From contig NZ_SAXY01000063.1 of NCBI RefSeq assembly GCF_008016535.1, positions 1 to 64,000 of the forward strand: a stretch of DNA of 64,000 bases, given 5' to 3'. The notes beneath the pieces are model-generated. The model did not search any database and had not been told where the DNA came from. It saw only the letters and a program-made list of their open reading frames with translations. The translations under genes and the position numbers were made by a program. This DNA is from Brachyspira pilosicoli (lineage in GTDB: Bacteria; Spirochaetota; Brachyspiria; Brachyspirales; Brachyspiraceae). Positions 1 to 64,000 of the stretch are shown here, one piece after another. Position 1 is the first letter of the stretch. Every line of letters begins with the position of its first letter.

Positions 1-172
1 GGAATCAAGCAAAGAGACATCTTCGTAAATTTAATGGAATACCAAAAGAACATTTTCACTTATTTATTAAAGAGTGTCAATTTAGATTTAATAATCCAAA
101 AGTTGACAAACAGTTGGAAATTATATACAATTTAGCAAGAAAGGAGCTTTTTTAGTTATCTAGGACAGCCCC
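1..172 (+). mobile_element. 3' end of an IS1595-type insertion sequence (cut by window edge)
   Basis: Positions 3-155 encode the last 50 residues of an ISXO2/IS1595-type transposase, ending in ARKELF and a stop. The same tail occurs at 63624-63773. The element ends with the inverted repeat agttatctaggacagcccc at 154-172, which matches the right end of the copy at 63062-63790. The rest of the element lies outside the window, so it is unknown whether this copy is intact. Confidence 0.85.
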
Positions 173-202
173 TAATTTTTTATAATTTTGTAATTTTAAC
201 AT

Positions 203-1513
203 ATGAAAAGATTTTTATTATTGCTATTTATTATAATTAATATTCTTTCCTATAATTTGTTTTCATATATAGAAGAGAATACTAATGATATAGAAGAAAA
301 CACTAATCATTTTTTTGATAGTTATTTAATTATTAGAAAAAGTGATATTAAATCTTCTAAATCTAAGAACTTAGCAGAAATTATAAAAGAGTTTAGTAAT
401 ATTAACATAAAAAATAAAAAAGTATATTCTCAATCTACTTTTATAATCAATGGAAATAGGCTGAATGATGAAGAGAAGAAGATATATTTGTTTTTGTACG
501 ATAAAAATAATATAGATTCTATTGATATAAGATATAATATTTATGATGGAAATATAATTTATAATATAGTTACTTCTAGATATTCTCAGGGTGAAGAATT
601 GATTTATAAAAACATATTGGAAGGTGTTTCTTTAGAAGTTACGAATCAGAAAATATCTTATAAGAAAATAGAAACAAATTCAAGTAAAACTTATGGCAGT
701 CTAAATGTATTAAATTATAAAATAAAAAAAGATGATAACTCACTTAATTTTAAATTGGATACATCTGGAGAGGAAAAAGGTTTTAGCGGCAGAAAGAGTA
801 AAAATGCAGATTTAAGAACATATTTAAAAAGTGATGTAAGTTTTAATTTGAAACCTATTGATGAGATAAGTTTTACAGGTAAATATTTTTTAGATTTGCA
901 AACAGATATTGGTTTACTCGGACAAAATGAAACAAATAATATAAAAACTCAAAACATATATCAAGGGGGTACTTTTGGAATAAAATTAAAGCCTATTGAT
1001 TTTATAATAATAGAAAGTATGTATTTTATAACAAGCAAAAAAGATACTTTAACTATTACAAATAATAGATATTTAATGGCACAGGGAAATAAAACAACTA
1101 TTACTTTTAATATACCATTAGCTTCTATTAATTCAAGCATTAGATTAAAAGGCAATTATTCTTATCTTTCAGGAGCAAATACATATAATTTAAGCGTTAA
1201 TAATAATTCACTTCCATGTCTTCCAAAGCATCAATTTAATACATCTTTGGAATATGTTTATGGTGTTAATTTAAATTATGAATATGCTTTAATGTTTAAT
1301 GTACAGTATATAGGAGATGATTATAATAATACTACTAAAAGTGATACTGATAAATCTTATACTACTTTTGATTTAATATCTTCTTTTAATTATAAAAAGA
1401 CACTTTCTCTAAAATATGGAATAAAAAATATCCTAGATATAAAATATGAAACTATAAAAGGCTATCCTATATCAAGCAGAGAATATTTTGCAGATATTAC
1501 AGTAGTTTTTTAA
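203..1513 (+). CDS. Small TonB-dependent receptor-like outer-membrane protein
   Basis: The protein has 436 residues. An N-terminal hydrophobic signal peptide (about residues 4-21) is followed by a short plug-like region: a 'SDIKSSKSKNLAEII' stretch, then an 'INGNR' motif like the plug of TonB receptors. Residues from about 130 to the end alternate as expected for beta-strands, and the C-terminus (GIKNILD, then SREYFADITVVF) is a typical TonB-receptor last strand ending in Phe. Usual receptors have 600-1000 residues, so this one has probably lost part of its barrel. No TonB box is obvious. An IS1595-type end lies only 30 bases upstream, so the original promoter was probably displaced. The family is fairly clear; function and substrate are unknown, and it may be degenerate. 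Confidence 0.6.
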   Translation: MKRFLLLLFIIINILSYNLFSYIEENTNDIEENTNHFFDSYLIIRKSDIKSSKSKNLAEIIKEFSNINIKNKKVYSQSTFIINGNRLNDEEKKIYLFLYDKNNIDSIDIRYNIYDGNIIYNIVTSRYSQGEELIYKNILEGVSLEVTNQKISYKKIETNSSKTYGSLNVLNYKIKKDDNSLNFKLDTSGEEKGFSGRKSKNADLRTYLKSDVSFNLKPIDEISFTGKYFLDLQTDIGLLGQNETNNIKTQNIYQGGTFGIKLKPIDFIIIESMYFITSKKDTLTITNNRYLMAQGNKTTITFNIPLASINSSIRLKGNYSYLSGANTYNLSVNNNSLPCLPKHQFNTSLEYVYGVNLNYEYALMFNVQYIGDDYNNTTKSDTDKSYTTFDLISSFNYKKTLSLKYGIKNILDIKYETIKGYPISSREYFADITVVF

Positions 1514-1535
1514 CCCCTTATAGTTTATTTTTTAT

Positions 1536-2030
1536 TTAATTAAATATTAATACATGAAAAGTTAAATAGCTTGCAAATAAACACCATAAAATATAAGGTA
1601 TTAATATATAGCTTGCTGCTTTTGATATAGTTTTAAATTTCATCATTGTAATTATAATTAGTATATCTAAAATTATTATTTCTATAAAACCAAATAATGG
1701 ACTTTTTAATCCAAAGAATATATAAGTCCAAAACATATTTAAAATAAATTGAACGATAAAAAGAAATATATAATTTTTAATATTTTTCTTTATTTCTAAA
1801 TCTTCTTCATCTATATATTTATTAATTATAATAGCTATTGATATACCCATTAAAACATATAATATACTCCAAGCTATAGGAAATATTATATTTGGCGGGT
1901 TTAGAGGCGATCTATTTAGAGAATTATACCATAAAAAATTATCAGCTTTAACAGATATTCCAGCTAAATATCCCATAAACAAACAAATGGCAATAGTTAT
2001 AATAGGAATTATAAAGTATCTTTTTTTCAT
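1536..2030 (-). CDS. tspO: TspO/MBR family membrane protein
   Basis: The protein has 164 residues and five predicted membrane helices, the usual size for bacterial TspO. Family motifs are visible in order: WYNSLNRSPLNPP, FPIAWSILYVLMG, QFILNMFWTYIFFGLKSP and PYILWCLFASYL. TspO proteins bind tetrapyrroles and, in animals, cholesterol; the bacterial role varies (porphyrin or stress signalling). The gene lies 94 bases downstream of squalene synthase on the same strand and converges with the TonB-like gene. A link to isoprenoid or sterol handling is inferred from this position only. Confidence 0.9.
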   Translation of the reverse strand: MKKRYFIIPIITIAICLFMGYLAGISVKADNFLWYNSLNRSPLNPPNIIFPIAWSILYVLMGISIAIIINKYIDEEDLEIKKNIKNYIFLFIVQFILNMFWTYIFFGLKSPLFGFIEIIILDILIIITMMKFKTISKAASYILIPYILWCLFASYLTFHVLIFN

Positions 2031-2124
2031 TTTATACTCCTTATAATTACTTCATATTATAATTATAACAAAAATATAAAAATTTAAAAAGAATTATAAT
2101 TCATATATTGACCATTTTAGTTAA

Positions 2125-3123
2125 TTATTTATCTTCTTTTACTATTTTTTTATATTTCTCAGATAAATGAGTTTCTAGTAAATCTTCTAATTTTTTATTT
2201 GTATAATAGTTAGCCTTTGCTTTAGCAACAATATCCATAGTATCTTTTTTTGGTATTTTAATTGCTTCTCCAGAGAAAACATTATAATTATTATGCATTA
2301 TATTTAGAGTTTTATATGCCATCAATGCTGCTATTAAGCAAAAATGCCTATATCCAATTGCCTTTTTTTCTATTTCCATTATATATTTTATAGTATCCTC
2401 AAAATCGTCCATGGCATTATCAACCATTTTATTTAGAATCTCTATAGCCTTATCTCTATAAGTTTCATCTTGAAAATATGATGCTATATTATCATCATTA
2501 AATAAATTTTTAGGCCAAAATATTCTGTTTTCTTTAAAATCATTTCTTACATCTTTAATGATGTTTACTTTTTGAAGGAATCTTCCAAACTTTTTTGCTT
2601 TTTCTCTGTCAAGCGATAAGTTGTCCAAAGCCCTAATAAGTTCCGTTAAGTATACTCCCACAGTTCCCGCAACATAATAACAGTAATCATTCAAATCTTC
2701 AAAATTGTTTATAGTATGGTCCTGATAATATATCATTCCATAACCCATCTCATTTAAATATGATATAGACATATTTTTGATATGAGAATCAAAACTAAAA
2801 AATGTTTTTAATACCAAATCAATGTTTTCTATCAATATTTTATCATTATCATTTATTGTTTTTTCTAATACTATACGTTTGAAATTATCAAGATTTTTAA
2901 TATTTTCTAAACTTGAATATTTTAATATATTAATAAATCCTGTTATTAGGGTTTCTTTATCATTGGTGTTATGAATAGAATCTTCTATAGTGTCTATAAT
3001 TCTTGCTAGTAAATATTGAACTTCCACTTTAGATTTTTTATTTTTATCTAATAGCGGTATAGTTAAAGCAAAGCTTCTAGATACTAAATCAAGTAAATAT
3101 TTGTTTGTAATTTTTGTTCCCAT
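2125..3123 (-). CDS. Squalene/phytoene synthase family protein, squalene-synthase type
   Basis: The protein has 332 residues. It carries the two aspartate-rich prenyl-diphosphate/Mg motifs DTIED (residues 44-48) and DVRND (191-195). Eukaryote-style squalene synthase signatures are present: SRSFALTI near residue 15, YCYYVAGTVGVYL near 148 and FLQKVNIIKD just before the second motif. The expected reaction is head-to-head joining of two farnesyl diphosphates to presqualene diphosphate and then squalene. The start ATG lies 10 bases after the ispF stop with an AGAGAAG ribosome site, so the two are probably co-transcribed. A phytoene-type product cannot be excluded without biochemistry. No squalene cyclase or epoxidase is in the window. 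Confidence 0.88.
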   Translation of the reverse strand: MGTKITNKYLLDLVSRSFALTIPLLDKNKKSKVEVQYLLARIIDTIEDSIHNTNDKETLITGFINILKYSSLENIKNLDNFKRIVLEKTINDNDKILIENIDLVLKTFFSFDSHIKNMSISYLNEMGYGMIYYQDHTINNFEDLNDYCYYVAGTVGVYLTELIRALDNLSLDREKAKKFGRFLQKVNIIKDVRNDFKENRIFWPKNLFNDDNIASYFQDETYRDKAIEILNKMVDNAMDDFEDTIKYIMEIEKKAIGYRHFCLIAALMAYKTLNIMHNNYNVFSGEAIKIPKKDTMDIVAKAKANYYTNKKLEDLLETHLSEKYKKIVKEDK

Positions 3124-3133
3124 ATTTCTTCTC

Positions 3134-3607
3134 TTATATTTTTTCTAATAATGTTACGCAATGTACGGCTACTGCTTTACCTTCACCTACAGCATCCATT
3201 TTTTCGTTTGTTTTGGCTTTAATAGAAATATTATCTATACTAGTATTAAGAGTTTTTGATAGATTTTCTCTCATTAAATCTATAAAGTCTCTCATTTTAG
3301 GTTTTTCTATAATGATAGTAATATCAGTATTTGATAATATGTAATTTTTTTCTTTCATGATTGAAATAGTTTGTTTTAATAGTTCCATAGAGGATATATC
3401 TTTATATTTCTCATCATTATCTGGAAAATGACTTCCTATATCTCCCAAAGCTAATGCTCCGAATATAGAATCTATTAAAGCATGTATTACAGCATCGGCA
3501 TCTGAATGACCTTTTAATCCTAAATGATATGGTATTTCTATTCCTGCTAAAATCAATTTACGATTTTCTTGAAATACATGCGAATCATATCCATATCCTA
3601 TTCTCAT
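3134..3607 (-). CDS. ispF: 2-C-methyl-D-erythritol 2,4-cyclodiphosphate synthase
   Basis: The protein has 157 residues, the standard IspF length. It makes MEcPP in the MEP isoprenoid pathway. Metal ligands are visible as Asp8 and His10 (GYGYDSHVF) and His42 (GHSDADAVIHAL). The C-terminal block with KTNEKMDAVGEG is also typical. An AGGA ribosome site precedes the ATG. It is the first gene of the ispF-squalene synthase pair. Confidence 0.97.
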   Translation of the reverse strand: MRIGYGYDSHVFQENRKLILAGIEIPYHLGLKGHSDADAVIHALIDSIFGALALGDIGSHFPDNDEKYKDISSMELLKQTISIMKEKNYILSNTDITIIIEKPKMRDFIDLMRENLSKTLNTSIDNISIKAKTNEKMDAVGEGKAVAVHCVTLLEKI

Positions 3608-3691
3608 TGTTTATCCTAAAAATATTATTTATAAAGATTATATAAAAAAACAAAAAATTGTCAAAATAATATATTTTTAATTAAATAAAAA

Positions 3692-3721
3692 AATAAGCCA
3701 TTATTTTACTAATGGCTTATT
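3692..3721 (-). terminator. Rho-independent terminator of the efflux operon
   Basis: A perfect 12-base stem (aataagccatta / taatggcttatt) encloses a 6-base loop. Reading on the minus strand it is followed by a T-rich run (complement of 3679-3691). It lies 25 bases after the RND gene stop. Confidence 0.85.
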
Positions 3722-3746
3722 TAATGTAAGAAAAATATAAAAAAGT

Positions 3747-6700
3747 TTATTTACCTGTACTTGTTATTATAGTAGTTGTATCTTCTATTCTATTTTCTGG
3801 TATCTTTATTAATCTCAAGTCAAACATTACCATGAACATACAAGGCAAGAATATAAGTGTAAGAAGAGAAGCAAACAAAAGTCCATAAGCTAAAGCCATA
3901 ACTATAGGTATAATGATATCAGCTCTTCCTCCTATACCATAAACAGTAGGTAAAAGTCCAACTACAGTAGTAACAGTAGTTAAAAATACTGGACGAAGAC
4001 GCTGCTTAGCTCCTTCAACAATAGCTTTAGCTACTCCTTTTTTACCACCCTCAACGCCTTCATCTATGATTTTGTTGATGAGGTCAACAAGTATAATACC
4101 ATTGTTTACAACAACACCTGCCAAACCAATGATACCTACAACACCCATGAATGATAAAGGCATTCTGTGAATAGCAAATCCAAGAAGTACACCAATTAAA
4201 CCAAATGGAATAATTATCATAATCATAATAGGCTGTATAAATCTGTTTAACTGAAGTAGTAATACAATGTATACGAATATGAAAGCCATAGCAAAACTAA
4301 AAGCTAATTGCTTTAATGCTTTTACAGTTTCTTTAGCCTCACCACCGAACTCTAATTTTAATCCTCTATACTGTTTTGAAAAATCTTTATATTTCTCTCT
4401 AACAGCATTCATAACCTGCTGAGAAGTATTTTTACCATATTTTATACCTGCTGTAATTGTTATAGTTCTTTCACCGTTATAATGTTTTAGAGTAGCAAGT
4501 CCATCTGCTTTTTCAATAGTAGCTAAGTTTTTAAGATAAATTAATCTTCCAGTAGAGTTTGGTATTAATAAATTTTCTAAATATTTTGTATCATAAGTAT
4601 ATTGATCATCAAATTGTACTCTAAAGTTTAGTTTATTATCAAGTTCTTGTATATATGTAGCCTCTGTACCATAGTATGCAGTTCTTACTTCATTAGCAAC
4701 ACCAGCAACATTTACACCAAGTTCAGCTATCTTGTCATAATCAAACATAACTCTCAATTCTTCTTTACCTATTTTGTCATCATCATCAATATCTATAACA
4801 CCCGGAACAGTAGCTAAATATGCTTCAATATCTTCTTTAGCTTTTTTAGCAAGTTCAGTATCATTACCAACTATTCTAATGTCTACAGGATCACCAGGGT
4901 CAACACTTCCTTTTGTATTCATAGTAAATACAGGAACAGTTTGTCTAATATCTGTTTTATCTATTTCCTCATTTATTAAAGCAACAAGCTCATCAGCAGT
5001 TCTATCTCTTTCTGCCGCAGCAACTAAATAAACCATAATACCCGCTAAACTTCCTTTCTCTTCAGAAACAACCTCTTGGTCAACTTGCTTACCAACAAGA
5101 GAGTATAAAGCTACAAGCTCTTCTGGTTTTACTACACGTGATACAGCATCTTCTATTTTAGCTATGCTTTCTGTTGTAACTTCTTTTGTAGTACCTGTAG
5201 GCATTTCTATATTAATTACTATTGTATCTGCACTTGTATCATAAATAAGCACGAAATTTTTAAAGCTATTTTGTGCTAAAAATATTGAAGCTATAAACAT
5301 AACTACAAAAAAGCCTATTACTATGTATCTTACTTTTATTAGTTTTTCTAATGCAGCACCAAAAGGTATTTTCATTTTATCAAATAAAGCATCTTTGTCG
5401 AAATCAAGAGGGTTTTTGAAATTAAATCTTTTCTTTTTAGGCTTGTATGATTTGTATTTATCCTCTTTATCTTGTAATTGGTTTGGAAGCAGCAAAGTAG
5501 CCTGAAGCATACTAACAACAAGAGTAAATATTACTATTTTTGGGAATATATTTAATATTTTACCCATCATACCGCTTATTGTGAGCATAGGGAAAAATGC
5601 AGCAACAGTTGTAAGTGTTGAAGCAAGCATCGGCATTACAACATCGCTTACAGCAAGTCTTGTAGCTTCAAGTCCTTTATAACCAGCCTGCTTAAAGTTA
5701 AATATATTTTCTGATACTACGATTGAATTGTCTACTATCATACCAAGTACAGTAATAATAGCAGCTAATGACATAGTGTTAAATGTTATGTTTGACACTT
5801 GCATATATATAAAACAAGCAAACATTGTAACAACCATACCCAAACTTGTAAACATAGCACTTTTGAAATCCAAGAATATAATCAAAGTTATAAATATAAT
5901 TACAAATCCTTGAATAAGGTTTGAAGTTACAATACTTAAAAGTGAATTGATAGTTCTTGATTTATCGCCCATAACAGATACTTGAATATTATCTGGTATT
6001 AAATCAGCATTTTCTTTTAAATATTGGTTTACAGTTTCAATAGTTTTAAGAATATCAGCATTTTCGTTTTTAACTATATCTAAAGAATAACCAGAAGCTC
6101 TGTTTACTCTCATTAAAGTAGTTTTTTCTTCAAAGCCTTCTTCTATACGAGCTATATCATTTACCCTTACTCTTTGACCGTTAAATGTAGAACGTATTAT
6201 AACATTGCTTGCTTCAGTTGGAGTTTGAAATTCACCGAAAGTAACAACAGTTTGTTCTTTACCAGCAGATTCCATATCACCGCCAGTAGCTCTAACGTTT
6301 CTTATACTAAGAGCATTAACTACATCGCTTAAAGAAATATAGTTTTCCTGCATTTTTATCGGGTCTACATATACTTTAACTTCAGGGTCAGTTCTTCCGT
6401 TTATTCTTACATCAGAAACACCGTCAAGCCTTACAAGTTCATTTTCTAATCTTTGACTTACATCGAATAATTCTCTCTCATCGCCTTCCATCCCCTCTTT
6501 AAAGTGTACAGCTAATGTATATATAGACATCTTGTTAGGGTTTAAGTCGTAGGTTGTAACCTCTTCTACATCTTCTGATAAATCTGGAATATTTTGCATC
6601 TGCCTAAATATTTCATCTTTTACAGGCTGTCTGTTTGGTATAGTTTCATCTAATTTTACTATTATAATAGCAACATTTTCAATAATTGTTGTATTATATT

Positions 6701-6938
6701 CATCTATACCAGATATACCTTGTAATTGTTCTTCTATAGGTATAACAGCATTCTGCTCTACGTCAAGCGGAGTAGCACCTGGATATGTTACAGCTATAAG
6801 CATCATATCCAAGTCTGTAGATGGAATTGATTCTTTTCTTAAATTAAAATAGTAATAACCTCCTACAAATAATACAGCCATTACTATTATATTAACAAGC
6901 ATAGTTTTCTTCGCAAAAAATACTATAATTCTTTCCAT
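3747..6938 (-). CDS. RND-family efflux transporter, inner-membrane pump subunit
   Basis: The protein has 1063 residues, the usual length of AcrB/HAE-type pumps. TM1 (about 11-31) is followed by a porter domain beginning with PGATPLDVEQNAVIPIEEQL. The TM4 proton-relay motif is present as GMIVDNSIVVSENIF, and the second half repeats the fold and ends in a 12-helix arrangement. It should use proton influx to expel drugs or lipids from the inner membrane or periplasm. It is third in an operon after tetR and a tolC-like gene, with an AAGGAG ribosome site. No membrane-fusion (adaptor) gene accompanies it, which is unusual. Confidence 0.93.
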   Translation of the reverse strand: MERIIVFFAKKTMLVNIIVMAVLFVGGYYYFNLRKESIPSTDLDMMLIAVTYPGATPLDVEQNAVIPIEEQLQGISGIDEYNTTIIENVAIIIVKLDETIPNRQPVKDEIFRQMQNIPDLSEDVEEVTTYDLNPNKMSIYTLAVHFKEGMEGDERELFDVSQRLENELVRLDGVSDVRINGRTDPEVKVYVDPIKMQENYISLSDVVNALSIRNVRATGGDMESAGKEQTVVTFGEFQTPTEASNVIIRSTFNGQRVRVNDIARIEEGFEEKTTLMRVNRASGYSLDIVKNENADILKTIETVNQYLKENADLIPDNIQVSVMGDKSRTINSLLSIVTSNLIQGFVIIFITLIIFLDFKSAMFTSLGMVVTMFACFIYMQVSNITFNTMSLAAIITVLGMIVDNSIVVSENIFNFKQAGYKGLEATRLAVSDVVMPMLASTLTTVAAFFPMLTISGMMGKILNIFPKIVIFTLVVSMLQATLLLPNQLQDKEDKYKSYKPKKKRFNFKNPLDFDKDALFDKMKIPFGAALEKLIKVRYIVIGFFVVMFIASIFLAQNSFKNFVLIYDTSADTIVINIEMPTGTTKEVTTESIAKIEDAVSRVVKPEELVALYSLVGKQVDQEVVSEEKGSLAGIMVYLVAAAERDRTADELVALINEEIDKTDIRQTVPVFTMNTKGSVDPGDPVDIRIVGNDTELAKKAKEDIEAYLATVPGVIDIDDDDKIGKEELRVMFDYDKIAELGVNVAGVANEVRTAYYGTEATYIQELDNKLNFRVQFDDQYTYDTKYLENLLIPNSTGRLIYLKNLATIEKADGLATLKHYNGERTITITAGIKYGKNTSQQVMNAVREKYKDFSKQYRGLKLEFGGEAKETVKALKQLAFSFAMAFIFVYIVLLLQLNRFIQPIMIMIIIPFGLIGVLLGFAIHRMPLSFMGVVGIIGLAGVVVNNGIILVDLINKIIDEGVEGGKKGVAKAIVEGAKQRLRPVFLTTVTTVVGLLPTVYGIGGRADIIIPIVMALAYGLLFASLLTLIFLPCMFMVMFDLRLIKIPENRIEDTTTIITSTGK

Positions 6939-6986
6939 ATATTAGTTATTCTCCTTGATATTAACTTCTTTTTTTACACACGTTTT

Positions 6987-8444
6987 TTATTGATAGTCTA
7001 TAGCAAGTAATGCTCTATAGTCAAATATAGTTGTAATAAACTCATATTGTAAGTTTAAGAGCTCTGTTTGTGTTGCTACCAAATCTAATCTTGAAGTAAG
7101 CAAATCATCTATTTCTAAACGTCCTTGATCAAGTTTTTGAAGCTGTGTGGTTATTCTTGAGTTAATTGCTCTAATTTGTGCTCTTTTACTATTCATTAAA
7201 TTTTTATAGGTTTCAAATTTATAAATATATCCCTGAAGCTGTGTGTTATAATCTTTTTCAAGCATATCATATTGAGCTATTATTCCGTATAAAGAGTTTT
7301 CAGCCATTTTGTATTGAGCTTTGTTAGCTCTGTTTCCAAGAGGGTAGGAGAATTGTACGCCTGCAAAAAAATCAATATTAGTCATACTTCCAAATGAATT
7401 AAAATAACCAGAAGTATTCGGACTTACTCCATTTAAACTTACACTTCCTACTATATCTAAATTTGGCAATGTACCATTTTTTATAGCAGATAAAGCGTAT
7501 TCTGCTCTAATTTTTGATTGATATGCTATTTGTCCATTAACACTATCAGCAAAAGCAACTGCCTCCATAGTCATATTGCTTCCCAAATCTAAATAAGAAT
7601 CCCAAGTAGTATGATCTGGTTTAAGATTAGTTACAGGGAAGAAGAAACTTATAGTAGTTAATAGTGTATCCAAAGCGATTTTATTTTGTGCATAATAATC
7701 GCTGTAAACTAAAGTCTGTGTTCTAGCATTTTGATAAGAGTCATTATCTATAAGTCCATTATTGTATCTGTCTCTCATCTGATTTTCAAATCTTCTTGCT
7801 GTAATATACATGTTTCTATAATATTCCAATAGCTTTTCGTACATTATCCATTGATAATATAATTTTTGATAAGCTACTAACACACTAGCATCATCTAGTC
7901 TTCTTTGAAGTTTTGCTATATTTAAAGCGTATTCAGCATCTTTTATAGGGTATCTATCTAATGCTCCAAAGAAGTTTCTTAAAAGAGGTTGAGTTACTTC
8001 TAATGTTAATGATGGCTGATAATTTTGAAACTTTGTTTTTGTACCATCAGGTGAAACTAAATCTCCTGTGAGAAAAGAGTTGTGTGTTAAGTTTACAGAC
8101 CATTTTGTACCTGTATATGGTATTAAACTTCCAAGTCCAATTCCTGCTTGAATACCTGTAGCACCAATAGATGGACTTAAAGTAGGAGCACTATATCCTG
8201 ATGATAAACTTCCATATTTACCAACTGCTCCAAATTGTGCAGATAGGTTAACATCTCCACTAGATTTTGCACTAAGCAAATTCATTTCAGCATTTGTTTC
8301 TGTTACGGCATTGATTTTTAATTCAGGTATCAAATCTCTAATATTTTCCATATATTTTGCATAACTTAATGTATTAGTAGTTTGAGCGTATACTAAATTT
8401 ATATTAAAAAATATTGATAATAACACAATAATGTTTTTTCTCAT
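6987..8444 (-). CDS. TolC-family outer-membrane efflux protein
   Basis: The protein has 485 residues with an N-terminal signal peptide (about 1-20, ending VYAQ). Two long helical outer-membrane-efflux repeats are seen, with the characteristic 'ALNIAKLQRRLDDASVLVAY' and 'YGIIAQYDMLEKDY' coiled stretches. It should form the outer-membrane duct for the RND pump encoded 48 bases downstream. The start has an AAGGAG ribosome site, 26 bases after the tetR stop. Confidence 0.9.
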   Translation of the reverse strand: MRKNIIVLLSIFFNINLVYAQTTNTLSYAKYMENIRDLIPELKINAVTETNAEMNLLSAKSSGDVNLSAQFGAVGKYGSLSSGYSAPTLSPSIGATGIQAGIGLGSLIPYTGTKWSVNLTHNSFLTGDLVSPDGTKTKFQNYQPSLTLEVTQPLLRNFFGALDRYPIKDAEYALNIAKLQRRLDDASVLVAYQKLYYQWIMYEKLLEYYRNMYITARRFENQMRDRYNNGLIDNDSYQNARTQTLVYSDYYAQNKIALDTLLTTISFFFPVTNLKPDHTTWDSYLDLGSNMTMEAVAFADSVNGQIAYQSKIRAEYALSAIKNGTLPNLDIVGSVSLNGVSPNTSGYFNSFGSMTNIDFFAGVQFSYPLGNRANKAQYKMAENSLYGIIAQYDMLEKDYNTQLQGYIYKFETYKNLMNSKRAQIRAINSRITTQLQKLDQGRLEIDDLLTSRLDLVATQTELLNLQYEFITTIFDYRALLAIDYQ

Positions 8445-8470
8445 TTATGCTCCTTTTTAATAATCAAAAC

Positions 8471-9181
8471 TTAAGTTCTAAAACCATATTTGTATACATT
8501 TTTACTTCCAAGTAAAAGTAATAATGTTTTATATAATGTATCAATTAAACCATCTAAATTAACTTCTAAATCTTTATTTTTTCTTTTTTCCCCCTTATAG
8601 TAATAAAGCTTTCTGTCTAAGTTATAATACTTGTCTAATATTAATTCATTACCTATTCCTCCAACAGTGACTATCATATGCATATAAATGTCATGTGCAT
8701 TAAGTACAGGAGTAAAATATTTTTCATCTATTTTTTTATCTATAAATATTAATAATTCACCAAACCAATAATTTAATATAATGTCTTTATTAATATTATC
8801 TTTTAATATTTTTAATCTCTCCATATTGTTGAAAAACATAGGCTGTAACTCAAACATTATTTTTCCAAATTCTTTTGCCGTTACAAAAAAAAAAATTCTA
8901 AAAGCATTAAATAATTCAAATATAGCCTTTTCAGGATCATTACTATATTTATCTATTAGTTCTTTTGGTCTTACAGGTACAGTAATGGTATTAAGTAAAG
9001 CTACAACAATTTCATCTATATTTGAATAGTATTTGTAAACACCTCCTTGGCTTAAGCCAGATTCATTAACTATATCTTTCATTGTAACGCTATAAGCAGG
9101 TTTTCTCTGAAAAACTCTCATAGCAGCTTTTAATATTATTTTTCTCTTATTTTCAAAATATTCTTTATCTACTTTTGGCAT
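8471..9181 (-). CDS. TetR-family transcriptional regulator of the efflux operon
   Basis: The protein has 236 residues. An N-terminal TetR helix-turn-helix lies at about residues 10-57 (KRKIILKAAMRVF, then TMKDIVNESGLSQGGVYKYY); the C-terminal ligand domain is divergent. It is the first gene of tetR-tolC-RND and probably represses the operon. A run of 11 A (T on the coding strand) at 8885-8895 encodes part of FFFVTAKEF and could slip, switching the repressor off. A 10+10 palindrome lies about 40 bases upstream of the start. The ligand is unknown. Confidence 0.9.
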   Translation of the reverse strand: MPKVDKEYFENKRKIILKAAMRVFQRKPAYSVTMKDIVNESGLSQGGVYKYYSNIDEIVVALLNTITVPVRPKELIDKYSNDPEKAIFELFNAFRIFFFVTAKEFGKIMFELQPMFFNNMERLKILKDNINKDIILNYWFGELLIFIDKKIDEKYFTPVLNAHDIYMHMIVTVGGIGNELILDKYYNLDRKLYYYKGEKRKNKDLEVNLDGLIDTLYKTLLLLLGSKNVYKYGFRT

Positions 9182-9221
9182 TTTAGTTTTTTTGTGTTCA
9201 CCTCATGTAAATAGAGTTAAT

Positions 9222-9245
9222 AAAAATGACATTGCTGTCGTTTTT
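9222..9245. promoter_or_regulatory. Candidate TetR operator palindrome
   Basis: The arms aaaaatgaca and tgtcgttttt pair at 9 of 10 positions around a 4-base ttgc spacer, 41-64 bases upstream of the tetR start. Position and symmetry fit an autoregulatory TetR site. This is inferred; no binding data exist. Confidence 0.5.
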
Positions 9246-9785
9246 ATTTGGAAACTAATATTAATACAATTAAAAAATAATGTCAATAGCAAATTTATGA
9301 AAAATTATTTAGAAGTATATGTGATTATAAAATCTAAAATAATATTTTTATTTATGATTAGAGCTAAACCTTATTAAGTTTTTTGTTTTTTTATACCAAT
9401 ACCGAAAGCTACCTACTCGGTAAAGAAATTGCATTTAATAATGAAGTATAGTTTTTTATGTATAGACGAAAATATAGATATTATTTTATATTTACATGTT
9501 TCAAAAAGATAAAGCTAAAACACTCGCACTTTTTTGTCCTTTGACGAAGTCCACACCATGTAAGGCGGAAAAGAACAATAAAAAATTAATAAAATATAAT
9601 CACTTTAATATGTATTAAAGATTTTTATATTTTCGAAGTAAGTGCTTGTGTGGTAAAGTCATTCAAATAATAAATTTAAAAACTTAAAAAAATCACTATA
9701 CTCCTTCATGCCTTTTTGTTATAAATAATTATAAAACATAAGTATTTGATATAATTCTATAATAATTTAAACTATTACTTAGGTC
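9246..9785. other. Non-coding gap with repeat remnants
   Basis: No credible gene is seen. Positions 9385-9450 resemble a decayed copy of the type-2 repeat (ttataccaata, then gcatttaataatgaagtatag). Positions 9505-9590 are a type-1 repeat copy, listed separately. The remainder is AT-rich. Confidence 0.5.
9505..9590 (-). repeat. Type-1 dispersed repeat, copy a (degenerate)
   Basis: It contains the shared blocks gctaaaacactcgcac, ttgacgaagtccacacc and ggcggaaaagaacaat seen in seven other gaps of this window. It lacks the 18-19-base GC units found in longer copies. Confidence 0.7.
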
Positions 9786-9816
9786 TTGACATTGGAGCAT
9801 ACTCTAATGCTATAAT
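9786..9816 (+). promoter_or_regulatory. MerR-type promoter with 19-base spacer and operator dyad
   Basis: A -35 box TTGACA (9786-9791) and a -10 box TATAAT (9811-9816) are separated by 19 bases, the over-long spacing typical of MerR-activated promoters. The spacer holds the dyad attggagc / actctaat, very like operators of the SoxR/CueR-type family. It lies 30 bases upstream of a merR-like gene, so autoregulation is likely, or was before the gene broke. Confidence 0.75.
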
Positions 9817-9845
9817 TAAAACAAAAAAGACTAGGGGCTTAAATT

Positions 9846-10222
9846 ATGACAATAGCTGAAGTAAGCAAAAAGACAGATTTATCAACCGACACTTTGAGGT
9901 ATTATGAGAGAATAGGGCTTATACCAGAAAATAGAAAGAACTAGAAAGCGGTAATTATACTGATTATGATATAGGCTGGATAGAGTTTGCTAAATGTATG
10001 CGAAGTGCCGGTATGGGTATAGAGTCATTGATAGAATATAAAAAACTCTACAATAAAGGTGATGCTACAATAGAGGCAAGAAAGCAATTACTATTAGACC
10101 AGAGAGAGATAATAGAAACTAAAATTAATGAGCTTAAAGAGACTTTATAAAAATTAAATTACAAAATAAATAATTATGATACAAAGATGAGGGAGTGTGA
10201 AATAAAATTGTCAAAGAAATAA
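9846..10222 (+). pseudogene. MerR-family regulator, frameshifted and with an internal stop
   Basis: The ATG at 9846 opens a clear MerR helix-turn-helix (MTIAEVSKKTDLSTDTLRYY, then ERIGLIPENRK), but the frame closes at a TAG near 9944. Another frame continues the family sequence (GNYTDYDIGWIEFAKCMRSA, then a coiled dimerisation helix), meets a TAA near 10148, and resumes to 10222 (CEIKLSKK). At least two lesions therefore break it. The intact ancestor probably controlled the cyclophilin-like, aldo/keto reductase, flavodoxin and cupin genes downstream, a grouping often found next to merR genes in anaerobes. A sequencing error could explain the frameshift but is less likely to explain both lesions. 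Confidence 0.85.
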
Positions 10223-10250
10223 TTAAATTAAAATAATGAGGATAAAAAAA

Positions 10251-10685
10251 ATGAAAATATTATTAAGCTTTTTAATTTTTATAATGACAGCATGCAATTC
10301 TATTTATGGAGATAGTACAAATATGAATACTTTAAATAATTATGTTTCCTTAAAAATCAATAACAAAGAATACAAATTAATATTGTATGATAATGACACA
10401 GCGAGAGATTTTTTAAAAATGCTCCCATTAAAAATTACAATGAATGATTTAAACAGCAATGAAAAATATCATAATTTAAGTTCAATACTCACAACAAAAA
10501 GTGAAAGGGTAGGCAGTATAAAAAGAGGCGACTTTATGCTATACGGCAATAATTGTTTGGTGTTATTTTATGAAAGTTTTTCAACATCATATAGCTATAC
10601 AAAAATTGGATATATAGAAAATACAGACGGCTTAAAAGATTCACTTGGAAGTGGAAGCATAGAAATAACTTTTAGTGCAAATTAG
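10251..10685 (+). CDS. Cyclophilin-like-fold lipoprotein
   Basis: The protein has 144 residues from the ATG at 10251, chosen because gagg at 10238-10241 sits 9 bases before it; an in-frame ATG at 10236 has no ribosome site. A lipoprotein signal ends in the lipobox MTAC. The mature part (KINNKEYKLILYDNDTARDF, then MLPLKITMNDL, then GDFMLYGNNCLVLFYESF) matches the 'cyclophilin-like fold' family (DUF of TM1367 type), not a true prolyl isomerase. Such genes commonly sit with flavodoxin and aldo/keto reductase genes. The biochemical role is unknown. Confidence 0.8.
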   Translation: MKILLSFLIFIMTACNSIYGDSTNMNTLNNYVSLKINNKEYKLILYDNDTARDFLKMLPLKITMNDLNSNEKYHNLSSILTTKSERVGSIKRGDFMLYGNNCLVLFYESFSTSYSYTKIGYIENTDGLKDSLGSGSIEITFSAN

Positions 10686-10759
10686 TTTTTTGAAGATTAA
10701 TTTATCAACTAAAATATTTATGCAATTATAAGATTTAGTATTTTTAATTATGATATTGA

Positions 10760-11761
<1,002 letters not shown>

Positions 11762-11817
11762 TTTTATAAGTTTTAGATTTATTTCAGAACAGGTTATAAA
11801 TATTTATATTGTTTTTT

Positions 11818-11876
11818 TGTTTTATTCAACTTTTTCCCGCCGCAAAAAGTTGCAAAAAGTGCAAGTATAAAATTAC
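11818..11876 (+). repeat. Type-1 dispersed repeat, copy b (minimal hairpin)
   Basis: The shortest clean copy: a perfect stem caacttttt (11827-11835) / aaaaagttg (11844-11852) with loop cccgccgc, followed by gcaaaaagtgcaagt. Longer copies carry extra GC units in this loop. Confidence 0.8.
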
Positions 11877-11929
11877 TACTAAATAATACTAATTTATTTT
11901 TATGTAATATGAATTATTAAATTTAATCT

Positions 11930-11996
11930 AAAATATAGCCTTTTTGCTTCTTTGTGGCAACAAAAGAAGTGGGGGTGTGGGGGCTAGTCCCCACAA
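11930..11996 (+). repeat. Type-2 dispersed repeat, copy a
   Basis: A hairpin (ttgcttcttt, loop, caaaagaag) is followed by a GC palindrome ggggctagtcccc. The same arrangement recurs at six other gaps. It sits 80 bases before the flavodoxin gene. Confidence 0.8.
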
Positions 11997-12075
11997 ATAC
12001 TAAAAAACTTATTAAATAATTTTATCAAACAGTTTTGAAGTAAGTCCATTAAATAAAAAATAATAGGAGCTTAAA

Positions 12076-12573
12076 ATGAAAATGTTGATAGCTTATTATT
12101 CGCATTCAGCAAACACTAAAAAACTTGCTGATACAATAGCAAAAATTATAAAAGAAGAATCACAAAATACTGTGGTAGACTTTTTTAATACAGAGCCTGA
12201 GAAGGCATATTCGCCAAACTACAGCACCGTATTAAACGAAGCTAAAAGAGATATAAATAGCGGACATAAACCAAAATTAAAAAACAGCATAAAGAGCATA
12301 GACGATTATGATATTATATTTGCAGGAAGTCCTAATTGGTGGAACACAATGGCTCCTCCGTTAAATACGTTTTTGAACAGTTTTGACTTTTCTAATAAAA
12401 TAATAATGCCTTTCTGTACGCATGGAGGCGGAGGGTGCGGAAGCATTAAAAGAGATATAGAAAAAGAATCAAAATCCAAACAGGTAGCAAAAATATTAAG
12501 CGTGTACGGAAGCTCTGTAACGAGTGCTGAGAGTGAAATAAGAAAATGGGTTAAGGATATATTAATAAAATAA
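12076..12573 (+). CDS. Flavodoxin
   Basis: The protein has 165 residues. The FMN-phosphate loop SHSANTKKLA (residues 9-18) follows the first strand MLIAYY. The FMN ring-binding stretches FAGSPNWWNTMAPPL and CTHGGGGCGSI are also present. It is a low-potential one- or two-electron carrier in the cytosol. A taggag ribosome site precedes the ATG. The cupin gene follows after 18 bases, so the two are probably co-transcribed. Confidence 0.93.
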   Translation: MKMLIAYYSHSANTKKLADTIAKIIKEESQNTVVDFFNTEPEKAYSPNYSTVLNEAKRDINSGHKPKLKNSIKSIDDYDIIFAGSPNWWNTMAPPLNTFLNSFDFSNKIIMPFCTHGGGGCGSIKRDIEKESKSKQVAKILSVYGSSVTSAESEIRKWVKDILIK

Positions 12574-12591
12574 TAAAAAGGAGAAAATAAA

Positions 12592-13038
12592 ATGTCTGAT
12601 TATAAATATCAAAAATCACCAGAAAAAACTTTATTCATAAAAAATGGAGAAGGCAAAAAGTTTAAAGGAGCCAAAGAATATTTTACAGGCGATGTTGAAG
12701 TAGAGATTATCACAGAGCCTAATGAAGATTCTCATTTTTCTGTAGCCTATGTAACATTTGAAGCAGGTGCAAGAACAGCATGGCATACTCACCCTTGCGG
12801 TCAGCATTTAATCGTAGTTGAAGGAATAGGACTTACACAAGAAGAGGGCGGAGAAGTTTTAGAGTTTCACGAAGGAGAGGCATTATACTGCCCAAAAGAT
12901 AAAAAGCATTGGCATGGAGCTTCACCAGATTGCAAAATGAAACATATTGCGATAACAGGCGACAAAGACGGAAATAATGTTACTTGGTTAGAGCATGTTA
13001 CTGATGAAGAATATAACGCCTACAAGAAAAATAAATAA
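12592..13038 (+). CDS. Cupin-domain protein
   Basis: The protein has 148 residues with a single cupin barrel. Metal-ligand motifs are visible: TAWHTHPCGQHLIVVEG (His, His, Gln) and KKHWHGASP with the later His. This matches the small cupins annotated near flavodoxin and aldo/keto reductase genes, some of which are related to (R)-mandelonitrile lyase. The reaction cannot be assigned. A good ribosome site (aaaggag) precedes the ATG. Confidence 0.88.
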   Translation: MSDYKYQKSPEKTLFIKNGEGKKFKGAKEYFTGDVEVEIITEPNEDSHFSVAYVTFEAGARTAWHTHPCGQHLIVVEGIGLTQEEGGEVLEFHEGEALYCPKDKKHWHGASPDCKMKHIAITGDKDGNNVTWLEHVTDEEYNAYKKNK

Positions 13039-13073
13039 ATTTTAAGCTAAATGATTATATTTTATTTTAATAT

Positions 13074-13135
13074 CTGGGGCTTTGCCCCAGACCCCACTTC
13101 TTTTGGTGCCCTAAAGAAGCAAAAGGACTGCAATT
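13074..13135 (-). repeat. Type-2 dispersed repeat, copy b
   Basis: The palindrome ggggctttgcccc is followed by cacttcttttgg, a short loop and aaagaagcaaaagg. It lies just after the cupin gene and could help end its transcript. Confidence 0.8.
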
Positions 13136-13200
13136 TTATATACTAAAATTATACTGAAAATTATATAACTAATTTTATTAAGCTCTTCTGAAATAAGTAT

Positions 13201-13243
13201 AATAAAAAGCCCTCCCTAATAAATATTAAGACAGGCTTTTATT
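13201..13243. terminator. Probable bidirectional terminator
   Basis: aaaaagcc and ggctttt pair around a loop of about 20 bases between the convergent cupin and lipoprotein genes. On the minus strand the stem is followed by T-rich sequence. The long loop lowers confidence. Confidence 0.5.
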
Positions 13244-13294
13244 AATATATTATTGCATTTTCATTAATGTTCCTTCATAAGTAGCTGAATATGA

Positions 13295-13711
13295 TTACCC
13301 TTGATATTCCATAGTACATACTAAAGTATCTTTAGGAGCATTATTATCTGTAAAATCAACTTTATGTTTTAAAGTCGATTTTGCTCCCTCTTCTGTAACT
13401 TCAGAAGTAAATTCAAATACATTATCAGATACTTTATTAATCTTATCTAAAGCTATTGTTTGCTGAATAACTTCATCTTTGATACTGCCGTCTGCATTAA
13501 TTGTAAAAGATGCCGTCATTACTTCTGTGGCAGCAGCATAACCGCTTACTTTACTTACTTCTCCCCCCCATGTTCCTTGAAACTTAGCTACTTCTTCTTT
13601 TGTTGGCGGTTTAATTGTAGGGCCTGTGGTAGGGTCTGTGTTCTTATTACCGCAGCTAATTGCCAAAAAACTTAATACAATAGTAATAATTAATAAAATT
13701 TTTTTGTTCAT
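13295..13711 (-). CDS. Small lipoprotein, tandem paralogue with premature stop
   Basis: The protein has 138 residues: a signal peptide with lipobox LAISC, a Thr/Pro-rich spacer, then a conserved block starting KFQGTWGGEVSKVSG. It is a close paralogue of the next gene (13748-14284). The paralogue continues 18 residues past CTME; here the reading frame stops after MEYQG, and the missing tail (SATYEGTLMKMQ) is still readable in frame down to 13250. The C-terminal truncation is therefore recent. The two genes share an identical upstream segment including the ribosome site. Function unknown. Confidence 0.75.
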   Translation of the reverse strand: MNKKILLIITIVLSFLAISCGNKNTDPTTGPTIKPPTKEEVAKFQGTWGGEVSKVSGYAAATEVMTASFTINADGSIKDEVIQQTIALDKINKVSDNVFEFTSEVTEEGAKSTLKHKVDFTDNNAPKDTLVCTMEYQG

Positions 13712-13747
13712 GTTGAACTCCTTTTTAATAATTTGTGTATTTAAACA

Positions 13748-14284
13748 TTATTTCATTTTCGTTAATGTTCCTTCATAAGTAGCTGAACCTAATTTCTCTT
13801 GATTTTCAATATTTTCCATAGTACATACTAAAGTATCTTTAGGAGCATTATTATCTGTAAAATCAACTTTATGTTTTAAAGTAAATTTTGCTTTAGCTTG
13901 TTTAACTCCAGAAGTAAATTCAAATACATTATCAGATACTTTATTAATTTTATCTAAAGTTATTGTTTGCTTAGTATACCCATCTTTTATACTGCCGTCT
14001 GCATTAATTGTAAAAATTGATTCAAATGTTTGTGGCTTAATAGCATCATCACCGCTTACTTTACTTACTTCTCCCCCCCATGTTCCTTGAAACTTAACTA
14101 CTTCTTCTTTTGTTAGCGGTGTAGGTGTAGATTTAGGAGCTGGTGTAGGTGTATGTGTACCTGATCCGTCTGTAGTGCCTGAGTTGTTTCCTCCTGTTCC
14201 TGTAGAATTCTCATTACTACAACTTACGCCGAATAATGATAAAGCCATTATCATTACAAATATTGATAAAATCTTTTTGTTCAT
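13748..14284 (-). CDS. Small lipoprotein, intact tandem paralogue
   Basis: The protein has 178 residues with lipobox FGVSC and a longer Gly/Thr/Pro spacer (TPTPAPKSTPTP) that should hold the globular part away from the membrane. The conserved block (FQGTWGGEVSKVSGDD, then FTINADGSIKD, then TLKHKVDFTDNN) looks like a lipocalin-type small barrel, but no named family is recognised. The aggag ribosome site is identical in both copies. It is probably a surface or periplasmic lipoprotein. Confidence 0.8.
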   Translation of the reverse strand: MNKKILSIFVMIMALSLFGVSCSNENSTGTGGNNSGTTDGSGTHTPTPAPKSTPTPLTKEEVVKFQGTWGGEVSKVSGDDAIKPQTFESIFTINADGSIKDGYTKQTITLDKINKVSDNVFEFTSGVKQAKAKFTLKHKVDFTDNNAPKDTLVCTMENIENQEKLGSATYEGTLTKMK

Positions 14285-14645
14285 GTTGAACTCCTTTTTA
14301 ATAATTTGTGTATTTAAACATTATTGCTAATACTTAATTGCGAAACTAAAAAGTAAAGTGATATGCTTTAGTGTGAATAATTGTTTTAATAGAATTGATT
14401 AACCTATCAAAAGATTGCAATACAAAATATAAAAGTGTATTTAATAATTGATAATATTTTTTTAGAGAATTATGCTGTGAGCTGTGAGCTGTGAGCTGTG
14501 AGCTGTGAGCTGTGAGCTGTGAGCTGTGAGCTGTGAGCTGTGAGAGTTAAGCTCATTGATGAAATACTAAATAATTTACCCTTAATCATATAGAAAATTA
14601 TAGCAAATCTATAATTTTATGTCAATACCTCTACATAAAAAATTG
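14285..14645. other. Gap between lipoprotein genes and an IS
   Basis: No gene is seen. The gap holds the duplicated lipoprotein upstream segment (14285-14325), AT-rich sequence and the heptamer tandem repeat listed separately. Confidence 0.5.
14474..14543. repeat. Perfect tandem repeat, (gctgtga) x10
   Basis: Ten uninterrupted copies of the 7-base unit gctgtga occupy 70 bases. The unit is far richer in G than its surroundings and is non-coding. Copy number is likely to vary between strains by slippage. Confidence 0.98.
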
Positions 14646-15679
14646 TGCACAGGTGCCAAACATATTGCAGTTAGGAATTCCTTAATTTATTAAAGTATAG
14701 CATAGGTGTATCATAATTTAAAGCAGAATGTATTCGTTTATGATTGAAAAAATGATTATATTTTTGTATGTTTTTATTTGCTTTCTTTAAGGTTAATTCT
14801 TTAGTACAAAAATCATAAAATTCTTTTTGGTCTAGCCTATGTGTACTCTCTACTACACCATTGTATCTTGGTGTTGCTATAGGAATATATCTTCGTTCTA
14901 ATTTATTTTTTAAGCAGTATTCATCAAAAATATTTATTTTAGGAGTATTAATACAGCGATAAGTATATTCTATACCATTGTCTGTTTGTATAGCTTGTAT
15001 CTTAAAAGGTGAAGTTTTTAAGACATATTTTAAGAAAGATAAAGCACTATAAGGTGTTTTATCCTCATAGATTTGCCTCCAACTATAGCGAGTAGCTAAA
15101 TCGACAGCAGTAAATTGATAAACTCTTTTTCTGCCTAATTTGATATATTTAGTGTCTATTTGAACTATTTTGCCTTCTTTTTGTATTTTAGAGACAAATT
15201 TTCGTTTATCATATCGCTTCTTTTTCTTTTTTATTTTGTATCTCCAAAGATTATTTCTTTTTAGTACATTCTCTATAGCTGTAACACCTATCTTAATGCC
15301 TTTACGATTTAAATATGCTTTAATATAATGCTTACCTCGATATTCTTTAGTATAGAGTTCAATAATTAAATTAATAGCTTCTTGATTATTAAAGATATTT
15401 GGAGAAGTTTTCGGTCTAGTACTAAAATTAGCAACTGTTCCAGTATTTTTATGTTTCTTAATCCAAGTATAAAAAGTAGATTTGGGTATTTCTTCTATCT
15501 TTAGAAATCTTTTAATATTTTTAGTTTCTAATGCTTCATCCACTATAAATAATTTAAATTCTGTGCTATAATCTTTTTTCATAGTAGTATCCTTTATTTA
15601 TTTTCTATATCAGAATATTATAACAAGGATACTGCTTTTTTTATACTAAAAAATGTCCAATATCTCATACTCCTAAACA
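14646..15679 (-). mobile_element. IS481-like element A
   Basis: The ends tgcacaggtgcc (14646) and the complement of tgtttaggag (ending 15679) form an imperfect inverted repeat starting with TG, as in IS481-type elements. One transposase gene fills the element. No target duplication is seen, which suggests rearrangement after insertion. An IS5-type transposase fragment abuts the right end. Confidence 0.8.
14671..15582 (-). CDS. IS481-like DDE transposase A
   Basis: The protein has 303 residues. An N-terminal helix-turn-helix (STEFKLFIVDEALETKN, then PKSTFYTWIKKHKNTG) precedes a basic linker (YKIKKKKKRYDKRK) and an integrase core. The core has the first Asp in VQIDTKY, the second in IQTDNGIEY and a Glu in the YNGVVE region. 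In this window its N-terminal part matches the fragment at 61926, its core matches 16285-17214, and its C-terminal part matches 22328-23233. It appears intact. Confidence 0.88.
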   Translation of the reverse strand: MKKDYSTEFKLFIVDEALETKNIKRFLKIEEIPKSTFYTWIKKHKNTGTVANFSTRPKTSPNIFNNQEAINLIIELYTKEYRGKHYIKAYLNRKGIKIGVTAIENVLKRNNLWRYKIKKKKKRYDKRKFVSKIQKEGKIVQIDTKYIKLGRKRVYQFTAVDLATRYSWRQIYEDKTPYSALSFLKYVLKTSPFKIQAIQTDNGIEYTYRCINTPKINIFDEYCLKNKLERRYIPIATPRYNGVVESTHRLDQKEFYDFCTKELTLKKANKNIQKYNHFFNHKRIHSALNYDTPMLYFNKLRNS

Positions 15680-16131
15680 GACCTAAATATGTACAAAATG
15701 TATATTATTCTGGCAAAAACAAGTGCCATACTATAAAAATTCAGACTGCTATTAATGCTGATAGCAAAAAAATTATAGATTTTGTTTTAGATAAAGGAAG
15801 CGAACATGATTTCAATATCTATAAAAATACAGCAGAACATTTTGATTGTAAAAGTAGAATATATGTAGATAAAGGTTATTATGGAATTAATAAATATCAT
15901 AATAAAGTTTTAATCCCCAAAAAAAACAAAAAGAAAATACCATTAAATAAAAATGAATTAAAACAGAATCAAAAAATTAATAAAATCAGAATACGAATAG
16001 AACATGTTTTTGGAGTTCTCAAACGATATAAAATACTTTCTACTCGATATCGAAATCATTTACAAAAGTTAAATACAAGATTTTTTATATTAGCATCAAT
16101 ATATAATTATCAGTTAAAAAATGACTTTTGA
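15680..16131 (+). pseudogene. IS5-type transposase, 3' fragment
   Basis: An open frame of 150 codons contains no methionine and starts exactly at the end of element A. It reads YYSGKNKCHTIKIQ, then VLDKGSEHDFNIYK, then IYVDKGYYGI, then IRIRIEHVFGVLKRYKIL. This is the C-terminal half of an IS5-family (DDE_Tnp_4-type) transposase with its late Asp and Glu residues. The N-terminal half is absent on the other side of element A, so this is a decayed remnant cut by that insertion or by a deletion beside it. Confidence 0.85.
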
Positions 16132-16189
16132 AACAAGTCTAATATAATACAAATCAGAAAAAAAAGATAGTATTAACTATTAATAAAGT

Positions 16190-17216
16190 TGTTTAGGAGC
16201 CATACATATTGCACGTTTTTTAGTTTAAAAAAAGCAGGTATTCCTTATAATTTAATTAATTAAAATAAAACAAAAGGAATACCTATGAAAGAATATACTT
16301 CAAATCAAAGAAAAAAGATAGTTATAAAAATCAATAAAGTTAAGAATAAAGAAGTATTAGCTTTAAAATATAAGATTAGTATTAGAACATATTATTATTG
16401 GAAAAGCCAATTAGAAACTTATTCTATTATAAAACCTAAATCTACTAAACCTAAGAATAATAAAAATAAATTGAAAAATAAAAAGATTATTAAAAGAATA
16501 ATTGAAATAAGAAAATTATATGGTTATGGTAAATTAAAAATAAAAAAACAATTAGAGTTAGAAAACATTAAAGTAGGAACAACAGCTATAGAAACTGTCC
16601 TAAAAGAAAATAATTTGTATAGAAGTAAAAAGAAAAAAATTAAGAGAAAGCATAAAGGAAAACATGCAATTTATATCAAGGAGGCAGGAGAAAAGGTACA
16701 AATAGATGTTAAATATGCTTTTTTTGGAGAAATACGTTATTATCAATTCACTGCTGTAGATTTAGCTACTCGTTATAGTTGGAGAGAAATCTATGAATAT
16801 AAAACACCTTCTAGTGCTTTATCTTTCTTAAAATATGTATTGAAAACTTCACCTTTTAGGATACAAGCTATACAAACAGACAATGGTATAGAATATACTT
16901 ATCGCTGTATTAATACTCCTAAAATAAATATTTTTGATGAATACTGCTTAAAAAATAAATTAGAGAGGAGATATATTCCTGTAGCTACACCAAGATACAA
17001 CGGTGTAGTAGAAAGAGTACACGGCATAGACGAAAGAGAATTTTATTCACGATTAAATAAAAATATCACAGTAGAATTATTAAGAGAAAAATTAAAAGAA
17101 TATACACATTTTTATAACAATCAAAGATTGATTTCTTCGTTATTGTATATTACAATCAAAGAAAGAATCAAAAATATTATAGCAAGTAAAAGTACAATAT
17201 CTATGGCTCCATGACA
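16190..17216 (+). mobile_element. IS481-like element B' (recombinant)
   Basis: The ends tgtttaggagccata (16190) and the complement of tgtcatggagccata (ending 17216) are good inverted repeats. The left end and N-terminal region are nearly identical to the element at 22303-23324, while the right end is unique. No clear target duplication is seen. Confidence 0.8.
16285..17214 (+). CDS. IS481-like DDE transposase B'
   Basis: The protein has 309 residues. Residues 1 to about 165 are almost identical to the transposase at 22328-23233. The following core (RYSWREIYEYKTPSSALSFL to YNGVVE) is nearly that of transposase A, and the last 60 residues (RVHGIDEREFYSRLN onward) match neither. The final codons (TISMAP) lie in the right inverted repeat of the element. 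Catalytic Asp residues are in VQIDVKY and IQTDNGIEY. It appears intact and mosaic. Confidence 0.88.
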   Translation: MKEYTSNQRKKIVIKINKVKNKEVLALKYKISIRTYYYWKSQLETYSIIKPKSTKPKNNKNKLKNKKIIKRIIEIRKLYGYGKLKIKKQLELENIKVGTTAIETVLKENNLYRSKKKKIKRKHKGKHAIYIKEAGEKVQIDVKYAFFGEIRYYQFTAVDLATRYSWREIYEYKTPSSALSFLKYVLKTSPFRIQAIQTDNGIEYTYRCINTPKINIFDEYCLKNKLERRYIPVATPRYNGVVERVHGIDEREFYSRLNKNITVELLREKLKEYTHFYNNQRLISSLLYITIKERIKNIIASKSTISMAP

Positions 17217-17264
17217 TTATATACATAAATTATCGGAATTATGTTAATATAATGATAGAATTAT

Positions 17265-18404
17265 TCATTTTTTTAATATAGTTGCTATTATATAAAATAT
17301 AATTCTATCTGTATGTTTATTGATAGGATCAAGGTTTAATATATCTTTTATCTTTTTCATTCTATAAAGAATTGTATTTCTATGCATATTTAATTCTTCG
17401 CAAGTCTTATTTATATTCATATCATATTTGCTCATCGTTATAATAGTTTCTTTAAAGGAAGAGTTTTTTTTGATGAGGGCTAATTTGTTTTTTAAAATGA
17501 TGTTTGAATTAATATAGCCTTCATTTAATATAATATATTCCAAAATATAATTATCTATAAAATATAATCCGCTATAGTTATTTATATATTCACATAGGAA
17601 ATTTGCCTGTTCATAACTATTATATATATCTTCTAATCTATTAACTATACATCCGCACATAAAAGCAAAGTTAATATTTATTTCTTTTTTTAAACTATTA
17701 AAGAATAGTTCTAATATTTTATTTTTATCTGAAGTTTTATTTTTTATATCATTAAAACTTTTGATTATAAGAAATAGTCCGTTTCCTATATATGTTATAA
17801 TATCTTGCTTATAGTAATAGATAATATTTTGTATTTTATTTATTATATAATCTACCATTTTTTGCATATTATAATTATTATTTTTTTCTATTTTTATTAT
17901 GCATACACTTCTTTCAATATTAAAATTATAATTGTTATTTTCTGCCCAAATATTAATAGAAGATATATGATGAATAACTTCTTTAGAGATTATTTTATAG
18001 ACATAATTATTTAATGCTCTTTGCTTGGAGATTTTTTTATCTGTATCTATTTCTTTTTCTATAAGTATTTCTGTAAGCATTTTGACAATATTAGCTATAA
18101 GTTTTATTTCTTTAGGGTTTCCAGTGACTCCAACTACACCAATCACCTCATTATTAAAAATTAGAGGCATATTAATACCGGGTTTGGCACTTTCTTTATC
18201 GCTGTCTACAGAGTCAAAATATTCTATAGTTTTAGCATTTTTTATTACATCTAAAGCTCCTGAATGTATTTTTCCTATTCTTTGTTTATCGCCGCTTGCT
18301 ATAATTTCAGCATATTCATTCATGATATTAATATTTACTTTATAGTCAATATTGTCCATAATTTTTTCTACTAATTTTTGTGCTGTAGTATTATCAATAG
18401 ACAT
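17265..18404 (-). CDS. CdaR-type (sugar-diacid/glycerate) transcriptional regulator
   Basis: The protein has 379 residues. The N-terminal ligand domain (about 5-135; GKIHSGALDVIKNAK, then INMPLIFNNEVIGVVGVTG) is the diacid-recognition domain. The C-terminus carries the PucR/CdaR helix-turn-helix (about 320-370; MSKYDMNINKTCEELNMHRN, then TILYRMKKIKDIL). CdaR proteins activate glycerate, glucarate and galactarate use. It lies downstream of the MBL and GntP genes on the same strand, and glycerate kinase is divergent, so glycerate is the likely signal. An AGGAGG ribosome site precedes the ATG. Confidence 0.9.
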   Translation of the reverse strand: MSIDNTTAQKLVEKIMDNIDYKVNINIMNEYAEIIASGDKQRIGKIHSGALDVIKNAKTIEYFDSVDSDKESAKPGINMPLIFNNEVIGVVGVTGNPKEIKLIANIVKMLTEILIEKEIDTDKKISKQRALNNYVYKIISKEVIHHISSINIWAENNNYNFNIERSVCIIKIEKNNNYNMQKMVDYIINKIQNIIYYYKQDIITYIGNGLFLIIKSFNDIKNKTSDKNKILELFFNSLKKEININFAFMCGCIVNRLEDIYNSYEQANFLCEYINNYSGLYFIDNYILEYIILNEGYINSNIILKNKLALIKKNSSFKETIITMSKYDMNINKTCEELNMHRNTILYRMKKIKDILNLDPINKHTDRIIFYIIATILKK

Positions 18405-18590
18405 AATTATACCTCCTATATAGCAAATAATAATTAATTGTAGTATTTATTTTTAATAAAATCAAATTGATAATTAAGATAATAGTTATAAAATAAGCAT
18501 ATAAAATATTTAGTTATTTCACATGTAATAATATATTTTATATGCTTTTTAATGTGTAATAAATTTTTAAGATATTATATAAATTATTTA

Positions 18591-19421
18591 TTAATTTAAT
18601 ATTATAGTATCTCCTGTTGAGAAATTACATACTTCTATAGCATTATCATTTTTTATGAAGTTTTTTACTTTATCTCCTGAACAATGACAAAATCCTGCTT
18701 TTTTAAGCCCTAACTTTTTAATATCGGTTATAGTGTTTTTTATTCTTTTTTCATCGGCTTCAACCAAATGTATTCCTCCAAAGATATTTGTAACTGGAGT
18801 ATTAAAATAATCACTTATAGTTTTAGTCATATTAACAATACCGGGGTGAGAGCAAGCAGTCAATAATGTGAGTTCATTTTCTGTTTTTAATACCAAGCAT
18901 ATTTCATCATCGAAGTTATCAACATTCATATTTTCTCTAATATTTCCATATTGAAAATAATTAGCAGACATTTCGTATGATGTATCTCTTTTGAAGTTAC
19001 TAAAACAATATGTATAATCATCTATTTTATAAATATCTTTACAAATAATATGTTCTATATTGTTCTTTGCCAAAAAAGTTTCATTAAAAGGGTTGCCTAT
19101 ATAAGTATATTTTCCATTATCCACTCTATATTTGCGTTGGAAAAAACCATTTCCAGTGATAAGCTTTTTTATTTTATAATTATTAACAACATCAACAAAT
19201 CCGCCGCTATGATCATAATGTCCATGACTGCATACAACCACATCTACTTTATTTAAATCAATATCCATTCTCTGAGCATTATATAATAAATTATCACTAG
19301 AGCCAAAATCAAATAATATATTATTGTATGGGGTTTGCACAAATAAAGAGAGTCCATGCTCATATTTTAATGATTTATTTTCTGACGGACTATTTTCTAT
19401 TAGTACAGTTACAGCTACCAT
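18591..19421 (-). CDS. MBL-fold metallo-hydrolase (dihydropterin-phosphate-synthase-like)
   Basis: The protein has 276 residues. The metal-binding motif HxHxDH appears as SHGHYDHSGG near residue 66. Later ligands are in LLTACSHPGIVN and the C-terminal FCHCSGDK. The arrangement matches the MBL group named for methanopterin biosynthesis (MJ0301-like), whose bacterial members have unknown substrates. It lies between gntP (17 bases upstream) and the cdaR gene, so it may act on a glycerate-related metabolite. That is inferred from position only. Confidence 0.85.
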   Translation of the reverse strand: MVAVTVLIENSPSENKSLKYEHGLSLFVQTPYNNILFDFGSSDNLLYNAQRMDIDLNKVDVVVCSHGHYDHSGGFVDVVNNYKIKKLITGNGFFQRKYRVDNGKYTYIGNPFNETFLAKNNIEHIICKDIYKIDDYTYCFSNFKRDTSYEMSANYFQYGNIRENMNVDNFDDEICLVLKTENELTLLTACSHPGIVNMTKTISDYFNTPVTNIFGGIHLVEADEKRIKNTITDIKKLGLKKAGFCHCSGDKVKNFIKNDNAIEVCNFSTGDTIILN

Positions 19422-19438
19422 ATTTTATTCTCCAATAA

Positions 19439-20779
19439 TTATTTTAGAAACAAAGATAATATAAATACTATTATAATAGTTGTCAATCCTTGTACTAAAG
19501 TAACACCTGTTTGGCATTTATAAGCTTGCTGCGGAGTCATATTAGAGAATTGTGACACTACCCAGAAATAAGAGTCATTAGCATGAGAAACTGTCATAGC
19601 ACCTGCTCCTATTGCCATTATTACTAATACTTTTTGAATCTCAGAAGTAAAGCCTAAAGTAGCCATTAGAGGAAGCATCATAGAAGAAGTTACTATCATA
19701 GATACAGTAGAAGCTCCCATTGCTGTTTTTAATAACATAGCAATGATAAAAGGTAAAAACACACCTATATTAAATTGTAATAAAGAACTGCTTAATATAT
19801 CGGCTATAGGAAGTCTTTTTAATATTTCTCCAAAAGAACCGCCTGCTCCTGTAATAGCTAATATAGATGCTGAGTTTAATATACCTTCAGAGATTATTTT
19901 TAAACGTTCATCTTTAGATACTTTAGTGAGCAAAGTCATAGATAAAAATATACCTAATAGCAGTGCTATAACAGGGCTTCCTATGAATGAGAAGAATGTT
20001 TTTATTGCTCCGTCACCAAAAGGATTTGAAGGGAAATCAGCTATAGATTTTAATGCTATTAAGATGATTGGCAATAGTATAGGAGAGAAAGAGTGTAAGG
20101 CTCCGGGCAATTTGCCGTATTTTTGCATCAAATCATCTACATTATCATTGCTGTTAGCAGGTATGTATATTTTACTAGCAACTTTTTTAGCATATATTAT
20201 AGCCGCTATAACACTGGGTATAGATATTAATAGTCCAACTAAAATAACTAAACCCAAATTAGCACCTAAGGTACCAGCCATAGCTATAGGACCCGGAGTC
20301 GGAGGTACTAAACAATGTGTAGCATATAAACCTCCACTTAATGCTGTACCCATTATAGACAAAGATATTTTTGATCTTGAAGCTAATGCTTTTGATATTG
20401 GAGATAAAATAACAAATCCAGAGTCACAAAATACTGGAATACCTGTTATATAACCTGTTATACCCATTGTTAATACGGATCTATCTTTGCCTACTATTTT
20501 TAATATAGTATTAGCCATAGTTAGGGCAGCTCCTGTCTTTTCCAAAATAGTTCCTATAATAGTACCGGATATAATAACAACACCTATACTGCTTAATATA
20601 CCGCCAAAACCGCTTTGTACTTTCAATACAACATCATTTACTTTCATACCTGATAGAATACCAACCAATACTGATATGGTAATTAAAACTACAAAAGGAT
20701 GCTGTTTAAATTTACTTATTGCTATTATCATAACTATTACAGCAATAACTATTAAACTAAAAATATAAATACCGTTCAT
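19439..20779 (-). CDS. GntP-family gluconate/glycerate permease
   Basis: The protein has 446 residues and about 12 membrane helices, the full family length. Family motifs include GTALSGGLYATHCLVPPTPG, GAGGSFGEILKRLPIADIL and AIGAGAMTVSHANDSYFWVV. It is a proton-coupled importer of sugar acids in the inner membrane. The divergent glycerate kinase gene and the CdaR regulator point to glycerate as substrate. An AGGAGG ribosome site precedes the ATG. Confidence 0.93.
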   Translation of the reverse strand: MNGIYIFSLIVIAVIVMIIAISKFKQHPFVVLITISVLVGILSGMKVNDVVLKVQSGFGGILSSIGVVIISGTIIGTILEKTGAALTMANTILKIVGKDRSVLTMGITGYITGIPVFCDSGFVILSPISKALASRSKISLSIMGTALSGGLYATHCLVPPTPGPIAMAGTLGANLGLVILVGLLISIPSVIAAIIYAKKVASKIYIPANSNDNVDDLMQKYGKLPGALHSFSPILLPIILIALKSIADFPSNPFGDGAIKTFFSFIGSPVIALLLGIFLSMTLLTKVSKDERLKIISEGILNSASILAITGAGGSFGEILKRLPIADILSSSLLQFNIGVFLPFIIAMLLKTAMGASTVSMIVTSSMMLPLMATLGFTSEIQKVLVIMAIGAGAMTVSHANDSYFWVVSQFSNMTPQQAYKCQTGVTLVQGLTTIIIVFILSLFLK

Positions 20780-20957
20780 ATTATTATTCCTCCTAAATTT
20801 ATAACTAATATATAGATTTTAGTATATAAAAAAAGTTTTGCTTTACCTTGTATAGTAAATACAAAAAATTATATATTTATTGTGTTTTATAAACAAAGAA
20901 AATATAAATTAATTGACTATATTAGTATATATAAAAATTTTATTAAGGATTAAAATT

Positions 20958-22097
20958 GTGTATAAGATAGTAATAATACCAGACTCATTTAAGGGAAGTG
21001 CAAGCAGTTTAGAGGTTTGCGAATGCATAGAGAGAGGAGTATTAAAGGCTGTTAAAGATGTAGTTATAAAAAAAATACCTATAGCAGACGGGGGTGAGGG
21101 TACAGTTGAAAGTGTGATTTATGCTACTGGTGGAGAGTTTATAAGAGTTGATGTAAAGAACCCTTTAGGAAAAACTGTTAAGGCTAAGTATGGTTTAATT
21201 AATAATAATCAGGCTGTTATAGAGATGGCTGAGGCTTCTGGGATTACATTAGTGAGCGAGAAAGAGAGAAACCCATTAAAATATTCTACATATGGAACAG
21301 GGGAACTTATAAAAGATGCTATTAATAGAGGAGTTAAAGAGATACTTATAGGCATTGGGGGAAGTGCTACTAACGATTGCGGTATTGGTATGGCTAATGC
21401 TTTGGGGTATAGGTTTTTAGATGAGAAAGGAGAAGAACTTGAAAGCATTGCTGAGAACATGATAAAAGTAAAAAGCATAGATGACAGCAATGTTGATAAA
21501 AGACTTTTTGACATAAAAATAAATGTGGCCTCTGATGTTAAGAATGTGCTTTATGGAGAAGATGGAGCTACTGCTATATACGGCAAGCAAAAGGGTGTTA
21601 CTAAAGAGAGTTTTGATGTGCTTGATGATGGGCTTAAAAATATTGCTAATCTAATAAAAGAAAAATATAAAAAAGAAATTGACTTTATAGAGGGTGCTGG
21701 TGCTGCCGGAGGTTTAGGAGGCGGGCTTATTGGTTTTTGTAATGCGGAGATTAAAAGCGGAATTGATGCTATGCTTGATATAATTAATTTTGAGAAAGAG
21801 TTGGATGGTGCTTCTTTAGTTATTACTGGAGAGGGAGCTATTGACGGTCAGACAAAAAAAGGAAAGGTTCCTGTGGGAGTTGCTAGGAGAGTAAAAAAAT
21901 TAAACAAAAACATTTCTGTTATTGCAATTGTTGGAGATATTAGAGAGGGTGCTGAGGCGGTTTATGAGATGGGGATAGATTCTATTATGCCTGCTTTAAA
22001 GAGAGCTATGCCGCTTGAGGAGGCTATTGCTAATTCTAAGGTTTTGATAGAAGATGCTTCCGAGAGGGCTTTGAGGTTTATTAATATCAATATATGA
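20958..22097 (+). CDS. Glycerate kinase (GarK/GlxK type)
   Basis: The protein has 379 residues from the GTG at 20958, chosen because aagga (20946-20950) sits 8 bases before it and because family members begin with KIVIIPDSFKGS. A longer frame from 20913 has no ribosome site. Signatures: PIADGGEGTVES, GIGGSATNDCGIGMANALG, GAAGGLGGGL and TGEGAIDGQTKKGK. It phosphorylates D-glycerate to 2-phosphoglycerate. It is transcribed divergently from gntP. Confidence 0.95.
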   Translation: MYKIVIIPDSFKGSASSLEVCECIERGVLKAVKDVVIKKIPIADGGEGTVESVIYATGGEFIRVDVKNPLGKTVKAKYGLINNNQAVIEMAEASGITLVSEKERNPLKYSTYGTGELIKDAINRGVKEILIGIGGSATNDCGIGMANALGYRFLDEKGEELESIAENMIKVKSIDDSNVDKRLFDIKINVASDVKNVLYGEDGATAIYGKQKGVTKESFDVLDDGLKNIANLIKEKYKKEIDFIEGAGAAGGLGGGLIGFCNAEIKSGIDAMLDIINFEKELDGASLVITGEGAIDGQTKKGKVPVGVARRVKKLNKNISVIAIVGDIREGAEAVYEMGIDSIMPALKRAMPLEEAIANSKVLIEDASERALRFININI

Positions 22098-22116
22098 AAA
22101 ATTGTATTTATTTGTT

Positions 22117-22152
22117 TGCATATGGGCTTATTATATATTTTGCCTATATGCA
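22117..22152 (+). terminator. Possible terminator after glycerate kinase
   Basis: tgcatatgggc and gcctatatgca pair at 10 of 11 positions around a 14-base loop, 20 bases after the stop codon. No strong T-run follows, so it may be only a hairpin. Confidence 0.4.
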
Positions 22153-22287
22153 ATGATTTTATTTCAAAAAAATTATTCTTTAAAAATCATTCTTTAAAAA
22201 TATTATTTAAAAAATATTATTTAAGTAAAGTTAAATTAGTTTCTATAAAAATAGCATATTCAATATTGCTTCATAATAAAAAATAAG

Positions 22288-22302
22288 TTTCTAATTTTAT
22301 AT
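22288..22302. repeat. Left copy of 15-base target duplication
   Basis: tttctaattttatat occurs here and again at 23325-23339, exactly flanking element B. Confidence 0.85.
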
Positions 22303-23324
22303 TGCACAGGTGCCAAACATATTGCAGTTAGGAATTCCTTAATTTCTTAAAGTATAGCATAGGCGTATCATAATTTAAAGCAGAATGTATTCGTTTATAA
22401 TTGAAAAAATGATTATATTTTTGTATGTTTTTATTTGCTTTCTGTAAAGTTAATTCTTGTGTACAAAAGTCATAGAATTCTTTTTGGTCTCGGTTGTGTG
22501 TACTCTCTACTACACCATTATACCAAGTGGAGGCTACAGGACTATAAACCCTTTTAATATAGTTTTTCTTACAAAATATATCTAATGGATGTTCAGTATT
22601 AAATGAATGTTTACGGTAAGTAAATTCTGTACCATTGTCCGTTTGAATACAATGTACTCTAAAAGGAAAATAATCTATAAGTCGTTTCATAAAATCAATG
22701 GTACTGTATGGACTTTTTTCATCGTATAAATATCTGAAGCTCATTCTTGTTGCTAAATCTACAGCAGTAAATTGATAATAACGTATTTCACCAAAAAAAG
22801 CATATTTGACGTCTATTTGTACCTTTTCTCCTGCTTCTTTAATATAAATCGCATGCTTTCCTTTATGTTTTCTCTTAATTTTTTTCTTTTTGCTCCTATA
22901 CAAATTATTTTCTTTTAGGACAGTTTCTATAGCTGTTGTTCCTACTTTAATGTCTTCTAACTCTAATTGTTTTTTTATTTTTAATTTATCATAACCATAT
23001 AATTTTCTTATTTCAATTATTCTTTTAATAATCTTTTTATTTTTCAATTTATTTTTATTATTCTTAGGTTTAGTAGATTTAGGTTTTATAATAGAATAAG
23101 TTTCTAATTGGCTTTTCCAATAATAATATGTTCTAATACTAATCTTATATTTTAAAGCTAATACTTCTTTATTCTTAACTTTATTGATTTTTATAACTAT
23201 CTTTTTTCTTTGATTTGAAGTATATTCTTTCATAGGTATTCCTTTAAATTTAAACTATATATATTATAAGGAATACCTGCTTTTTTTAAACTAAAAAACG
23301 TGCAATATCTGTGGCTCCTAAACA
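22303..23324 (-). mobile_element. IS481-like element B
   Basis: The element runs from tgcacaggtgcc to the complement of tgtttaggagcc and is bounded by identical 15-base direct repeats, within the range known for IS481-type elements. One intact transposase gene is present. The duplication shows a recent, unrearranged insertion. Confidence 0.88.
22328..23233 (-). CDS. IS481-like DDE transposase B
   Basis: The protein has 301 residues. Residues 1 to about 165 are near-identical to transposase B' (16285). The core (RMSFRYLYDEKSPYSTIDFM to YNGVVE) is unlike the other copies in this window. The last 55 residues (STHNRDQKEFYDF onward) are nearly those of transposase A. Asp residues are in VQIDVKY and IQTDNGTEF. 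It appears intact. Confidence 0.88.
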   Translation of the reverse strand: MKEYTSNQRKKIVIKINKVKNKEVLALKYKISIRTYYYWKSQLETYSIIKPKSTKPKNNKNKLKNKKIIKRIIEIRKLYGYDKLKIKKQLELEDIKVGTTAIETVLKENNLYRSKKKKIKRKHKGKHAIYIKEAGEKVQIDVKYAFFGEIRYYQFTAVDLATRMSFRYLYDEKSPYSTIDFMKRLIDYFPFRVHCIQTDNGTEFTYRKHSFNTEHPLDIFCKKNYIKRVYSPVASTWYNGVVESTHNRDQKEFYDFCTQELTLQKANKNIQKYNHFFNYKRIHSALNYDTPMLYFKKLRNS

Positions 23325-23339
23325 TTTCTAATTTTATAT
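23325..23339. repeat. Right copy of 15-base target duplication
   Basis: Identical to 22288-22302; together they bound element B. Confidence 0.85.
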
Positions 23340-23456
23340 AGCAATTGATTTTATATTTTTTAGATTTATAATAGTAAACATAATTTAATTAACATATTTA
23401 TTTAAAATTATATAATAAATTATAATAAAATGATAAAATAATAAGGAAACACAACA

Positions 23457-24674
23457 ATGAACAAAATTATACCTTTCTCGCCGCCTGATATTACAGATAA
23501 TGAAATTGAGGCGGTGGTGAATGTTTTAAAATCTGGATGGATTACTAGCGGACCTGTAAACAAAGAGCTTGAAGAGGAGCTTTGTAAATATATAAATGTT
23601 AAGAGGGTAAAGCTATTATCTAGTGCTACTATGGCTATGGAGCTAGCTTTAAAAATATTCGGTGTTACTGAGGGCGATGAGGTGATAGTGCCTGCTTATA
23701 CTTATGCTTCTACTGCTAATGCGGCTATACATTTGGGGGCTAAGGTTGTGTTTATTGATGCGGCTGATGATGATTTTAATATAGATTTAGAAAAATTTGA
23801 AAAGGCTATTACAAGTAAAACAAAAGCTGTTATTGCTGTTGATGTTGGCGGTAAACCTTCTGATTATGACGGCATTATAAAAATACTAGAAAGAAAAAGA
23901 GATTTATTTACTCCATTAAATACAAATAAATATCAAAAGCAATTAAACAGGGCTTTATTTTTGCTTGATGCTGCTCATTCTATTGGTGCTGTTTATAAAG
24001 GAAATAGGGTAGGCTCTCAGGCTGATTTTTCTTCTTTCTCATTTCATGCTGTTAAGAATGTTACAACTGCTGAGGGTGGGGCTTTGAGTTTTAATGATAT
24101 TGGAGATATTAACGCTGATGAGATTTACAAAGAAGTGTCTGTTTGGGCTTTGAATGGTCAGAATAAAAGTGCATTAGATAAAACAAAATTAGGAAGCTGG
24201 AGATATGATATTGAGGTTGCGGGGTATAAGTGCAATATGAGCGATATTCATGCGGCTATTGGTTTATCGCAATTAAGAAGATATGATGAGATGCTTAAAA
24301 ACAGAAAAAACATTGTGAATATATATAACAGTGTTTTGGGAGCGAGCAAAAAAGTTATGCTTCCTGTTTTTAAAGACGATGAGGCTGAATCATCTTATCA
24401 TTTGTATTTGATGAGAATTAAGGATTATGAGGAGGCTGATAGGGATTTACTTATAGAAAATATGTCAAAACTTGGAATAGTGCTTAATGTGCATTATTTG
24501 CCTCTTCCTTTTCACAATGCATATAATGTTTATAAGGATTATGCGGATAATAATTATATAAATGCTTTTAATTTGTATAAGAATGAAGTAACTTTGCCAT
24601 TATACAGCAGCCTTAAAGAGGAGGATGCTTTATATATTGCTAAGAATATTTTTAGGTATTTGGAGAGCAACTGA
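23457..24674 (+). CDS. DegT/DnrJ/EryC1/StrS aminotransferase family protein
   Basis: The protein has 405 residues. The PLP-binding Lys is Lys200 in SFHAVKNVTTAEGG. Other family blocks are GWITSGPVNKELEEEL, VPAYTYASTANA, FLLDAAHSIGA and YKCNMSDIHAAIGL. Such enzymes add an amino group to nucleotide-linked keto-sugars for lipooligosaccharide or other glycans. Between residues 143 and 166 it has a basic insert (ILERKRDLFTPLNTNKYQKQ) in the loop before the DAAH motif. It stands alone, with an IS element upstream and repeats downstream. The sugar substrate is unknown. Confidence 0.92.
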   Translation: MNKIIPFSPPDITDNEIEAVVNVLKSGWITSGPVNKELEEELCKYINVKRVKLLSSATMAMELALKIFGVTEGDEVIVPAYTYASTANAAIHLGAKVVFIDAADDDFNIDLEKFEKAITSKTKAVIAVDVGGKPSDYDGIIKILERKRDLFTPLNTNKYQKQLNRALFLLDAAHSIGAVYKGNRVGSQADFSSFSFHAVKNVTTAEGGALSFNDIGDINADEIYKEVSVWALNGQNKSALDKTKLGSWRYDIEVAGYKCNMSDIHAAIGLSQLRRYDEMLKNRKNIVNIYNSVLGASKKVMLPVFKDDEAESSYHLYLMRIKDYEEADRDLLIENMSKLGIVLNVHYLPLPFHNAYNVYKDYADNNYINAFNLYKNEVTLPLYSSLKEEDALYIAKNIFRYLESN

Positions 24675-24705
24675 GATTAGTAAGCATTTTTGTTTATCAG
24701 ATATA

Positions 24706-24810
24706 TTATCAACTTTTTTGTCGCTCTCGCACCACAGGCACTTCCTTCGGTCGCGGTGCGGACTTCGTCAAAAAGTTGCAAAAAACGCAAATGTTTTGAC
24801 TTTATATTTC
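24706..24810 (+). repeat. Type-1 dispersed repeat, copy c
   Basis: The stem caactttttt (24710-24719) / aaaaagttg (24770-24778) encloses a loop of about 50 bases holding one GC unit (ggcacttccttcggtcgc) and ggtgcggacttcgtc. Confidence 0.85.
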
Positions 24811-24857
24811 GGTAATATGTATAAATGAATATAATATTTATATTTTTATTTTATATA

Positions 24858-24941
24858 TAAAGCTATACTCTATTAAATGCAGTTCTTTTGGTTCTTTTAT
24901 ACCAATAAAAGAACTGGGGTCTGGGGCAAAGCCCCAGTTAT
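24858..24941 (+). repeat. Type-2 dispersed repeat, copy c
   Basis: A long hairpin (agttcttttggttctttt / accaataaaagaact) is followed by the palindrome ctggggcaaagccccag. The flank aaagctatactctattaaatg is shared with copies at 28.3 and 30.8 kb. Confidence 0.85.
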
Positions 24942-24979
24942 CAAAATAAAATAAAATAAATTAAAATTGAGTAATCATA

Positions 24980-25888
24980 GTGATTTATATTTTTGTTAGT
25001 TTGATTATTATTATAATAGCTATTATTTTCTGCTATCTCTATTATGAAATAAAAACACATAATATAAAAAAAATAAATAATAATCTGCAAATAATGCTCG
25101 CGGTTAAAACTTATGATAATGACTTAATTAACATAATAAAAGATGATGATGTTAAAGGAATAATCATTAACATAGCCGATATTAAAATAATTGAAAAACT
25201 AATAAAAAATATAAAAAAAAATCTAAACAAAAAAATATTCATAGCATTAGACGAAGATTATAAGCCAACGCATAATTTATTTTTTGACCAGCACTTTAAG
25301 GTTTATCAAAGCTATATTGGTGAGAGGCAAAGCGAAACTTATGCCTACGATATTGCTAAAAAAAGAGCGTCCACTCTTAAAACTATTGGCGTTAATATGT
25401 TTTTATCTCCTGTGGTAAATACTCTCTGTAATGAAAAATCTCATCTAAAAGAGCATATCTTCAGCGGCGATAAACAAATTGCTTCAAAGTTAATATCTCA
25501 AACAATTAAAGCGTATAAAGACAAAGACGTCCTCACCGCCGCAAAATATTTTCCAAAATACTATGATGATGAGTTATATATAGAAGATAATATAAAAAAT
25601 GTAGAAATAGACTCTAAAGAAACTTTTTTGTCGGCAATAGAAAGCGACTTTTTTGTGATGAGCCATATTAAAAATGAAAAATTATACAGAGATTATCTTT
25701 TTAATAGCCTTAATTTTAAAGGCGTTGTAATGACTGATTATATTAATAAATACTCTCTTATAAATAATAATTTGCTTAATGTTATTGATTATAGGTTTTA
25801 TAAGGCAAACAGGCAAAAGATAAAAAATATTAAAACAGAGGATGGTGAATTATGCGTAAAAATTTCAAAGCTGTTAAGGAAATTATAA
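24980..25888 (+). CDS. Degenerate GH3 (NagZ-like) paralogue, membrane-anchored
   Basis: The protein has 302 residues (GTG start) with one N-terminal membrane helix (about 3-22). It aligns along its length with the NagZ gene that follows: YAYDIAKKRASTLKTIGVNM versus YAYNIAYNKAKFLKEMGINM, and MSHIKNEK versus VSHIKNKY. The catalytic-loop motif KHFPGHGD is replaced by KYFPKYYDD near residue 188, and the DEEGGE motif by DEDYKP. An Asp remains in GVVMTDY near residue 250, the nucleophile position. It is probably catalytically dead. Its 3' end overlaps the NagZ gene by 37 bases, so the two are translated together. Confidence 0.75.
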   Translation: MIYIFVSLIIIIIAIIFCYLYYEIKTHNIKKINNNLQIMLAVKTYDNDLINIIKDDDVKGIIINIADIKIIEKLIKNIKKNLNKKIFIALDEDYKPTHNLFFDQHFKVYQSYIGERQSETYAYDIAKKRASTLKTIGVNMFLSPVVNTLCNEKSHLKEHIFSGDKQIASKLISQTIKAYKDKDVLTAAKYFPKYYDDELYIEDNIKNVEIDSKETFLSAIESDFFVMSHIKNEKLYRDYLFNSLNFKGVVMTDYINKYSLINNNLLNVIDYRFYKANRQKIKNIKTEDGELCVKISKLLRKL

Positions 25889-26937
25889 TTTTATTTAGTT
25901 TTGTAATTGTTGGATTCTCTATTAATTCTTGCACCAAAAAAGACAGCATCACAGAAGATGAAAAATATATTTTGGACTTAAAAAAGAAATATTCTTATTT
26001 GTCTAACTATATAGATGAAGTTAATAATATGAGCATTGAAGAGAGGCGAGGGCTTCTTACTATGGTGGGCATCACAGACACAGTATTAAGCGAAGAGACT
26101 ATAAAGACATTAAAAGATAATCATGTTTCTGGAGTTATACTATTTAATTACAACATAGTAGATGAAGAGCAATTAAAAAAATTAACATCAGACTTAAAGA
26201 AATATGTTAACAAAAATATGTTAATCTCTATAGATGAAGAAGGAGGCGAAGTCTTTAGAATACCTTTCGACAAATACAAAGACATTTCAGCAAAAATGAT
26301 AGGCGACAGCAACAGCAGCGAATATGCCTACAACATAGCCTACAACAAAGCAAAGTTTCTAAAAGAAATGGGAATTAATATGATACTCTCTCCATTATGC
26401 GATGTGCCGAGCAATAAAGATTCTTATATATACAATAGAAGCTTTTCTACAAATGTTGAAATGGTTTCAAAGATGGTGGAAGCTACAATAAAAGCTCAAA
26501 AAGATGCAGGCATTATAAGCGTTGTTAAGCATTTTCCTGGTCATGGAGATACTTCTGTTAATTCGCATAGTGAGTTTCCTGTGATAGACAAGACTTTAGA
26601 AGAACTTAAAAATAAAGAATTAATACCTTTTCAAAAGGCTATAGATTTGGGTGCTGAGATGGTTTTAGTTTCGCATATAAAAAATAAATATATAGATGAT
26701 ACACTTCCTGCAAGTATGTCAGAAAAATATAGAAAGCTGCTTGAAGAAGATATGGGCTTTGATGGCGTAATTATTACAGATGACCTCGTTATGACAGGCA
26801 AGATTGAAAGCACTATCAATTATGGCATAAATCTTACAAGCAATATTTATAAGAATGTAAAAGATATGTTTAGAAATATTGAACCGGATATAATTTCATG
26901 TGCTAATGTATTAAAGATAATGAGAGAAAATACCTAA
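25852..26937 (+). CDS. NagZ-type beta-N-acetylhexosaminidase lipoprotein (GH3)
   Basis: The protein has 361 residues with a lipobox (SINSC near residue 25) and one GH3 domain. Motifs: ISIDEEGGEVFRI, VVKHFPGHGDTSVNSH near 225 (catalytic His/Asp loop) and GVIITDDLVMTG near 309 (Asp nucleophile). NagZ removes N-acetylglucosamine from muropeptides or other glycans. Most NagZ proteins are cytosolic, so the lipoprotein signal suggests periplasmic or surface action. It overlaps the degenerate paralogue upstream. Confidence 0.9.
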   Translation: MRKNFKAVKEIIILFSFVIVGFSINSCTKKDSITEDEKYILDLKKKYSYLSNYIDEVNNMSIEERRGLLTMVGITDTVLSEETIKTLKDNHVSGVILFNYNIVDEEQLKKLTSDLKKYVNKNMLISIDEEGGEVFRIPFDKYKDISAKMIGDSNSSEYAYNIAYNKAKFLKEMGINMILSPLCDVPSNKDSYIYNRSFSTNVEMVSKMVEATIKAQKDAGIISVVKHFPGHGDTSVNSHSEFPVIDKTLEELKNKELIPFQKAIDLGAEMVLVSHIKNKYIDDTLPASMSEKYRKLLEEDMGFDGVIITDDLVMTGKIESTINYGINLTSNIYKNVKDMFRNIEPDIISCANVLKIMRENT

Positions 26938-26960
26938 CACATAAAATTATTATTTAGTTA

Positions 26961-27257
26961 TTATTTAGCTTTTTTTTTTTTCTGTTGCTGTTTGGATTTT
27001 CTTTTATAAGTGAGAGTAGAATCCAAACCTTTATCAACAAACTCATTTATGATATTTACTACGGTATGATATGTTACATTATATTGTTTAGCGATATCAG
27101 TATGTGTCAGCCCAGTATTCTTCTTCTCATCTAAAGCCAATATAATGTTTGCTCTCGATATCAATCTTTTAGATTTACCCTCATTTTTGATAAACTCTTT
27201 AATCTTTTGTTTCTCTTCATCTTTTAAAGATATTATGTGTTTAGTAGTTATACTCAT
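26961..27257 (-). CDS. Stand-alone helix-turn-helix protein, IS630-transposase N-terminus-like
   Basis: The protein has 98 residues from the ATG at 27257, which follows GGAGG at good distance; a longer start lies inside that site. The pattern SRANIILALDEKKNTGLTHT, then DIAKQYNVTYHTVVNIINEF, then VDKGLDSTL matches the N-terminal DNA-binding part of IS630-type transposases. The protein ends in a Lys/Gln-rich tail coded partly by an A11 run (26970-26980). No catalytic domain follows in any frame, since the convergent NagZ gene ends 23 bases away. It may be a transposase remnant or a captured regulator. Confidence 0.65.
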   Translation of the reverse strand: MSITTKHIISLKDEEKQKIKEFIKNEGKSKRLISRANIILALDEKKNTGLTHTDIAKQYNVTYHTVVNIINEFVDKGLDSTLTYKRKSKQQQKKKKAK

Positions 27258-27448
27258 TTTTTTAACCTCCAATTTTAATACTAAAATAACTAATAAAGAT
27301 ATTGTTTAAGTTAATAACAATATTTAACTTAAATATATATAGCAAAAAACACAAAGAAAAATATAAAAATACCATTTAATTCATATCATATTTTAATGGG
27401 AAATATAACATATTATAAAAAAATATCAATATAAAAATATGTTAATAA

Positions 27449-28090
27449 TTACTGTATATCCAATAATTCAAATTTTACCTCCTTATATGTTTTTTTCATA
27501 CCCCTTAAATAATATAAACATATGTTTTTAGTATTATGTAAAAAGTTTTCATCGTTTATAGAAGATAAATTTATATTAATATTTACTATAGAGCATTTTG
27601 CTGCAGCATATAGTATTGTATACGCACATACTATATCGCTTATAACGCCCTCATTGCCATATTTGTGAATTATCTCAAAATGCTCTAATAACTCATAACA
27701 GCTTTTAAGCGTTTGAAGAGGAGGCTCTAATGCTTTTTTTGCTGCTTCAGAAATAGCATTTTTTCTTATCTCTTTTTGTTCATCATTGTCTTTAGGCAAT
27801 TTGTATGCGTCCATAATTAATTGAAACATATCAGCATCTTTATCTACAATTTCTATTAACTGATATTTTATTTGTTTTATATTTTCTACAGCATTATTGA
27901 AGGCAATTTGTTTTTCTATTTCTAATTCTTTAAACTTTTTTTTGTTTACGGTGAGATGAGCAACCATTCCAGCCAAAGCACAAGCCAAGCTGGCAGCAAC
28001 AGCAGTAACGCTTCCGCCTCCCGGAGCAGGCAATAATGAATCTACATCATTAATATAATCTAACATGCTTTTGTTTATGAGCTTTTCCAT
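27449..28090 (-). CDS. fchA: Formiminotetrahydrofolate cyclodeaminase
   Basis: The protein has 213 residues, the length of stand-alone FTCD-C/FchA enzymes. The signature LPAPGGGSVTAVAASLACAL lies near residues 20-39. The all-helical remainder includes EPPLQTLKSCYELL and KYGNEGVISD, also typical. It converts 5-formimino-THF to 5,10-methenyl-THF plus ammonia. No formiminotransferase or histidine-degradation gene is nearby. An AAGGAGA ribosome site precedes the ATG. Confidence 0.92.
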   Translation of the reverse strand: MEKLINKSMLDYINDVDSLLPAPGGGSVTAVAASLACALAGMVAHLTVNKKKFKELEIEKQIAFNNAVENIKQIKYQLIEIVDKDADMFQLIMDAYKLPKDNDEQKEIRKNAISEAAKKALEPPLQTLKSCYELLEHFEIIHKYGNEGVISDIVCAYTILYAAAKCSIVNININLSSINDENFLHNTKNICLYYLRGMKKTYKEVKFELLDIQ

Positions 28091-28202
28091 TTTTCAATAA
28101 TCTCCTTAAAAGTTTTTTTAATGTTTTTTTTGTGATGCGGTTAATAATTTATTTGAGAGTTCAATATACTAATAAATTGATATTTTGTCAAAATTTGTTT
28201 TT

Positions 28203-28365
28203 TAAAATTTATGTATTTGTGGTGGCTTTGCCCCCCTGCGAAGCGTGCCCGTAGGGGTACACGCCCCCACTTCTTTTGGCGACCGAAGGAAGTGCCTGTG
28301 GGTATGACCCAAAGAAGCAAAAAGACTGCATTTAATGGAGTATAGCTTTTTATGTATATCAAAAT
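28203..28365 (-). repeat. Type-2 dispersed repeat, copy d, with a GC unit nested in its loop
   Basis: The hairpin arms acttcttttgg and caaagaagcaaaaag are present as in other copies, but the loop holds cgaccgaaggaagtgcct and gtgggtatgac. These are pieces otherwise found in the type-1 repeat. A second GC block (ctgcgaagcgtgcccgtagg) precedes it, shared with copies at 30.4 and 30.8 kb. Confidence 0.85.
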
Positions 28366-28385
28366 ATAGCCATTGTTTTATATAT

Positions 28386-28457
28386 TCCAAAATATAAAGC
28401 TATAACATTTGTACTTTTTGCAACTTTTTGCTACGGGAAAAAGTTGAATAAAAATAA
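28386..28457 (-). repeat. Type-1 dispersed repeat, copy d (minimal)
   Basis: The stem caactttttgctacgggaaaaagttg is present, with no GC unit in the loop. The flank aaagctataacatttgtac matches other copies. Confidence 0.8.
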
Positions 28458-28533
28458 GAATATAAATTATAGCTTTTATGCATATACAAAATATAAATAT
28501 TATTTTATATATTCCAAAAAGATAAAGCTATTA

Positions 28534-29649
28534 TCACTTCCTCTTTAAGTGCTTAAACTGCTCTTTTGTTGCTTCTATTACCTCTTCTAATGTCATACTC
28601 TCTCTGCCTAACGCCCTCTCTAATTCCTCAATCTTTTTACTCTCTTCAAGCAATGCTTTTTCTCTCTCCCTTTTTTGTTTTTGAAGTTTTCTTGCTCTCT
28701 CTAATAATTGCTCTTCTGTATAATAGGGCTTTATGAGTTTTTCTTTATCTCCCTCTCTTAAATAGATTTTTAAAAAACTTAAAAAATCAAGCCATAATGT
28801 TGGTATGTTGTTTTTCTCTCTTGCTTTTAATTTGGCATATTTAATACACTCCCTCCAATCATACTTTCTCTCGTTAAAAATCTTTAATAAGAGTTCTTGT
28901 TTTTCTTTGCTTTTAAAGCCGTATAACTCAGAGATTTTGGAAGCGTTGTTGTAAGTAAAATTATTAAATACTTGGCATAGTTCTAAAACAAAAGTATCAA
29001 ACTCTGAGAGAAGAAAGTTGTTATTAATTATATTATTATTTGTATTATTAATTATATTATTATCTTTAACTTTTTCTTTAATACCATCTAAGCAATTTTG
29101 ATTATGCTCTTTTATATTATTTGATAAATCTGTATCATCATTTAATTTAATCCTATTAGCTAATTTTATTTTAGCCAATGAAAAAGCATCATCGTTTTTA
29201 TTGGTATTGTTGTTTTTATTAATGCTTTCATTTTCTTTATAGCCTTCAATGTTGATGTTTTCTTTAATGTTACTGATTTCTTCATTTTCTAATTTTTCAT
29301 TATCTAATTTTTTATTTAATTCTTTGTTTTCTAATTTTTTATTTTCAGTATTATTTATATATATCTTTCTCTTGTCTACATTCTTCTCTTTTATATCATA
29401 AACAACCCTTATATAATTATGCTCCTTTAACTCTGATATGCATCTCGATATGCTTACATTGCTCATAGAATACAAATTAGCAAAATAGGCATTTGTGGCA
29501 AAACAGTAGCCTTTCTCATTGCTGAGGGCTGTAATCTCTCCATATATTAATCTTGTGAGAGGGCTTAATCTTTTATCGTATCTCACGTTTGCGGGTATTA
29601 CGGCATAATAGTTTTTTTTGTCTTTATTATTATTATTATTATTATTCAT
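28534..29649 (-). CDS. Replication-type helix-turn-helix protein with Asn-rich linker
   Basis: The protein has 371 residues from the ATG at 29649, preceded by AGAGGTGG. After seven Asn codons (an ATT/AAT microsatellite) comes a winged-helix block (about 14-85: YYAVIPANVRYDKRLSPLTR, then SNVSISRCISELKEHNYIRV) of the HTH_36 type found in phage and plasmid replication-initiation proteins. Residues about 100-220 are low-complexity Asn/Lys/Glu. The C-terminus (about 225-371) is helical with a basic coiled coil. No phage or plasmid genes surround it. It may be a remnant of an integrated replicon or a domesticated regulator. Confidence 0.7.
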   Translation of the reverse strand: MNNNNNNNKDKKNYYAVIPANVRYDKRLSPLTRLIYGEITALSNEKGYCFATNAYFANLYSMSNVSISRCISELKEHNYIRVVYDIKEKNVDKRKIYINNTENKKLENKELNKKLDNEKLENEEISNIKENINIEGYKENESINKNNNTNKNDDAFSLAKIKLANRIKLNDDTDLSNNIKEHNQNCLDGIKEKVKDNNIINNTNNNIINNNFLLSEFDTFVLELCQVFNNFTYNNASKISELYGFKSKEKQELLLKIFNERKYDWRECIKYAKLKAREKNNIPTLWLDFLSFLKIYLREGDKEKLIKPYYTEEQLLERARKLQKQKREREKALLEESKKIEELERALGRESMTLEEVIEATKEQFKHLKRK

Positions 29650-29874
29650 TATAAAAACCACCTCTAATAAATTTTCTTTATACTAAATTCAATTTTTATA
29701 ATGATTTATAAGCTTAATTTTTGTATTTTTATAATTTTTTGTAAATTTTTTTCTAATTTTTTATGATTTTTCTTATAATTAATATGGTTTTATTACGATT
29801 TTTAATTATATAGTATTAAGAAATATAAATTTCAGGTTAAACTGTAAAAAAAAGTAAAAATTTGTAAATAAATA

Positions 29875-29903
29875 TTGACATTTCTTGATAATTTTTGTAT
29901 ATT
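29875..29903 (+). promoter_or_regulatory. Sigma70-type promoter of the PepSY-like gene
   Basis: TTGACA (29875-29880) and TATATT (29898-29903) are separated by 17 bases, 23 bases before the start codon. Confidence 0.75.
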
Positions 29904-29925
29904 ATAGTTAGGGAGTTTATTATTG

Positions 29926-30360
29926 ATGTCTAAAAAAGGATATTCACTTCTAATTATCGTTTTTGTAATGCTGTCTTCTGTATTATTTGCTGATGATTGG
30001 ATGGTTCCAGCTTCTTCATTGCCTCAAAAAGCACAAGCCTTCATTGCTTCCACCTATCCGGGTGTTGCAATATGGAAGGTAGAGCTAGATGACGGAAAGT
30101 TTGAGGTGGATTTATCTAATGGGGTTTCTATAGACTTTTTTATGAACGGCGATTGGAAGAGCATTGACGGTGAATATATGGGTGTGCCTAAAAGTGTGCT
30201 TCCTGCCAATATAGCAAATGTTGTTGATAATACTTATCCTTCTTCTATAATCATAGAGGTAGAAAAGGAGTGGGGCAATTATAAAGTAAAGCTCAATAAT
30301 ATGATGGAATTATACATTTCAGCTGACGGTCAATTAATGGGTCAGAAATTTGACGACTAA
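29926..30360 (+). CDS. Secreted PepSY-like-domain protein
   Basis: The protein has 144 residues. The ATG at 29926 was chosen over a TTG just before it; gggag lies about 10 bases upstream. A signal peptide (about 1-22, ending LFADD) is followed by two tandem PepSY_like repeats: LPQKAQAFIASTYPGVAIWK with KFEVDLSNGVSIDF, then LPANIANVVDNTYPSSIII with YKVKLNNMMELYI. Such proteins are periplasmic and of unknown function. It is a single-gene unit with its own promoter. Confidence 0.85.
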   Translation: MSKKGYSLLIIVFVMLSSVLFADDWMVPASSLPQKAQAFIASTYPGVAIWKVELDDGKFEVDLSNGVSIDFFMNGDWKSIDGEYMGVPKSVLPANIANVVDNTYPSSIIIEVEKEWGNYKVKLNNMMELYISADGQLMGQKFDD

Positions 30361-30417
30361 AAAATAATCAAAAATAATACCAATTATATTTTAATAATAT
30401 AAAATATATGAATAGAT

Positions 30418-30520
30418 ATAAAATATAGCCTTTTTGCTTCTTTGCGGCAGCAAAAGAAGTGGGGTGCTACCCTAAGGGCACGCTTCGCAGGGGGCAAAGC
30501 CCTGCAAACAATTAAAATAA
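30418..30520 (+). repeat. Type-2 dispersed repeat, copy e
   Basis: ttgcttctttgcggcagcaaa is followed by agaagtgggg, then cctaagggcacgcttcgcag and ggggcaaagccctgc. The flank aaaatatagcc matches copy a. Confidence 0.85.
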
Positions 30521-30570
30521 ATAAAGTTAAAAATTTTTAGTATATATTTAAATAACTAATTTATGTTTTT

Positions 30571-30750
30571 GTTTTATTCAACTTTTTCCCGCCTTCGCAC
30601 CCATACCTAAAGGTACTTCCTACGGTCGCAGGCACTTCCTACGGTCGCCCTGAAGGACTCCCTTCGGTCGCGGTGCGGACTTCGTCAAAGTTTTCGCCCT
30701 TCGGGCACGCTTCGCGAAAGTGCAAGTGTTTTAGCTTTACATTTTGGAAT
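30571..30750 (+). repeat. Type-1 dispersed repeat, copy e (longest, multi-unit)
   Basis: It starts with ttattcaactttttcccgc. Several head-to-tail GC units follow (aggtacttcctacggtcgc, aggcacttcctacggtcgc, ggactcccttcggtcgc), then ggtgcggacttcgtcaaag, a second short hairpin cgcccttcgggcacgcttcg, and gtgcaagtgttttagc. Confidence 0.9.
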
Positions 30751-30784
30751 ATATGAAATAGTATTTATATTTTGTATATATCTA

Positions 30785-30892
30785 AAAAGTTAGACTTTAT
30801 TAAATGCAGTTCTTTTGGTTCTTTTATACCAATAAAAGAAGTTGGGGTACGTACCCTAAGGGCACGCTTCGCAGGGGGCTAGTCCCCGAAAA
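30785..30892 (+). repeat. Type-2 dispersed repeat, copy f
   Basis: ttaaatgcagttcttttgg, ttcttttataccaataaaag, then the block cctaagggcacgcttcgcag and the palindrome ggggctagtcccc. Confidence 0.85.
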
Positions 30893-31052
30893 TAATTAAA
30901 GAATAATACGCATAATAGTGGCGTTGAACAATATAAATAATAATGCCTATAAGGCAAAACAAAAAATGAGACTAAAAAATAACAACCCGCACGCATAAAA
31001 GATATTTATTAATAAGAAGCTATATCGTGCGGAAAGGTGCTGCGGCTCGCAG

Positions 31053-31081
31053 TTGACAAACTTCAATTTTTTCAGTATATA
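31053..31081 (+). promoter_or_regulatory. Sigma70-type promoter of folC
   Basis: TTGACA (31053-31058) and TATATA (31076-31081) are separated by 17 bases, 41 bases before the chosen folC start. A reading frame could be extended upstream to begin at the TTG of this -35 box, which is not a credible start. Confidence 0.75.
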
Positions 31082-31121
31082 TATAGCATATTTTATTTAC
31101 AAAAAAACGGAAAACTTAAAT

Positions 31122-32405
31122 ATGGAAAATATTAATGACGCTTTAGATTATCTATACTCTTTTATGAATAAAAAAAATCTTCATAAAAAAAATAATAATC
31201 ATATAAGCAATGTAGAACACATTTTAAATATATTAGGCTATAAACAAAACTTCAAAGTAATACATATTACAGGCACAAAAGGAAAAGGCTCTACTACTTT
31301 GAGTTTGGCTCATATGCTTAGTGCCTGCAATTACAAAACAGGTGCTTTTATATCCCCTCACATCATAAACGAGAGAGAGAGAATATCTATTAATGATGAG
31401 TGGATTAGCGAGAATGATTTTATTTCTATAGTGAAAAAGATAAAGGGTATAATTGAAGAAAATAAGCTTGATGAGAGCATCACTGTTTTTGAGTTTTTTA
31501 CTATAATAGGTTTGTATTACTTTTTTATTAACAAAGTAGATTATGCTTGTATAGAGGTAGGCATCGGCGGGAGGTTTGACTGCACTAATATCGTAGACTC
31601 TTCAATTAGTATATTAACTTCTATCTCCTATGATCATATGGAAATATTAGGAAACACAATAGAAGAGATAACTTATCAAAAAGCAGGAATCATAAAAAAT
31701 AATTCTATAGTAATATCAGCAATGCAAGAGAAAAACTCTATTGAAATAATAAAAAATATAGCAAAAGAAAAAAATTGTAAGTTATATGCATTTGGTAAAG
31801 ATTTCTATTCTAAAATAATAAAAAATACAAATAAAATATTAGAGTTTGATTATATAGAAAAAGAAACTAAATATCATTTTACAACCACACTTTTAGGAGA
31901 ACATCAAAGCGAAAATATAGCATTATCATTCAAGGCTTTTACATTATTAGAAAACAAAAAAGAAAATATAGAAAAAGCAATAGACTCACTTCATAATTTT
32001 AATATAAAGGCAAGATTAACTTTTATAGAGAGAAACCCAGACATCATAGTAGACGGTGCTCATAATGCGAAATCATTAAGCAGAATATTAAAGACTATTT
32101 ATAAATGGTATGATAGCGTAGTTATATTATTTGCTCCTATAAGTCAGAAGGATGTTGGCGGAATGTGTGAGATATTAAAAGAAAATAAAGATATTATTAT
32201 AATAAGCTCTACCAAATCAAAATATAAAGATTCTGACAGTTTTAAGACTTATGAGTATTTAAAAGAAAAAGAGAATGTATATCATATAGAGAGTTTTGAC
32301 TTGGCTGTAGAAGAGATGAAAAGAATATCCAAAGAGAAGAATATTCCTGCATTGGTGATAGGCTCACTTTACAGTGCAAGTGATTATATTAATTTGAATA
32401 AATAA
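31122..32405 (+). CDS. folC: Folylpolyglutamate synthase / dihydrofolate synthase
   Basis: The protein has 427 residues from the ATG at 31122. That start places the P-loop GTKGKGSTTLSLAHML near residue 50, as usual for FolC, and it follows the promoter. Mur-ligase-family motifs are present: SPHIINERERI, ACIEVGIGGRFDCTNIVD and VDGAHNAKSL. It adds glutamate to folates (and may form dihydrofolate from dihydropteroate) using ATP. It forms a single-gene unit. Confidence 0.93.
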   Translation: MENINDALDYLYSFMNKKNLHKKNNNHISNVEHILNILGYKQNFKVIHITGTKGKGSTTLSLAHMLSACNYKTGAFISPHIINERERISINDEWISENDFISIVKKIKGIIEENKLDESITVFEFFTIIGLYYFFINKVDYACIEVGIGGRFDCTNIVDSSISILTSISYDHMEILGNTIEEITYQKAGIIKNNSIVISAMQEKNSIEIIKNIAKEKNCKLYAFGKDFYSKIIKNTNKILEFDYIEKETKYHFTTTLLGEHQSENIALSFKAFTLLENKKENIEKAIDSLHNFNIKARLTFIERNPDIIVDGAHNAKSLSRILKTIYKWYDSVVILFAPISQKDVGGMCEILKENKDIIIISSTKSKYKDSDSFKTYEYLKEKENVYHIESFDLAVEEMKRISKEKNIPALVIGSLYSASDYINLNK

Positions 32406-32464
32406 AAAATAGTGTCTTTATTTATATGTAATTATATTATAAGACAGCATTGACTTATAAATAA

Positions 32465-33840
32465 TTAATTTTTGTTTATGTAATTATTTATTTGCTTGTT
32501 CATATTTATGCTGCCGGGCTGTTCATATTTGTTTATATATCTTTTTATTGTTAAAGACATAGCAAAAGAATTTAATGTGAAAAATATTAGCAAAATACAT
32601 AAAATATTTTTTTTGTTAATAATAATATCTTTGTATTTTAATATAAAAAGCAAAATATAAGAATAACTTATAGAAAATACTCCGTATAAATAGTGAAATG
32701 AGCCTGAGCTAGGAGGAGCTATCATAAAAAGTAAAGTTGATACAATCATAGATAATAATAATATTAAAAACATATCTCTTAGAGCTGATTCTTTATTATT
32801 TAATATAAGTTTTTTCTTGAAGTTGTTGAATATAATATAAAAACTTCCAATTAAACAGATTGCTGATAATATTAAACTTAATAACAAAAATATAAATCCA
32901 AAAATAAGCGGCGGATTTGAAAACCAAAAATCAATTATATTATCCAATTTTTTTATAAAAAGAGCAGATATTTCATTAGTAGGAAATAATATAAATGCCT
33001 GATATTTAGGAAAAGCTATATAATTTATAGAGCTTTTTTCCATTAATATAGAGTATGTATTATGGAAGTTGTTTTTTATTTCGTATACTAAATATGGGAG
33101 ATATAATAAAAATGATATAAATACTCCGATAATGAAATATGGCAAATATTTAAATGTTTTTTTATATTTTATTATCAAATATATAATTACTGTAGGAACA
33201 ATTGAAAAGAAAACAGAAAAATGTGCCTGAGCCATTATTGCTAAAACTGGAAATATAAATATAGCAGATAGCTTTGTTTTTAATTCGTTATCGTTGCATA
33301 TATATTCAAATAAAAATATAAAAAATATAAAACTAAATATAAGCGTTAAATTAGGATTCCAAAAGTTCGTTAATGCTCTAATAAGATAACCATTACATAA
33401 TATAAGCACAGACATAAAAGATGTTATTATTAATCCAAATCTTTTAAAAAACCAAAACAAAAATATTAATATAATAGATAGGCAAAATATATAATTTATT
33501 ATTTTAGCAATATAAAGGTTTTCATTAGCTATTTTATAAAATAGTGTATATGTAATATAGTATATTCCTCCAGGCACTCTTAGTGTTGTAAATTCATCTT
33601 TATATGTATCAGATATTTTAAATCTTGTTCCAGTATATGGAATAATTTTTTTTCATACCATCTATGCATATCATAAAAATGTTGAAAATCATCTACTGTA
33701 AATCTATATGGTATTATAGATAATGATGTGTATATATTTATTATAATTGATAATATTATAATAAATATGGCAATAATATTTAATTTTTTATTTAATTTTA
33801 TCGTTTTATTAATTTTATATTTAATAAATAATAAAGTCAA
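32465..33840 (-). pseudogene. GT-C-type (family 39-like) membrane glycosyltransferase, split by a frameshift
   Basis: Two overlapping-frame parts (33580-33840 and 32465-33577) join into one protein of about 458 residues if one A is added to an A8 run at 33646-33653 (T8 on the plus strand). The restored sequence reads HRWYEKKIIPYTGTRFKI through to VPGGIYYITYTLFYK. It has about ten membrane helices and an acidic first loop (TVDDFQHFYDMHRWYEKK), as in lipid-linked-sugar glycosyltransferases. No good start codon or ribosome site was found: the first in-frame TTG overlaps a promoter-like TTGACT with TAAAAT 17 bases on. It may be a phase-variable gene or a decaying one. Family assignment is by topology and weak. 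Confidence 0.6.
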
Positions 33841-33909
33841 TAAAATATAATAGCAATATATTATAATTTATGTTATTATAAAAAGAGTATAATATTTAAG
33901 GTTTAATAG

Positions 33910-35382
33910 ATGAAAAATATTGCTATACTTGGCAGACCTAATGTCGGTAAGTCAACGCTTTTTAATAGATTTGCAGGAAGAAGAAAATCAATAGTTGATC
34001 CTACAGCTGGAGTTACAAGAGATATCAGCATAGCTAAAACATATATTGATGATATAGCTTTTAATGTGTTTGATACAGGCGGGCTTTTAGACACTAGTGA
34101 AGATAGTTTAAATGAGAAGGTTCGAGAAAAGGCATTAAAGACTGCCACAGATGAAGCTCACTTGCTTTTATTTGTTGTAGATGCTCATCAAACACATCCA
34201 GATGACAGGCATTTTATTAACACTATAAGAAAATTAAATAAGCCTATTATACTCGTTGTAAATAAAATAGATTCTCACACTCATAACAATCTAATTAATG
34301 AATTTTACTCTCTCGGCATAAAGGATATTATAGCTATAAGTGCCGAGCATAATAACGGTATTGATGATTTGAGAGAAAAAATCCTTGAAATTTTTGAGAG
34401 GGCAGGCATTGATTTAGAAGCAGAGAGGGAGAATAGTAAAAGAGAAGAAGATAATAAAAAAGAAGATAATGTTTTAGATGATGATGAGTTGTTTGAAGAA
34501 GAAGAAGATTTTGATGAAGACTATAATGAAGATAAAGATAACAAAAAACAACGCAGACTAGATGACTATATAGCAAAAAAGAAAATCATAAACATAGCCA
34601 TAGTAGGAAAGCCTAATGCAGGAAAATCCACTTTATTAAACACATTAATCGGCAAAGACAGAAGTATTGTTTCAAATATTGCAGGCACAACGAGAGATTC
34701 TATAGATGAAACATTTAATTTTAATGGCAATGATATTTGTCTTGCAGATACTGCGGGAATAAGAAAAAAGAAGAATGTTAACACAGATATTGAATATTAT
34801 AGTGTAAACAGGGCAATAAAAGCAATAGAAACTTCTGATGTATGCATACTAATGCTTGATGTTTTTGAAGGTTTAACCGACCAAGATAAAACTATAGCAA
34901 ACCTCATAATAGAGAGAAAAAAGGGCATAATAATAGCGGCTAATAAATGGGATATAAGAGAGAAGGGCACTACTTGGAATGATTATGAGGCTTATATGAA
35001 GTCTGCTTTTCCAGTGCTTAATTATGCTTTTTATGCTAGGGTTTGTGCTGCGAGAAAAAATGATTCTGAGAAACTATTATCTTTAGCCATCAGGGTGGCA
35101 AAAACTAGGCTTCAGAGGTTTGAAACGCATGCACTTACAGAAACTATGGTGAGAGCTACAAGAGAGTATTCAATATCAGCAGGGGGCAATCCATTTAAGA
35201 TATTCTATGTTACTCAAACTGGTGTTAATCCGCCTGCTTTTGCCGTATTTTGCAATCATCCTCATAAATTAAACTCTCATTATAAAAGATATTTAGAAAA
35301 TAGATTTAGAGAGATGTTCGATTTTAGAGGAACACCTATTATACTTAACTTTAGAAAGAGAGGAAAAAAATATGATAATTAA
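33910..35382 (+). CDS. der: Ribosome-assembly GTPase Der (EngA)
   Basis: The protein has 490 residues. Two tandem GTPase domains are visible: GRPNVGKSTLFN near residue 7 with NKID, and GKPNAGKSTLLN near 232 with NKWD. A C-terminal KH-like domain ends in PIILNFRKRGKKYDN. Der is needed for 50S subunit maturation. The linker between domains (about 165-222) is long and very acidic (EEEEDFDEDYNEDKD), expanding the protein beyond the usual 435-450 residues. It overlaps plsY by 11 bases. Confidence 0.97.
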   Translation: MKNIAILGRPNVGKSTLFNRFAGRRKSIVDPTAGVTRDISIAKTYIDDIAFNVFDTGGLLDTSEDSLNEKVREKALKTATDEAHLLLFVVDAHQTHPDDRHFINTIRKLNKPIILVVNKIDSHTHNNLINEFYSLGIKDIIAISAEHNNGIDDLREKILEIFERAGIDLEAERENSKREEDNKKEDNVLDDDELFEEEEDFDEDYNEDKDNKKQRRLDDYIAKKKIINIAIVGKPNAGKSTLLNTLIGKDRSIVSNIAGTTRDSIDETFNFNGNDICLADTAGIRKKKNVNTDIEYYSVNRAIKAIETSDVCILMLDVFEGLTDQDKTIANLIIERKKGIIIAANKWDIREKGTTWNDYEAYMKSAFPVLNYAFYARVCAARKNDSEKLLSLAIRVAKTRLQRFETHALTETMVRATREYSISAGGNPFKIFYVTQTGVNPPAFAVFCNHPHKLNSHYKRYLENRFREMFDFRGTPIILNFRKRGKKYDN

Positions 35383-36019
35383 AGTTTTAATAAGCATAGT
35401 TATATCATATATAATTGGTGCTATACCGTTTTCGTTTATAATAGGAAAGATTAATGGATATGATGTGAGAAAAGAGGGCAGCTGCAATCCGGGGGCTAGT
35501 AATGTACTTAGAGTATGCGGCAAAAAGGCGGGTATTGCTGCTTATATTTGCGACATAGGCAAGGGAATGATTGCTGTAATTGTGCCTAGCTTTATTCTTT
35601 CTGATATAATTTTAACTCATAGCTATATTTTAGTTTTTTGTGCTGTAGCTTCTATACTTGGTCATGTATTTTCTATATTTTTAGGCTTTAAGGGGGGTAA
35701 AGGAGTAGCTACCAGTGCCGGTTCTATGTTTATGCTTGCCCCTGTAAGTTTAATTATTACTATGGTATTTTTCTTTATAGGTTTATTTGCTTCAAGAAAA
35801 ACTGTTGCTATTGGCTCTACTGTTGCTGCTTTGGCTTTTCCTATTGTATTGAGTTTATTATATTTTAAGGCTAATTTCTTATATAGAATATTTTTTAATG
35901 TTAATTATGTTGTTTTGCTTCCAATAGCTATACTTCTTGCAATATTTATTATAATAAAACATATACCAAATTATAAAAGAATTCTTAAAGGCGAAGAGAA
36001 CAGTTTTTCAAAGAAATGA
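35372..36019 (+). CDS. plsY: Acyl-phosphate:glycerol-3-phosphate acyltransferase
   Basis: The protein has 215 residues and about six membrane helices. PlsY motifs are present: IGAIPFSFIIGKING, GSCNPGASNVLRVCGKKAG and FLGFKGGKGVATSAG. It makes lysophosphatidic acid from acyl-phosphate (from PlsX, encoded 2 kb downstream) and glycerol-3-phosphate at the inner membrane. It overlaps the der gene by 11 bases, so the two are translationally coupled. Confidence 0.96.
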   Translation: MIIKVLISIVISYIIGAIPFSFIIGKINGYDVRKEGSCNPGASNVLRVCGKKAGIAAYICDIGKGMIAVIVPSFILSDIILTHSYILVFCAVASILGHVFSIFLGFKGGKGVATSAGSMFMLAPVSLIITMVFFFIGLFASRKTVAIGSTVAALAFPIVLSLLYFKANFLYRIFFNVNYVVLLPIAILLAIFIIIKHIPNYKRILKGEENSFSKK

Positions 36020-36107
36020 TTATTATGTGAATTTATTAATAAAATATTTGTTTAGTAAAAAAATGAAAAAAGTGTGATTATTTTTATATTTATATAAAAA
36101 TAATTAA

Positions 36108-36143
36108 AAAGGCTTGAGTATAAAATATTTATATTCAAGCCTT
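36108..36143. terminator. Bidirectional terminator between plsY and greA
   Basis: aaaggcttgagtata and tatattcaagccttt form a near-perfect stem flanked by A- and T-runs between two convergent genes. A second AT-rich palindrome (attatttttatat / atataaaaataat) lies just before it at 36078-36104. Confidence 0.85.
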
Positions 36144-36168
36144 TATTAAAATATTCAAAAATTATTTA

Positions 36169-36633
36169 TTATAGACTAATTTCTAATATTTCTAATACCT
36201 TATCACCAGCAGGCACTTTTATAGTAACAACATCTCCAACCTTTTTTGTAAGAAGTCCTCTTGCAATAGGCGTAACTATAGTAATCTCATTTTTAGACAT
36301 ATCAGCCTCTAATTCTCCTACAATTCTATATTCAGAAACTGTATTAGAATTTTTATCTTTAACTTTTACTCTTTTTCCAAAAGTTACAATATCTTTATTC
36401 ATTTTTGATGGGTCTACTATTTCACATACCGCCAAATCGCTTTCTAATTTAGATATTTGTGCTTGGAGAAGTCCTTGTTTCTCTCTTGCAGCATGATACT
36501 CTGCATTTTCTTTTAGGTCTCCTTTCTCTCTTGCTTCAGCTATTATAGCAGGCAAAGTATCAAACTCTGCTTTTAATTCTGATAGCTTTTCTTTTACTTT
36601 ATCGTATCCTTCTTTAGTTATAGGTTTTCCCAT
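36169..36633 (-). CDS. greA: Transcription elongation factor GreA
   Basis: The protein has 154 residues from the ATG at 36633, preceded by GAGAGGA; an upstream in-frame start lies inside that ribosome site. The N-terminal coiled coil carries the acidic tip (EAREKGDLKENAEYHAAREKQ, seen as EKGDLKENAEYHAA). The C-terminal FKBP-like domain includes ITIVTPIARGLL. It rescues backtracked RNA polymerase by stimulating transcript cleavage. Confidence 0.97.
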   Translation of the reverse strand: MGKPITKEGYDKVKEKLSELKAEFDTLPAIIAEAREKGDLKENAEYHAAREKQGLLQAQISKLESDLAVCEIVDPSKMNKDIVTFGKRVKVKDKNSNTVSEYRIVGELEADMSKNEITIVTPIARGLLTKKVGDVVTIKVPAGDKVLEILEISL

Positions 36634-36738
36634 GTTAATATATCCTCTCACAGACTTATTATGTATAAAAGTCTATTATATAATAATTTTTAATATTTAC
36701 AACTATTCAAATGATAAATTGTATTGTTTATATAAATA

Positions 36739-37167
36739 TTATGAATTTGTAGCACCTTTGATTAATTTATAAAACCAAGTATCTTCTGAATTATTTAGAG
36801 GGAGAGTATATTTTGTGCCGTCATCATCTGTAAAAATAATGCTTTTTTTTGAGTAATTAATGCTAATATTATAATTATCTAAATTTTGAATAGAGTTTGT
36901 GTTATTTATATCTTTTATATATTGAGCTTCGGTGATATTTGTTATATTTTGATTTCCTTTTTTGTTTATTATAGTACCGCTTATATATGTGATATTATTA
37001 AAGCTGTTTGTATTTTCTCTTTTTACAAGTATAAAGTTAAGAGTTTCATTAGTAATATCATTTCCGTTTGCATCTTCATTAAACATAAGTATGCTTACTT
37101 TATCGCTTACATACAAATTACACCCTACAAGAAAAAATATAGTAAATAATAAAATAAACTTTTTCAT
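36739..37167 (-). CDS. Hypothetical lipoprotein
   Basis: The protein has 142 residues with a clear lipobox (LVGC, Cys16). The mature part is rich in Asn, Thr and Ile (NGNDITNETLNFILVKRENT, then KKSIIFTDDDGTKYTLPL) and probably beta-rich. No family is recognised. It stands alone and is divergent from rpmF. Confidence 0.7.
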   Translation of the reverse strand: MKKFILLFTIFFLVGCNLYVSDKVSILMFNEDANGNDITNETLNFILVKRENTNSFNNITYISGTIINKKGNQNITNITEAQYIKDINNTNSIQNLDNYNISINYSKKSIIFTDDDGTKYTLPLNNSEDTWFYKLIKGATNS

Positions 37168-37292
37168 AAACCATAACCTAAAAATAATAATATTAAATAT
37201 ATTTTATAATTTTTATAAATATAATCAAGTTAATAAAATAATTAATTATTATTTAATAAAGATGATAATAATAAGAAGTAAGTAAATAAAAC

Positions 37293-37321
37293 TTGACAAA
37301 AATGACACATAATAGTAAAAT
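37293..37321 (+). promoter_or_regulatory. Promoter of the rpmF-plsX operon
   Basis: TTGACA (37293-37298) and TAAAAT (37316-37321) are separated by 17 bases. They lie 54 bases before the rpmF start, which has the ribosome site aaggaga. Confidence 0.75.
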
Positions 37322-37375
37322 AGCATTTAATTATTATAAATTTGAGTATTATATATAACTTTTAAGGAGAAAGAA

Positions 37376-37570
37376 ATGGCTGTACCTAAGCATAGAAAAT
37401 CGAAATCTAAAAAGAGATCAAGACAAGCTGCTAATGATAAAAGATTTTTAGGTTCTTTATCAATCTGTCCTCAATGCGGAGCAGAAAGAATGCCGCACAG
37501 AATTTGTCCTGAATGCGGATTTTATAAAGATAGAGTAGTAAAAGCTAATAAAAATCAAAATGCTGGTTAA
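37376..37570 (+). CDS. rpmF: 50S ribosomal protein L32
   Basis: The protein has 64 residues. It begins MAVPKHRKSKSKKRSRQA and carries the zinc-binding cysteines CPQC (31, 34) and CPEC (44, 47). It precedes plsX by 19 bases, the widely conserved rpmF-plsX order linking ribosome and lipid synthesis. Confidence 0.98.
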   Translation: MAVPKHRKSKSKKRSRQAANDKRFLGSLSICPQCGAERMPHRICPECGFYKDRVVKANKNQNAG

Positions 37571-37589
37571 TAAATAATTAGGATTATCA

Positions 37590-38609
37590 ATGAATTTATC
37601 CATAGATGTTGCTAGCGGTGAAAAACCTCTAGATGAATTAGTTGATGGTGCAATTAAGGCGTTGTCTTTAAATAAAGATGTTAATTTAATATTGGTTGGC
37701 AATGAAAAAGATATAGTTAAATCTTTATCATCATTAAAATATAATAAAAATCGTGTAGATATAAAGCATAGTGATTCTATCATAGAAATGACAGAAACAC
37801 CTGCAGTTGCTGTTAAACATAAAAAGAATGCTTCTGTATTAGTAGCTGCACGATTGGTATCAGATAAAAAAACAGAAGGTTTCTTTTCACCGGGCAATAC
37901 AGGTGCTACTTTGGCGGCTGCACTTACAGAGATAGGCCGTTTAAAAGGAGTTATGCGTCCCCCTTTAGTATCCACAGTTCCTAAAATAGGCGGTGAGTTT
38001 TGTATGATGGATATGGGGGCTAATGTTGATTGTACACCAGATTATATGGCACAATTTGCTGTTATGGGAAGGGTTTTTGCTAAAAGATACATGAATATAA
38101 ATAACCCAAGAGTTGCTATTTTAAATATAGGTGAAGAAGACAGTAAAGGTAATGCTGCTGTAAAAAAATACTTTGAAAGATTAGAAAAAATGAAAAAAAT
38201 AAATTTTGTAGGCAATGTTGAGCCTAACAGCATGTTAAAATCTGATATAGCTGATGTTGTGCTTGCAGACGGCTTTGACGGCAACATAGTATTAAAAAGC
38301 ATTGAAGGAACTGCTAGTTTAATGGTGCATTTGCTAAAGAGCGAAATAAAAAAGAGTCCTCTCAATATGATGGGGGCAGTTATGATGAAGTCTGTATTTA
38401 AAAATTTAAAGACACAGATGAGTGCTGATTCTTATGGTTCTGCTATATTGCTTGGATTAAATGGGGGAGCTTTTGTTGGACATGGTACTACTGGTAGAGT
38501 TGGTGTAACAAATGCTGTACTTAATATGTATAAATTCTTGGATGCTAAAATAAATGAGAAAATATCTAAAGAACTTTTAGATTCTGGTGTAAAAAGAAGA
38601 ATTTTTTAA
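37590..38609 (+). CDS. plsX: Phosphate acyltransferase PlsX
   Basis: The protein has 339 residues, the standard length. Family blocks: IDVASGEKPLDELVDGA, GFFSPGNTGATLAAAL, RPPLVSTVPKIGGEFCMMDM, and DGFDGNIVLKSIEGTASLM. It makes acyl-phosphate from acyl-ACP for PlsY. The N-terminus lacks the common GGD motif (here IDVASGEKP). It sits between rpmF and a FabH-like gene. Confidence 0.95.
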   Translation: MNLSIDVASGEKPLDELVDGAIKALSLNKDVNLILVGNEKDIVKSLSSLKYNKNRVDIKHSDSIIEMTETPAVAVKHKKNASVLVAARLVSDKKTEGFFSPGNTGATLAAALTEIGRLKGVMRPPLVSTVPKIGGEFCMMDMGANVDCTPDYMAQFAVMGRVFAKRYMNINNPRVAILNIGEEDSKGNAAVKKYFERLEKMKKINFVGNVEPNSMLKSDIADVVLADGFDGNIVLKSIEGTASLMVHLLKSEIKKSPLNMMGAVMMKSVFKNLKTQMSADSYGSAILLGLNGGAFVGHGTTGRVGVTNAVLNMYKFLDAKINEKISKELLDSGVKRRIF

Positions 38610-38623
38610 AAGGGTTTTTATAT

Positions 38624-39478
38624 ATGGTATATATTAAATCTTGTAAAGCTACTTATAAAAATAAACAAACCTCTATGCCTGCATCTGAATTAGCTATGGA
38701 GTCTATTAAAGATGTTATAAAAAATATAGATCCATTAACTATAGATGCTATTATTTGTGCTACTGTTACTAAAGACTATATTTATCCTTCTACTGCTTGT
38801 GTATTAGGAGGTAAAATTAATGCCAAAAATGCTTTCTGTTTTGACATAGAAAGTGATTTTACTGGTTTTATATCAGCTTTAAGGCTTGCTTATGCTTTTG
38901 TAAAAAGTAATAGATATAAAAACATATTAGTAGTAGCTGCAGAATCTTTTTATATTTGCGATGATACTAATAGATTTGATGATGCTTCTGTAGCTGCTAT
39001 GGTTTCTAATGAAAAATCAAACATTGAGATATCATTTATAGATTCTGTTACAGATGGAAATGCTTTAGAGAATTGTTATATCCCTATGGGAGGAACTGCT
39101 AAGCCATATACTAAAGAAGGCGTTAATAATAAAGAACATTTCATTTCTATAAAAAATGATGATATATTTGAAAGTGAAGCAAAAAAAGCCGCACTATACG
39201 TAAAAGAAACTTTATCTAAAAATAACATAGAACCTACTTACTACATACCATCATATTCTAGCAAAAATGCTTTTGATGCTTTTGTTAATGCTTTAGATGT
39301 TTCTAAAGAGATTGTTTACACCAAAATGGAGAATGCAAACTCTTCATTAAGTGCTTCTTCTGGGGTTGCTCTTTCTATGGCTTTAGAGGATGGAAGTATA
39401 AAGAAAAATACTAAATTAGCTTTATGCAGTTATGGAAGCGGTTATACTAGGGCTGTTGCTGTATTAAATATTGATTAA
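38624..39478 (+). CDS. FabH-like thiolase-fold protein lacking the catalytic cysteine and histidine
   Basis: The protein has 284 residues, about 30 shorter than FabH (317-330). It aligns with FabH: YPSTACVLGG with FPSAACQIQS, and NAFCFDIESDFTGFISAL with the active-site block. Phe79 replaces the catalytic Cys. The VPHQAN motif is replaced by IPSYSSK, so the catalytic His is lost; the Asn block survives as ANSSLSASSG. The N-terminal RTGI region is missing. Gene order plsX-fabH is the usual one, and it lies 14 bases after plsX. It cannot perform normal decarboxylating condensation. It may be a structural or regulatory partner, or a different enzyme. Confidence 0.82.
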   Translation: MVYIKSCKATYKNKQTSMPASELAMESIKDVIKNIDPLTIDAIICATVTKDYIYPSTACVLGGKINAKNAFCFDIESDFTGFISALRLAYAFVKSNRYKNILVVAAESFYICDDTNRFDDASVAAMVSNEKSNIEISFIDSVTDGNALENCYIPMGGTAKPYTKEGVNNKEHFISIKNDDIFESEAKKAALYVKETLSKNNIEPTYYIPSYSSKNAFDAFVNALDVSKEIVYTKMENANSSLSASSGVALSMALEDGSIKKNTKLALCSYGSGYTRAVAVLNID

Positions 39479-39522
39479 ATATTAATTTATATAAATAAAA
39501 TGTTATATTAAGGACATATATT

Positions 39523-40830
39523 ATGAAGTTAGGTAAATTTCGTTTTGGGGGTGTACATCCTCATGATAGTAAAGATACTGCTCAAATAGCTTCTTCTGCT
39601 ATGACCCAAGCTCCAAAATCAGTTTTAATATCTATGGCACAGCATATAGGTGCTCCTGCTAAAATGTTAAAAAACAAAGGAGATAAAGTTCAAAGAGGGG
39701 AGATGATTGGAGAAGCTAGCGGATATGTATCTGGAAATGTGTTTTCTTCTGTTAGCGGTACTATTGCTAATATAGAAATTGCTCCGCAGCCTTTGGGTAG
39801 GGGAGCTAGTGCTTTTTTAATCAATTTAGATGCTGAAGCTAATAATGTTGATTTTGCTCTAAACAATAATTATATGGCATTATCTGCAGAAGAAATGTCT
39901 AAGAAGATTCAAAAGGCTGGTATAGTTGGTATGGGAGGAGCTACTTTCCCTACTAATGTTAAAGTTGATGGTGCGGCGAAGGGTAATTGTGATACTTTAA
40001 TTATTAATGGTGTTGAGTGTGAGCCTTATATTACTAGTGATTATAGGCTTATGATGGAGTATACTGAGGATTTATTCAAAGGTATAGAAATTTTAAGAAA
40101 GATTATTCCTTCTGTAAAAAGAACTGTTATTGGTATAGAGGCTAATAAACCTTTAGCTATTGAAGAGATGGGAAAGGTTGCTAAAAATTATAATGTTGAA
40201 GTAATGCCTTTAAGACTTCGTTATCCGCAGGGGGCTGAAAAGATGCTTATTGATGCTGCTGCTGGTAGGGTTGTACCTGTAGGTAAGCTTCCTATGGATG
40301 TTAGTGTGTTGGTTGTGAATGTGGCTACTTTATATGCTATATATGAAGCTGTTGCTAAAGACAAGCCTTTAATAGAGAGAATTGTTACTGTATCCGGCGA
40401 TGCTATAAAAGAACATAAAAATATTTGGGTGCCGCTTGGTACGCCTATTTCGCATATAGTTAATGAGTGCGGCGGACTTATTTCTGAAGATGTGCTTGTT
40501 ATAGCGGGCGGTCCTATGATGGGGGCTAGTGTGCCTAGTTTGGAGCAATGCGTTAATAAAGGTACTAACTCTTTACTTTTATTAGATAAAAATAAATTGC
40601 CTAAAGAAGTGGAATATCCTTGTATTAAATGCGGAAGATGTGCTGATGCTTGTCCGCTTCATCTTGCTCCTACTGATATAGCTCATACTGCTAAGGCTAA
40701 AGTTAAAGATAAATTAAATGCTTTAGATATAGCTACTTGTTTTGAATGCGGATGCTGTTCTTATATTTGTCCTTCCAAAATACCTTTGGTACAATGGATT
40801 AGATATGGTAAAGATTTGTTAAGGAGATGA
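39523..40830 (+). CDS. rnfC: Rnf complex subunit C (NADH- and 4Fe-4S-binding)
   Basis: The protein has 435 residues. The N-terminal block FGGVHPHDSKD and the flavin/NADH region GMGGATFPTNVK with NGVECEPYITSDYR are typical of RnfC. Two ferredoxin-type clusters lie near the C-terminus: CIKCGRCADACPLHLAP and CFECGCCSYICPSKIPL. Rnf couples ferredoxin:NAD electron transfer to Na or H translocation. It is followed 4 bases later by rnfD. Confidence 0.96.
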   Translation: MKLGKFRFGGVHPHDSKDTAQIASSAMTQAPKSVLISMAQHIGAPAKMLKNKGDKVQRGEMIGEASGYVSGNVFSSVSGTIANIEIAPQPLGRGASAFLINLDAEANNVDFALNNNYMALSAEEMSKKIQKAGIVGMGGATFPTNVKVDGAAKGNCDTLIINGVECEPYITSDYRLMMEYTEDLFKGIEILRKIIPSVKRTVIGIEANKPLAIEEMGKVAKNYNVEVMPLRLRYPQGAEKMLIDAAAGRVVPVGKLPMDVSVLVVNVATLYAIYEAVAKDKPLIERIVTVSGDAIKEHKNIWVPLGTPISHIVNECGGLISEDVLVIAGGPMMGASVPSLEQCVNKGTNSLLLLDKNKLPKEVEYPCIKCGRCADACPLHLAPTDIAHTAKAKVKDKLNALDIATCFECGCCSYICPSKIPLVQWIRYGKDLLRR

Positions 40831-40834
40831 GATA

Positions 40835-41926
40835 ATGAAGTTATATACTGAATCTTCTCCTCATATAAAAGATGGAGATACTACACAAAAAATTATGTTG
40901 AGAGTAATTATTGCTCTTTTGCCTGCTATTATATATAGCGTAGTATTATTTGGCAATAGAGTAATTTTATTATATCTCGCTTCTATTATTACTTGTATTT
41001 TATGTAATATAATTGTTAGAAAGGTGCGAAAACAGCCTGTGCTTCCTGATTATGCTTCAGTGGTTACGGCTTTGCTTTTAGTGATGACTTTACCTTCTAG
41101 TGCTACTATTACTATGGTTGTTATTGGTGGTGTTGTTGCTATTGTTTTTGCTAAGGAAGTTTTTGGCGGTTTGGGTTCTAATATATTTAACCCTGCTTTA
41201 GTTGGAAGGGCTTTTTTACAAGTTGCTTTCCCTGCTCAAATGAGTGCTTATACGCCTCCTGTTAGAGTGCCTTTCCTCAATTTATTTGCTGATGGACTTA
41301 GTAATTTAGTTAATACTGTTACTGGCGGTACTCAAACTATTGATATGATTACTGCTCTATCACAGGCTACTCCTCTAACTTTTATGAAATTCACTTATAA
41401 TAATAATATCAGCACTTCTCTAATAGAACAAATTAAGTTTGAAGCACACTATTATGTTCAAATGCTCGTAGGAAGCACTGGCGGAGCTATAGGTGAAACT
41501 TCTGTTATACTCCTTACAATAGGCGGAATATTCTTAATTGTTACTAAGACTATAGATTGGAGAATACCTCTAGGAATGTTCATCTCTTTATTTGTAGTAA
41601 GTTTAATACTTTGCCTTGCTATGCCTGGAAAGTTTGCTTCTCCTATATATCAAGTATTTGCAGGCGGATTTATTTTAGGTGCTTTCTTTATGGCTACTGA
41701 TATGGTTACTTGTCCTTCTAGTCATTTAGGTGCTTGGATATATGCACTATTAATTGGTGCTGTACTTGCAATACTTAGGGCTTTTGGTTCTTCACCAGAA
41801 TACACTATGTATTCTATATTAATAGGAAACATGTTTATGCCTCTAATAGCTATGTATACTCGTCCTAAACCTTTTGGTAAGAAAGAGGCTATAAATATTG
41901 AAAAACAACAAGGAGCAAAACAATGA
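40835..41926 (+). CDS. rnfD: Rnf complex subunit D (membrane, FMN-binding)
   Basis: The protein has 363 residues and about nine to ten membrane helices. Signatures: SSPHIKDGDTTQKIMLRVI, FGGLGSNIFNPALVGRAF and FFMATDMVTCPSSHLG. Other RnfD proteins carry a covalent FMN on a Thr in an SGAT-like motif; here GGTQTIDMITALSQATPLT occupies that region. Its stop overlaps the rnfG start (ATGA). Confidence 0.95.
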   Translation: MKLYTESSPHIKDGDTTQKIMLRVIIALLPAIIYSVVLFGNRVILLYLASIITCILCNIIVRKVRKQPVLPDYASVVTALLLVMTLPSSATITMVVIGGVVAIVFAKEVFGGLGSNIFNPALVGRAFLQVAFPAQMSAYTPPVRVPFLNLFADGLSNLVNTVTGGTQTIDMITALSQATPLTFMKFTYNNNISTSLIEQIKFEAHYYVQMLVGSTGGAIGETSVILLTIGGIFLIVTKTIDWRIPLGMFISLFVVSLILCLAMPGKFASPIYQVFAGGFILGAFFMATDMVTCPSSHLGAWIYALLIGAVLAILRAFGSSPEYTMYSILIGNMFMPLIAMYTRPKPFGKKEAINIEKQQGAKQ

Positions 41927-42495
41927 AAAAAGAAGTTACATATAAAGCTGTAATATCTGTTACAGTAACTGCTCTAATTGCTGGATTTTTATTATCATTT
42001 GTTTATTCTTCTTTTGAGAAAGATATTTTAGCAAACAATGAAAAAACTGTATTAAATGGTGTTAAGGCTGTTATACCTAATGCTGATAATATAGAAGGTC
42101 CTATTACTGAAAATGCTACTTATCCATATTATATTGGTACTAAGGCTGATGGTTCTGTAGCTGGTTATGCTATACTTTCTTCTGCCGGCGGATATAATGG
42201 TCAAAACAAAGTATTAGTTGGTTTTAGCGGCGATGCTACTACTGTTACAGGAATTGTTGTTACTGAACAGGCTGAAACTCCGGGACTTGGTGCTAAAATT
42301 GTAGAGCCTAGTTTTAGAGATCAATTTGCTAATAAAAGTTCTGTTGTGCCTCTTACTGTTGTAAAAGGTATAAAACCAGAGGAAGCTCTTGATGCTCAAA
42401 TAGCTGCTATAAGCGGTGCTACTATATCATCTACTTCTGTTGTTACCGCTGTTAATAGTGCTAATGAACAGGCTGTTAGTTTATTTGTAAAATAA
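41923..42495 (+). CDS. rnfG: Rnf complex subunit G (covalent FMN)
   Basis: The protein has 190 residues with one N-terminal helix and a periplasmic domain. The flavinylation motif is AISGATISSTSVV near the C-terminus; the first Thr carries FMN by a phosphoester bond in this family. It also has ETPGLGAKI. It overlaps rnfD by 4 bases and is followed at once by a terminator, so rnfE, rnfA and rnfB are absent from this operon. Confidence 0.95.
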   Translation: MKKEVTYKAVISVTVTALIAGFLLSFVYSSFEKDILANNEKTVLNGVKAVIPNADNIEGPITENATYPYYIGTKADGSVAGYAILSSAGGYNGQNKVLVGFSGDATTVTGIVVTEQAETPGLGAKIVEPSFRDQFANKSSVVPLTVVKGIKPEEALDAQIAAISGATISSTSVVTAVNSANEQAVSLFVK

Positions 42496-42519
42496 TAAAT
42501 ATATAAATTAGTTTATAAT

Positions 42520-42549
42520 AAGAGCTTCATTGTTATGAGGCTCTTTTTT
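42520..42549 (+). terminator. Terminator of the rpmF-rnfG operon
   Basis: aagagcttcat and atgaggctctt pair with one G-T wobble around tgtt, followed by a T-run. It lies 25 bases after the rnfG stop. Confidence 0.9.
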
Positions 42550-42646
42550 ATAATACTGAAAATTATTAAATCTTGTTTGAAGATATTAAAATAAAGGTTT
42601 ATATTTTATTTAATAGACAATTATTATGATTTGGTACTATTTTTTA

Positions 42647-42806
42647 TTTGCACTTTCGCGAAGCGTACCCGAAGGGTAAAAACTTTGACGAAGTCCGCAC
42701 CGCGACTGAAAGGAGTCCGCACCGCGACCGAAGGAAGTGTCTGCGACCGTAGGGAGTACCTTTAGGTATGGGTGCGAAGGCGGGAAAAAGTTGAATAAAA
42801 AATTAC
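42647..42806 (-). repeat. Type-1 dispersed repeat, copy f (multi-unit)
   Basis: Order on the plus strand: tgcactttcgcgaagcg, actttgacgaagtccgcacc, then three GC units (gcgactgaaaggagtccgc, gcgaccgaaggaagtgtct, gcgaccgtagggagtacct), then gggtgcgaaggcggg and aaaaagttgaataaaa. It mirrors copy e. Confidence 0.9.
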
Positions 42807-42887
42807 ATAACAAAGCATAGTTGTTTTAGGGATATGATAGCATATACTGTTTTTAATAGTATAACATATATTGACTAAAAAAATATA

Positions 42888-45272
42888 TTATTGATTGCCG
42901 TATTTAGCTCCGCTTTTTATTAAATAATCTACTGTGTTGCTATATCCATTTTCATTTGCTAAATCTAATGGTGTTTTCCCTTCATTATTCTTTGTATTTA
43001 TGCTTAAAAATGTATTATATAAATAAAAACTTATAGCATTATTGTTGCCGTAGCTTGCTGCAATATGAAGTACGCTGTCGCCATTAGAGCTTTTAAAATT
43101 ATATATAGTAGGGTATTTTTGAAGTATTTTATTTAATAGGGCATAATCTCCAAAAGCAGAAGCATAAAATATTCCATTATATCCTTTTGAATCTTCCATA
43201 TATATATCAGCATTACTGTCCATAAGCATAGAAACTATATCAATATTTCCTTTAAATATAGCATATTCTAAAGGGGTTGTTTTATCAAATATCAATTCTC
43301 CGCTAAAATTAATACCTTTTTTAGAATAGTAATTAGTATAATTGTCTAATGTTTTATTTATATCTATTTTATCAGTATAGCTTAAAAGTGTATTAAGAGC
43401 GTTAGTTTTATCATAATGAATAGCATAGAGGAGCGGAGTAAATCCTTCAGAGTTTCTTACATTAATATCAATAGTGTTAGAGATGGCATTATGTATTAAA
43501 GCGGCATCATCTTTATAAATAGCATCAAAAAGAATCTTACTTTCTAATTGAGCTGATTGATATTCATTATTTTCTTTTTTATAATAAGAAGCATCATCAT
43601 CCGGCATATTATCATATAAAAAATCTTCCATAATATTATTAACATTATTTGCCTGAATGGTATTTAAATTATTATATGAATTTGTGCTGTAAATATTAGT
43701 ATCTGAAAAACTACCCATTATATTTTCTATACTATCACCATACAACAAATCTGAAGCAGTTTTGCCGTCATAATTTTTTATAGTATAATCAGCCCCCTTT
43801 AATAATAAAAATCTATAAGTATTGCTATTATTATTTTTTACAGCCAAATGCAAAGGAGTATCTCCATTAACATTTTGTATATTTATATTAATAGGAGTTC
43901 TATTCATAAGTGCAATTAAAGCATTAGTGTTTCCAAGTGATGATGCATTATGCAAAGGAGTGTTTCCGTATATATCTACTACCCTATAAGAATTACTGCT
44001 GTAGTTTAAAATTGTATCAATAACTTCAGCACTAGAAAATCTAGCAGCATACATTAAAGCATTGTCTCCTAAACTGTCTTTTCTGTTTATGTCTGCCCCA
44101 TAATGTAAAAGTGTGTTTATTATATTAGTGTTATTTTTAAATATAGCATACTGCAAAGGGCTGACATCACCCAAATATACATTGCCCCTAAACTCTGCTC
44201 TATCTTCATTAAAATAAACTTCATCAGCTGGTATATAAGAAGTTTCTATATTTATAATATTTGTATTATTTTTTCTATAACTTAAAAGTTCATCAACCAT
44301 ATCATATTTATCAAGATGTATAGCATAAGTGAGAGGAGTTTCATAAGCCATAATTATAGAGTTCATATTAAAATTAGAATACATCATTATATCTCTTAAT
44401 GCATTAGTATCTGATGTTTGAATAACTCTTGCAATAAACATGTTTTCATTGTAAGTGTTTGTATTATTATCTTCTTTGTTTTCTAAGTCAATAGCAGAAC
44501 TTTCTCCTGATAATATATATTCCGGAGTAACTCCATAATTATCAGCTATATCTTTATTAGCACCAAGTTTAATAAGAAGATTATAAGCATCTTGTTTTTG
44601 ATAATATGCTGCATAGTATAAAGCAGTGCATCCATTAGAATCCCTATCATTAATATTCATATCAACATTTTTAACTAAGAAATTAATAGTATTTAAATTA
44701 TTAAAAGCAGCAGCATAATGAAGCCCATTAAGATTGCCGTTGGAGGTTCTATCATTAACTATTACTTTGTCTTTTTGAAGGAGCATTCTTATAATATTGC
44801 TGTCTCCAAAACCGCATGCATATAAAAATACAGAGTTGCCCTCATTGTCTTTAGCTCTAACATTAGCCCCCTTGTCTATAAGCTCTTTAACTGCTTTTGA
44901 ATTATTTTTAAATATAGCAAACATTAAAGGAGTAGCTCCTCCTATATTAACGCTATCGCCTTCATATTTATTTACAAACGGATAAGCTGCAAAATCATCA
45001 TGAAGTCTATATTCAATATTAACATCACTATACTCAAGAAGCACTCTCAAAGCCCTTTTATTGTTACATTCAATAGTATATAAAAGCGGAGTTAATCCCA
45101 TTTCATTTGTAGCAGAAAAGTTCACTCTGTATTTTAAAATCTCTCTTAAATCCCTTTCATTTTTCTTTTCTTTTATAGCCAAAAATAATTCACTTTCTTT
45201 TTGATTTATAGCGTATATATTAAAATTAACAGAAAAAAGTAATATAATTAATAAAAATATATTTCTAATCAT
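42888..45272 (-). CDS. Large secreted ankyrin-repeat protein with three super-modules
   Basis: The protein has 794 residues with an N-terminal signal peptide (about 1-22). The rest is ankyrin repeats arranged as three similar modules of about 260 residues. Each module starts with a '(L/I)F.AI' helix and a 'TPLLYAI' repeat, has an insert before a 'TPL.YAIFK.N' repeat, then 'ALMYA..F' and 'LH.AA..NN' repeats; the first two end in a short acidic Ser/Asn linker. Ankyrin repeats bind proteins. Location is periplasmic or outer-surface by signal peptide; no lipobox is seen. It is separated from the next ankyrin gene by repeats. The partner is unknown. Confidence 0.88.
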   Translation of the reverse strand: MIRNIFLLIILLFSVNFNIYAINQKESELFLAIKEKKNERDLREILKYRVNFSATNEMGLTPLLYTIECNNKRALRVLLEYSDVNIEYRLHDDFAAYPFVNKYEGDSVNIGGATPLMFAIFKNNSKAVKELIDKGANVRAKDNEGNSVFLYACGFGDSNIIRMLLQKDKVIVNDRTSNGNLNGLHYAAAFNNLNTINFLVKNVDMNINDRDSNGCTALYYAAYYQKQDAYNLLIKLGANKDIADNYGVTPEYILSGESSAIDLENKEDNNTNTYNENMFIARVIQTSDTNALRDIMMYSNFNMNSIIMAYETPLTYAIHLDKYDMVDELLSYRKNNTNIINIETSYIPADEVYFNEDRAEFRGNVYLGDVSPLQYAIFKNNTNIINTLLHYGADINRKDSLGDNALMYAARFSSAEVIDTILNYSSNSYRVVDIYGNTPLHNASSLGNTNALIALMNRTPININIQNVNGDTPLHLAVKNNNSNTYRFLLLKGADYTIKNYDGKTASDLLYGDSIENIMGSFSDTNIYSTNSYNNLNTIQANNVNNIMEDFLYDNMPDDDASYYKKENNEYQSAQLESKILFDAIYKDDAALIHNAISNTIDINVRNSEGFTPLLYAIHYDKTNALNTLLSYTDKIDINKTLDNYTNYYSKKGINFSGELIFDKTTPLEYAIFKGNIDIVSMLMDSNADIYMEDSKGYNGIFYASAFGDYALLNKILQKYPTIYNFKSSNGDSVLHIAASYGNNNAISFYLYNTFLSINTKNNEGKTPLDLANENGYSNTVDYLIKSGAKYGNQ

Positions 45273-45502
45273 AGCATCAATTTCCTAGTAAACATAATAT
45301 AAAAAATTATATAATAATAATAAATTAATAACAACATTATAAAGAAAAAATATAATATTACTATAACATTTATAAAATAAAAAAATAAAACCTTATAATG
45401 AAATATTTATATATTTATCATAAGGTTTAATAATTAAAAAAAATAAATATTTATATTGTTTTAATATTTAGTATATAAAATATAGTTAGTATTACTTGCT
45501 TA

Positions 45503-45570
45503 ACTTGCACTTTTTGCAACTTTGACGAAGTCCGCACCGCGAAGGCGGGAAAAAGAACAACAAAAAATTT
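45503..45570 (-). repeat. Type-1 dispersed repeat, copy g (short)
   Basis: tgcactttttgcaactttgac, gaagtccgcaccgcgaaggc and gggaaaaagaacaac are present, with no complete GC unit in the loop. Confidence 0.85.
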
Positions 45571-45642
45571 ATATAAAATAGTAGTTCTAATATATACTAA
45601 AAGTTTTTAAGTATGTCAAAAAATATTTTTATGTTTTTTATT

Positions 45643-45715
45643 CTCGGGGGCTAGCCCCCGAACCCCCAGTTCTTTTATTGGTATAAAAGAACCAAAAGAA
45701 CTGCATTTTATGAAA
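45643..45715 (-). repeat. Type-2 dispersed repeat, copy g
   Basis: The palindrome cgggggctagcccccg is followed by the long hairpin agttcttttattggtat / aaaagaaccaaaagaact. Confidence 0.85.
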
Positions 45716-45785
45716 TCACCTTTAGGTGTACATTAAATTTTAGATGTTATATTACATCGAAGATATATTGTAAAATATAAAATTG

Positions 45786-45925
45786 TAGTATTTGCAATTT
45801 CTCGAAACGTGCCCAGATAGCGAAAACTTTGACGAAGTCCGCACCGCGACCGAAGGAAGTGCCTGCGACCGTAGGAAGTACCTTTAGGTATGGGTGCGTA
45901 GCTGCGGGAAAAAGAACAACAAAAA
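45786..45925 (-). repeat. Type-1 dispersed repeat, copy h (two units)
   Basis: actttgacgaagtccgcacc, gcgaccgaaggaagtgcct, gcgaccgtaggaagtacct, then aggtatgggtgcgtagctgc and gggaaaaagaacaac. It ends 22 bases before the ankyrin gene stop. Confidence 0.9.
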
Positions 45926-45946
45926 TTGACAAACTTAAAAATATAA

Positions 45947-47305
45947 CTAATCATTAAAGAATATATCATCAGGCTTTAAGCCCTCATTATTAGCAATTTC
46001 TCTATCAGCACCAAGTTCTATAAGCAAATTATAAGCCTCTGCCTTGTTATTAGCAGCAGCATAATAAAGAGCAGTCCAGCCGTCATTATCTTTAGCATTA
46101 ATATCAACATGCAGTCTCTTTACCAAATAACTAATTACTTTAATATTGTCGTAAACAACAGCCATCTGTAAAGCAGTTACATTTTTTTTGGTTCTGCTAT
46201 TAACTAAACTTTTATTTTTGCTCACTAAACTACTGATTATACGAACATTTCCAAAAGCAGCCGCATACAAAAAACTATTCCACCCCTCTTCGTCAGAAGT
46301 GTTAATATTAGCATTTTTTTTAATGAGTTTATTTACTATTCTGCTGTCGCCGTTGCTTTTAAATATTGCATAAAGTAAAGGAGTAGCACCCCCTATATAA
46401 ACAGCCTCTCTGCTGAAATTATCTAATGCCGTATAATATCCGTTTGGAAGAGTTGATTCTAAATTAATATTCTCACAGTCAAGCAATACATCAACCGCTT
46501 TTATGTTTTTATTTCTTATAGCAAAATGCAAAGCACTAAGTCCATATCCGTCTTCAGCATTAATATTAGCACCATTTTCTATACTCTTTTTTAATTTTTT
46601 TATATCATTATCTCTTATAGCCTCAAATAATTCCCTATCATTATCACTTAATTCATTATACTTCATCATCACAAGCTCTCTAAGCCTAGTAGAAGGATAC
46701 ATTCCATTATTGTCTGTAATCTGAGTATCAGCTCCTAATTTTATAAGAAGCCTGTATGATTCAATACTTTGAGAATTAGCAGCATGATAAAGAGCTGTCC
46801 AACCGTCAATGTCGCGAGAATTAATGTCAATATTAAAATTAGTGCATATATATTCTATAACCTCATAATTATTATAACTGCTTGCAATATGAAGTATATT
46901 AACTCTAAACTCTGTTTCACTATTAATTAAACGCGGATATTTTTCTGATATTAATTTTAAAATGTCTATATCAGAAAAAGCAGTAGCATACATAATGCTA
47001 TTATAATTTTTGTCATCTCTCTCTTCTAAATATGAAGTGTCTAGATTATTTATAAGTAGCTTAATAATATCTTTTTTATCATTATAAATAGCATAAAGTA
47101 AAGGAGTAGCCCCTTCTAGGTTGTTTTCATAATCTTTAGGAAGTCTGGATTGTAATATTTGTGTGTCATTTTCTATTATATATTTTATATAGTTAATATC
47201 ATTATCTTCTATTGCTGTAAATATATTGTTTATATAATAGTCATCAGCATGCAAATTAGAAAATATTATTATAATAATAAATAAAATAAATATTTTTTTA
47301 ATCAT
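45947..47305 (-). CDS. Secreted ankyrin-repeat protein with two super-modules
   Basis: The protein has 452 residues from the ATG at 47305; GTGAG seven bases upstream is taken as the ribosome site, so the upstream GTG is not used. The signal peptide ends near residue 20 (NLHADD). Two ankyrin super-modules, about 21-215 and 222-452, share GGATPLLYAIFK or EGATPLLYAIYN, then the 'DIDGWTALYHAA' / 'DNDGWTALYYAA' repeat. They resemble the modules of the 794-residue protein downstream. It starts 15 bases after the lptD stop, so it is probably co-transcribed with lptD. Confidence 0.88.
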   Translation of the reverse strand: MIKKIFILFIIIIIFSNLHADDYYINNIFTAIEDNDINYIKYIIENDTQILQSRLPKDYENNLEGATPLLYAIYNDKKDIIKLLINNLDTSYLEERDDKNYNSIMYATAFSDIDILKLISEKYPRLINSETEFRVNILHIASSYNNYEVIEYICTNFNIDINSRDIDGWTALYHAANSQSIESYRLLIKLGADTQITDNNGMYPSTRLRELVMMKYNELSDNDRELFEAIRDNDIKKLKKSIENGANINAEDGYGLSALHFAIRNKNIKAVDVLLDCENINLESTLPNGYYTALDNFSREAVYIGGATPLLYAIFKSNGDSRIVNKLIKKNANINTSDEEGWNSFLYAAAFGNVRIISSLVSKNKSLVNSRTKKNVTALQMAVVYDNIKVISYLVKRLHVDINAKDNDGWTALYYAAANNKAEAYNLLIELGADREIANNEGLKPDDIFFND

Positions 47306-47320
47306 TTTTATACTCACAAA

Positions 47321-50239
47321 TTAAAAAATGCTGCTAGTAGTTTGATTATCCCTCAAATCTGTAATAGTAGAATTGAGGTCATATTCTCTTCTAGGAAGTC
47401 CTGCATTAGGGAAATCGGTAAGAGTAAATTCAATCCAAAACTCCTTATTCCAATAAGAACCCTTAACCGAACCGCTTGCAATATCTGAAGGAAGAGAAGA
47501 AGGAGATATAGAGAAAGTAGCCCTTAATTGCCAGCCGTCTAATTCATGCCATAAACTAGTATTTATAGAACTTAATTTAAATAAACTGTCTATCCTCTTT
47601 TGAGAATCTCTAAAATTGAAAGAATCAACAATATCCCAAAAAGGATTAACCCAAATTTCATTTTCTCTTTCAGCATATGTTTTTATATATCTGTAAGCTT
47701 TGTCGTTTCTGCTTGTTGTGGAAAAACTAAAGGTAAATTGTTCTAATATTTTTAATTCAAAACCAAGTGAGAATGCTGCAGAGTTATATTTATAATTAAT
47801 AAAATCATGTTTATATGTTATATCAAAGAAGAATCTAAAATCATTTTTATAACCGTCAAAAAATTTCTTTTTACCATTTCTTACTAATATCCAATCGGTG
47901 AGATTATCTATAGGAATAGGTACATGAATGAGAGTATTTATAGCGTTTTGAGTAAAGTTTGTACCAAGTAGGTTTTTAGATAAATCATAAGAAATATAAG
48001 AAGAATCATAATAGAGTCTTGTAGAACCTCCTACTTCAGTTGTTAAAAATCTATTAGTATTATGTATAAGTTCATAATTTTTAGTTTGTGCTTTATATGT
48101 TGGTATAAGGTCATAACCTGTTCTAATACTTCCCCTAATATCCCAGTTTAAATTAGGTATAAAAAATATGCTGTATCCTGTACCACCTGCATTTAAACTT
48201 GTATTAATACTATGACTGCTAAAATCTCCGCTTTGGTTTTCATTAGTATATGCAGCATCTTTTTGTTTAAATCTATAACCAATGCTGTATGATGTGTCCC
48301 ATGTTACAGACGGAGAAAAATAATTATCAAGTTTATATGGAAGTATAGAATTAGGTAAAAATACAGAAAGATTCATAGAGCTTGCTAAGCCTAAATATGT
48401 ATTATCTCTGTCATAAATTAAATCTTCCGATTTAGGATTGATACTTTTTTGATAAGCATAATCCATATTAAAATTAGGAGTAAATCTCATAAATAAATTA
48501 GTAAAACTCCTAGATAATCCTCCATTTAATTGTAAATTATTTCTTTCAGCTAATTTTTCATTTAATTGTTCATTAAGTTTAGGGTTATCATAAAATGCTA
48601 TACCTTCAGAGGTTTTATAATCTATTGTGTGAGAATAATTCATACTAATATTATAATTAATATTAAAATTAGGGAAATAATAAGAAGTTTCATCACCAAA
48701 AATAGAACTGTAGCTTGCTGATAAAGAAGGTAAAACTAATCTGCTAGGTTTAGGCATATAATAGTCGAAGTTTGTGTTATAATTAACAGATAAGTTTCTA
48801 ACAGCTGTGAGATTCCATTCAGCACCTGCTCTCAAATTAACACCATATATACTACTGTTAACATATACAGAGTTTTCTATATAGCTTTCTGGATATGAAT
48901 CTCCTATATCGCTCAAATTTCCTGTAATAGCTGTAAATAATGATAATATATCCAAAGCCCCTCTTTGATTGTAAAAATCAGACTTAAAATATAAATCACT
49001 ATTTAAATTTAATTTACCAGTAAGATAAGCATTGATATTTTCTCCGCTATATAACTGTATAGTATGATCATACTGAAACTTATATCTAGGTACAAATTTA
49101 CCTGGCTTACCATCAGCAAAATAGTTAACATATCTAGTACCAAAACCAATACTAGAAGATATATAAGAATCAAGTAAATAGTATTGTCTGCCCAAAGCAA
49201 ACATAGCATCTAAAGACAAATTATGATATTGACTAGTATATCTAATTTCATCTCCAATAAGAAAACCTAATTTTTGATAAGCATCGAATCTTATTCTATG
49301 GCTAACTCCATACAAATTAAAAGTTTTACTGTTTTGCATATAAACACCTTCTCTCAAACTTTGACCGAAAGTGCTTATAATACCAGTACCAACATTGTTT
49401 TGAATAAATAAAGGAAAGTAAAATACAGGCTGTCTTCCAACTCTATATATACTGTTAAATATTAGTACCTTTTTTGTATCCCATAAATAAACCCTTGATG
49501 CCAAAAAGTCATGTGCTACAGGGGTTAGTCTTGAAAAACTTACGCTACTGTCATTAGCAAAAAAATCTGGGTCATTGAATTTTATTATATTACCTTGAAG
49601 AGTAAAACTTTGAAATTTTGTATTACCATTATATAAAATACCCTTCTTGTCATCTTTATTAAGCATGAACCATTCGCCATTTAAAACACTCTCTCCAGAT
49701 TCAACTTTTAAATTACCAGAAGCAAATATTTCACCTGTTTTCAAACTATAAACAACTCTATCAGCAGTCATAACATTATTGTACATTTTAAGCTGTACAT
49801 TACCGTATAATGCTATTAATTCCTCTCCCGCTTCTTCTATCTTATATCTTTCAACATAATCAGCACTTCTAAACTCTATCTGCCCCCCGCCTGTATTAAT
49901 ACTGCTTCTTGACACATTTCTTATATTATCTTCACCTGTAATTTTTATAACATCCACATTAACTTGTCTTTTGATAATTCTTGCCCTTAAACTAGACTCA
50001 TCATCATAAGGGTAAATCTCTATACCATAATTTCTAGCATATTCTGTTAATACATAATATGGAGTAAAATTAACAATATTAATAAAAGAAACAGGATTTC
50101 TTTTAGCATCGAATTGATTTATTTGCATTAATGCGTTTTCATTTGTTCTAATATTATTATTATTATCTTGATTATTATCTTGTGCATATAAGTATGCATT
50201 AAATATTATTAAAGATAATAGTAATATCAAGATTCGCAT
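47321..50239 (-). CDS. LptD/OstA-like outer-membrane assembly protein
   Basis: The protein has 972 residues with a signal peptide (about 1-19, ending LYAQ). An OstA/LptD N-terminal domain is seen about residues 130-250 (GNVQLKMYNNVMTADRVVYS, then GEIFASGNLKVESGESVLNG). A long Tyr/Asn-rich region of beta-strand character follows, as in the LptD barrel (GRQPVFYFPLFIQNNVGTGI). LptD inserts lipooligosaccharide into the outer leaflet. The barrel is larger than in proteobacteria, and the inter-domain cysteines of E. coli LptD are not seen. It lies 32 bases after tyrS and just before an ankyrin gene. Confidence 0.85.
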   Translation of the reverse strand: MRILILLLSLIIFNAYLYAQDNNQDNNNNIRTNENALMQINQFDAKRNPVSFINIVNFTPYYVLTEYARNYGIEIYPYDDESSLRARIIKRQVNVDVIKITGEDNIRNVSRSSINTGGGQIEFRSADYVERYKIEEAGEELIALYGNVQLKMYNNVMTADRVVYSLKTGEIFASGNLKVESGESVLNGEWFMLNKDDKKGILYNGNTKFQSFTLQGNIIKFNDPDFFANDSSVSFSRLTPVAHDFLASRVYLWDTKKVLIFNSIYRVGRQPVFYFPLFIQNNVGTGIISTFGQSLREGVYMQNSKTFNLYGVSHRIRFDAYQKLGFLIGDEIRYTSQYHNLSLDAMFALGRQYYLLDSYISSSIGFGTRYVNYFADGKPGKFVPRYKFQYDHTIQLYSGENINAYLTGKLNLNSDLYFKSDFYNQRGALDILSLFTAITGNLSDIGDSYPESYIENSVYVNSSIYGVNLRAGAEWNLTAVRNLSVNYNTNFDYYMPKPSRLVLPSLSASYSSIFGDETSYYFPNFNINYNISMNYSHTIDYKTSEGIAFYDNPKLNEQLNEKLAERNNLQLNGGLSRSFTNLFMRFTPNFNMDYAYQKSINPKSEDLIYDRDNTYLGLASSMNLSVFLPNSILPYKLDNYFSPSVTWDTSYSIGYRFKQKDAAYTNENQSGDFSSHSINTSLNAGGTGYSIFFIPNLNWDIRGSIRTGYDLIPTYKAQTKNYELIHNTNRFLTTEVGGSTRLYYDSSYISYDLSKNLLGTNFTQNAINTLIHVPIPIDNLTDWILVRNGKKKFFDGYKNDFRFFFDITYKHDFINYKYNSAAFSLGFELKILEQFTFSFSTTSRNDKAYRYIKTYAERENEIWVNPFWDIVDSFNFRDSQKRIDSLFKLSSINTSLWHELDGWQLRATFSISPSSLPSDIASGSVKGSYWNKEFWIEFTLTDFPNAGLPRREYDLNSTITDLRDNQTTSSIF

Positions 50240-50271
50240 TATTGCCTCTTAAAAATCACATTTATCTTTGT

Positions 50272-51468
50272 TTAAGAAAATTTTATTTTAAAGAAATTAC
50301 GTTTTCCTATTTTTAGTATGCCCTCTTTATTTATATTAGAGTTTATATCCGTAATCTTTTCATTATCTAAAGTAACACTTCCCTGAGAAATTAATCTTTT
50401 TAAATTAGATTTACTTTCATTTTTCATGCATACAGATAAAATATTTAAAACATTATCATCTTTACCCACAACAATTTCTTCTATTTCATCAGGTATACCC
50501 TTAGAGCTGAATATTCTTTTAAACTCTTCTTCAGCATTATTAGCATCTTCTTCTGTATGATATAGTTTTACAATCTCTTTAGCCAGTATTGATTTAATAT
50601 TTCTAGGATTATCGCCTTCTTCTATAGCCTTCTTATAATTTCTTATATCATTCATAGGTATATCTGTCACCAATTCCATATATTTAAGAATTAAACTATC
50701 AGGTATGCTCATAGCCTTACCATACATATCTTTAGGACTATCATAAACACCTATATAATTACCTAAAGATTTGCTCATCTTCTCAACACCGTCTAAACCT
50801 TCAAGCAAAGGCACAGTTAAAACTGCCTGCGGAGATAGTCCATATTCTTTCATTAAAGTTCTTCCAACAAGCAAATTAAACTTCTGGTCATTACCACCAA
50901 GCTCAACATCGCATTCTAAAGAAACAGAATCATAACCTTGTGCTAATGGATATAAAAACTCCATCATACTTATAGGCTGACCATTTTTATATCTCTTAGA
51001 AAAATCATCTCTCTCTATCATTTGTGCTACTGTATATCTTGAAGTAAGCCCGAGTACATCGGCAAAACTCATCTTACCAAGCCATTTAGAATTAAACTCA
51101 ACTATAGTTTTTTCAGGGTCCAAAATTTTAAATACTTGCTGTTTATAAGTTTCAGCATTTCTTAATACATCTTCTTCACTTAATCTAGGACGAGTTTTTG
51201 TTTTACCGGACGGATCTCCTATTCTTCCTGTAAAATCTCCTATAAGAAATATTACTTTATGTCCAAGCAGCTGAAAATGTCTCATCTTTCTTAAAAGTAC
51301 AGTATGTCCTAAGTGTATATCTGGAGCTGTGGGGTCAAAACCTGCTTTTACTGTTAATTTCTTTCCGCTTTTTAGTTTTTCTTTTATCTCTTCCAAGCCT
51401 ATTATTTCGCTTGCTCCTCTTGTAATTAATTCTATAGATTCTTCTAAACTGTATTGTTTCTCTTCCAT
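50272..51468 (-). CDS. tyrS: Tyrosyl-tRNA synthetase
   Basis: The protein has 398 residues. Class I motifs are HLGH (residues 52-55 in [13 protein letters not shown]) and KMSKSLGN near residue 230. A C-terminal S4 RNA-binding domain ([18 protein letters not shown]) is present. The length and motifs fit the TyrZ/TyrS2-like bacterial group. It is the first gene of the tyrS-lptD-ankyrin run. Confidence 0.97.
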
Positions 51469-51752
51469 AACTTATACTAGCCTTTATAAAATTTAAAATA
51501 TATGAATCTATAATAATGTAAATTTTAATTAAAGTCAATTATTTAATAGAGAATAATACAATCAATAAAACTTAATTTGTAAATGAGTTTTTTATATAAA
51601 AATAGAATGTAAAAGAATAATGTTATAATTTAAAAAAAATTAATAATTAGGCTATTATAGTATATAATTATATATTATTTTTCCCTTGAAAATATTTTTA
51701 TATGTATTATAATAAAAAACTATAATTTTATTTTTAGTTAGGATTGGTATGT
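51469..51752. other. Divergent promoter region between tyrS and pheS
   Basis: The 284-base gap is very AT-rich and holds only promoter-like TATAAT-type boxes. No T-box leader, hairpin or small gene was recognised. Confidence 0.5.
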
Positions 51753-52772
51753 ATGGATAATTTAGATTCAATTCGAGAGCTTTTTGAGCAAAATATATCA
51801 AATGCAAAAAATCAAGTAGAGATAGACGAGATAAGAATTAATTTTTTAGGGCGTAAAGGTAAAATTACAGAACTTCTAAAAAATATGTCATCTATAGAAA
51901 GTATTGAAGAGAAAAAAGAATTCGGTAAAAAAATAAATGAACTTAAATTCTACTGTGAAAATACTTTAACAGAAAAGAAAAAATTATTAGCAGATAAAGA
52001 ATTTTTAGAATCTTTAGAAAAAAATAAAATAGATATAACAATGCCCGGAAGAAGACCTAAATCTGCAAGCGTTAACTTACTTACTAAAGTAGAAGAAGAA
52101 ATTGTGAGTATATTAACAGAAATAGGCTTTAGAGTTGTAGAAGGCAATGAAATAGAAGATGATTTCCATAATTTTGAAGCTTTAAATATACCATCTTATC
52201 ACCCTGCAAGAGACAGTCATGATTCATTTTTTGTTTCTAAAGAACATGTATTAAGAACTCATACTTCAGGCATGCAGATAAGAACTATGATGGAAACAGA
52301 GCCTCCTATAGCAATAGTTTCTCCCGGCAAATGTGCTAGAAGAGATGCTATAGATTCAAAACATTCACCTATATTTCATCAAGTAGAGGGGCTTTTAGTT
52401 GATAAAAATGTAAGTTTTAATGATTTGAAAGGAATATTAGAATTATTTTGTAAGAAGATGTTTGGGGATAAGACTCAGATTAGATTAAGACCTGATTTCT
52501 TTCCTTTTGTAGAGCCGGGTGCTGATTTGAGTGCTACTTGTGTTATATGTGGTGGTAAGGGCTGTAAAACTTGCGGAGGCGAGGGCTGGCTTGAGCTTAT
52601 GGGGGCTGGTATGGTGCATCCTAATGTATTTAAGCATGTGGGTTATGATGCTAACAAATATACTGGTTTTGCTTTTGGAATGGGGATTGAAAGAGTTGCT
52701 ATGATTAAATATGGCATTACAGACATTAGAATGTTTTATGACAATGATATAGATTTCTTAAAACAATGGTAA
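51753..52772 (+). CDS. pheS: Phenylalanyl-tRNA synthetase alpha subunit
   Basis: The protein has 339 residues from the ATG at 51753, preceded by aggat; the frame can be extended upstream only to a TTG. The N-terminal coiled coil precedes the class II core (HPARDSHDSFFV, then LRTHTSGMQIRTM, and GFAFGMGIERVAMIKYGITD). A four-Cys insert (CVICGGKGCKTCGGEGW) occurs before motif 3, as in many bacteria. It pairs with PheT, encoded 25 bases downstream. Confidence 0.97.
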   Translation: MDNLDSIRELFEQNISNAKNQVEIDEIRINFLGRKGKITELLKNMSSIESIEEKKEFGKKINELKFYCENTLTEKKKLLADKEFLESLEKNKIDITMPGRRPKSASVNLLTKVEEEIVSILTEIGFRVVEGNEIEDDFHNFEALNIPSYHPARDSHDSFFVSKEHVLRTHTSGMQIRTMMETEPPIAIVSPGKCARRDAIDSKHSPIFHQVEGLLVDKNVSFNDLKGILELFCKKMFGDKTQIRLRPDFFPFVEPGADLSATCVICGGKGCKTCGGEGWLELMGAGMVHPNVFKHVGYDANKYTGFAFGMGIERVAMIKYGITDIRMFYDNDIDFLKQW

Positions 52773-52797
52773 ATTATTAGTTGAGGTTATTATAATT

Positions 52798-55221
52798 ATG
52801 AGAATTCCTTTGAGTTGGTTAAAAGAATTTGTTAATTTAGATGGTTTAGAGGTGGAAGAGATTGCAAGAAACATCACTCTTTCTGGAAGCGAGATTTCTT
52901 CTATAGAAACTACAGGCGGAGATATAGCTGGCGTTATAATAGGTAAAGTTTTAACTGTACACAAGCACCCTGATGCTGATAAATTGAGTGTATGTAAGGT
53001 TAATGTGGGTGATGATGTACTTTCTATAGTGTGTGGTGCTCCTAATGTGAGAGAAAATATATATGTTCCTGTTGCTATGATAGGAGCTAAACTTCCTAAT
53101 GGACTTACTATAAAAAAGGCTTCTATTAGAGGTTTTGAAAGTAATGGAATGCTTTGTTCTAGAACAGAGTTGGGGTATGAAGAAATTGAAGGTGTTTATG
53201 GTATTTGGATATTAGATGACCATATAGACAAACTAAATATAGAAGATAAAGACAGTATTTTAGGTAACTCTCTTTCAACAATAGTAGGTTCTACAGATCA
53301 TATATTTAATGTAGAAATTACAGCAAATAGGGGAGATTTGGTTAGTATTATAGGTTTTGCCCGTGAATGTGCTTTGGTTTTAGAGAAGAGGGTGAGCATA
53401 CCTTCTGTAAACACTTATGATGCTACAGGCGGTAATATTGATATTACAGTAGAAAATCAAAACTCTTGCTACAAATATGTTGGAAGACTTATAAACAATA
53501 TAACAGTTGGACCTTCTCCAGATTGGATGCAAAACAGACTTAAAAAATGCGGTATTAACCCTATAAACAATATAGTAGATATTACAAATTATGTTATGCT
53601 TGAATATGGTCCGCCTCTTCATGCTTATGACTTTGATAAGGTAAAAGATGGAAAAATTATAGTAAGAAATGCTAAAAGTGATGAGAAAGTTAAACTTTTA
53701 GACGGCAGAGAAATTGACCTTACAGACGAAGTTTTAGTTATTGCTGATAGTGAAAAGGCTATAGGTGTAGCTGGAGTTATGGGTGGGGACTCTACTAAAA
53801 TAGAAGATACTACTAAAAACATCTTAATAGAAAGTGCATATTTTGATCATATAGCTGTGAAAAAATCTACTATAGCAACCAATACAAAAACTGATGCATC
53901 ATATAGATTTGAAAGAGAAATTGATCATACTCTTACTTTAGTAGCATTAAACAGAGCAGTTGATTTAATAGTAACATTAGATAATAATGCTAAAATAGTA
54001 TCAAAAGCTAAAGAAGTAAATGTAAAACAATTTGAAGCTACAAGAATAGTATTTGACTGCGGACTTGTAAAGAGATATTTAGGTCTTGATATGAATAAGA
54101 TGCAAATATCTTCTATATTCAAAAGATACGGCTTTAATGCATCTGCTTTGGGTGAAAATAGTTTAAAAGTGGATATTCCTTTTTATAGACATGATCTTAC
54201 AATAGCAGAAGACCTTATAGAAGAGATAGCACGTGTTTATGGATATAATAATCTTGATTCTAATGTGCCTCATATTAAATGTAACCCTATTAAAACAGAT
54301 TATGCTGATATAAGTTTTATTAAACATAGAATGGCTTCTTACGGACTTTATGAAACTAAGCAGTATTCTCTTGGCGACAGTAAAATGTTTAAAAATATAG
54401 GTTTTAAAGATGAAGAGTTAATTAGTGTTGTAAATCCTCTAACAAGTGAAATGGATGTTTTAAGACCTACTACATTAGTTTCTTTGCTTAATAGCATAGC
54501 ATACAATCAAAATCACAGACATAAAAATGGTGCTTTATTTGAAGTTGGAAACATATTCTACAAAGAAAATGATAAGTTTGTAGAGGAGAAGCATTTATCT
54601 GCTGTTATGTTTGGGCTTTATCAAGAAAAATTATGGAATAAAGAATCAAGAGCTTATGACTTCTTTGATATGAGCGGTGTTGTAGAAGAGCTTCTTATAA
54701 AAGATTTAAAAAGCAGTGATTACAATTTAATACCTAGAGAACATGATTGGTTTATACCTACTATGTCTGCTGATATAGTGATATTTGGTGAAAAAATAGG
54801 TATTATTGGCAGAATTCACCCTAAAATATTATCTCTATTTGATATTAACACTGAAGTTTATTTTACTGATATTAATATAAGATATGCCGTTGAGCTTATC
54901 AAAAAAAGAGTAAAAAAACAGCAGTTAAAAGATATAGGAAAATACCCTGCCGTATTTAGAGATTTGGCACTAGTTTGCGATAGAAACATTGAGTTTAGCA
55001 AAGTAATAAAATCTATTTCTAAGTTTAATGATATTATACAAAATGTTGATGTGGTGGATAGGTATGTAGGAGAGCAGGTAAAAGAAGGCAAGCAATCTAT
55101 AGCAATATCTATAACTTATTATGACCCTAACAAAACCTTAAGGGAAGAAGATATTAATTCTGTAGAGAATTCATTGCTTGAAATGCTTAAAACAAGATTT
55201 AGTATAGAATTGCGTTCATAA
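52798..55221 (+). CDS. pheT: Phenylalanyl-tRNA synthetase beta subunit
   Basis: The protein has 807 residues. In order: an N-terminal tRNA-binding (EMAP-like) domain about 40-150 (GKVLTVHKHPDADKLSVCKV), the B3/B4 editing domain (NPINNIVDITNYVMLEYGPP), B5, the catalytic-like core, and a C-terminal FDX-ACB anticodon domain (KYPAVFRDLALVCDRN). All domains are present at normal length. Confidence 0.97.
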   Translation: MRIPLSWLKEFVNLDGLEVEEIARNITLSGSEISSIETTGGDIAGVIIGKVLTVHKHPDADKLSVCKVNVGDDVLSIVCGAPNVRENIYVPVAMIGAKLPNGLTIKKASIRGFESNGMLCSRTELGYEEIEGVYGIWILDDHIDKLNIEDKDSILGNSLSTIVGSTDHIFNVEITANRGDLVSIIGFARECALVLEKRVSIPSVNTYDATGGNIDITVENQNSCYKYVGRLINNITVGPSPDWMQNRLKKCGINPINNIVDITNYVMLEYGPPLHAYDFDKVKDGKIIVRNAKSDEKVKLLDGREIDLTDEVLVIADSEKAIGVAGVMGGDSTKIEDTTKNILIESAYFDHIAVKKSTIATNTKTDASYRFEREIDHTLTLVALNRAVDLIVTLDNNAKIVSKAKEVNVKQFEATRIVFDCGLVKRYLGLDMNKMQISSIFKRYGFNASALGENSLKVDIPFYRHDLTIAEDLIEEIARVYGYNNLDSNVPHIKCNPIKTDYADISFIKHRMASYGLYETKQYSLGDSKMFKNIGFKDEELISVVNPLTSEMDVLRPTTLVSLLNSIAYNQNHRHKNGALFEVGNIFYKENDKFVEEKHLSAVMFGLYQEKLWNKESRAYDFFDMSGVVEELLIKDLKSSDYNLIPREHDWFIPTMSADIVIFGEKIGIIGRIHPKILSLFDINTEVYFTDINIRYAVELIKKRVKKQQLKDIGKYPAVFRDLALVCDRNIEFSKVIKSISKFNDIIQNVDVVDRYVGEQVKEGKQSIAISITYYDPNKTLREEDINSVENSLLEMLKTRFSIELRS

Positions 55222-55242
55222 AAAAGTAGGAGATTATATACT

Positions 55243-55641
55243 ATGAAATATGATGTTATATCTTGGGAAAATATTGATGAGGCTATTGAGGTTTTAGCTA
55301 AGAAAATAGAAGAGTCAAAAATAAAATATGAAGTAATTTATGGGCTTGCTCGAGGTGGGTTAGTGCCTGCTGTTATGCTTTCTCATAGATTAAAAGTGCC
55401 TATGGTTCTTAATATGGAAGAGGTGTGGAGATTAAAAGTAAAAGATAAATCTGTTTTAATTGTTGATGATATATCTGATACGGGTGAAACTTTAAAATAT
55501 TTTTATGATCAGAAATTTGATATAGCTACTTTATTTATTAGAGAGCATACTAGTAAGATAAGACCAAAATATATATATAAAAGCATAAATCATGATGATT
55601 GGCTATTATTTCCTTGGGAGACTAAGTCTTCTAGTAAATAA
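55243..55641 (+). CDS. Purine phosphoribosyltransferase (Gpt-like)
   Basis: The protein has 132 residues with a type I PRTase fold. The PRPP loop VLIVDDISDTGETLK lies near residue 70. GLARGGLVPAVMLSHRL is also typical, and the C-terminal LLFPWE matches xanthine/hypoxanthine-guanine enzymes of the Gpt type. It would salvage xanthine or guanine. It lies 21 bases after pheT with a gtaggag ribosome site, so it is probably in the same operon. Confidence 0.85.
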   Translation: MKYDVISWENIDEAIEVLAKKIEESKIKYEVIYGLARGGLVPAVMLSHRLKVPMVLNMEEVWRLKVKDKSVLIVDDISDTGETLKYFYDQKFDIATLFIREHTSKIRPKYIYKSINHDDWLLFPWETKSSSK

Positions 55642-55992
55642 AAGTATTATAAAAAAATATTTTTAATTATATGATTTCATTTCATTAAAAAGATTATATA
55701 ATTCTGTTGCTTTATTTTTTTAGTAATTTTATATTTTTGAATGTTTCGCTATTTTCTAATCTTATATCAGTTAATATACCAATATTATTAACTTTTTTTT
55801 GAAATAAACTAAAAATAAAACTTAAATTATGTTTAATAATCATCGTCTTAAACTTAAAATAAAAAATAATTTGTTATAATAAATACTTGCTGTTATAATG
55901 CCGATAATGTAAAGGATACTTTATATATAATTTTGTATAGTTTAAATATATTTATTTATAGTATATAATAAAGTAATAAGGTTTTGTAAATT
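55642..55992. other. AT-rich gap, nothing recognised
   Basis: The 351 bases hold no gene, repeat or clear hairpin. TATAATA-like boxes near 55955-55975 may be the promoter of the receptor operon. Confidence 0.5.
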
Positions 55993-57930
55993 ATGAATTA
56001 TATTTTTCATAGCGTAATTATAGAATTAGGCGTATCTACAATAGCAGCTGCTATAGCATTAGTCGCTATAATAGTGCATTTTTATATATTTTTCAAACTA
56101 TATGGAGAAACTCAGTTAATAGCATTGTTTCTTTCTATATTGTGTTTTATTTTTACACTTTCAGAGACAATAAATATAATAGTTTCGTTATCTATACAAG
56201 ATGTAAAATTATCTCTTTTAATGTATAAAATAGAACAAATAGCAATATCATTAACCATACTTCCATGGATTAGATATGTAAAAACTACTTTAAAACTGAA
56301 TGATAAATTACACTCTTTTTTAGATAGAGCAGAAAGTGTAGCTATATTTTTATTTATGGTAATATTAGTTATTGCTTTAATATATTCACAATTATTTGTA
56401 TCTACAACAGAAGTAATTACTACATTAAATAGTTCTGCTGCTAATAGTGTAAAAATAAGAGGAGCAATAGGACCTATATATATTTTTAGAGATTTTATCT
56501 TTTCAGTTTATAGTGTAATAATAATATGTATGCTGTTTTATGAAATATTTGTTAATAAGATATATCAAGTTAATATAGGTGTATTAGTGTTGGTATCTCT
56601 TATATCATTAGCATTTTTTGATGATTTTAATGGAATTTCTACTTATTCAAAATATTCTAGTAATTATCTACTGTTTCCAGCTTTTTCTTTTTCTAGATTT
56701 TCTTTAGTTTATATGATTTTTAATATTTTTTCAGTTTATGGTTATACTGTTAATTTTATTAATACAGTTTATAAGAAATCTGATTCTAAAGATTATGATT
56801 TGGAATCAATTAAAGCTCAAGATGCTATTATTATTAACACAGCAATTAATACTTTATCAAAATTGCTTGAGTTTAAAGAACATTTTCATAGTCTTGTAGG
56901 TACTTTAGTAGATAAGGTGAAAAATACAAATTTATCTGTTAATAATTTAAAAGGCGAAATAGCTAAAGTAATAGATAATACTAATGAGTTTATTACTATA
57001 GAAAATTTCCAAGTAAATGACGGTAATACAAATATAGAAAAGATAGAACAGCTTATAGAAACATACCCTAATTTACAAGTTAGTTCTGAAATTCAAAAAA
57101 ATATGCTTGAGGAATATATCAATATATTGCAGGAATCGGTAAAAGAAGTTTATGTTTTACAATCCGAGAGCGTTCATATATTAAGAAGTTTTGAAGAGTT
57201 TCAATCTAATATAGAAAAAGAAAGAAATGCTATAATAAAAATATTAGATAAGGCTTTGATATTCAATCAATTATCTTTTCAAATAAATAAGATATTATCA
57301 TTTATGACGAATATGCAAGATAAAGTAAAAACGCTCTCTATTAATTCTAGTATACAGGCTTCAAAATCCGGAGAATGGTATCATAACTTTAATGTAGTTT
57401 CTAAAGAGGTTTCTGAGTTGGTAGTGGAGACAGGAAATATTACTCAAAATATGCAAAAACTTTTATTTCAAATAGAAGAGATTTTTAAAAGATACAATTA
57501 TGCAAGTAATAGTATAAAAGCAGGTATTATGGAATTAATACGTGAAACTTCTTCTCATTATAATAGATTAATAAAATTCAATAATACTATGGAAAGACAA
57601 AATGATTATAATATTAATATTATAAAGAGTACAGATAAAATATATAATTCCATATCCGACATGAGTACTATTATAGTTAATGAAGAAAATGACTTTATGA
57701 ATATAAAAACAAAAATAGAAGAGTTTAATGATTATATATCGGATATATCGCAAAATGCTAATAATCAAAATATTGAGATAAAAAATATTATGAAAGATAT
57801 GAACAAATTAGTTGCTACGAATGAAGATTTTGAAGATATAACAAATAAACTTGATGAAGAAAGTAAAAAATTATTGGAATATTCAGATAATCTAAAAAAA
57901 GTGATTAGTGAATATTCTAAAGTAATATAA
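55993..57930 (+). CDS. 7TM receptor with divergent MCP-like cytoplasmic region (first of two)
   Basis: The protein has 645 residues. Seven membrane helices fill about residues 5-250, with no large periplasmic sensor domain. The rest is helical coiled coil. Near residues 430-475, the stretch MQDKVKTLSINSSIQASKSG then FNVVSKEVSELVVETG recalls the tip of chemoreceptors (QTNLLALNASIEAARAGE, then FAVVA.EVR). Key tip residues are altered (IEA to IQA, ARAGE to SKSGE). It is probably a membrane sensor feeding a CheA/CheW-like or other partner. The next gene is a paralogue 14 bases downstream. Confidence 0.72.
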   Translation: MNYIFHSVIIELGVSTIAAAIALVAIIVHFYIFFKLYGETQLIALFLSILCFIFTLSETINIIVSLSIQDVKLSLLMYKIEQIAISLTILPWIRYVKTTLKLNDKLHSFLDRAESVAIFLFMVILVIALIYSQLFVSTTEVITTLNSSAANSVKIRGAIGPIYIFRDFIFSVYSVIIICMLFYEIFVNKIYQVNIGVLVLVSLISLAFFDDFNGISTYSKYSSNYLLFPAFSFSRFSLVYMIFNIFSVYGYTVNFINTVYKKSDSKDYDLESIKAQDAIIINTAINTLSKLLEFKEHFHSLVGTLVDKVKNTNLSVNNLKGEIAKVIDNTNEFITIENFQVNDGNTNIEKIEQLIETYPNLQVSSEIQKNMLEEYINILQESVKEVYVLQSESVHILRSFEEFQSNIEKERNAIIKILDKALIFNQLSFQINKILSFMTNMQDKVKTLSINSSIQASKSGEWYHNFNVVSKEVSELVVETGNITQNMQKLLFQIEEIFKRYNYASNSIKAGIMELIRETSSHYNRLIKFNNTMERQNDYNINIIKSTDKIYNSISDMSTIIVNEENDFMNIKTKIEEFNDYISDISQNANNQNIEIKNIMKDMNKLVATNEDFEDITNKLDEESKKLLEYSDNLKKVISEYSKVI

Positions 57931-57944
57931 AGGCATAAAAATAT

Positions 57945-59888
57945 ATGAATGTATTAACTAGTTTTATACCGGGATATAATGTTTCTATTATAGAATTACT
58001 AGTACCTATTATTGGTACTTCTATTGTTTTTATATTTATTATGCTTTATACAATGTTGCTTATAAAAACTAGAGAGCGTACTTATATTATAGTAAACTTA
58101 GCACTTTTATTTTTACTTGTATACAATATATTGTCTTTTATTATAATATTTTTAGGCATATCGGGCAGTGATGTTGTATTAGCTTCAGATTTGTATGTAA
58201 TTAATCATATAATATTTTTATTTGTTATTACTTTACTTCCAATTAACAATAGATTTTTCTTAAAAAATAAAAAATTTGTTGGAGGGTTTAGTAATTTAAT
58301 TATATTTACTACTATATTAGTTGCTGCATCTCTTATTATAATTAGTATAATAAATAAAAATACATTTTTTAATACAACTTTAAGAACTTATCCAGATAAG
58401 GCTTTTAGTGTTGTAGGCGGTGGTAATTTTTTTGTTTATCTTACTTATTTAAGCTTAATTATATATGCTATGGCTTTTGTGCCTATGGTAATTGATATAT
58501 TTTTTGGATACAATATAGTTGGAAATACGGTTATTATACTTTCTAATCTTTTGTCTTTTGTTCTTGTAATTACTAATATAGAGATTTTTAATTTAAGAAA
58601 AGATATATATTTTGATAAATTAGATTTAGCGGTGATATTATCCTATTTAATTAGCTCTATTGCTATATTTTCTTCTTTTACAAGAAATGCTTTAGAGTCT
58701 GTAAGAAAGGATACTATATTAAATAATAGATTAAAATCTAATTTAAATATTGTAACTGAGATAAATAAAATATCAGAAAAATTAAACTCTGTAGATAAGA
58801 ATTTTATGGATTCTTCTATGTTTGTTTTTGAGGTAGACAAAGAAAATAAGGATGCTTTAAACATCATAGAAACTAAAATAAATACAGTTATAGATTCAAA
58901 GAATAAATTAATAGATACAAAAGAAAGTAAAAAAAATATTATTAGAGATGGTATAAAGTTTACTAATACCATATTTACTTTTTTTGATAAATATAAAAAT
59001 CAAATGCAAGATCATTTTAGGGCTTTAGCTCAGACTATGTCGAATATGAATGTTTCTAATTTTTCTTATGAGCAAATATCTTCTCTAAATGAGGATTTGA
59101 AGGAAATAAGAAGAAGTATAGAAGATAGTTCTAATAATACTATCATTAATATAAAAAAACATTTTGAAAATTTCAAAGATATAAACAAAGTAACAGAAGA
59201 TATATATGATACTATAGAATATATAAAAAATATGACTAATAAAACTAATTTACTTTCTATAAATGCTGGTATACAGGCATCAAAAGCTGGTGTTTTAGGT
59301 AAGAGTTTTTCTGTTGTATCTAAGGAGATAGGAGTATTGTCTTTTGAGATTTCAAAGGGTACTGCATCTATAGAGAGTATGCTAACAGATATATTTGGCG
59401 GATTGGTTTTAATAGAGAACTCTTCGTTTTATATAGATGAACATTGTAAGAATATAGAAAATGAAACTAAGAAAATACTTGAACAAATAGATGCTTATAG
59501 TAAGAATATAGAAGGACGTATTAGTAAAATTTCTACAGAGTTTGAGAATTTCAAATTATTAGATAAATATAATAATGCCATGTATAAAATAGTAGAAGAG
59601 CAAAATGATATAGTATCTTCTGTAAGGGAAAATATTGTAGCGATGCTTGATATTCAAAATAGTTTAAACTTAAAGATAGATTCTCAGGGTGCTGATATAA
59701 TTAAGATTTTAGGTAATTTCAGCAGAATTATAGAAGTAAAAGACGAGCTTGATGATGTTATAATGAAAATAGGTAATTATTCATCTCTTTCGCATACTTA
59801 TATAGAAACGCTTTCTAATATTATAAGCACTCATAGAAATAAGAGCAGTATTGCTTTTAAACCTATAATAGATTTGTTAAAAAAATAA
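57945..59888 (+). CDS. 7TM receptor with divergent MCP-like cytoplasmic region (second of two)
   Basis: The protein has 647 residues with the same layout as its upstream neighbour: about seven membrane helices (about 10-250) and a long helical tail. The MCP-like tip near residue 435 (KNMTNKTNLLSINAGIQASK, then FSVVSKEIGVLSFEIS) is closer to the canonical motif than in the first copy. The Gly-Lys pair (GVLGKSFSVV) replaces the usual GE.GRGF. The two proteins are similar in design but not closely in sequence, so they may act as a heteromer. The CvpA-like gene follows after 4 bases. Confidence 0.72.
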   Translation: MNVLTSFIPGYNVSIIELLVPIIGTSIVFIFIMLYTMLLIKTRERTYIIVNLALLFLLVYNILSFIIIFLGISGSDVVLASDLYVINHIIFLFVITLLPINNRFFLKNKKFVGGFSNLIIFTTILVAASLIIISIINKNTFFNTTLRTYPDKAFSVVGGGNFFVYLTYLSLIIYAMAFVPMVIDIFFGYNIVGNTVIILSNLLSFVLVITNIEIFNLRKDIYFDKLDLAVILSYLISSIAIFSSFTRNALESVRKDTILNNRLKSNLNIVTEINKISEKLNSVDKNFMDSSMFVFEVDKENKDALNIIETKINTVIDSKNKLIDTKESKKNIIRDGIKFTNTIFTFFDKYKNQMQDHFRALAQTMSNMNVSNFSYEQISSLNEDLKEIRRSIEDSSNNTIINIKKHFENFKDINKVTEDIYDTIEYIKNMTNKTNLLSINAGIQASKAGVLGKSFSVVSKEIGVLSFEISKGTASIESMLTDIFGGLVLIENSSFYIDEHCKNIENETKKILEQIDAYSKNIEGRISKISTEFENFKLLDKYNNAMYKIVEEQNDIVSSVRENIVAMLDIQNSLNLKIDSQGADIIKILGNFSRIIEVKDELDDVIMKIGNYSSLSHTYIETLSNIISTHRNKSSIAFKPIIDLLKK

Positions 59889-59892
59889 TAGT

Positions 59893-60348
59893 ATGTTTAA
59901 TAATATTGATATAGTTATAATAATATTTTTAGTATTTGTATTTATTTATGGTTTTTATAGGGGTATTATATCTATCACAATACCAGTAATAGCAATAATA
60001 TCTACTTTTATTATAGCACCAATTATATATAATCATGCCTCTAAATATTTTGAGCATTCTATTATATTAAAAATAGTATCATTTCTTATAAGCTATTCTA
60101 TTATAAGGATAATACTTTCAAAGGCGGCTGATAGTATAAAAAAAGTTTTGAAGATGATATTTTTATCTTGGGTGGATAGGATTCTTGGTGCAATAGTGAT
60201 GCTTTTTATAGTATCTCTTATAATTTCTATTGTATCATATTTTGTACTAAATATGACTGAGTATGGCGGCATTATATATAGCTCAAAGGTTTTAATGTTT
60301 ATATACAATATATTTAATATTAATAATTATATGAATAATTTTGTATAG
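59893..60348 (+). CDS. CvpA-family membrane protein
   Basis: The protein has 151 residues with four to five membrane helices. It begins with the CvpA pattern NNIDIVIIIFLVFVFIYGFY then RGIIS, and carries the WVDRILGAI motif in the second half. CvpA proteins are linked to envelope stress and colicin V production, mechanism unknown. It is the third gene of the receptor operon, ending 7 bases from the convergent MATE gene. Confidence 0.8.
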   Translation: MFNNIDIVIIIFLVFVFIYGFYRGIISITIPVIAIISTFIIAPIIYNHASKYFEHSIILKIVSFLISYSIIRIILSKAADSIKKVLKMIFLSWVDRILGAIVMLFIVSLIISIVSYFVLNMTEYGGIIYSSKVLMFIYNIFNINNYMNNFV

Positions 60349-60355
60349 AAAAAAA

Positions 60356-61741
60356 CTATTCTGTCAATTTTCTCACCCATCTTTCTTTTTTTAGCATTAT
60401 AACACCTATTGTAATTTTTGCGAAGTCTGATAATTTAGCTATACCAAACATAGCAACAGGCCCTACAGCAGTGAATTTTGCAAGTATCAAAGCCAAAGGT
60501 GCAAATATAAGCAAAGACACAGGCACATCCACCGCAAAACCAAATATAGTATCTCCTCCCGCCCTTGAAACAGCAAATTGAGCATTAATATAAGTCCAAA
60601 TAGGCATATATGAAGCTATTAATATTACTAAACTTCTAGTGATACCCTGAGCATCGGGAGTTAATTTTGAAAATATAAAAGGTATTAATAGTGTAGAAGA
60701 CATTTGCACAAGTCCAACTACAGCCCCCGCTATAACAGAGCCATTTAATATCCACTTTGCTTTATTTCTTGCATCTTCAAGTTCTCCCCTTCCAAGTGTT
60801 CCCCCAACTACAACCATAGTAGATACAAATATACCCTGAAATACTAAATAAAATATATTAGCTATAGTAAAACCCGAAGCCATACCCGCAACAGTTTCAG
60901 CACCTCCTCTGCTATTGTAAAGTGCTGTCATAAACATCTCGCTAAGTCCCCAGCTTATCTCGCTTAAAAATATTAAACTAGATTTTTTTAACATAGAATA
61001 AAATACATTAAGTTTAACTTTTAATATTTCTCTAGTTCTCACATAAAACTTTTCTTTATGCAGTTTGATGTATGCTATAAATAAAATCATCTCTATTATT
61101 CTAGCAATTAGAGTGGCAATAGCAGCACCAGTTTCTTCAAGTCTAGGAGCTCCAAAGTTTCCGTATATTAGAATATAGTTTCCAATAGTATTACAAAATG
61201 TAGCTATTACTGATATTATAAGAGGTATATGCGGTTTGCCTATTTCTCTGTAAGAAGTTCCTATTGCTCCAGAAATGGATATTGGTATAAAAGTGAATGC
61301 TATTATACTCATATATTTAGTGCTTGAAGCTAATATTGCCTCTTGTGAATTGTTGCCGTTTGTCATTAAACGCATAAATATTTCAGGGTTTACAAGCATT
61401 AATATCATATATATAGTAGATATAGTAAAAGGAAGTATTACTTTAAATCTAAAAGCTTGCTGCATACCTTCTTTATTTTCAGCCCCAGCATTTTGTGCCA
61501 TATATATTCCGCCCGCACCATAACATGTATTAAGTATTACTAAATATATAAAATTAAGCTGATTAGATACATTTACAGCAGCCATCTTTATATCACCAAG
61601 TTCCGCCACCATAAAATTATCTATTAATGACACCATTCCCATTATAAGTTGCTGAAGCATTACAGGCACAGCAATAGAAATGCATAATTTATAAAAATCC
61701 CAATTTCCAAAAAAATTATTTTTAGTTAAACTATTATTCAT
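60356..61741 (-). CDS. MATE-family efflux transporter
   Basis: The protein has 461 residues and 12 predicted membrane helices in two halves. MATE signatures: IAVPVMLQQLIMGMVSLIDN near residue 18 and 'ARIIEMILF' in the central part. It exports drugs or metabolites against Na or H. It resembles the NorM/DinF-like groups of anaerobes; the substrate is unknown. Single gene. Confidence 0.93.
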   Translation of the reverse strand: MNNSLTKNNFFGNWDFYKLCISIAVPVMLQQLIMGMVSLIDNFMVAELGDIKMAAVNVSNQLNFIYLVILNTCYGAGGIYMAQNAGAENKEGMQQAFRFKVILPFTISTIYMILMLVNPEIFMRLMTNGNNSQEAILASSTKYMSIIAFTFIPISISGAIGTSYREIGKPHIPLIISVIATFCNTIGNYILIYGNFGAPRLEETGAAIATLIARIIEMILFIAYIKLHKEKFYVRTREILKVKLNVFYSMLKKSSLIFLSEISWGLSEMFMTALYNSRGGAETVAGMASGFTIANIFYLVFQGIFVSTMVVVGGTLGRGELEDARNKAKWILNGSVIAGAVVGLVQMSSTLLIPFIFSKLTPDAQGITRSLVILIASYMPIWTYINAQFAVSRAGGDTIFGFAVDVPVSLLIFAPLALILAKFTAVGPVAMFGIAKLSDFAKITIGVIMLKKERWVRKLTE

Positions 61742-61829
61742 TTTTATATACTCAAAAAATTATATTTATTTTAGACACAATATATTATTACAGGTTATTT
61801 ATTTGTCAATATAGGATTAATATTAATTG

Positions 61830-62296
61830 TGTTTAGGAGTATGAGATATTGGACATTTTTTAGTATAAAAAAAGCAGTATCCTTGTTATAATATTTTGAA
61901 CAAAAAATAAATAAAGGATACTACTATGAAAAGAGATTATAGCACAGAATTTAAATTATTTATAGTGGATGAAGCATTAAAAACTAAAAATATTAAAAGA
62001 TTTTTAAAGATAGAAAGAATAAATAAATCCACTTTTTATACTTGGCTTAAGAAATATAAAGACACTGGAACTGTCGCTAATTTTAGTACTAAGCCAAAAA
62101 CTTCTCCAAATATCTTTAATAATCAAGAAGCTATTAATTTAATTATTAAACTCTATACTGAAGAGTATAGGGGAAAACATTATATTAAAGCATATTTGAA
62201 CCGTGAAGGCATTAAGATAGGTGTTACAGCTATAGAGAATGTACTAAAAAGAAATAATCTTTGGAGATACAAAATAAAAAAGAAAAAGAAGAAGAA
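61830..62296 (+). mobile_element. Truncated IS481-like element C, joined to an IS1595 remnant
   Basis: It starts with the inverted-repeat end tgtttaggagtatgagatat shared with element A (complement, ending 15679), followed by the same upstream leader. The element stops inside the transposase basic region at 62281-62296 and continues as IS1595-type sequence. No right end is present. Confidence 0.85.
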
Positions 62297-62315
62297 ATTT
62301 TCAATGGAGAAATAG
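61926..62315 (+). pseudogene. Truncated IS481-like transposase C fused to IS1595 sequence
   Basis: The open frame gives 129 residues. Residues 1-120 nearly match transposase A (KRDYSTEFKLFIVDEALKTK, to NLWRYKIKKKKK). After the Lys-rich stretch it enters an IS1595 fragment in the wrong frame and stops (KKFSMEK). The integrase core and both catalytic Asp residues are lost, so it cannot be a functional transposase, though the DNA-binding part is intact. Confidence 0.88.
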
Positions 62316-62455
62316 AAGCAGATGAGAGTTATTTTGGCGGTAAAAGAAAAGGAAAAAGAGGCAGAGGAGCTTGCATATAAAATACCAGTATTTGGTTTAT
62401 TAAAAAGAGGCGGAAAAGTATATGTAAAAATAATAAATAATACTTATAGGTAAAA
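62281..62455 (+). pseudogene. IS1595-type transposase internal fragment
   Basis: Read in successive frames, it gives FNGEIEADESYFGGKRKGKR, then KIPVFGLLKRGGKVYVKII. This is the middle of the same transposase type as at 63102-63773. It keeps the DESYFGG motif that is destroyed there and shares with it the same one-base frameshift (gcttgcat for gctgcat). Neither end of the element is present. Confidence 0.85.
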
Positions 62456-62547
62456 AAAAGTATGTTATATATTGACTTACAAAATATATTTATTATACTA
62501 GATAATGTAAAAAATATGTTTTCTTTAAAATCTTAAGGAGTTGTACT

Positions 62548-63042
62548 ATGAGTAAAATAGAAAATCATCCACATATTGATGAGCATGTTATTAATTTATT
62601 AAGGGCAGCTATTGAACATAGAGCTACTTGGATGGCTTTAATGTATGAAGAAGCTGAAAAAATGGGTATTGATGCTGAAAAAATGGCAAGAGCAGCTATA
62701 AGAAAATGCGGTCATATTCATGGTAATAATATAAAAAATAATATGTCAGATAAAAATAGTTTAGATAATTTTGGAAATTCATTCGTAAATCCAGAAACAA
62801 TCAAAAATTTTGAAATGAATTTTGTAGGTAGGGATAATGATAAACTACATATAGAATTTAATTATTGTCCTTTAGTTAGTGCTTGGAAAAAATTAGGTTT
62901 AAGTGATGAAAAGATTGCTTTATTATGTGATATAGCAATGGATGGTGATAGGGGTATAGCTGAAGAAATGGGCTATAAATTTACAGTAGGTGATACAATT
63001 TCTAAATGTAATAAAATATGTAGTGTTCATTTTGATAAATAA
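62548..63042 (+). CDS. L-2-amino-thiazoline-4-carboxylic acid hydrolase-family protein
   Basis: The protein has 164 residues. The family block YCPLVSAWKKLGLSDEKIAL then LCDIAMDGD lies in the second half. The C-terminus (FTVGDTISKCNKICSVHF) ends with the usual Cys-rich GD..SKC pattern, and the N-terminal helical part contains RAAIEHRATWMALMYEEA. The named reaction (ATC to cysteine precursor) is proven for few members, so the true role may differ. An aaggag ribosome site precedes the ATG. It lies between an IS1595 remnant and a full-length IS1595 copy. Confidence 0.82.
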   Translation: MSKIENHPHIDEHVINLLRAAIEHRATWMALMYEEAEKMGIDAEKMARAAIRKCGHIHGNNIKNNMSDKNSLDNFGNSFVNPETIKNFEMNFVGRDNDKLHIEFNYCPLVSAWKKLGLSDEKIALLCDIAMDGDRGIAEEMGYKFTVGDTISKCNKICSVHFDK

Positions 63043-63061
63043 TTTTTAATATTAATTTTTT

Positions 63062-63790
63062 GGGGCTGTCCTAGATAACTTAAATTTGTTAAAATTAAAG
63101 TATGAAACGCAGTAAATTAAGTCAAGATAAACAATTAAAATTAATAGAACATTTTGTAGCAGGAACCACAGCAAGAACTACATCAGTTTTAGTTGGTGTT
63201 AATAAAACTACAGCTTCGTATTATTTTTTAAGATTAAGAGAATTAATATTTGAATATGAGAAAGAAAAAGAAGAAGAAGTTTTTAATGGAGAAATAGAAG
63301 CAGATGGCACCGCAAGGGTGTACTTCGTAAAGTTATTTTGGAGGCAAAAGAAAAGGAAAAAGAGGCAGAGGAGCTTGCATATAAAATACCAGTGTTTGGT
63401 TTATTAAAAAGAGGCGGAAAAGTATATATAAAAATAATAAATAATACTAAAATTAATGCCTATTATTAGGCAAAAAGTACAGCCAGATAGTATAGTTTAT
63501 TCAGATTATTATCATAGTTATGATGTATTAGATGTCTCTGAATTTAAACACTTTAGAATTAATCATAGTGAAAAGTTTGCTGAAGAAAAGAACCATATTA
63601 ATGGTATAGAGAACTTTTGGAATCAAGCAAAGAGACATCTTCGTAAATTTAATGGAATACCAAAAGAACATTTTCACTTATTTATTAAAGAGTGTCAATT
63701 TAGATTTAATAATCCAAAAGTTGAAAAACAGTTGGAAATTATATATAATTTAGCAAGAAAGGAGCTTTTTTAGTTATCTAGGACAGCCCC
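63062..63790 (+). mobile_element. IS1595-type element with decayed transposase
   Basis: The terminal inverted repeats ggggctgtcctagataact and its complement are perfect over 19 bases. The 8-base target repeat aatttttt lies at 63054-63061 and 63791-63798, as expected for IS1595. The single transposase gene is broken. The copy stands 23 bases before the start codon of the next gene. Confidence 0.92.
63102..63773 (+). pseudogene. IS1595 (ISXO2-type) transposase, broken by insertion and frameshifts
   Basis: The first part (MKRSKLSQDKQLKLIEHFVA, then TTARTTSVLVGVNKTTASYY) is the helix-turn-helix N-terminus. At 63307-63330 a 24-base GC-rich segment replaces two bases of the DESYFGG motif. A one-base frameshift follows near 63380 (gcttgcat), and a further small deletion near 63452 shifts the frame again. 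The C-terminus is open from 63456 (MPIIRQKVQPDSIVYSDYYH, then HINGIENFWNQAKRHLRKFN) to ARKELF. It cannot transpose by itself but its ends are intact, so it may be moved in trans. Confidence 0.9.
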
Positions 63791-63813
63791 AATTTTTTTA
63801 TAAGGATTAGAAA

Positions 63814-64000
63814 ATGAAAAAAATATGTTATTTCTTTATTATAAGTGTATTTTTATTTTTAATAGGTTGTTCTGGTGGGGCATCAAATAATGATGTTATA
63901 AAAATAGCTGTTGCAGGTCCTATGACAGGTGATAATGCTGAATATGGTATTGGTTTTAGAAATGCAGCTGAACTTATGGCAAAAAAATGGAATGATAATG
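63814..64000 (+). CDS. Branched-chain amino acid ABC transporter substrate-binding lipoprotein (partial)
   Basis: The first 62 residues are seen; the gene runs off the window. A lipobox (LIGC) follows a short hydrophobic signal. The mature start VIKIAVAGPMTGDNAEYGI then GFRNAAELMAKKW is the N-terminus of LivJ/LivK-type (Peripla_BP_6) binding proteins. The aagga ribosome site lies between the gene and the IS1595 element, which ends 23 bases upstream and has probably displaced the native promoter. Confidence 0.85.
   Translation, partial: MKKICYFFIISVFLFLIGCSGGASNNDVIKIAVAGPMTGDNAEYGIGFRNAAELMAKKWNDN

Follow-up and report, generated by a model that had tools for sequence, protein, structure and literature searches.

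A FabH-like protein lacking the catalytic residues is retained beside plsX across Brachyspiraceae and may be a non-catalytic FabH subunit

FabH starts type II fatty-acid synthesis; it usually acts as a homodimer in which both active sites are functional, and it is pursued as an antibacterial target. Within a 64,000-nucleotide stretch of a Brachyspira pilosicoli contig (the window), we analysed a FabH-like gene, here called pseudo-FabH, that forms the third member of a conserved rpmF-plsX-fabH-like unit (Table 1). The unit begins with rpmF, and a similar neighbour occupies the same place in relatives. In a genome-wide profile search of B. pilosicoli, plsX was the single match to PF02504. The ATG of the pseudo-FabH gene is preceded at a plausible distance by the purine-rich motif AAAAGGG, and the encoded protein is 94% identical to its counterpart in strain T010. 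Promoter-like sites were not more numerous than in shuffled sequence, the best candidate lying at 37293-37321. Downstream, rnfC and further Rnf-type genes (window 39523-42495) lie on the same strand as the pseudo-FabH gene, and no terminator-like site was found in the 44 bp between the pseudo-FabH stop codon and rnfC; because of the shared strand, the short spacing and the lack of such a site, the Rnf-type genes may be co-transcribed with rpmF-plsX. Farther along, the minus strand encodes a 794-aa protein (window 42888-45272) in which a signal-like segment at the N terminus and many repeats of the ankyrin type were recognised by eye.

Table 1. Features of the rpmF-plsX-pseudo-FabH region, in window coordinates.
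Feature	Position	Strand	Remarks
rpmF (ribosomal protein L32)	37376..37570	+	64-aa ORF
plsX (phosphate acyltransferase)	37590..38609	+	339 aa, intact; Pfam FA_synthesis PF02504, E=4.9e-84
pseudo-FabH (fabH-like) gene	38624..39478	+	284 aa, ATG start, internal stops absent
Internal deletion junction	38660..38668	+	~31 residues (E. coli FabH ~15-46) gone; gap in 28/28 orthologs
Tyr54	38783..38785	+	at E. coli Phe87 position; Tyr in 28/28
Phe79	38858..38860	+	at catalytic Cys112 position; Phe in 28/28
Flap segment, residues 145-172 (E. coli 183-204)	39056..39139	+	more conserved than in FabH-a
Ser210	39251..39253	+	at catalytic His244 position; Ser in 28/28
Ser240	39341..39343	+	at catalytic Asn274 position; Ser in 26/28
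rnfC	39523..40830	+	next gene downstream; 44 bp past the pseudo-FabH stop

Pseudo-FabH matched the Pfam families ACP_syn_III (34.7 bits) and ACP_syn_III_C (38.2 bits), both above the curated cut-offs, and scored 129.8 bits against the NCBIfam fabH model TIGR00747, far under its cut-off of 292.1. An AlphaFold model, for which the input alignment was limited to window and database loci, had a mean pLDDT of 84.7 and a pTM of 0.86, with low confidence in a few stretches, mainly about residues 111-120 and 141-180. The 50 Foldseek matches listed were all KAS III enzymes, FabHs among them, with query TM values of 0.76-0.86, and the best PDB match was a FabH (E 6.5e-22). From this predicted structure we are confident that pseudo-FabH has the thiolase-type FabH fold.

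We aligned 28 full pseudo-FabH orthologs with E. coli FabH (K-12 record) and 54 other FabHs. The Cys/His/Asn triad was kept in 54/54 of the comparison proteins. The initial annotation had read an active-site block FDIESDFTGF with Phe for the catalytic Cys, and IPSYSSK where VPHQAN is expected; both readings were exact, with Phe79 aligned on Cys112 and Ser210 on His244, and the alignment additionally placed Ser240 on Asn274. The same annotation had the N-terminal RTGI block missing. The block is indeed absent, but the protein is not truncated at its N terminus: the first beta strand is retained (MVYIKS aligned to canonical AYIKN; residues 2-12 in the model) and the loss is an internal deletion of ~31 residues. 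The deleted segment holds Thr28, Trp32, Arg36 and Thr37, of which Trp32 and Arg36 form the CoA clamp. A second loss, of about 5-6 residues, follows Arg117. Among the ACP-docking residues, Lys214 has become Glu in 25 of the 28 proteins and Arg249 has become Asn and others; Asn247 is mostly replaced, and the oxyanion-hole Gly306 is Ser. From these substitutions we infer that pseudo-FabH would not have condensing activity. Tyr54 occupies the position of E. coli Phe87, the residue that extends into the active site of the partner subunit. A DNA pattern for DF-x-GF, scanned across the phylum, gave matches at background level only, and charge and pI did not separate pseudo-FabHs from real FabHs.

Catalysis could in principle have been relocated to a different Cys/His pair, such as Cys151 with His172 in the flap, giving an enzyme of another kind. 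Cys151 (Leu189 in canonical FabH) is present in 27 of the 28 orthologs and His172 is invariant, but Cys151 is Phe in the ortholog from genome G028, both His172 and Cys59 are common in canonical FabHs and therefore likely structural, and the oxyanion-hole glycine is lost as described. When we looked for another active-site Cys and His, the finding that the initial annotation had named as contrary to its reading, none of the 28 orthologs offered a pair both invariant and specific to pseudo-FabH. We regard relocated catalysis as very unlikely.

Exactly one pseudo-FabH ortholog was found in each of the 29 Brachyspiraceae genomes searched, comprising 26 Brachyspira (with the B. pilosicoli source genome) and three genomes from two other genera; one ortholog is cut by a contig end, leaving the 28 complete sequences used here. 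Phe79, whose conservation across the genus had been proposed as a check, is invariant (28/28) also beyond the genus. The gene lies directly after plsX in every genome where the stretch is assembled, with a gap of 12-58 nt in Brachyspira and -1 (a one-base overlap) in the second genus, so the plsX linkage first noted in B. pilosicoli is conserved family-wide. In one single-contig genome (G007), plsX and the second FabH both seem to be split by frameshifts (G007:C1:1140312-1141278, L089:2926-3946), through sequencing error or strain-level damage.

In favour of a decaying relic heading for loss, pseudo-FabH evolves within the genus about twice as fast as the canonical FabH-a described below (mean distance 0.173 vs 0.084). 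This rate is, however, similar to those of plsX and rnfC. The frame is open in every complete copy across three genera, and dN/dS in near pairs is 0.04-0.13, close to plsX. Pseudo-FabH is thus under strong purifying selection and fixed in 28/28 complete orthologs, in agreement with the initial annotation, which had held that the gene is not debris and that its frame is intact. The selection data largely refute the relic reading, to which we give next to no chance.

In the sister family, represented by two genomes, a normal FabH follows plsX. Normal plsX-linked FabHs also occur in several other phyla, and the rpmF-plsX-fabH order is ancestral. The pseudo-FabH orthologs group as a single clade (100/100), and the branch leading to it is long. 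In AU tests, neither placement with the sister family's plsX-linked FabHs (p 0.24) nor placement with lone FabHs (p 0.24, 0.19) was rejected, and the shared residues split evenly, 8 and 8. Descent from a plsX-linked FabH therefore rests on synteny; the tree placement does not settle it. We also tried rate covariation (mirror tree) for PlsX vs FabH-a with rnfC as control; the result shifted with the genome set, with no consistent signal for either partner, and the analysis was dropped.

The suggestion that a real FabH might be encoded elsewhere was borne out: the B. pilosicoli genome encodes two canonical FabHs, FabH-a on contig C84 and FabH-b on contig C44, and other Brachyspiraceae genomes have one or two each. 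Residues W32, R36, C112, R151, K214, H244, N247, R249 and N274 are kept in 32/32 of the catalytic family FabHs examined. The gene immediately upstream of FabH-a encodes an encapsulin (Linocin_M18, PF04454, E 2.7e-45; L001:10-624, G000:C84 ~9.5-11.2 kb). As a separate observation on fatty-acid genes, a full-length AccA (PF03255) is present in genome G027 and was not found in G000, G007, G015, G020, G026 and G028 (Brachyspira and genus g2), where AccA gave only a partial match inside open frames of 425-518 aa.

We compared segment conservation between pseudo-FabH and FabH-a, both taken from the same seven genomes. Overall, pseudo-FabH is the less conserved (0.55 vs 0.63). The drop is most marked on the ACP face (0.34 vs 0.57), in the surroundings of Arg151 (0.55 vs 0.80) and in the PHQAN region (0.49 vs 0.66). 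The Phe87' loop (0.73 vs 0.69) and the dimer strand (0.76 vs 0.77) gave similar values in the two proteins, and the flap is tighter in pseudo-FabH (0.67 vs 0.51). Residues 145-172 gave the best 25-column excess, matched by 0/5000 column shuffles; the largest conservation deficit (206-230) was not significant (464/5000 shuffles).

The flap also distinguishes pseudo-FabH from the catalytic FabHs of the same family. A 34-residue flap with its Asp-Gly (E. coli 182-183) is intact in 28/28 pseudo-FabHs, whereas the Asp-Gly is kept in 0/32 catalytic Brachyspiraceae FabHs, whose flaps are 30-33 residues, or 1-4 short. Outside Brachyspiraceae the Asp-Gly is found in 39 of 42 FabHs (read off tabulated data), and both FabHs of each genome of the sister family, which has no pseudo-FabH, keep it. 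Most outgroup FabHs, the second FabH of the sister family included, have the full 34-residue flap with this Asp-Gly. The pattern in Brachyspiraceae is reciprocal: what is missing from the live FabHs is preserved in the dead one, and what is missing from the dead one is preserved in the live FabHs. The flap change maps to a single branch, the family stem, and is one event rather than many, so independent cases cannot be counted as a test.

In FabH structures the flap and the Phe87' loop are located where the two subunits of the dimer meet, next to the active site of the partner. Given this position and the reciprocal losses, we tentatively favour a heterodimer with divided labour, in which pseudo-FabH may be the non-catalytic half of a FabH-type dimer with one or both canonical FabHs. 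It would be a FabH-derived thiolase-fold protein kept for its dimer-side surface and not for condensation. In such a dimer, the active site of the partner would receive the intact flap and the loop with Tyr54 from pseudo-FabH, whereas Cys-His-Asn, the CoA clamp and the face that docks ACP would come from the catalytic FabH. Expression of pseudo-FabH from the rpmF-plsX operon could link the level of active initiation enzyme to PlsX. That the heterodimer forms, which protein is the partner, and that the arrangement has a regulatory role are points that we infer. The loss of the triad and ligand sites while the Phe87' position stays aromatic speaks for the pairing. Against it, the catalytic FabH genes lie on other contigs (C84 and C44), and the adjacent gene is plsX; moreover, a conserved flap and loop would equally serve a homodimer.

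One such homodimer would be a sensor that has retained the fold and, beneath the flap, a pocket of acyl size; it would bind a ligand other than a CoA or ACP thioester and report lipid status. It is the flap, the cover of this pocket, that is conserved beyond its level in the enzymes, and D78-F79, which is invariant, aligns with the former active site together with further sites specific to pseudo-FabH. W32, R36, N247 and R249 are lost, however, and no regulator or DNA-binding domain appeared among the Pfam and NCBIfam matches. The initial annotation had suggested a scaffold or acyl-chain sensor for phospholipid synthesis; the loss of the CoA clamp and of the residues that dock ACP weakens the case for a sensor that recognises acyl-CoA or acyl-ACP in the way FabH normally docks them. 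We consider a sensor unlikely.

The neighbouring gene suggests another role, that of a scaffold that binds PlsX, with which it shares an operon, and holds acyl-ACP or acyl-phosphate in place or presents it, in the manner of GrdC/GrdD. GrdC and GrdD, of glycine reductase component C, make up one complex, and such a FabH-like/PlsX-like neighbour pair (component C beta/alpha, NF040746/NF040747) is encoded side by side in a congener (G017, L105:4156-6944). A second PF02504 match was seen in G007 (G007:C1:1232698-1233702). GrdC and GrdD nevertheless belong to families of their own and are encoded at another locus; GrdC has ~530 aa, scores 769 bits to NF040746, retains its Cys (GFDIRGFCAAP) and is only remotely related to pseudo-FabH, for which NF040746 was absent among the NCBIfam matches. 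A Brachyspira genome paper names fabH and plsX among the genes of the glycine reductase cluster (PMC2897892); these are probably grdC/grdD-type genes. The direct adjacency of pseudo-FabH and plsX says little for a scaffold, since the gene order is ancestral and shared with normal FabHs; the ACP-docking residues are gone, and the loss of the flap motif in the catalytic FabHs is left unexplained. A PlsX-bound scaffold, the main rival of the heterodimer reading, seems rather unlikely, and the kept flap and partner-contact loop, together with the reciprocal flap loss, would fit a dimer partner better than a scaffold for PlsX only.

Pseudo-FabH resembles typical FabH (TIGR00747; Aquifex 2EBD, E. 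coli 1HN9/9KA5) in fold (Foldseek TM 0.80-0.86 on the query), in its position after plsX and in Pfam family, but at 284 aa it is shorter than the ~320 aa of FabH and is without the Cys-His-Asn, the Trp32/Arg36 clamp and the basic ACP-docking residues. For the proposed pairing there are two precedents in FabH-type heteromers. In Pseudomonas, PqsB has none of the three triad residues and pairs with PqsC in a FabH-like heterodimer (PMC4807248). Like pseudo-FabH, it has the FabH fold, about 280 aa and no triad, and coexists with a catalytic FabH-type protein; it is, however, encoded beside its partner and acts in quinolone signalling, whereas pseudo-FabH sits beside PlsX in a fatty-acid and phospholipid context with the canonical FabHs elsewhere. 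For pseudo-FabH, a heterodimer is a proposal. The second heteromer is the lipstatin synthase LstAB, in which LstB is a FabH-like subunit that is predicted to contact its partner through the interface of the FabH homodimer (PMC12141560). Unlike pseudo-FabH, LstB gives an essential Glu to catalysis, is co-encoded with LstA and belongs to secondary metabolism. Our literature search turned up neither a core-pathway FabH with a dead sister subunit nor any description of the pseudo-FabH protein. Outside the specialised metabolism of PqsBC and LstAB, we know of no core-pathway FabH-type enzyme with such a subunit.

Extended to the whole pathway, the heterodimer reading raises the possibility, which we hold with more reserve than the pairing itself, that fatty-acid chain initiation in Brachyspiraceae depends on an obligately heteromeric FabH whose flap would be provided in trans by the pseudo-FabH of the plsX operon, coupling initiation to the PlsX branch point. 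If true, this would offer a simple example from nature of a homodimer that became a heteromer encoded by two genes, with the dead FabH at the ancestral plsX locus. In annotation, the Brachyspira gene beside plsX should not be taken for the cell's FabH. The family-wide retention of a FabH free of catalytic residues points to a non-enzymatic job, most likely that of a helper of the working FabHs.
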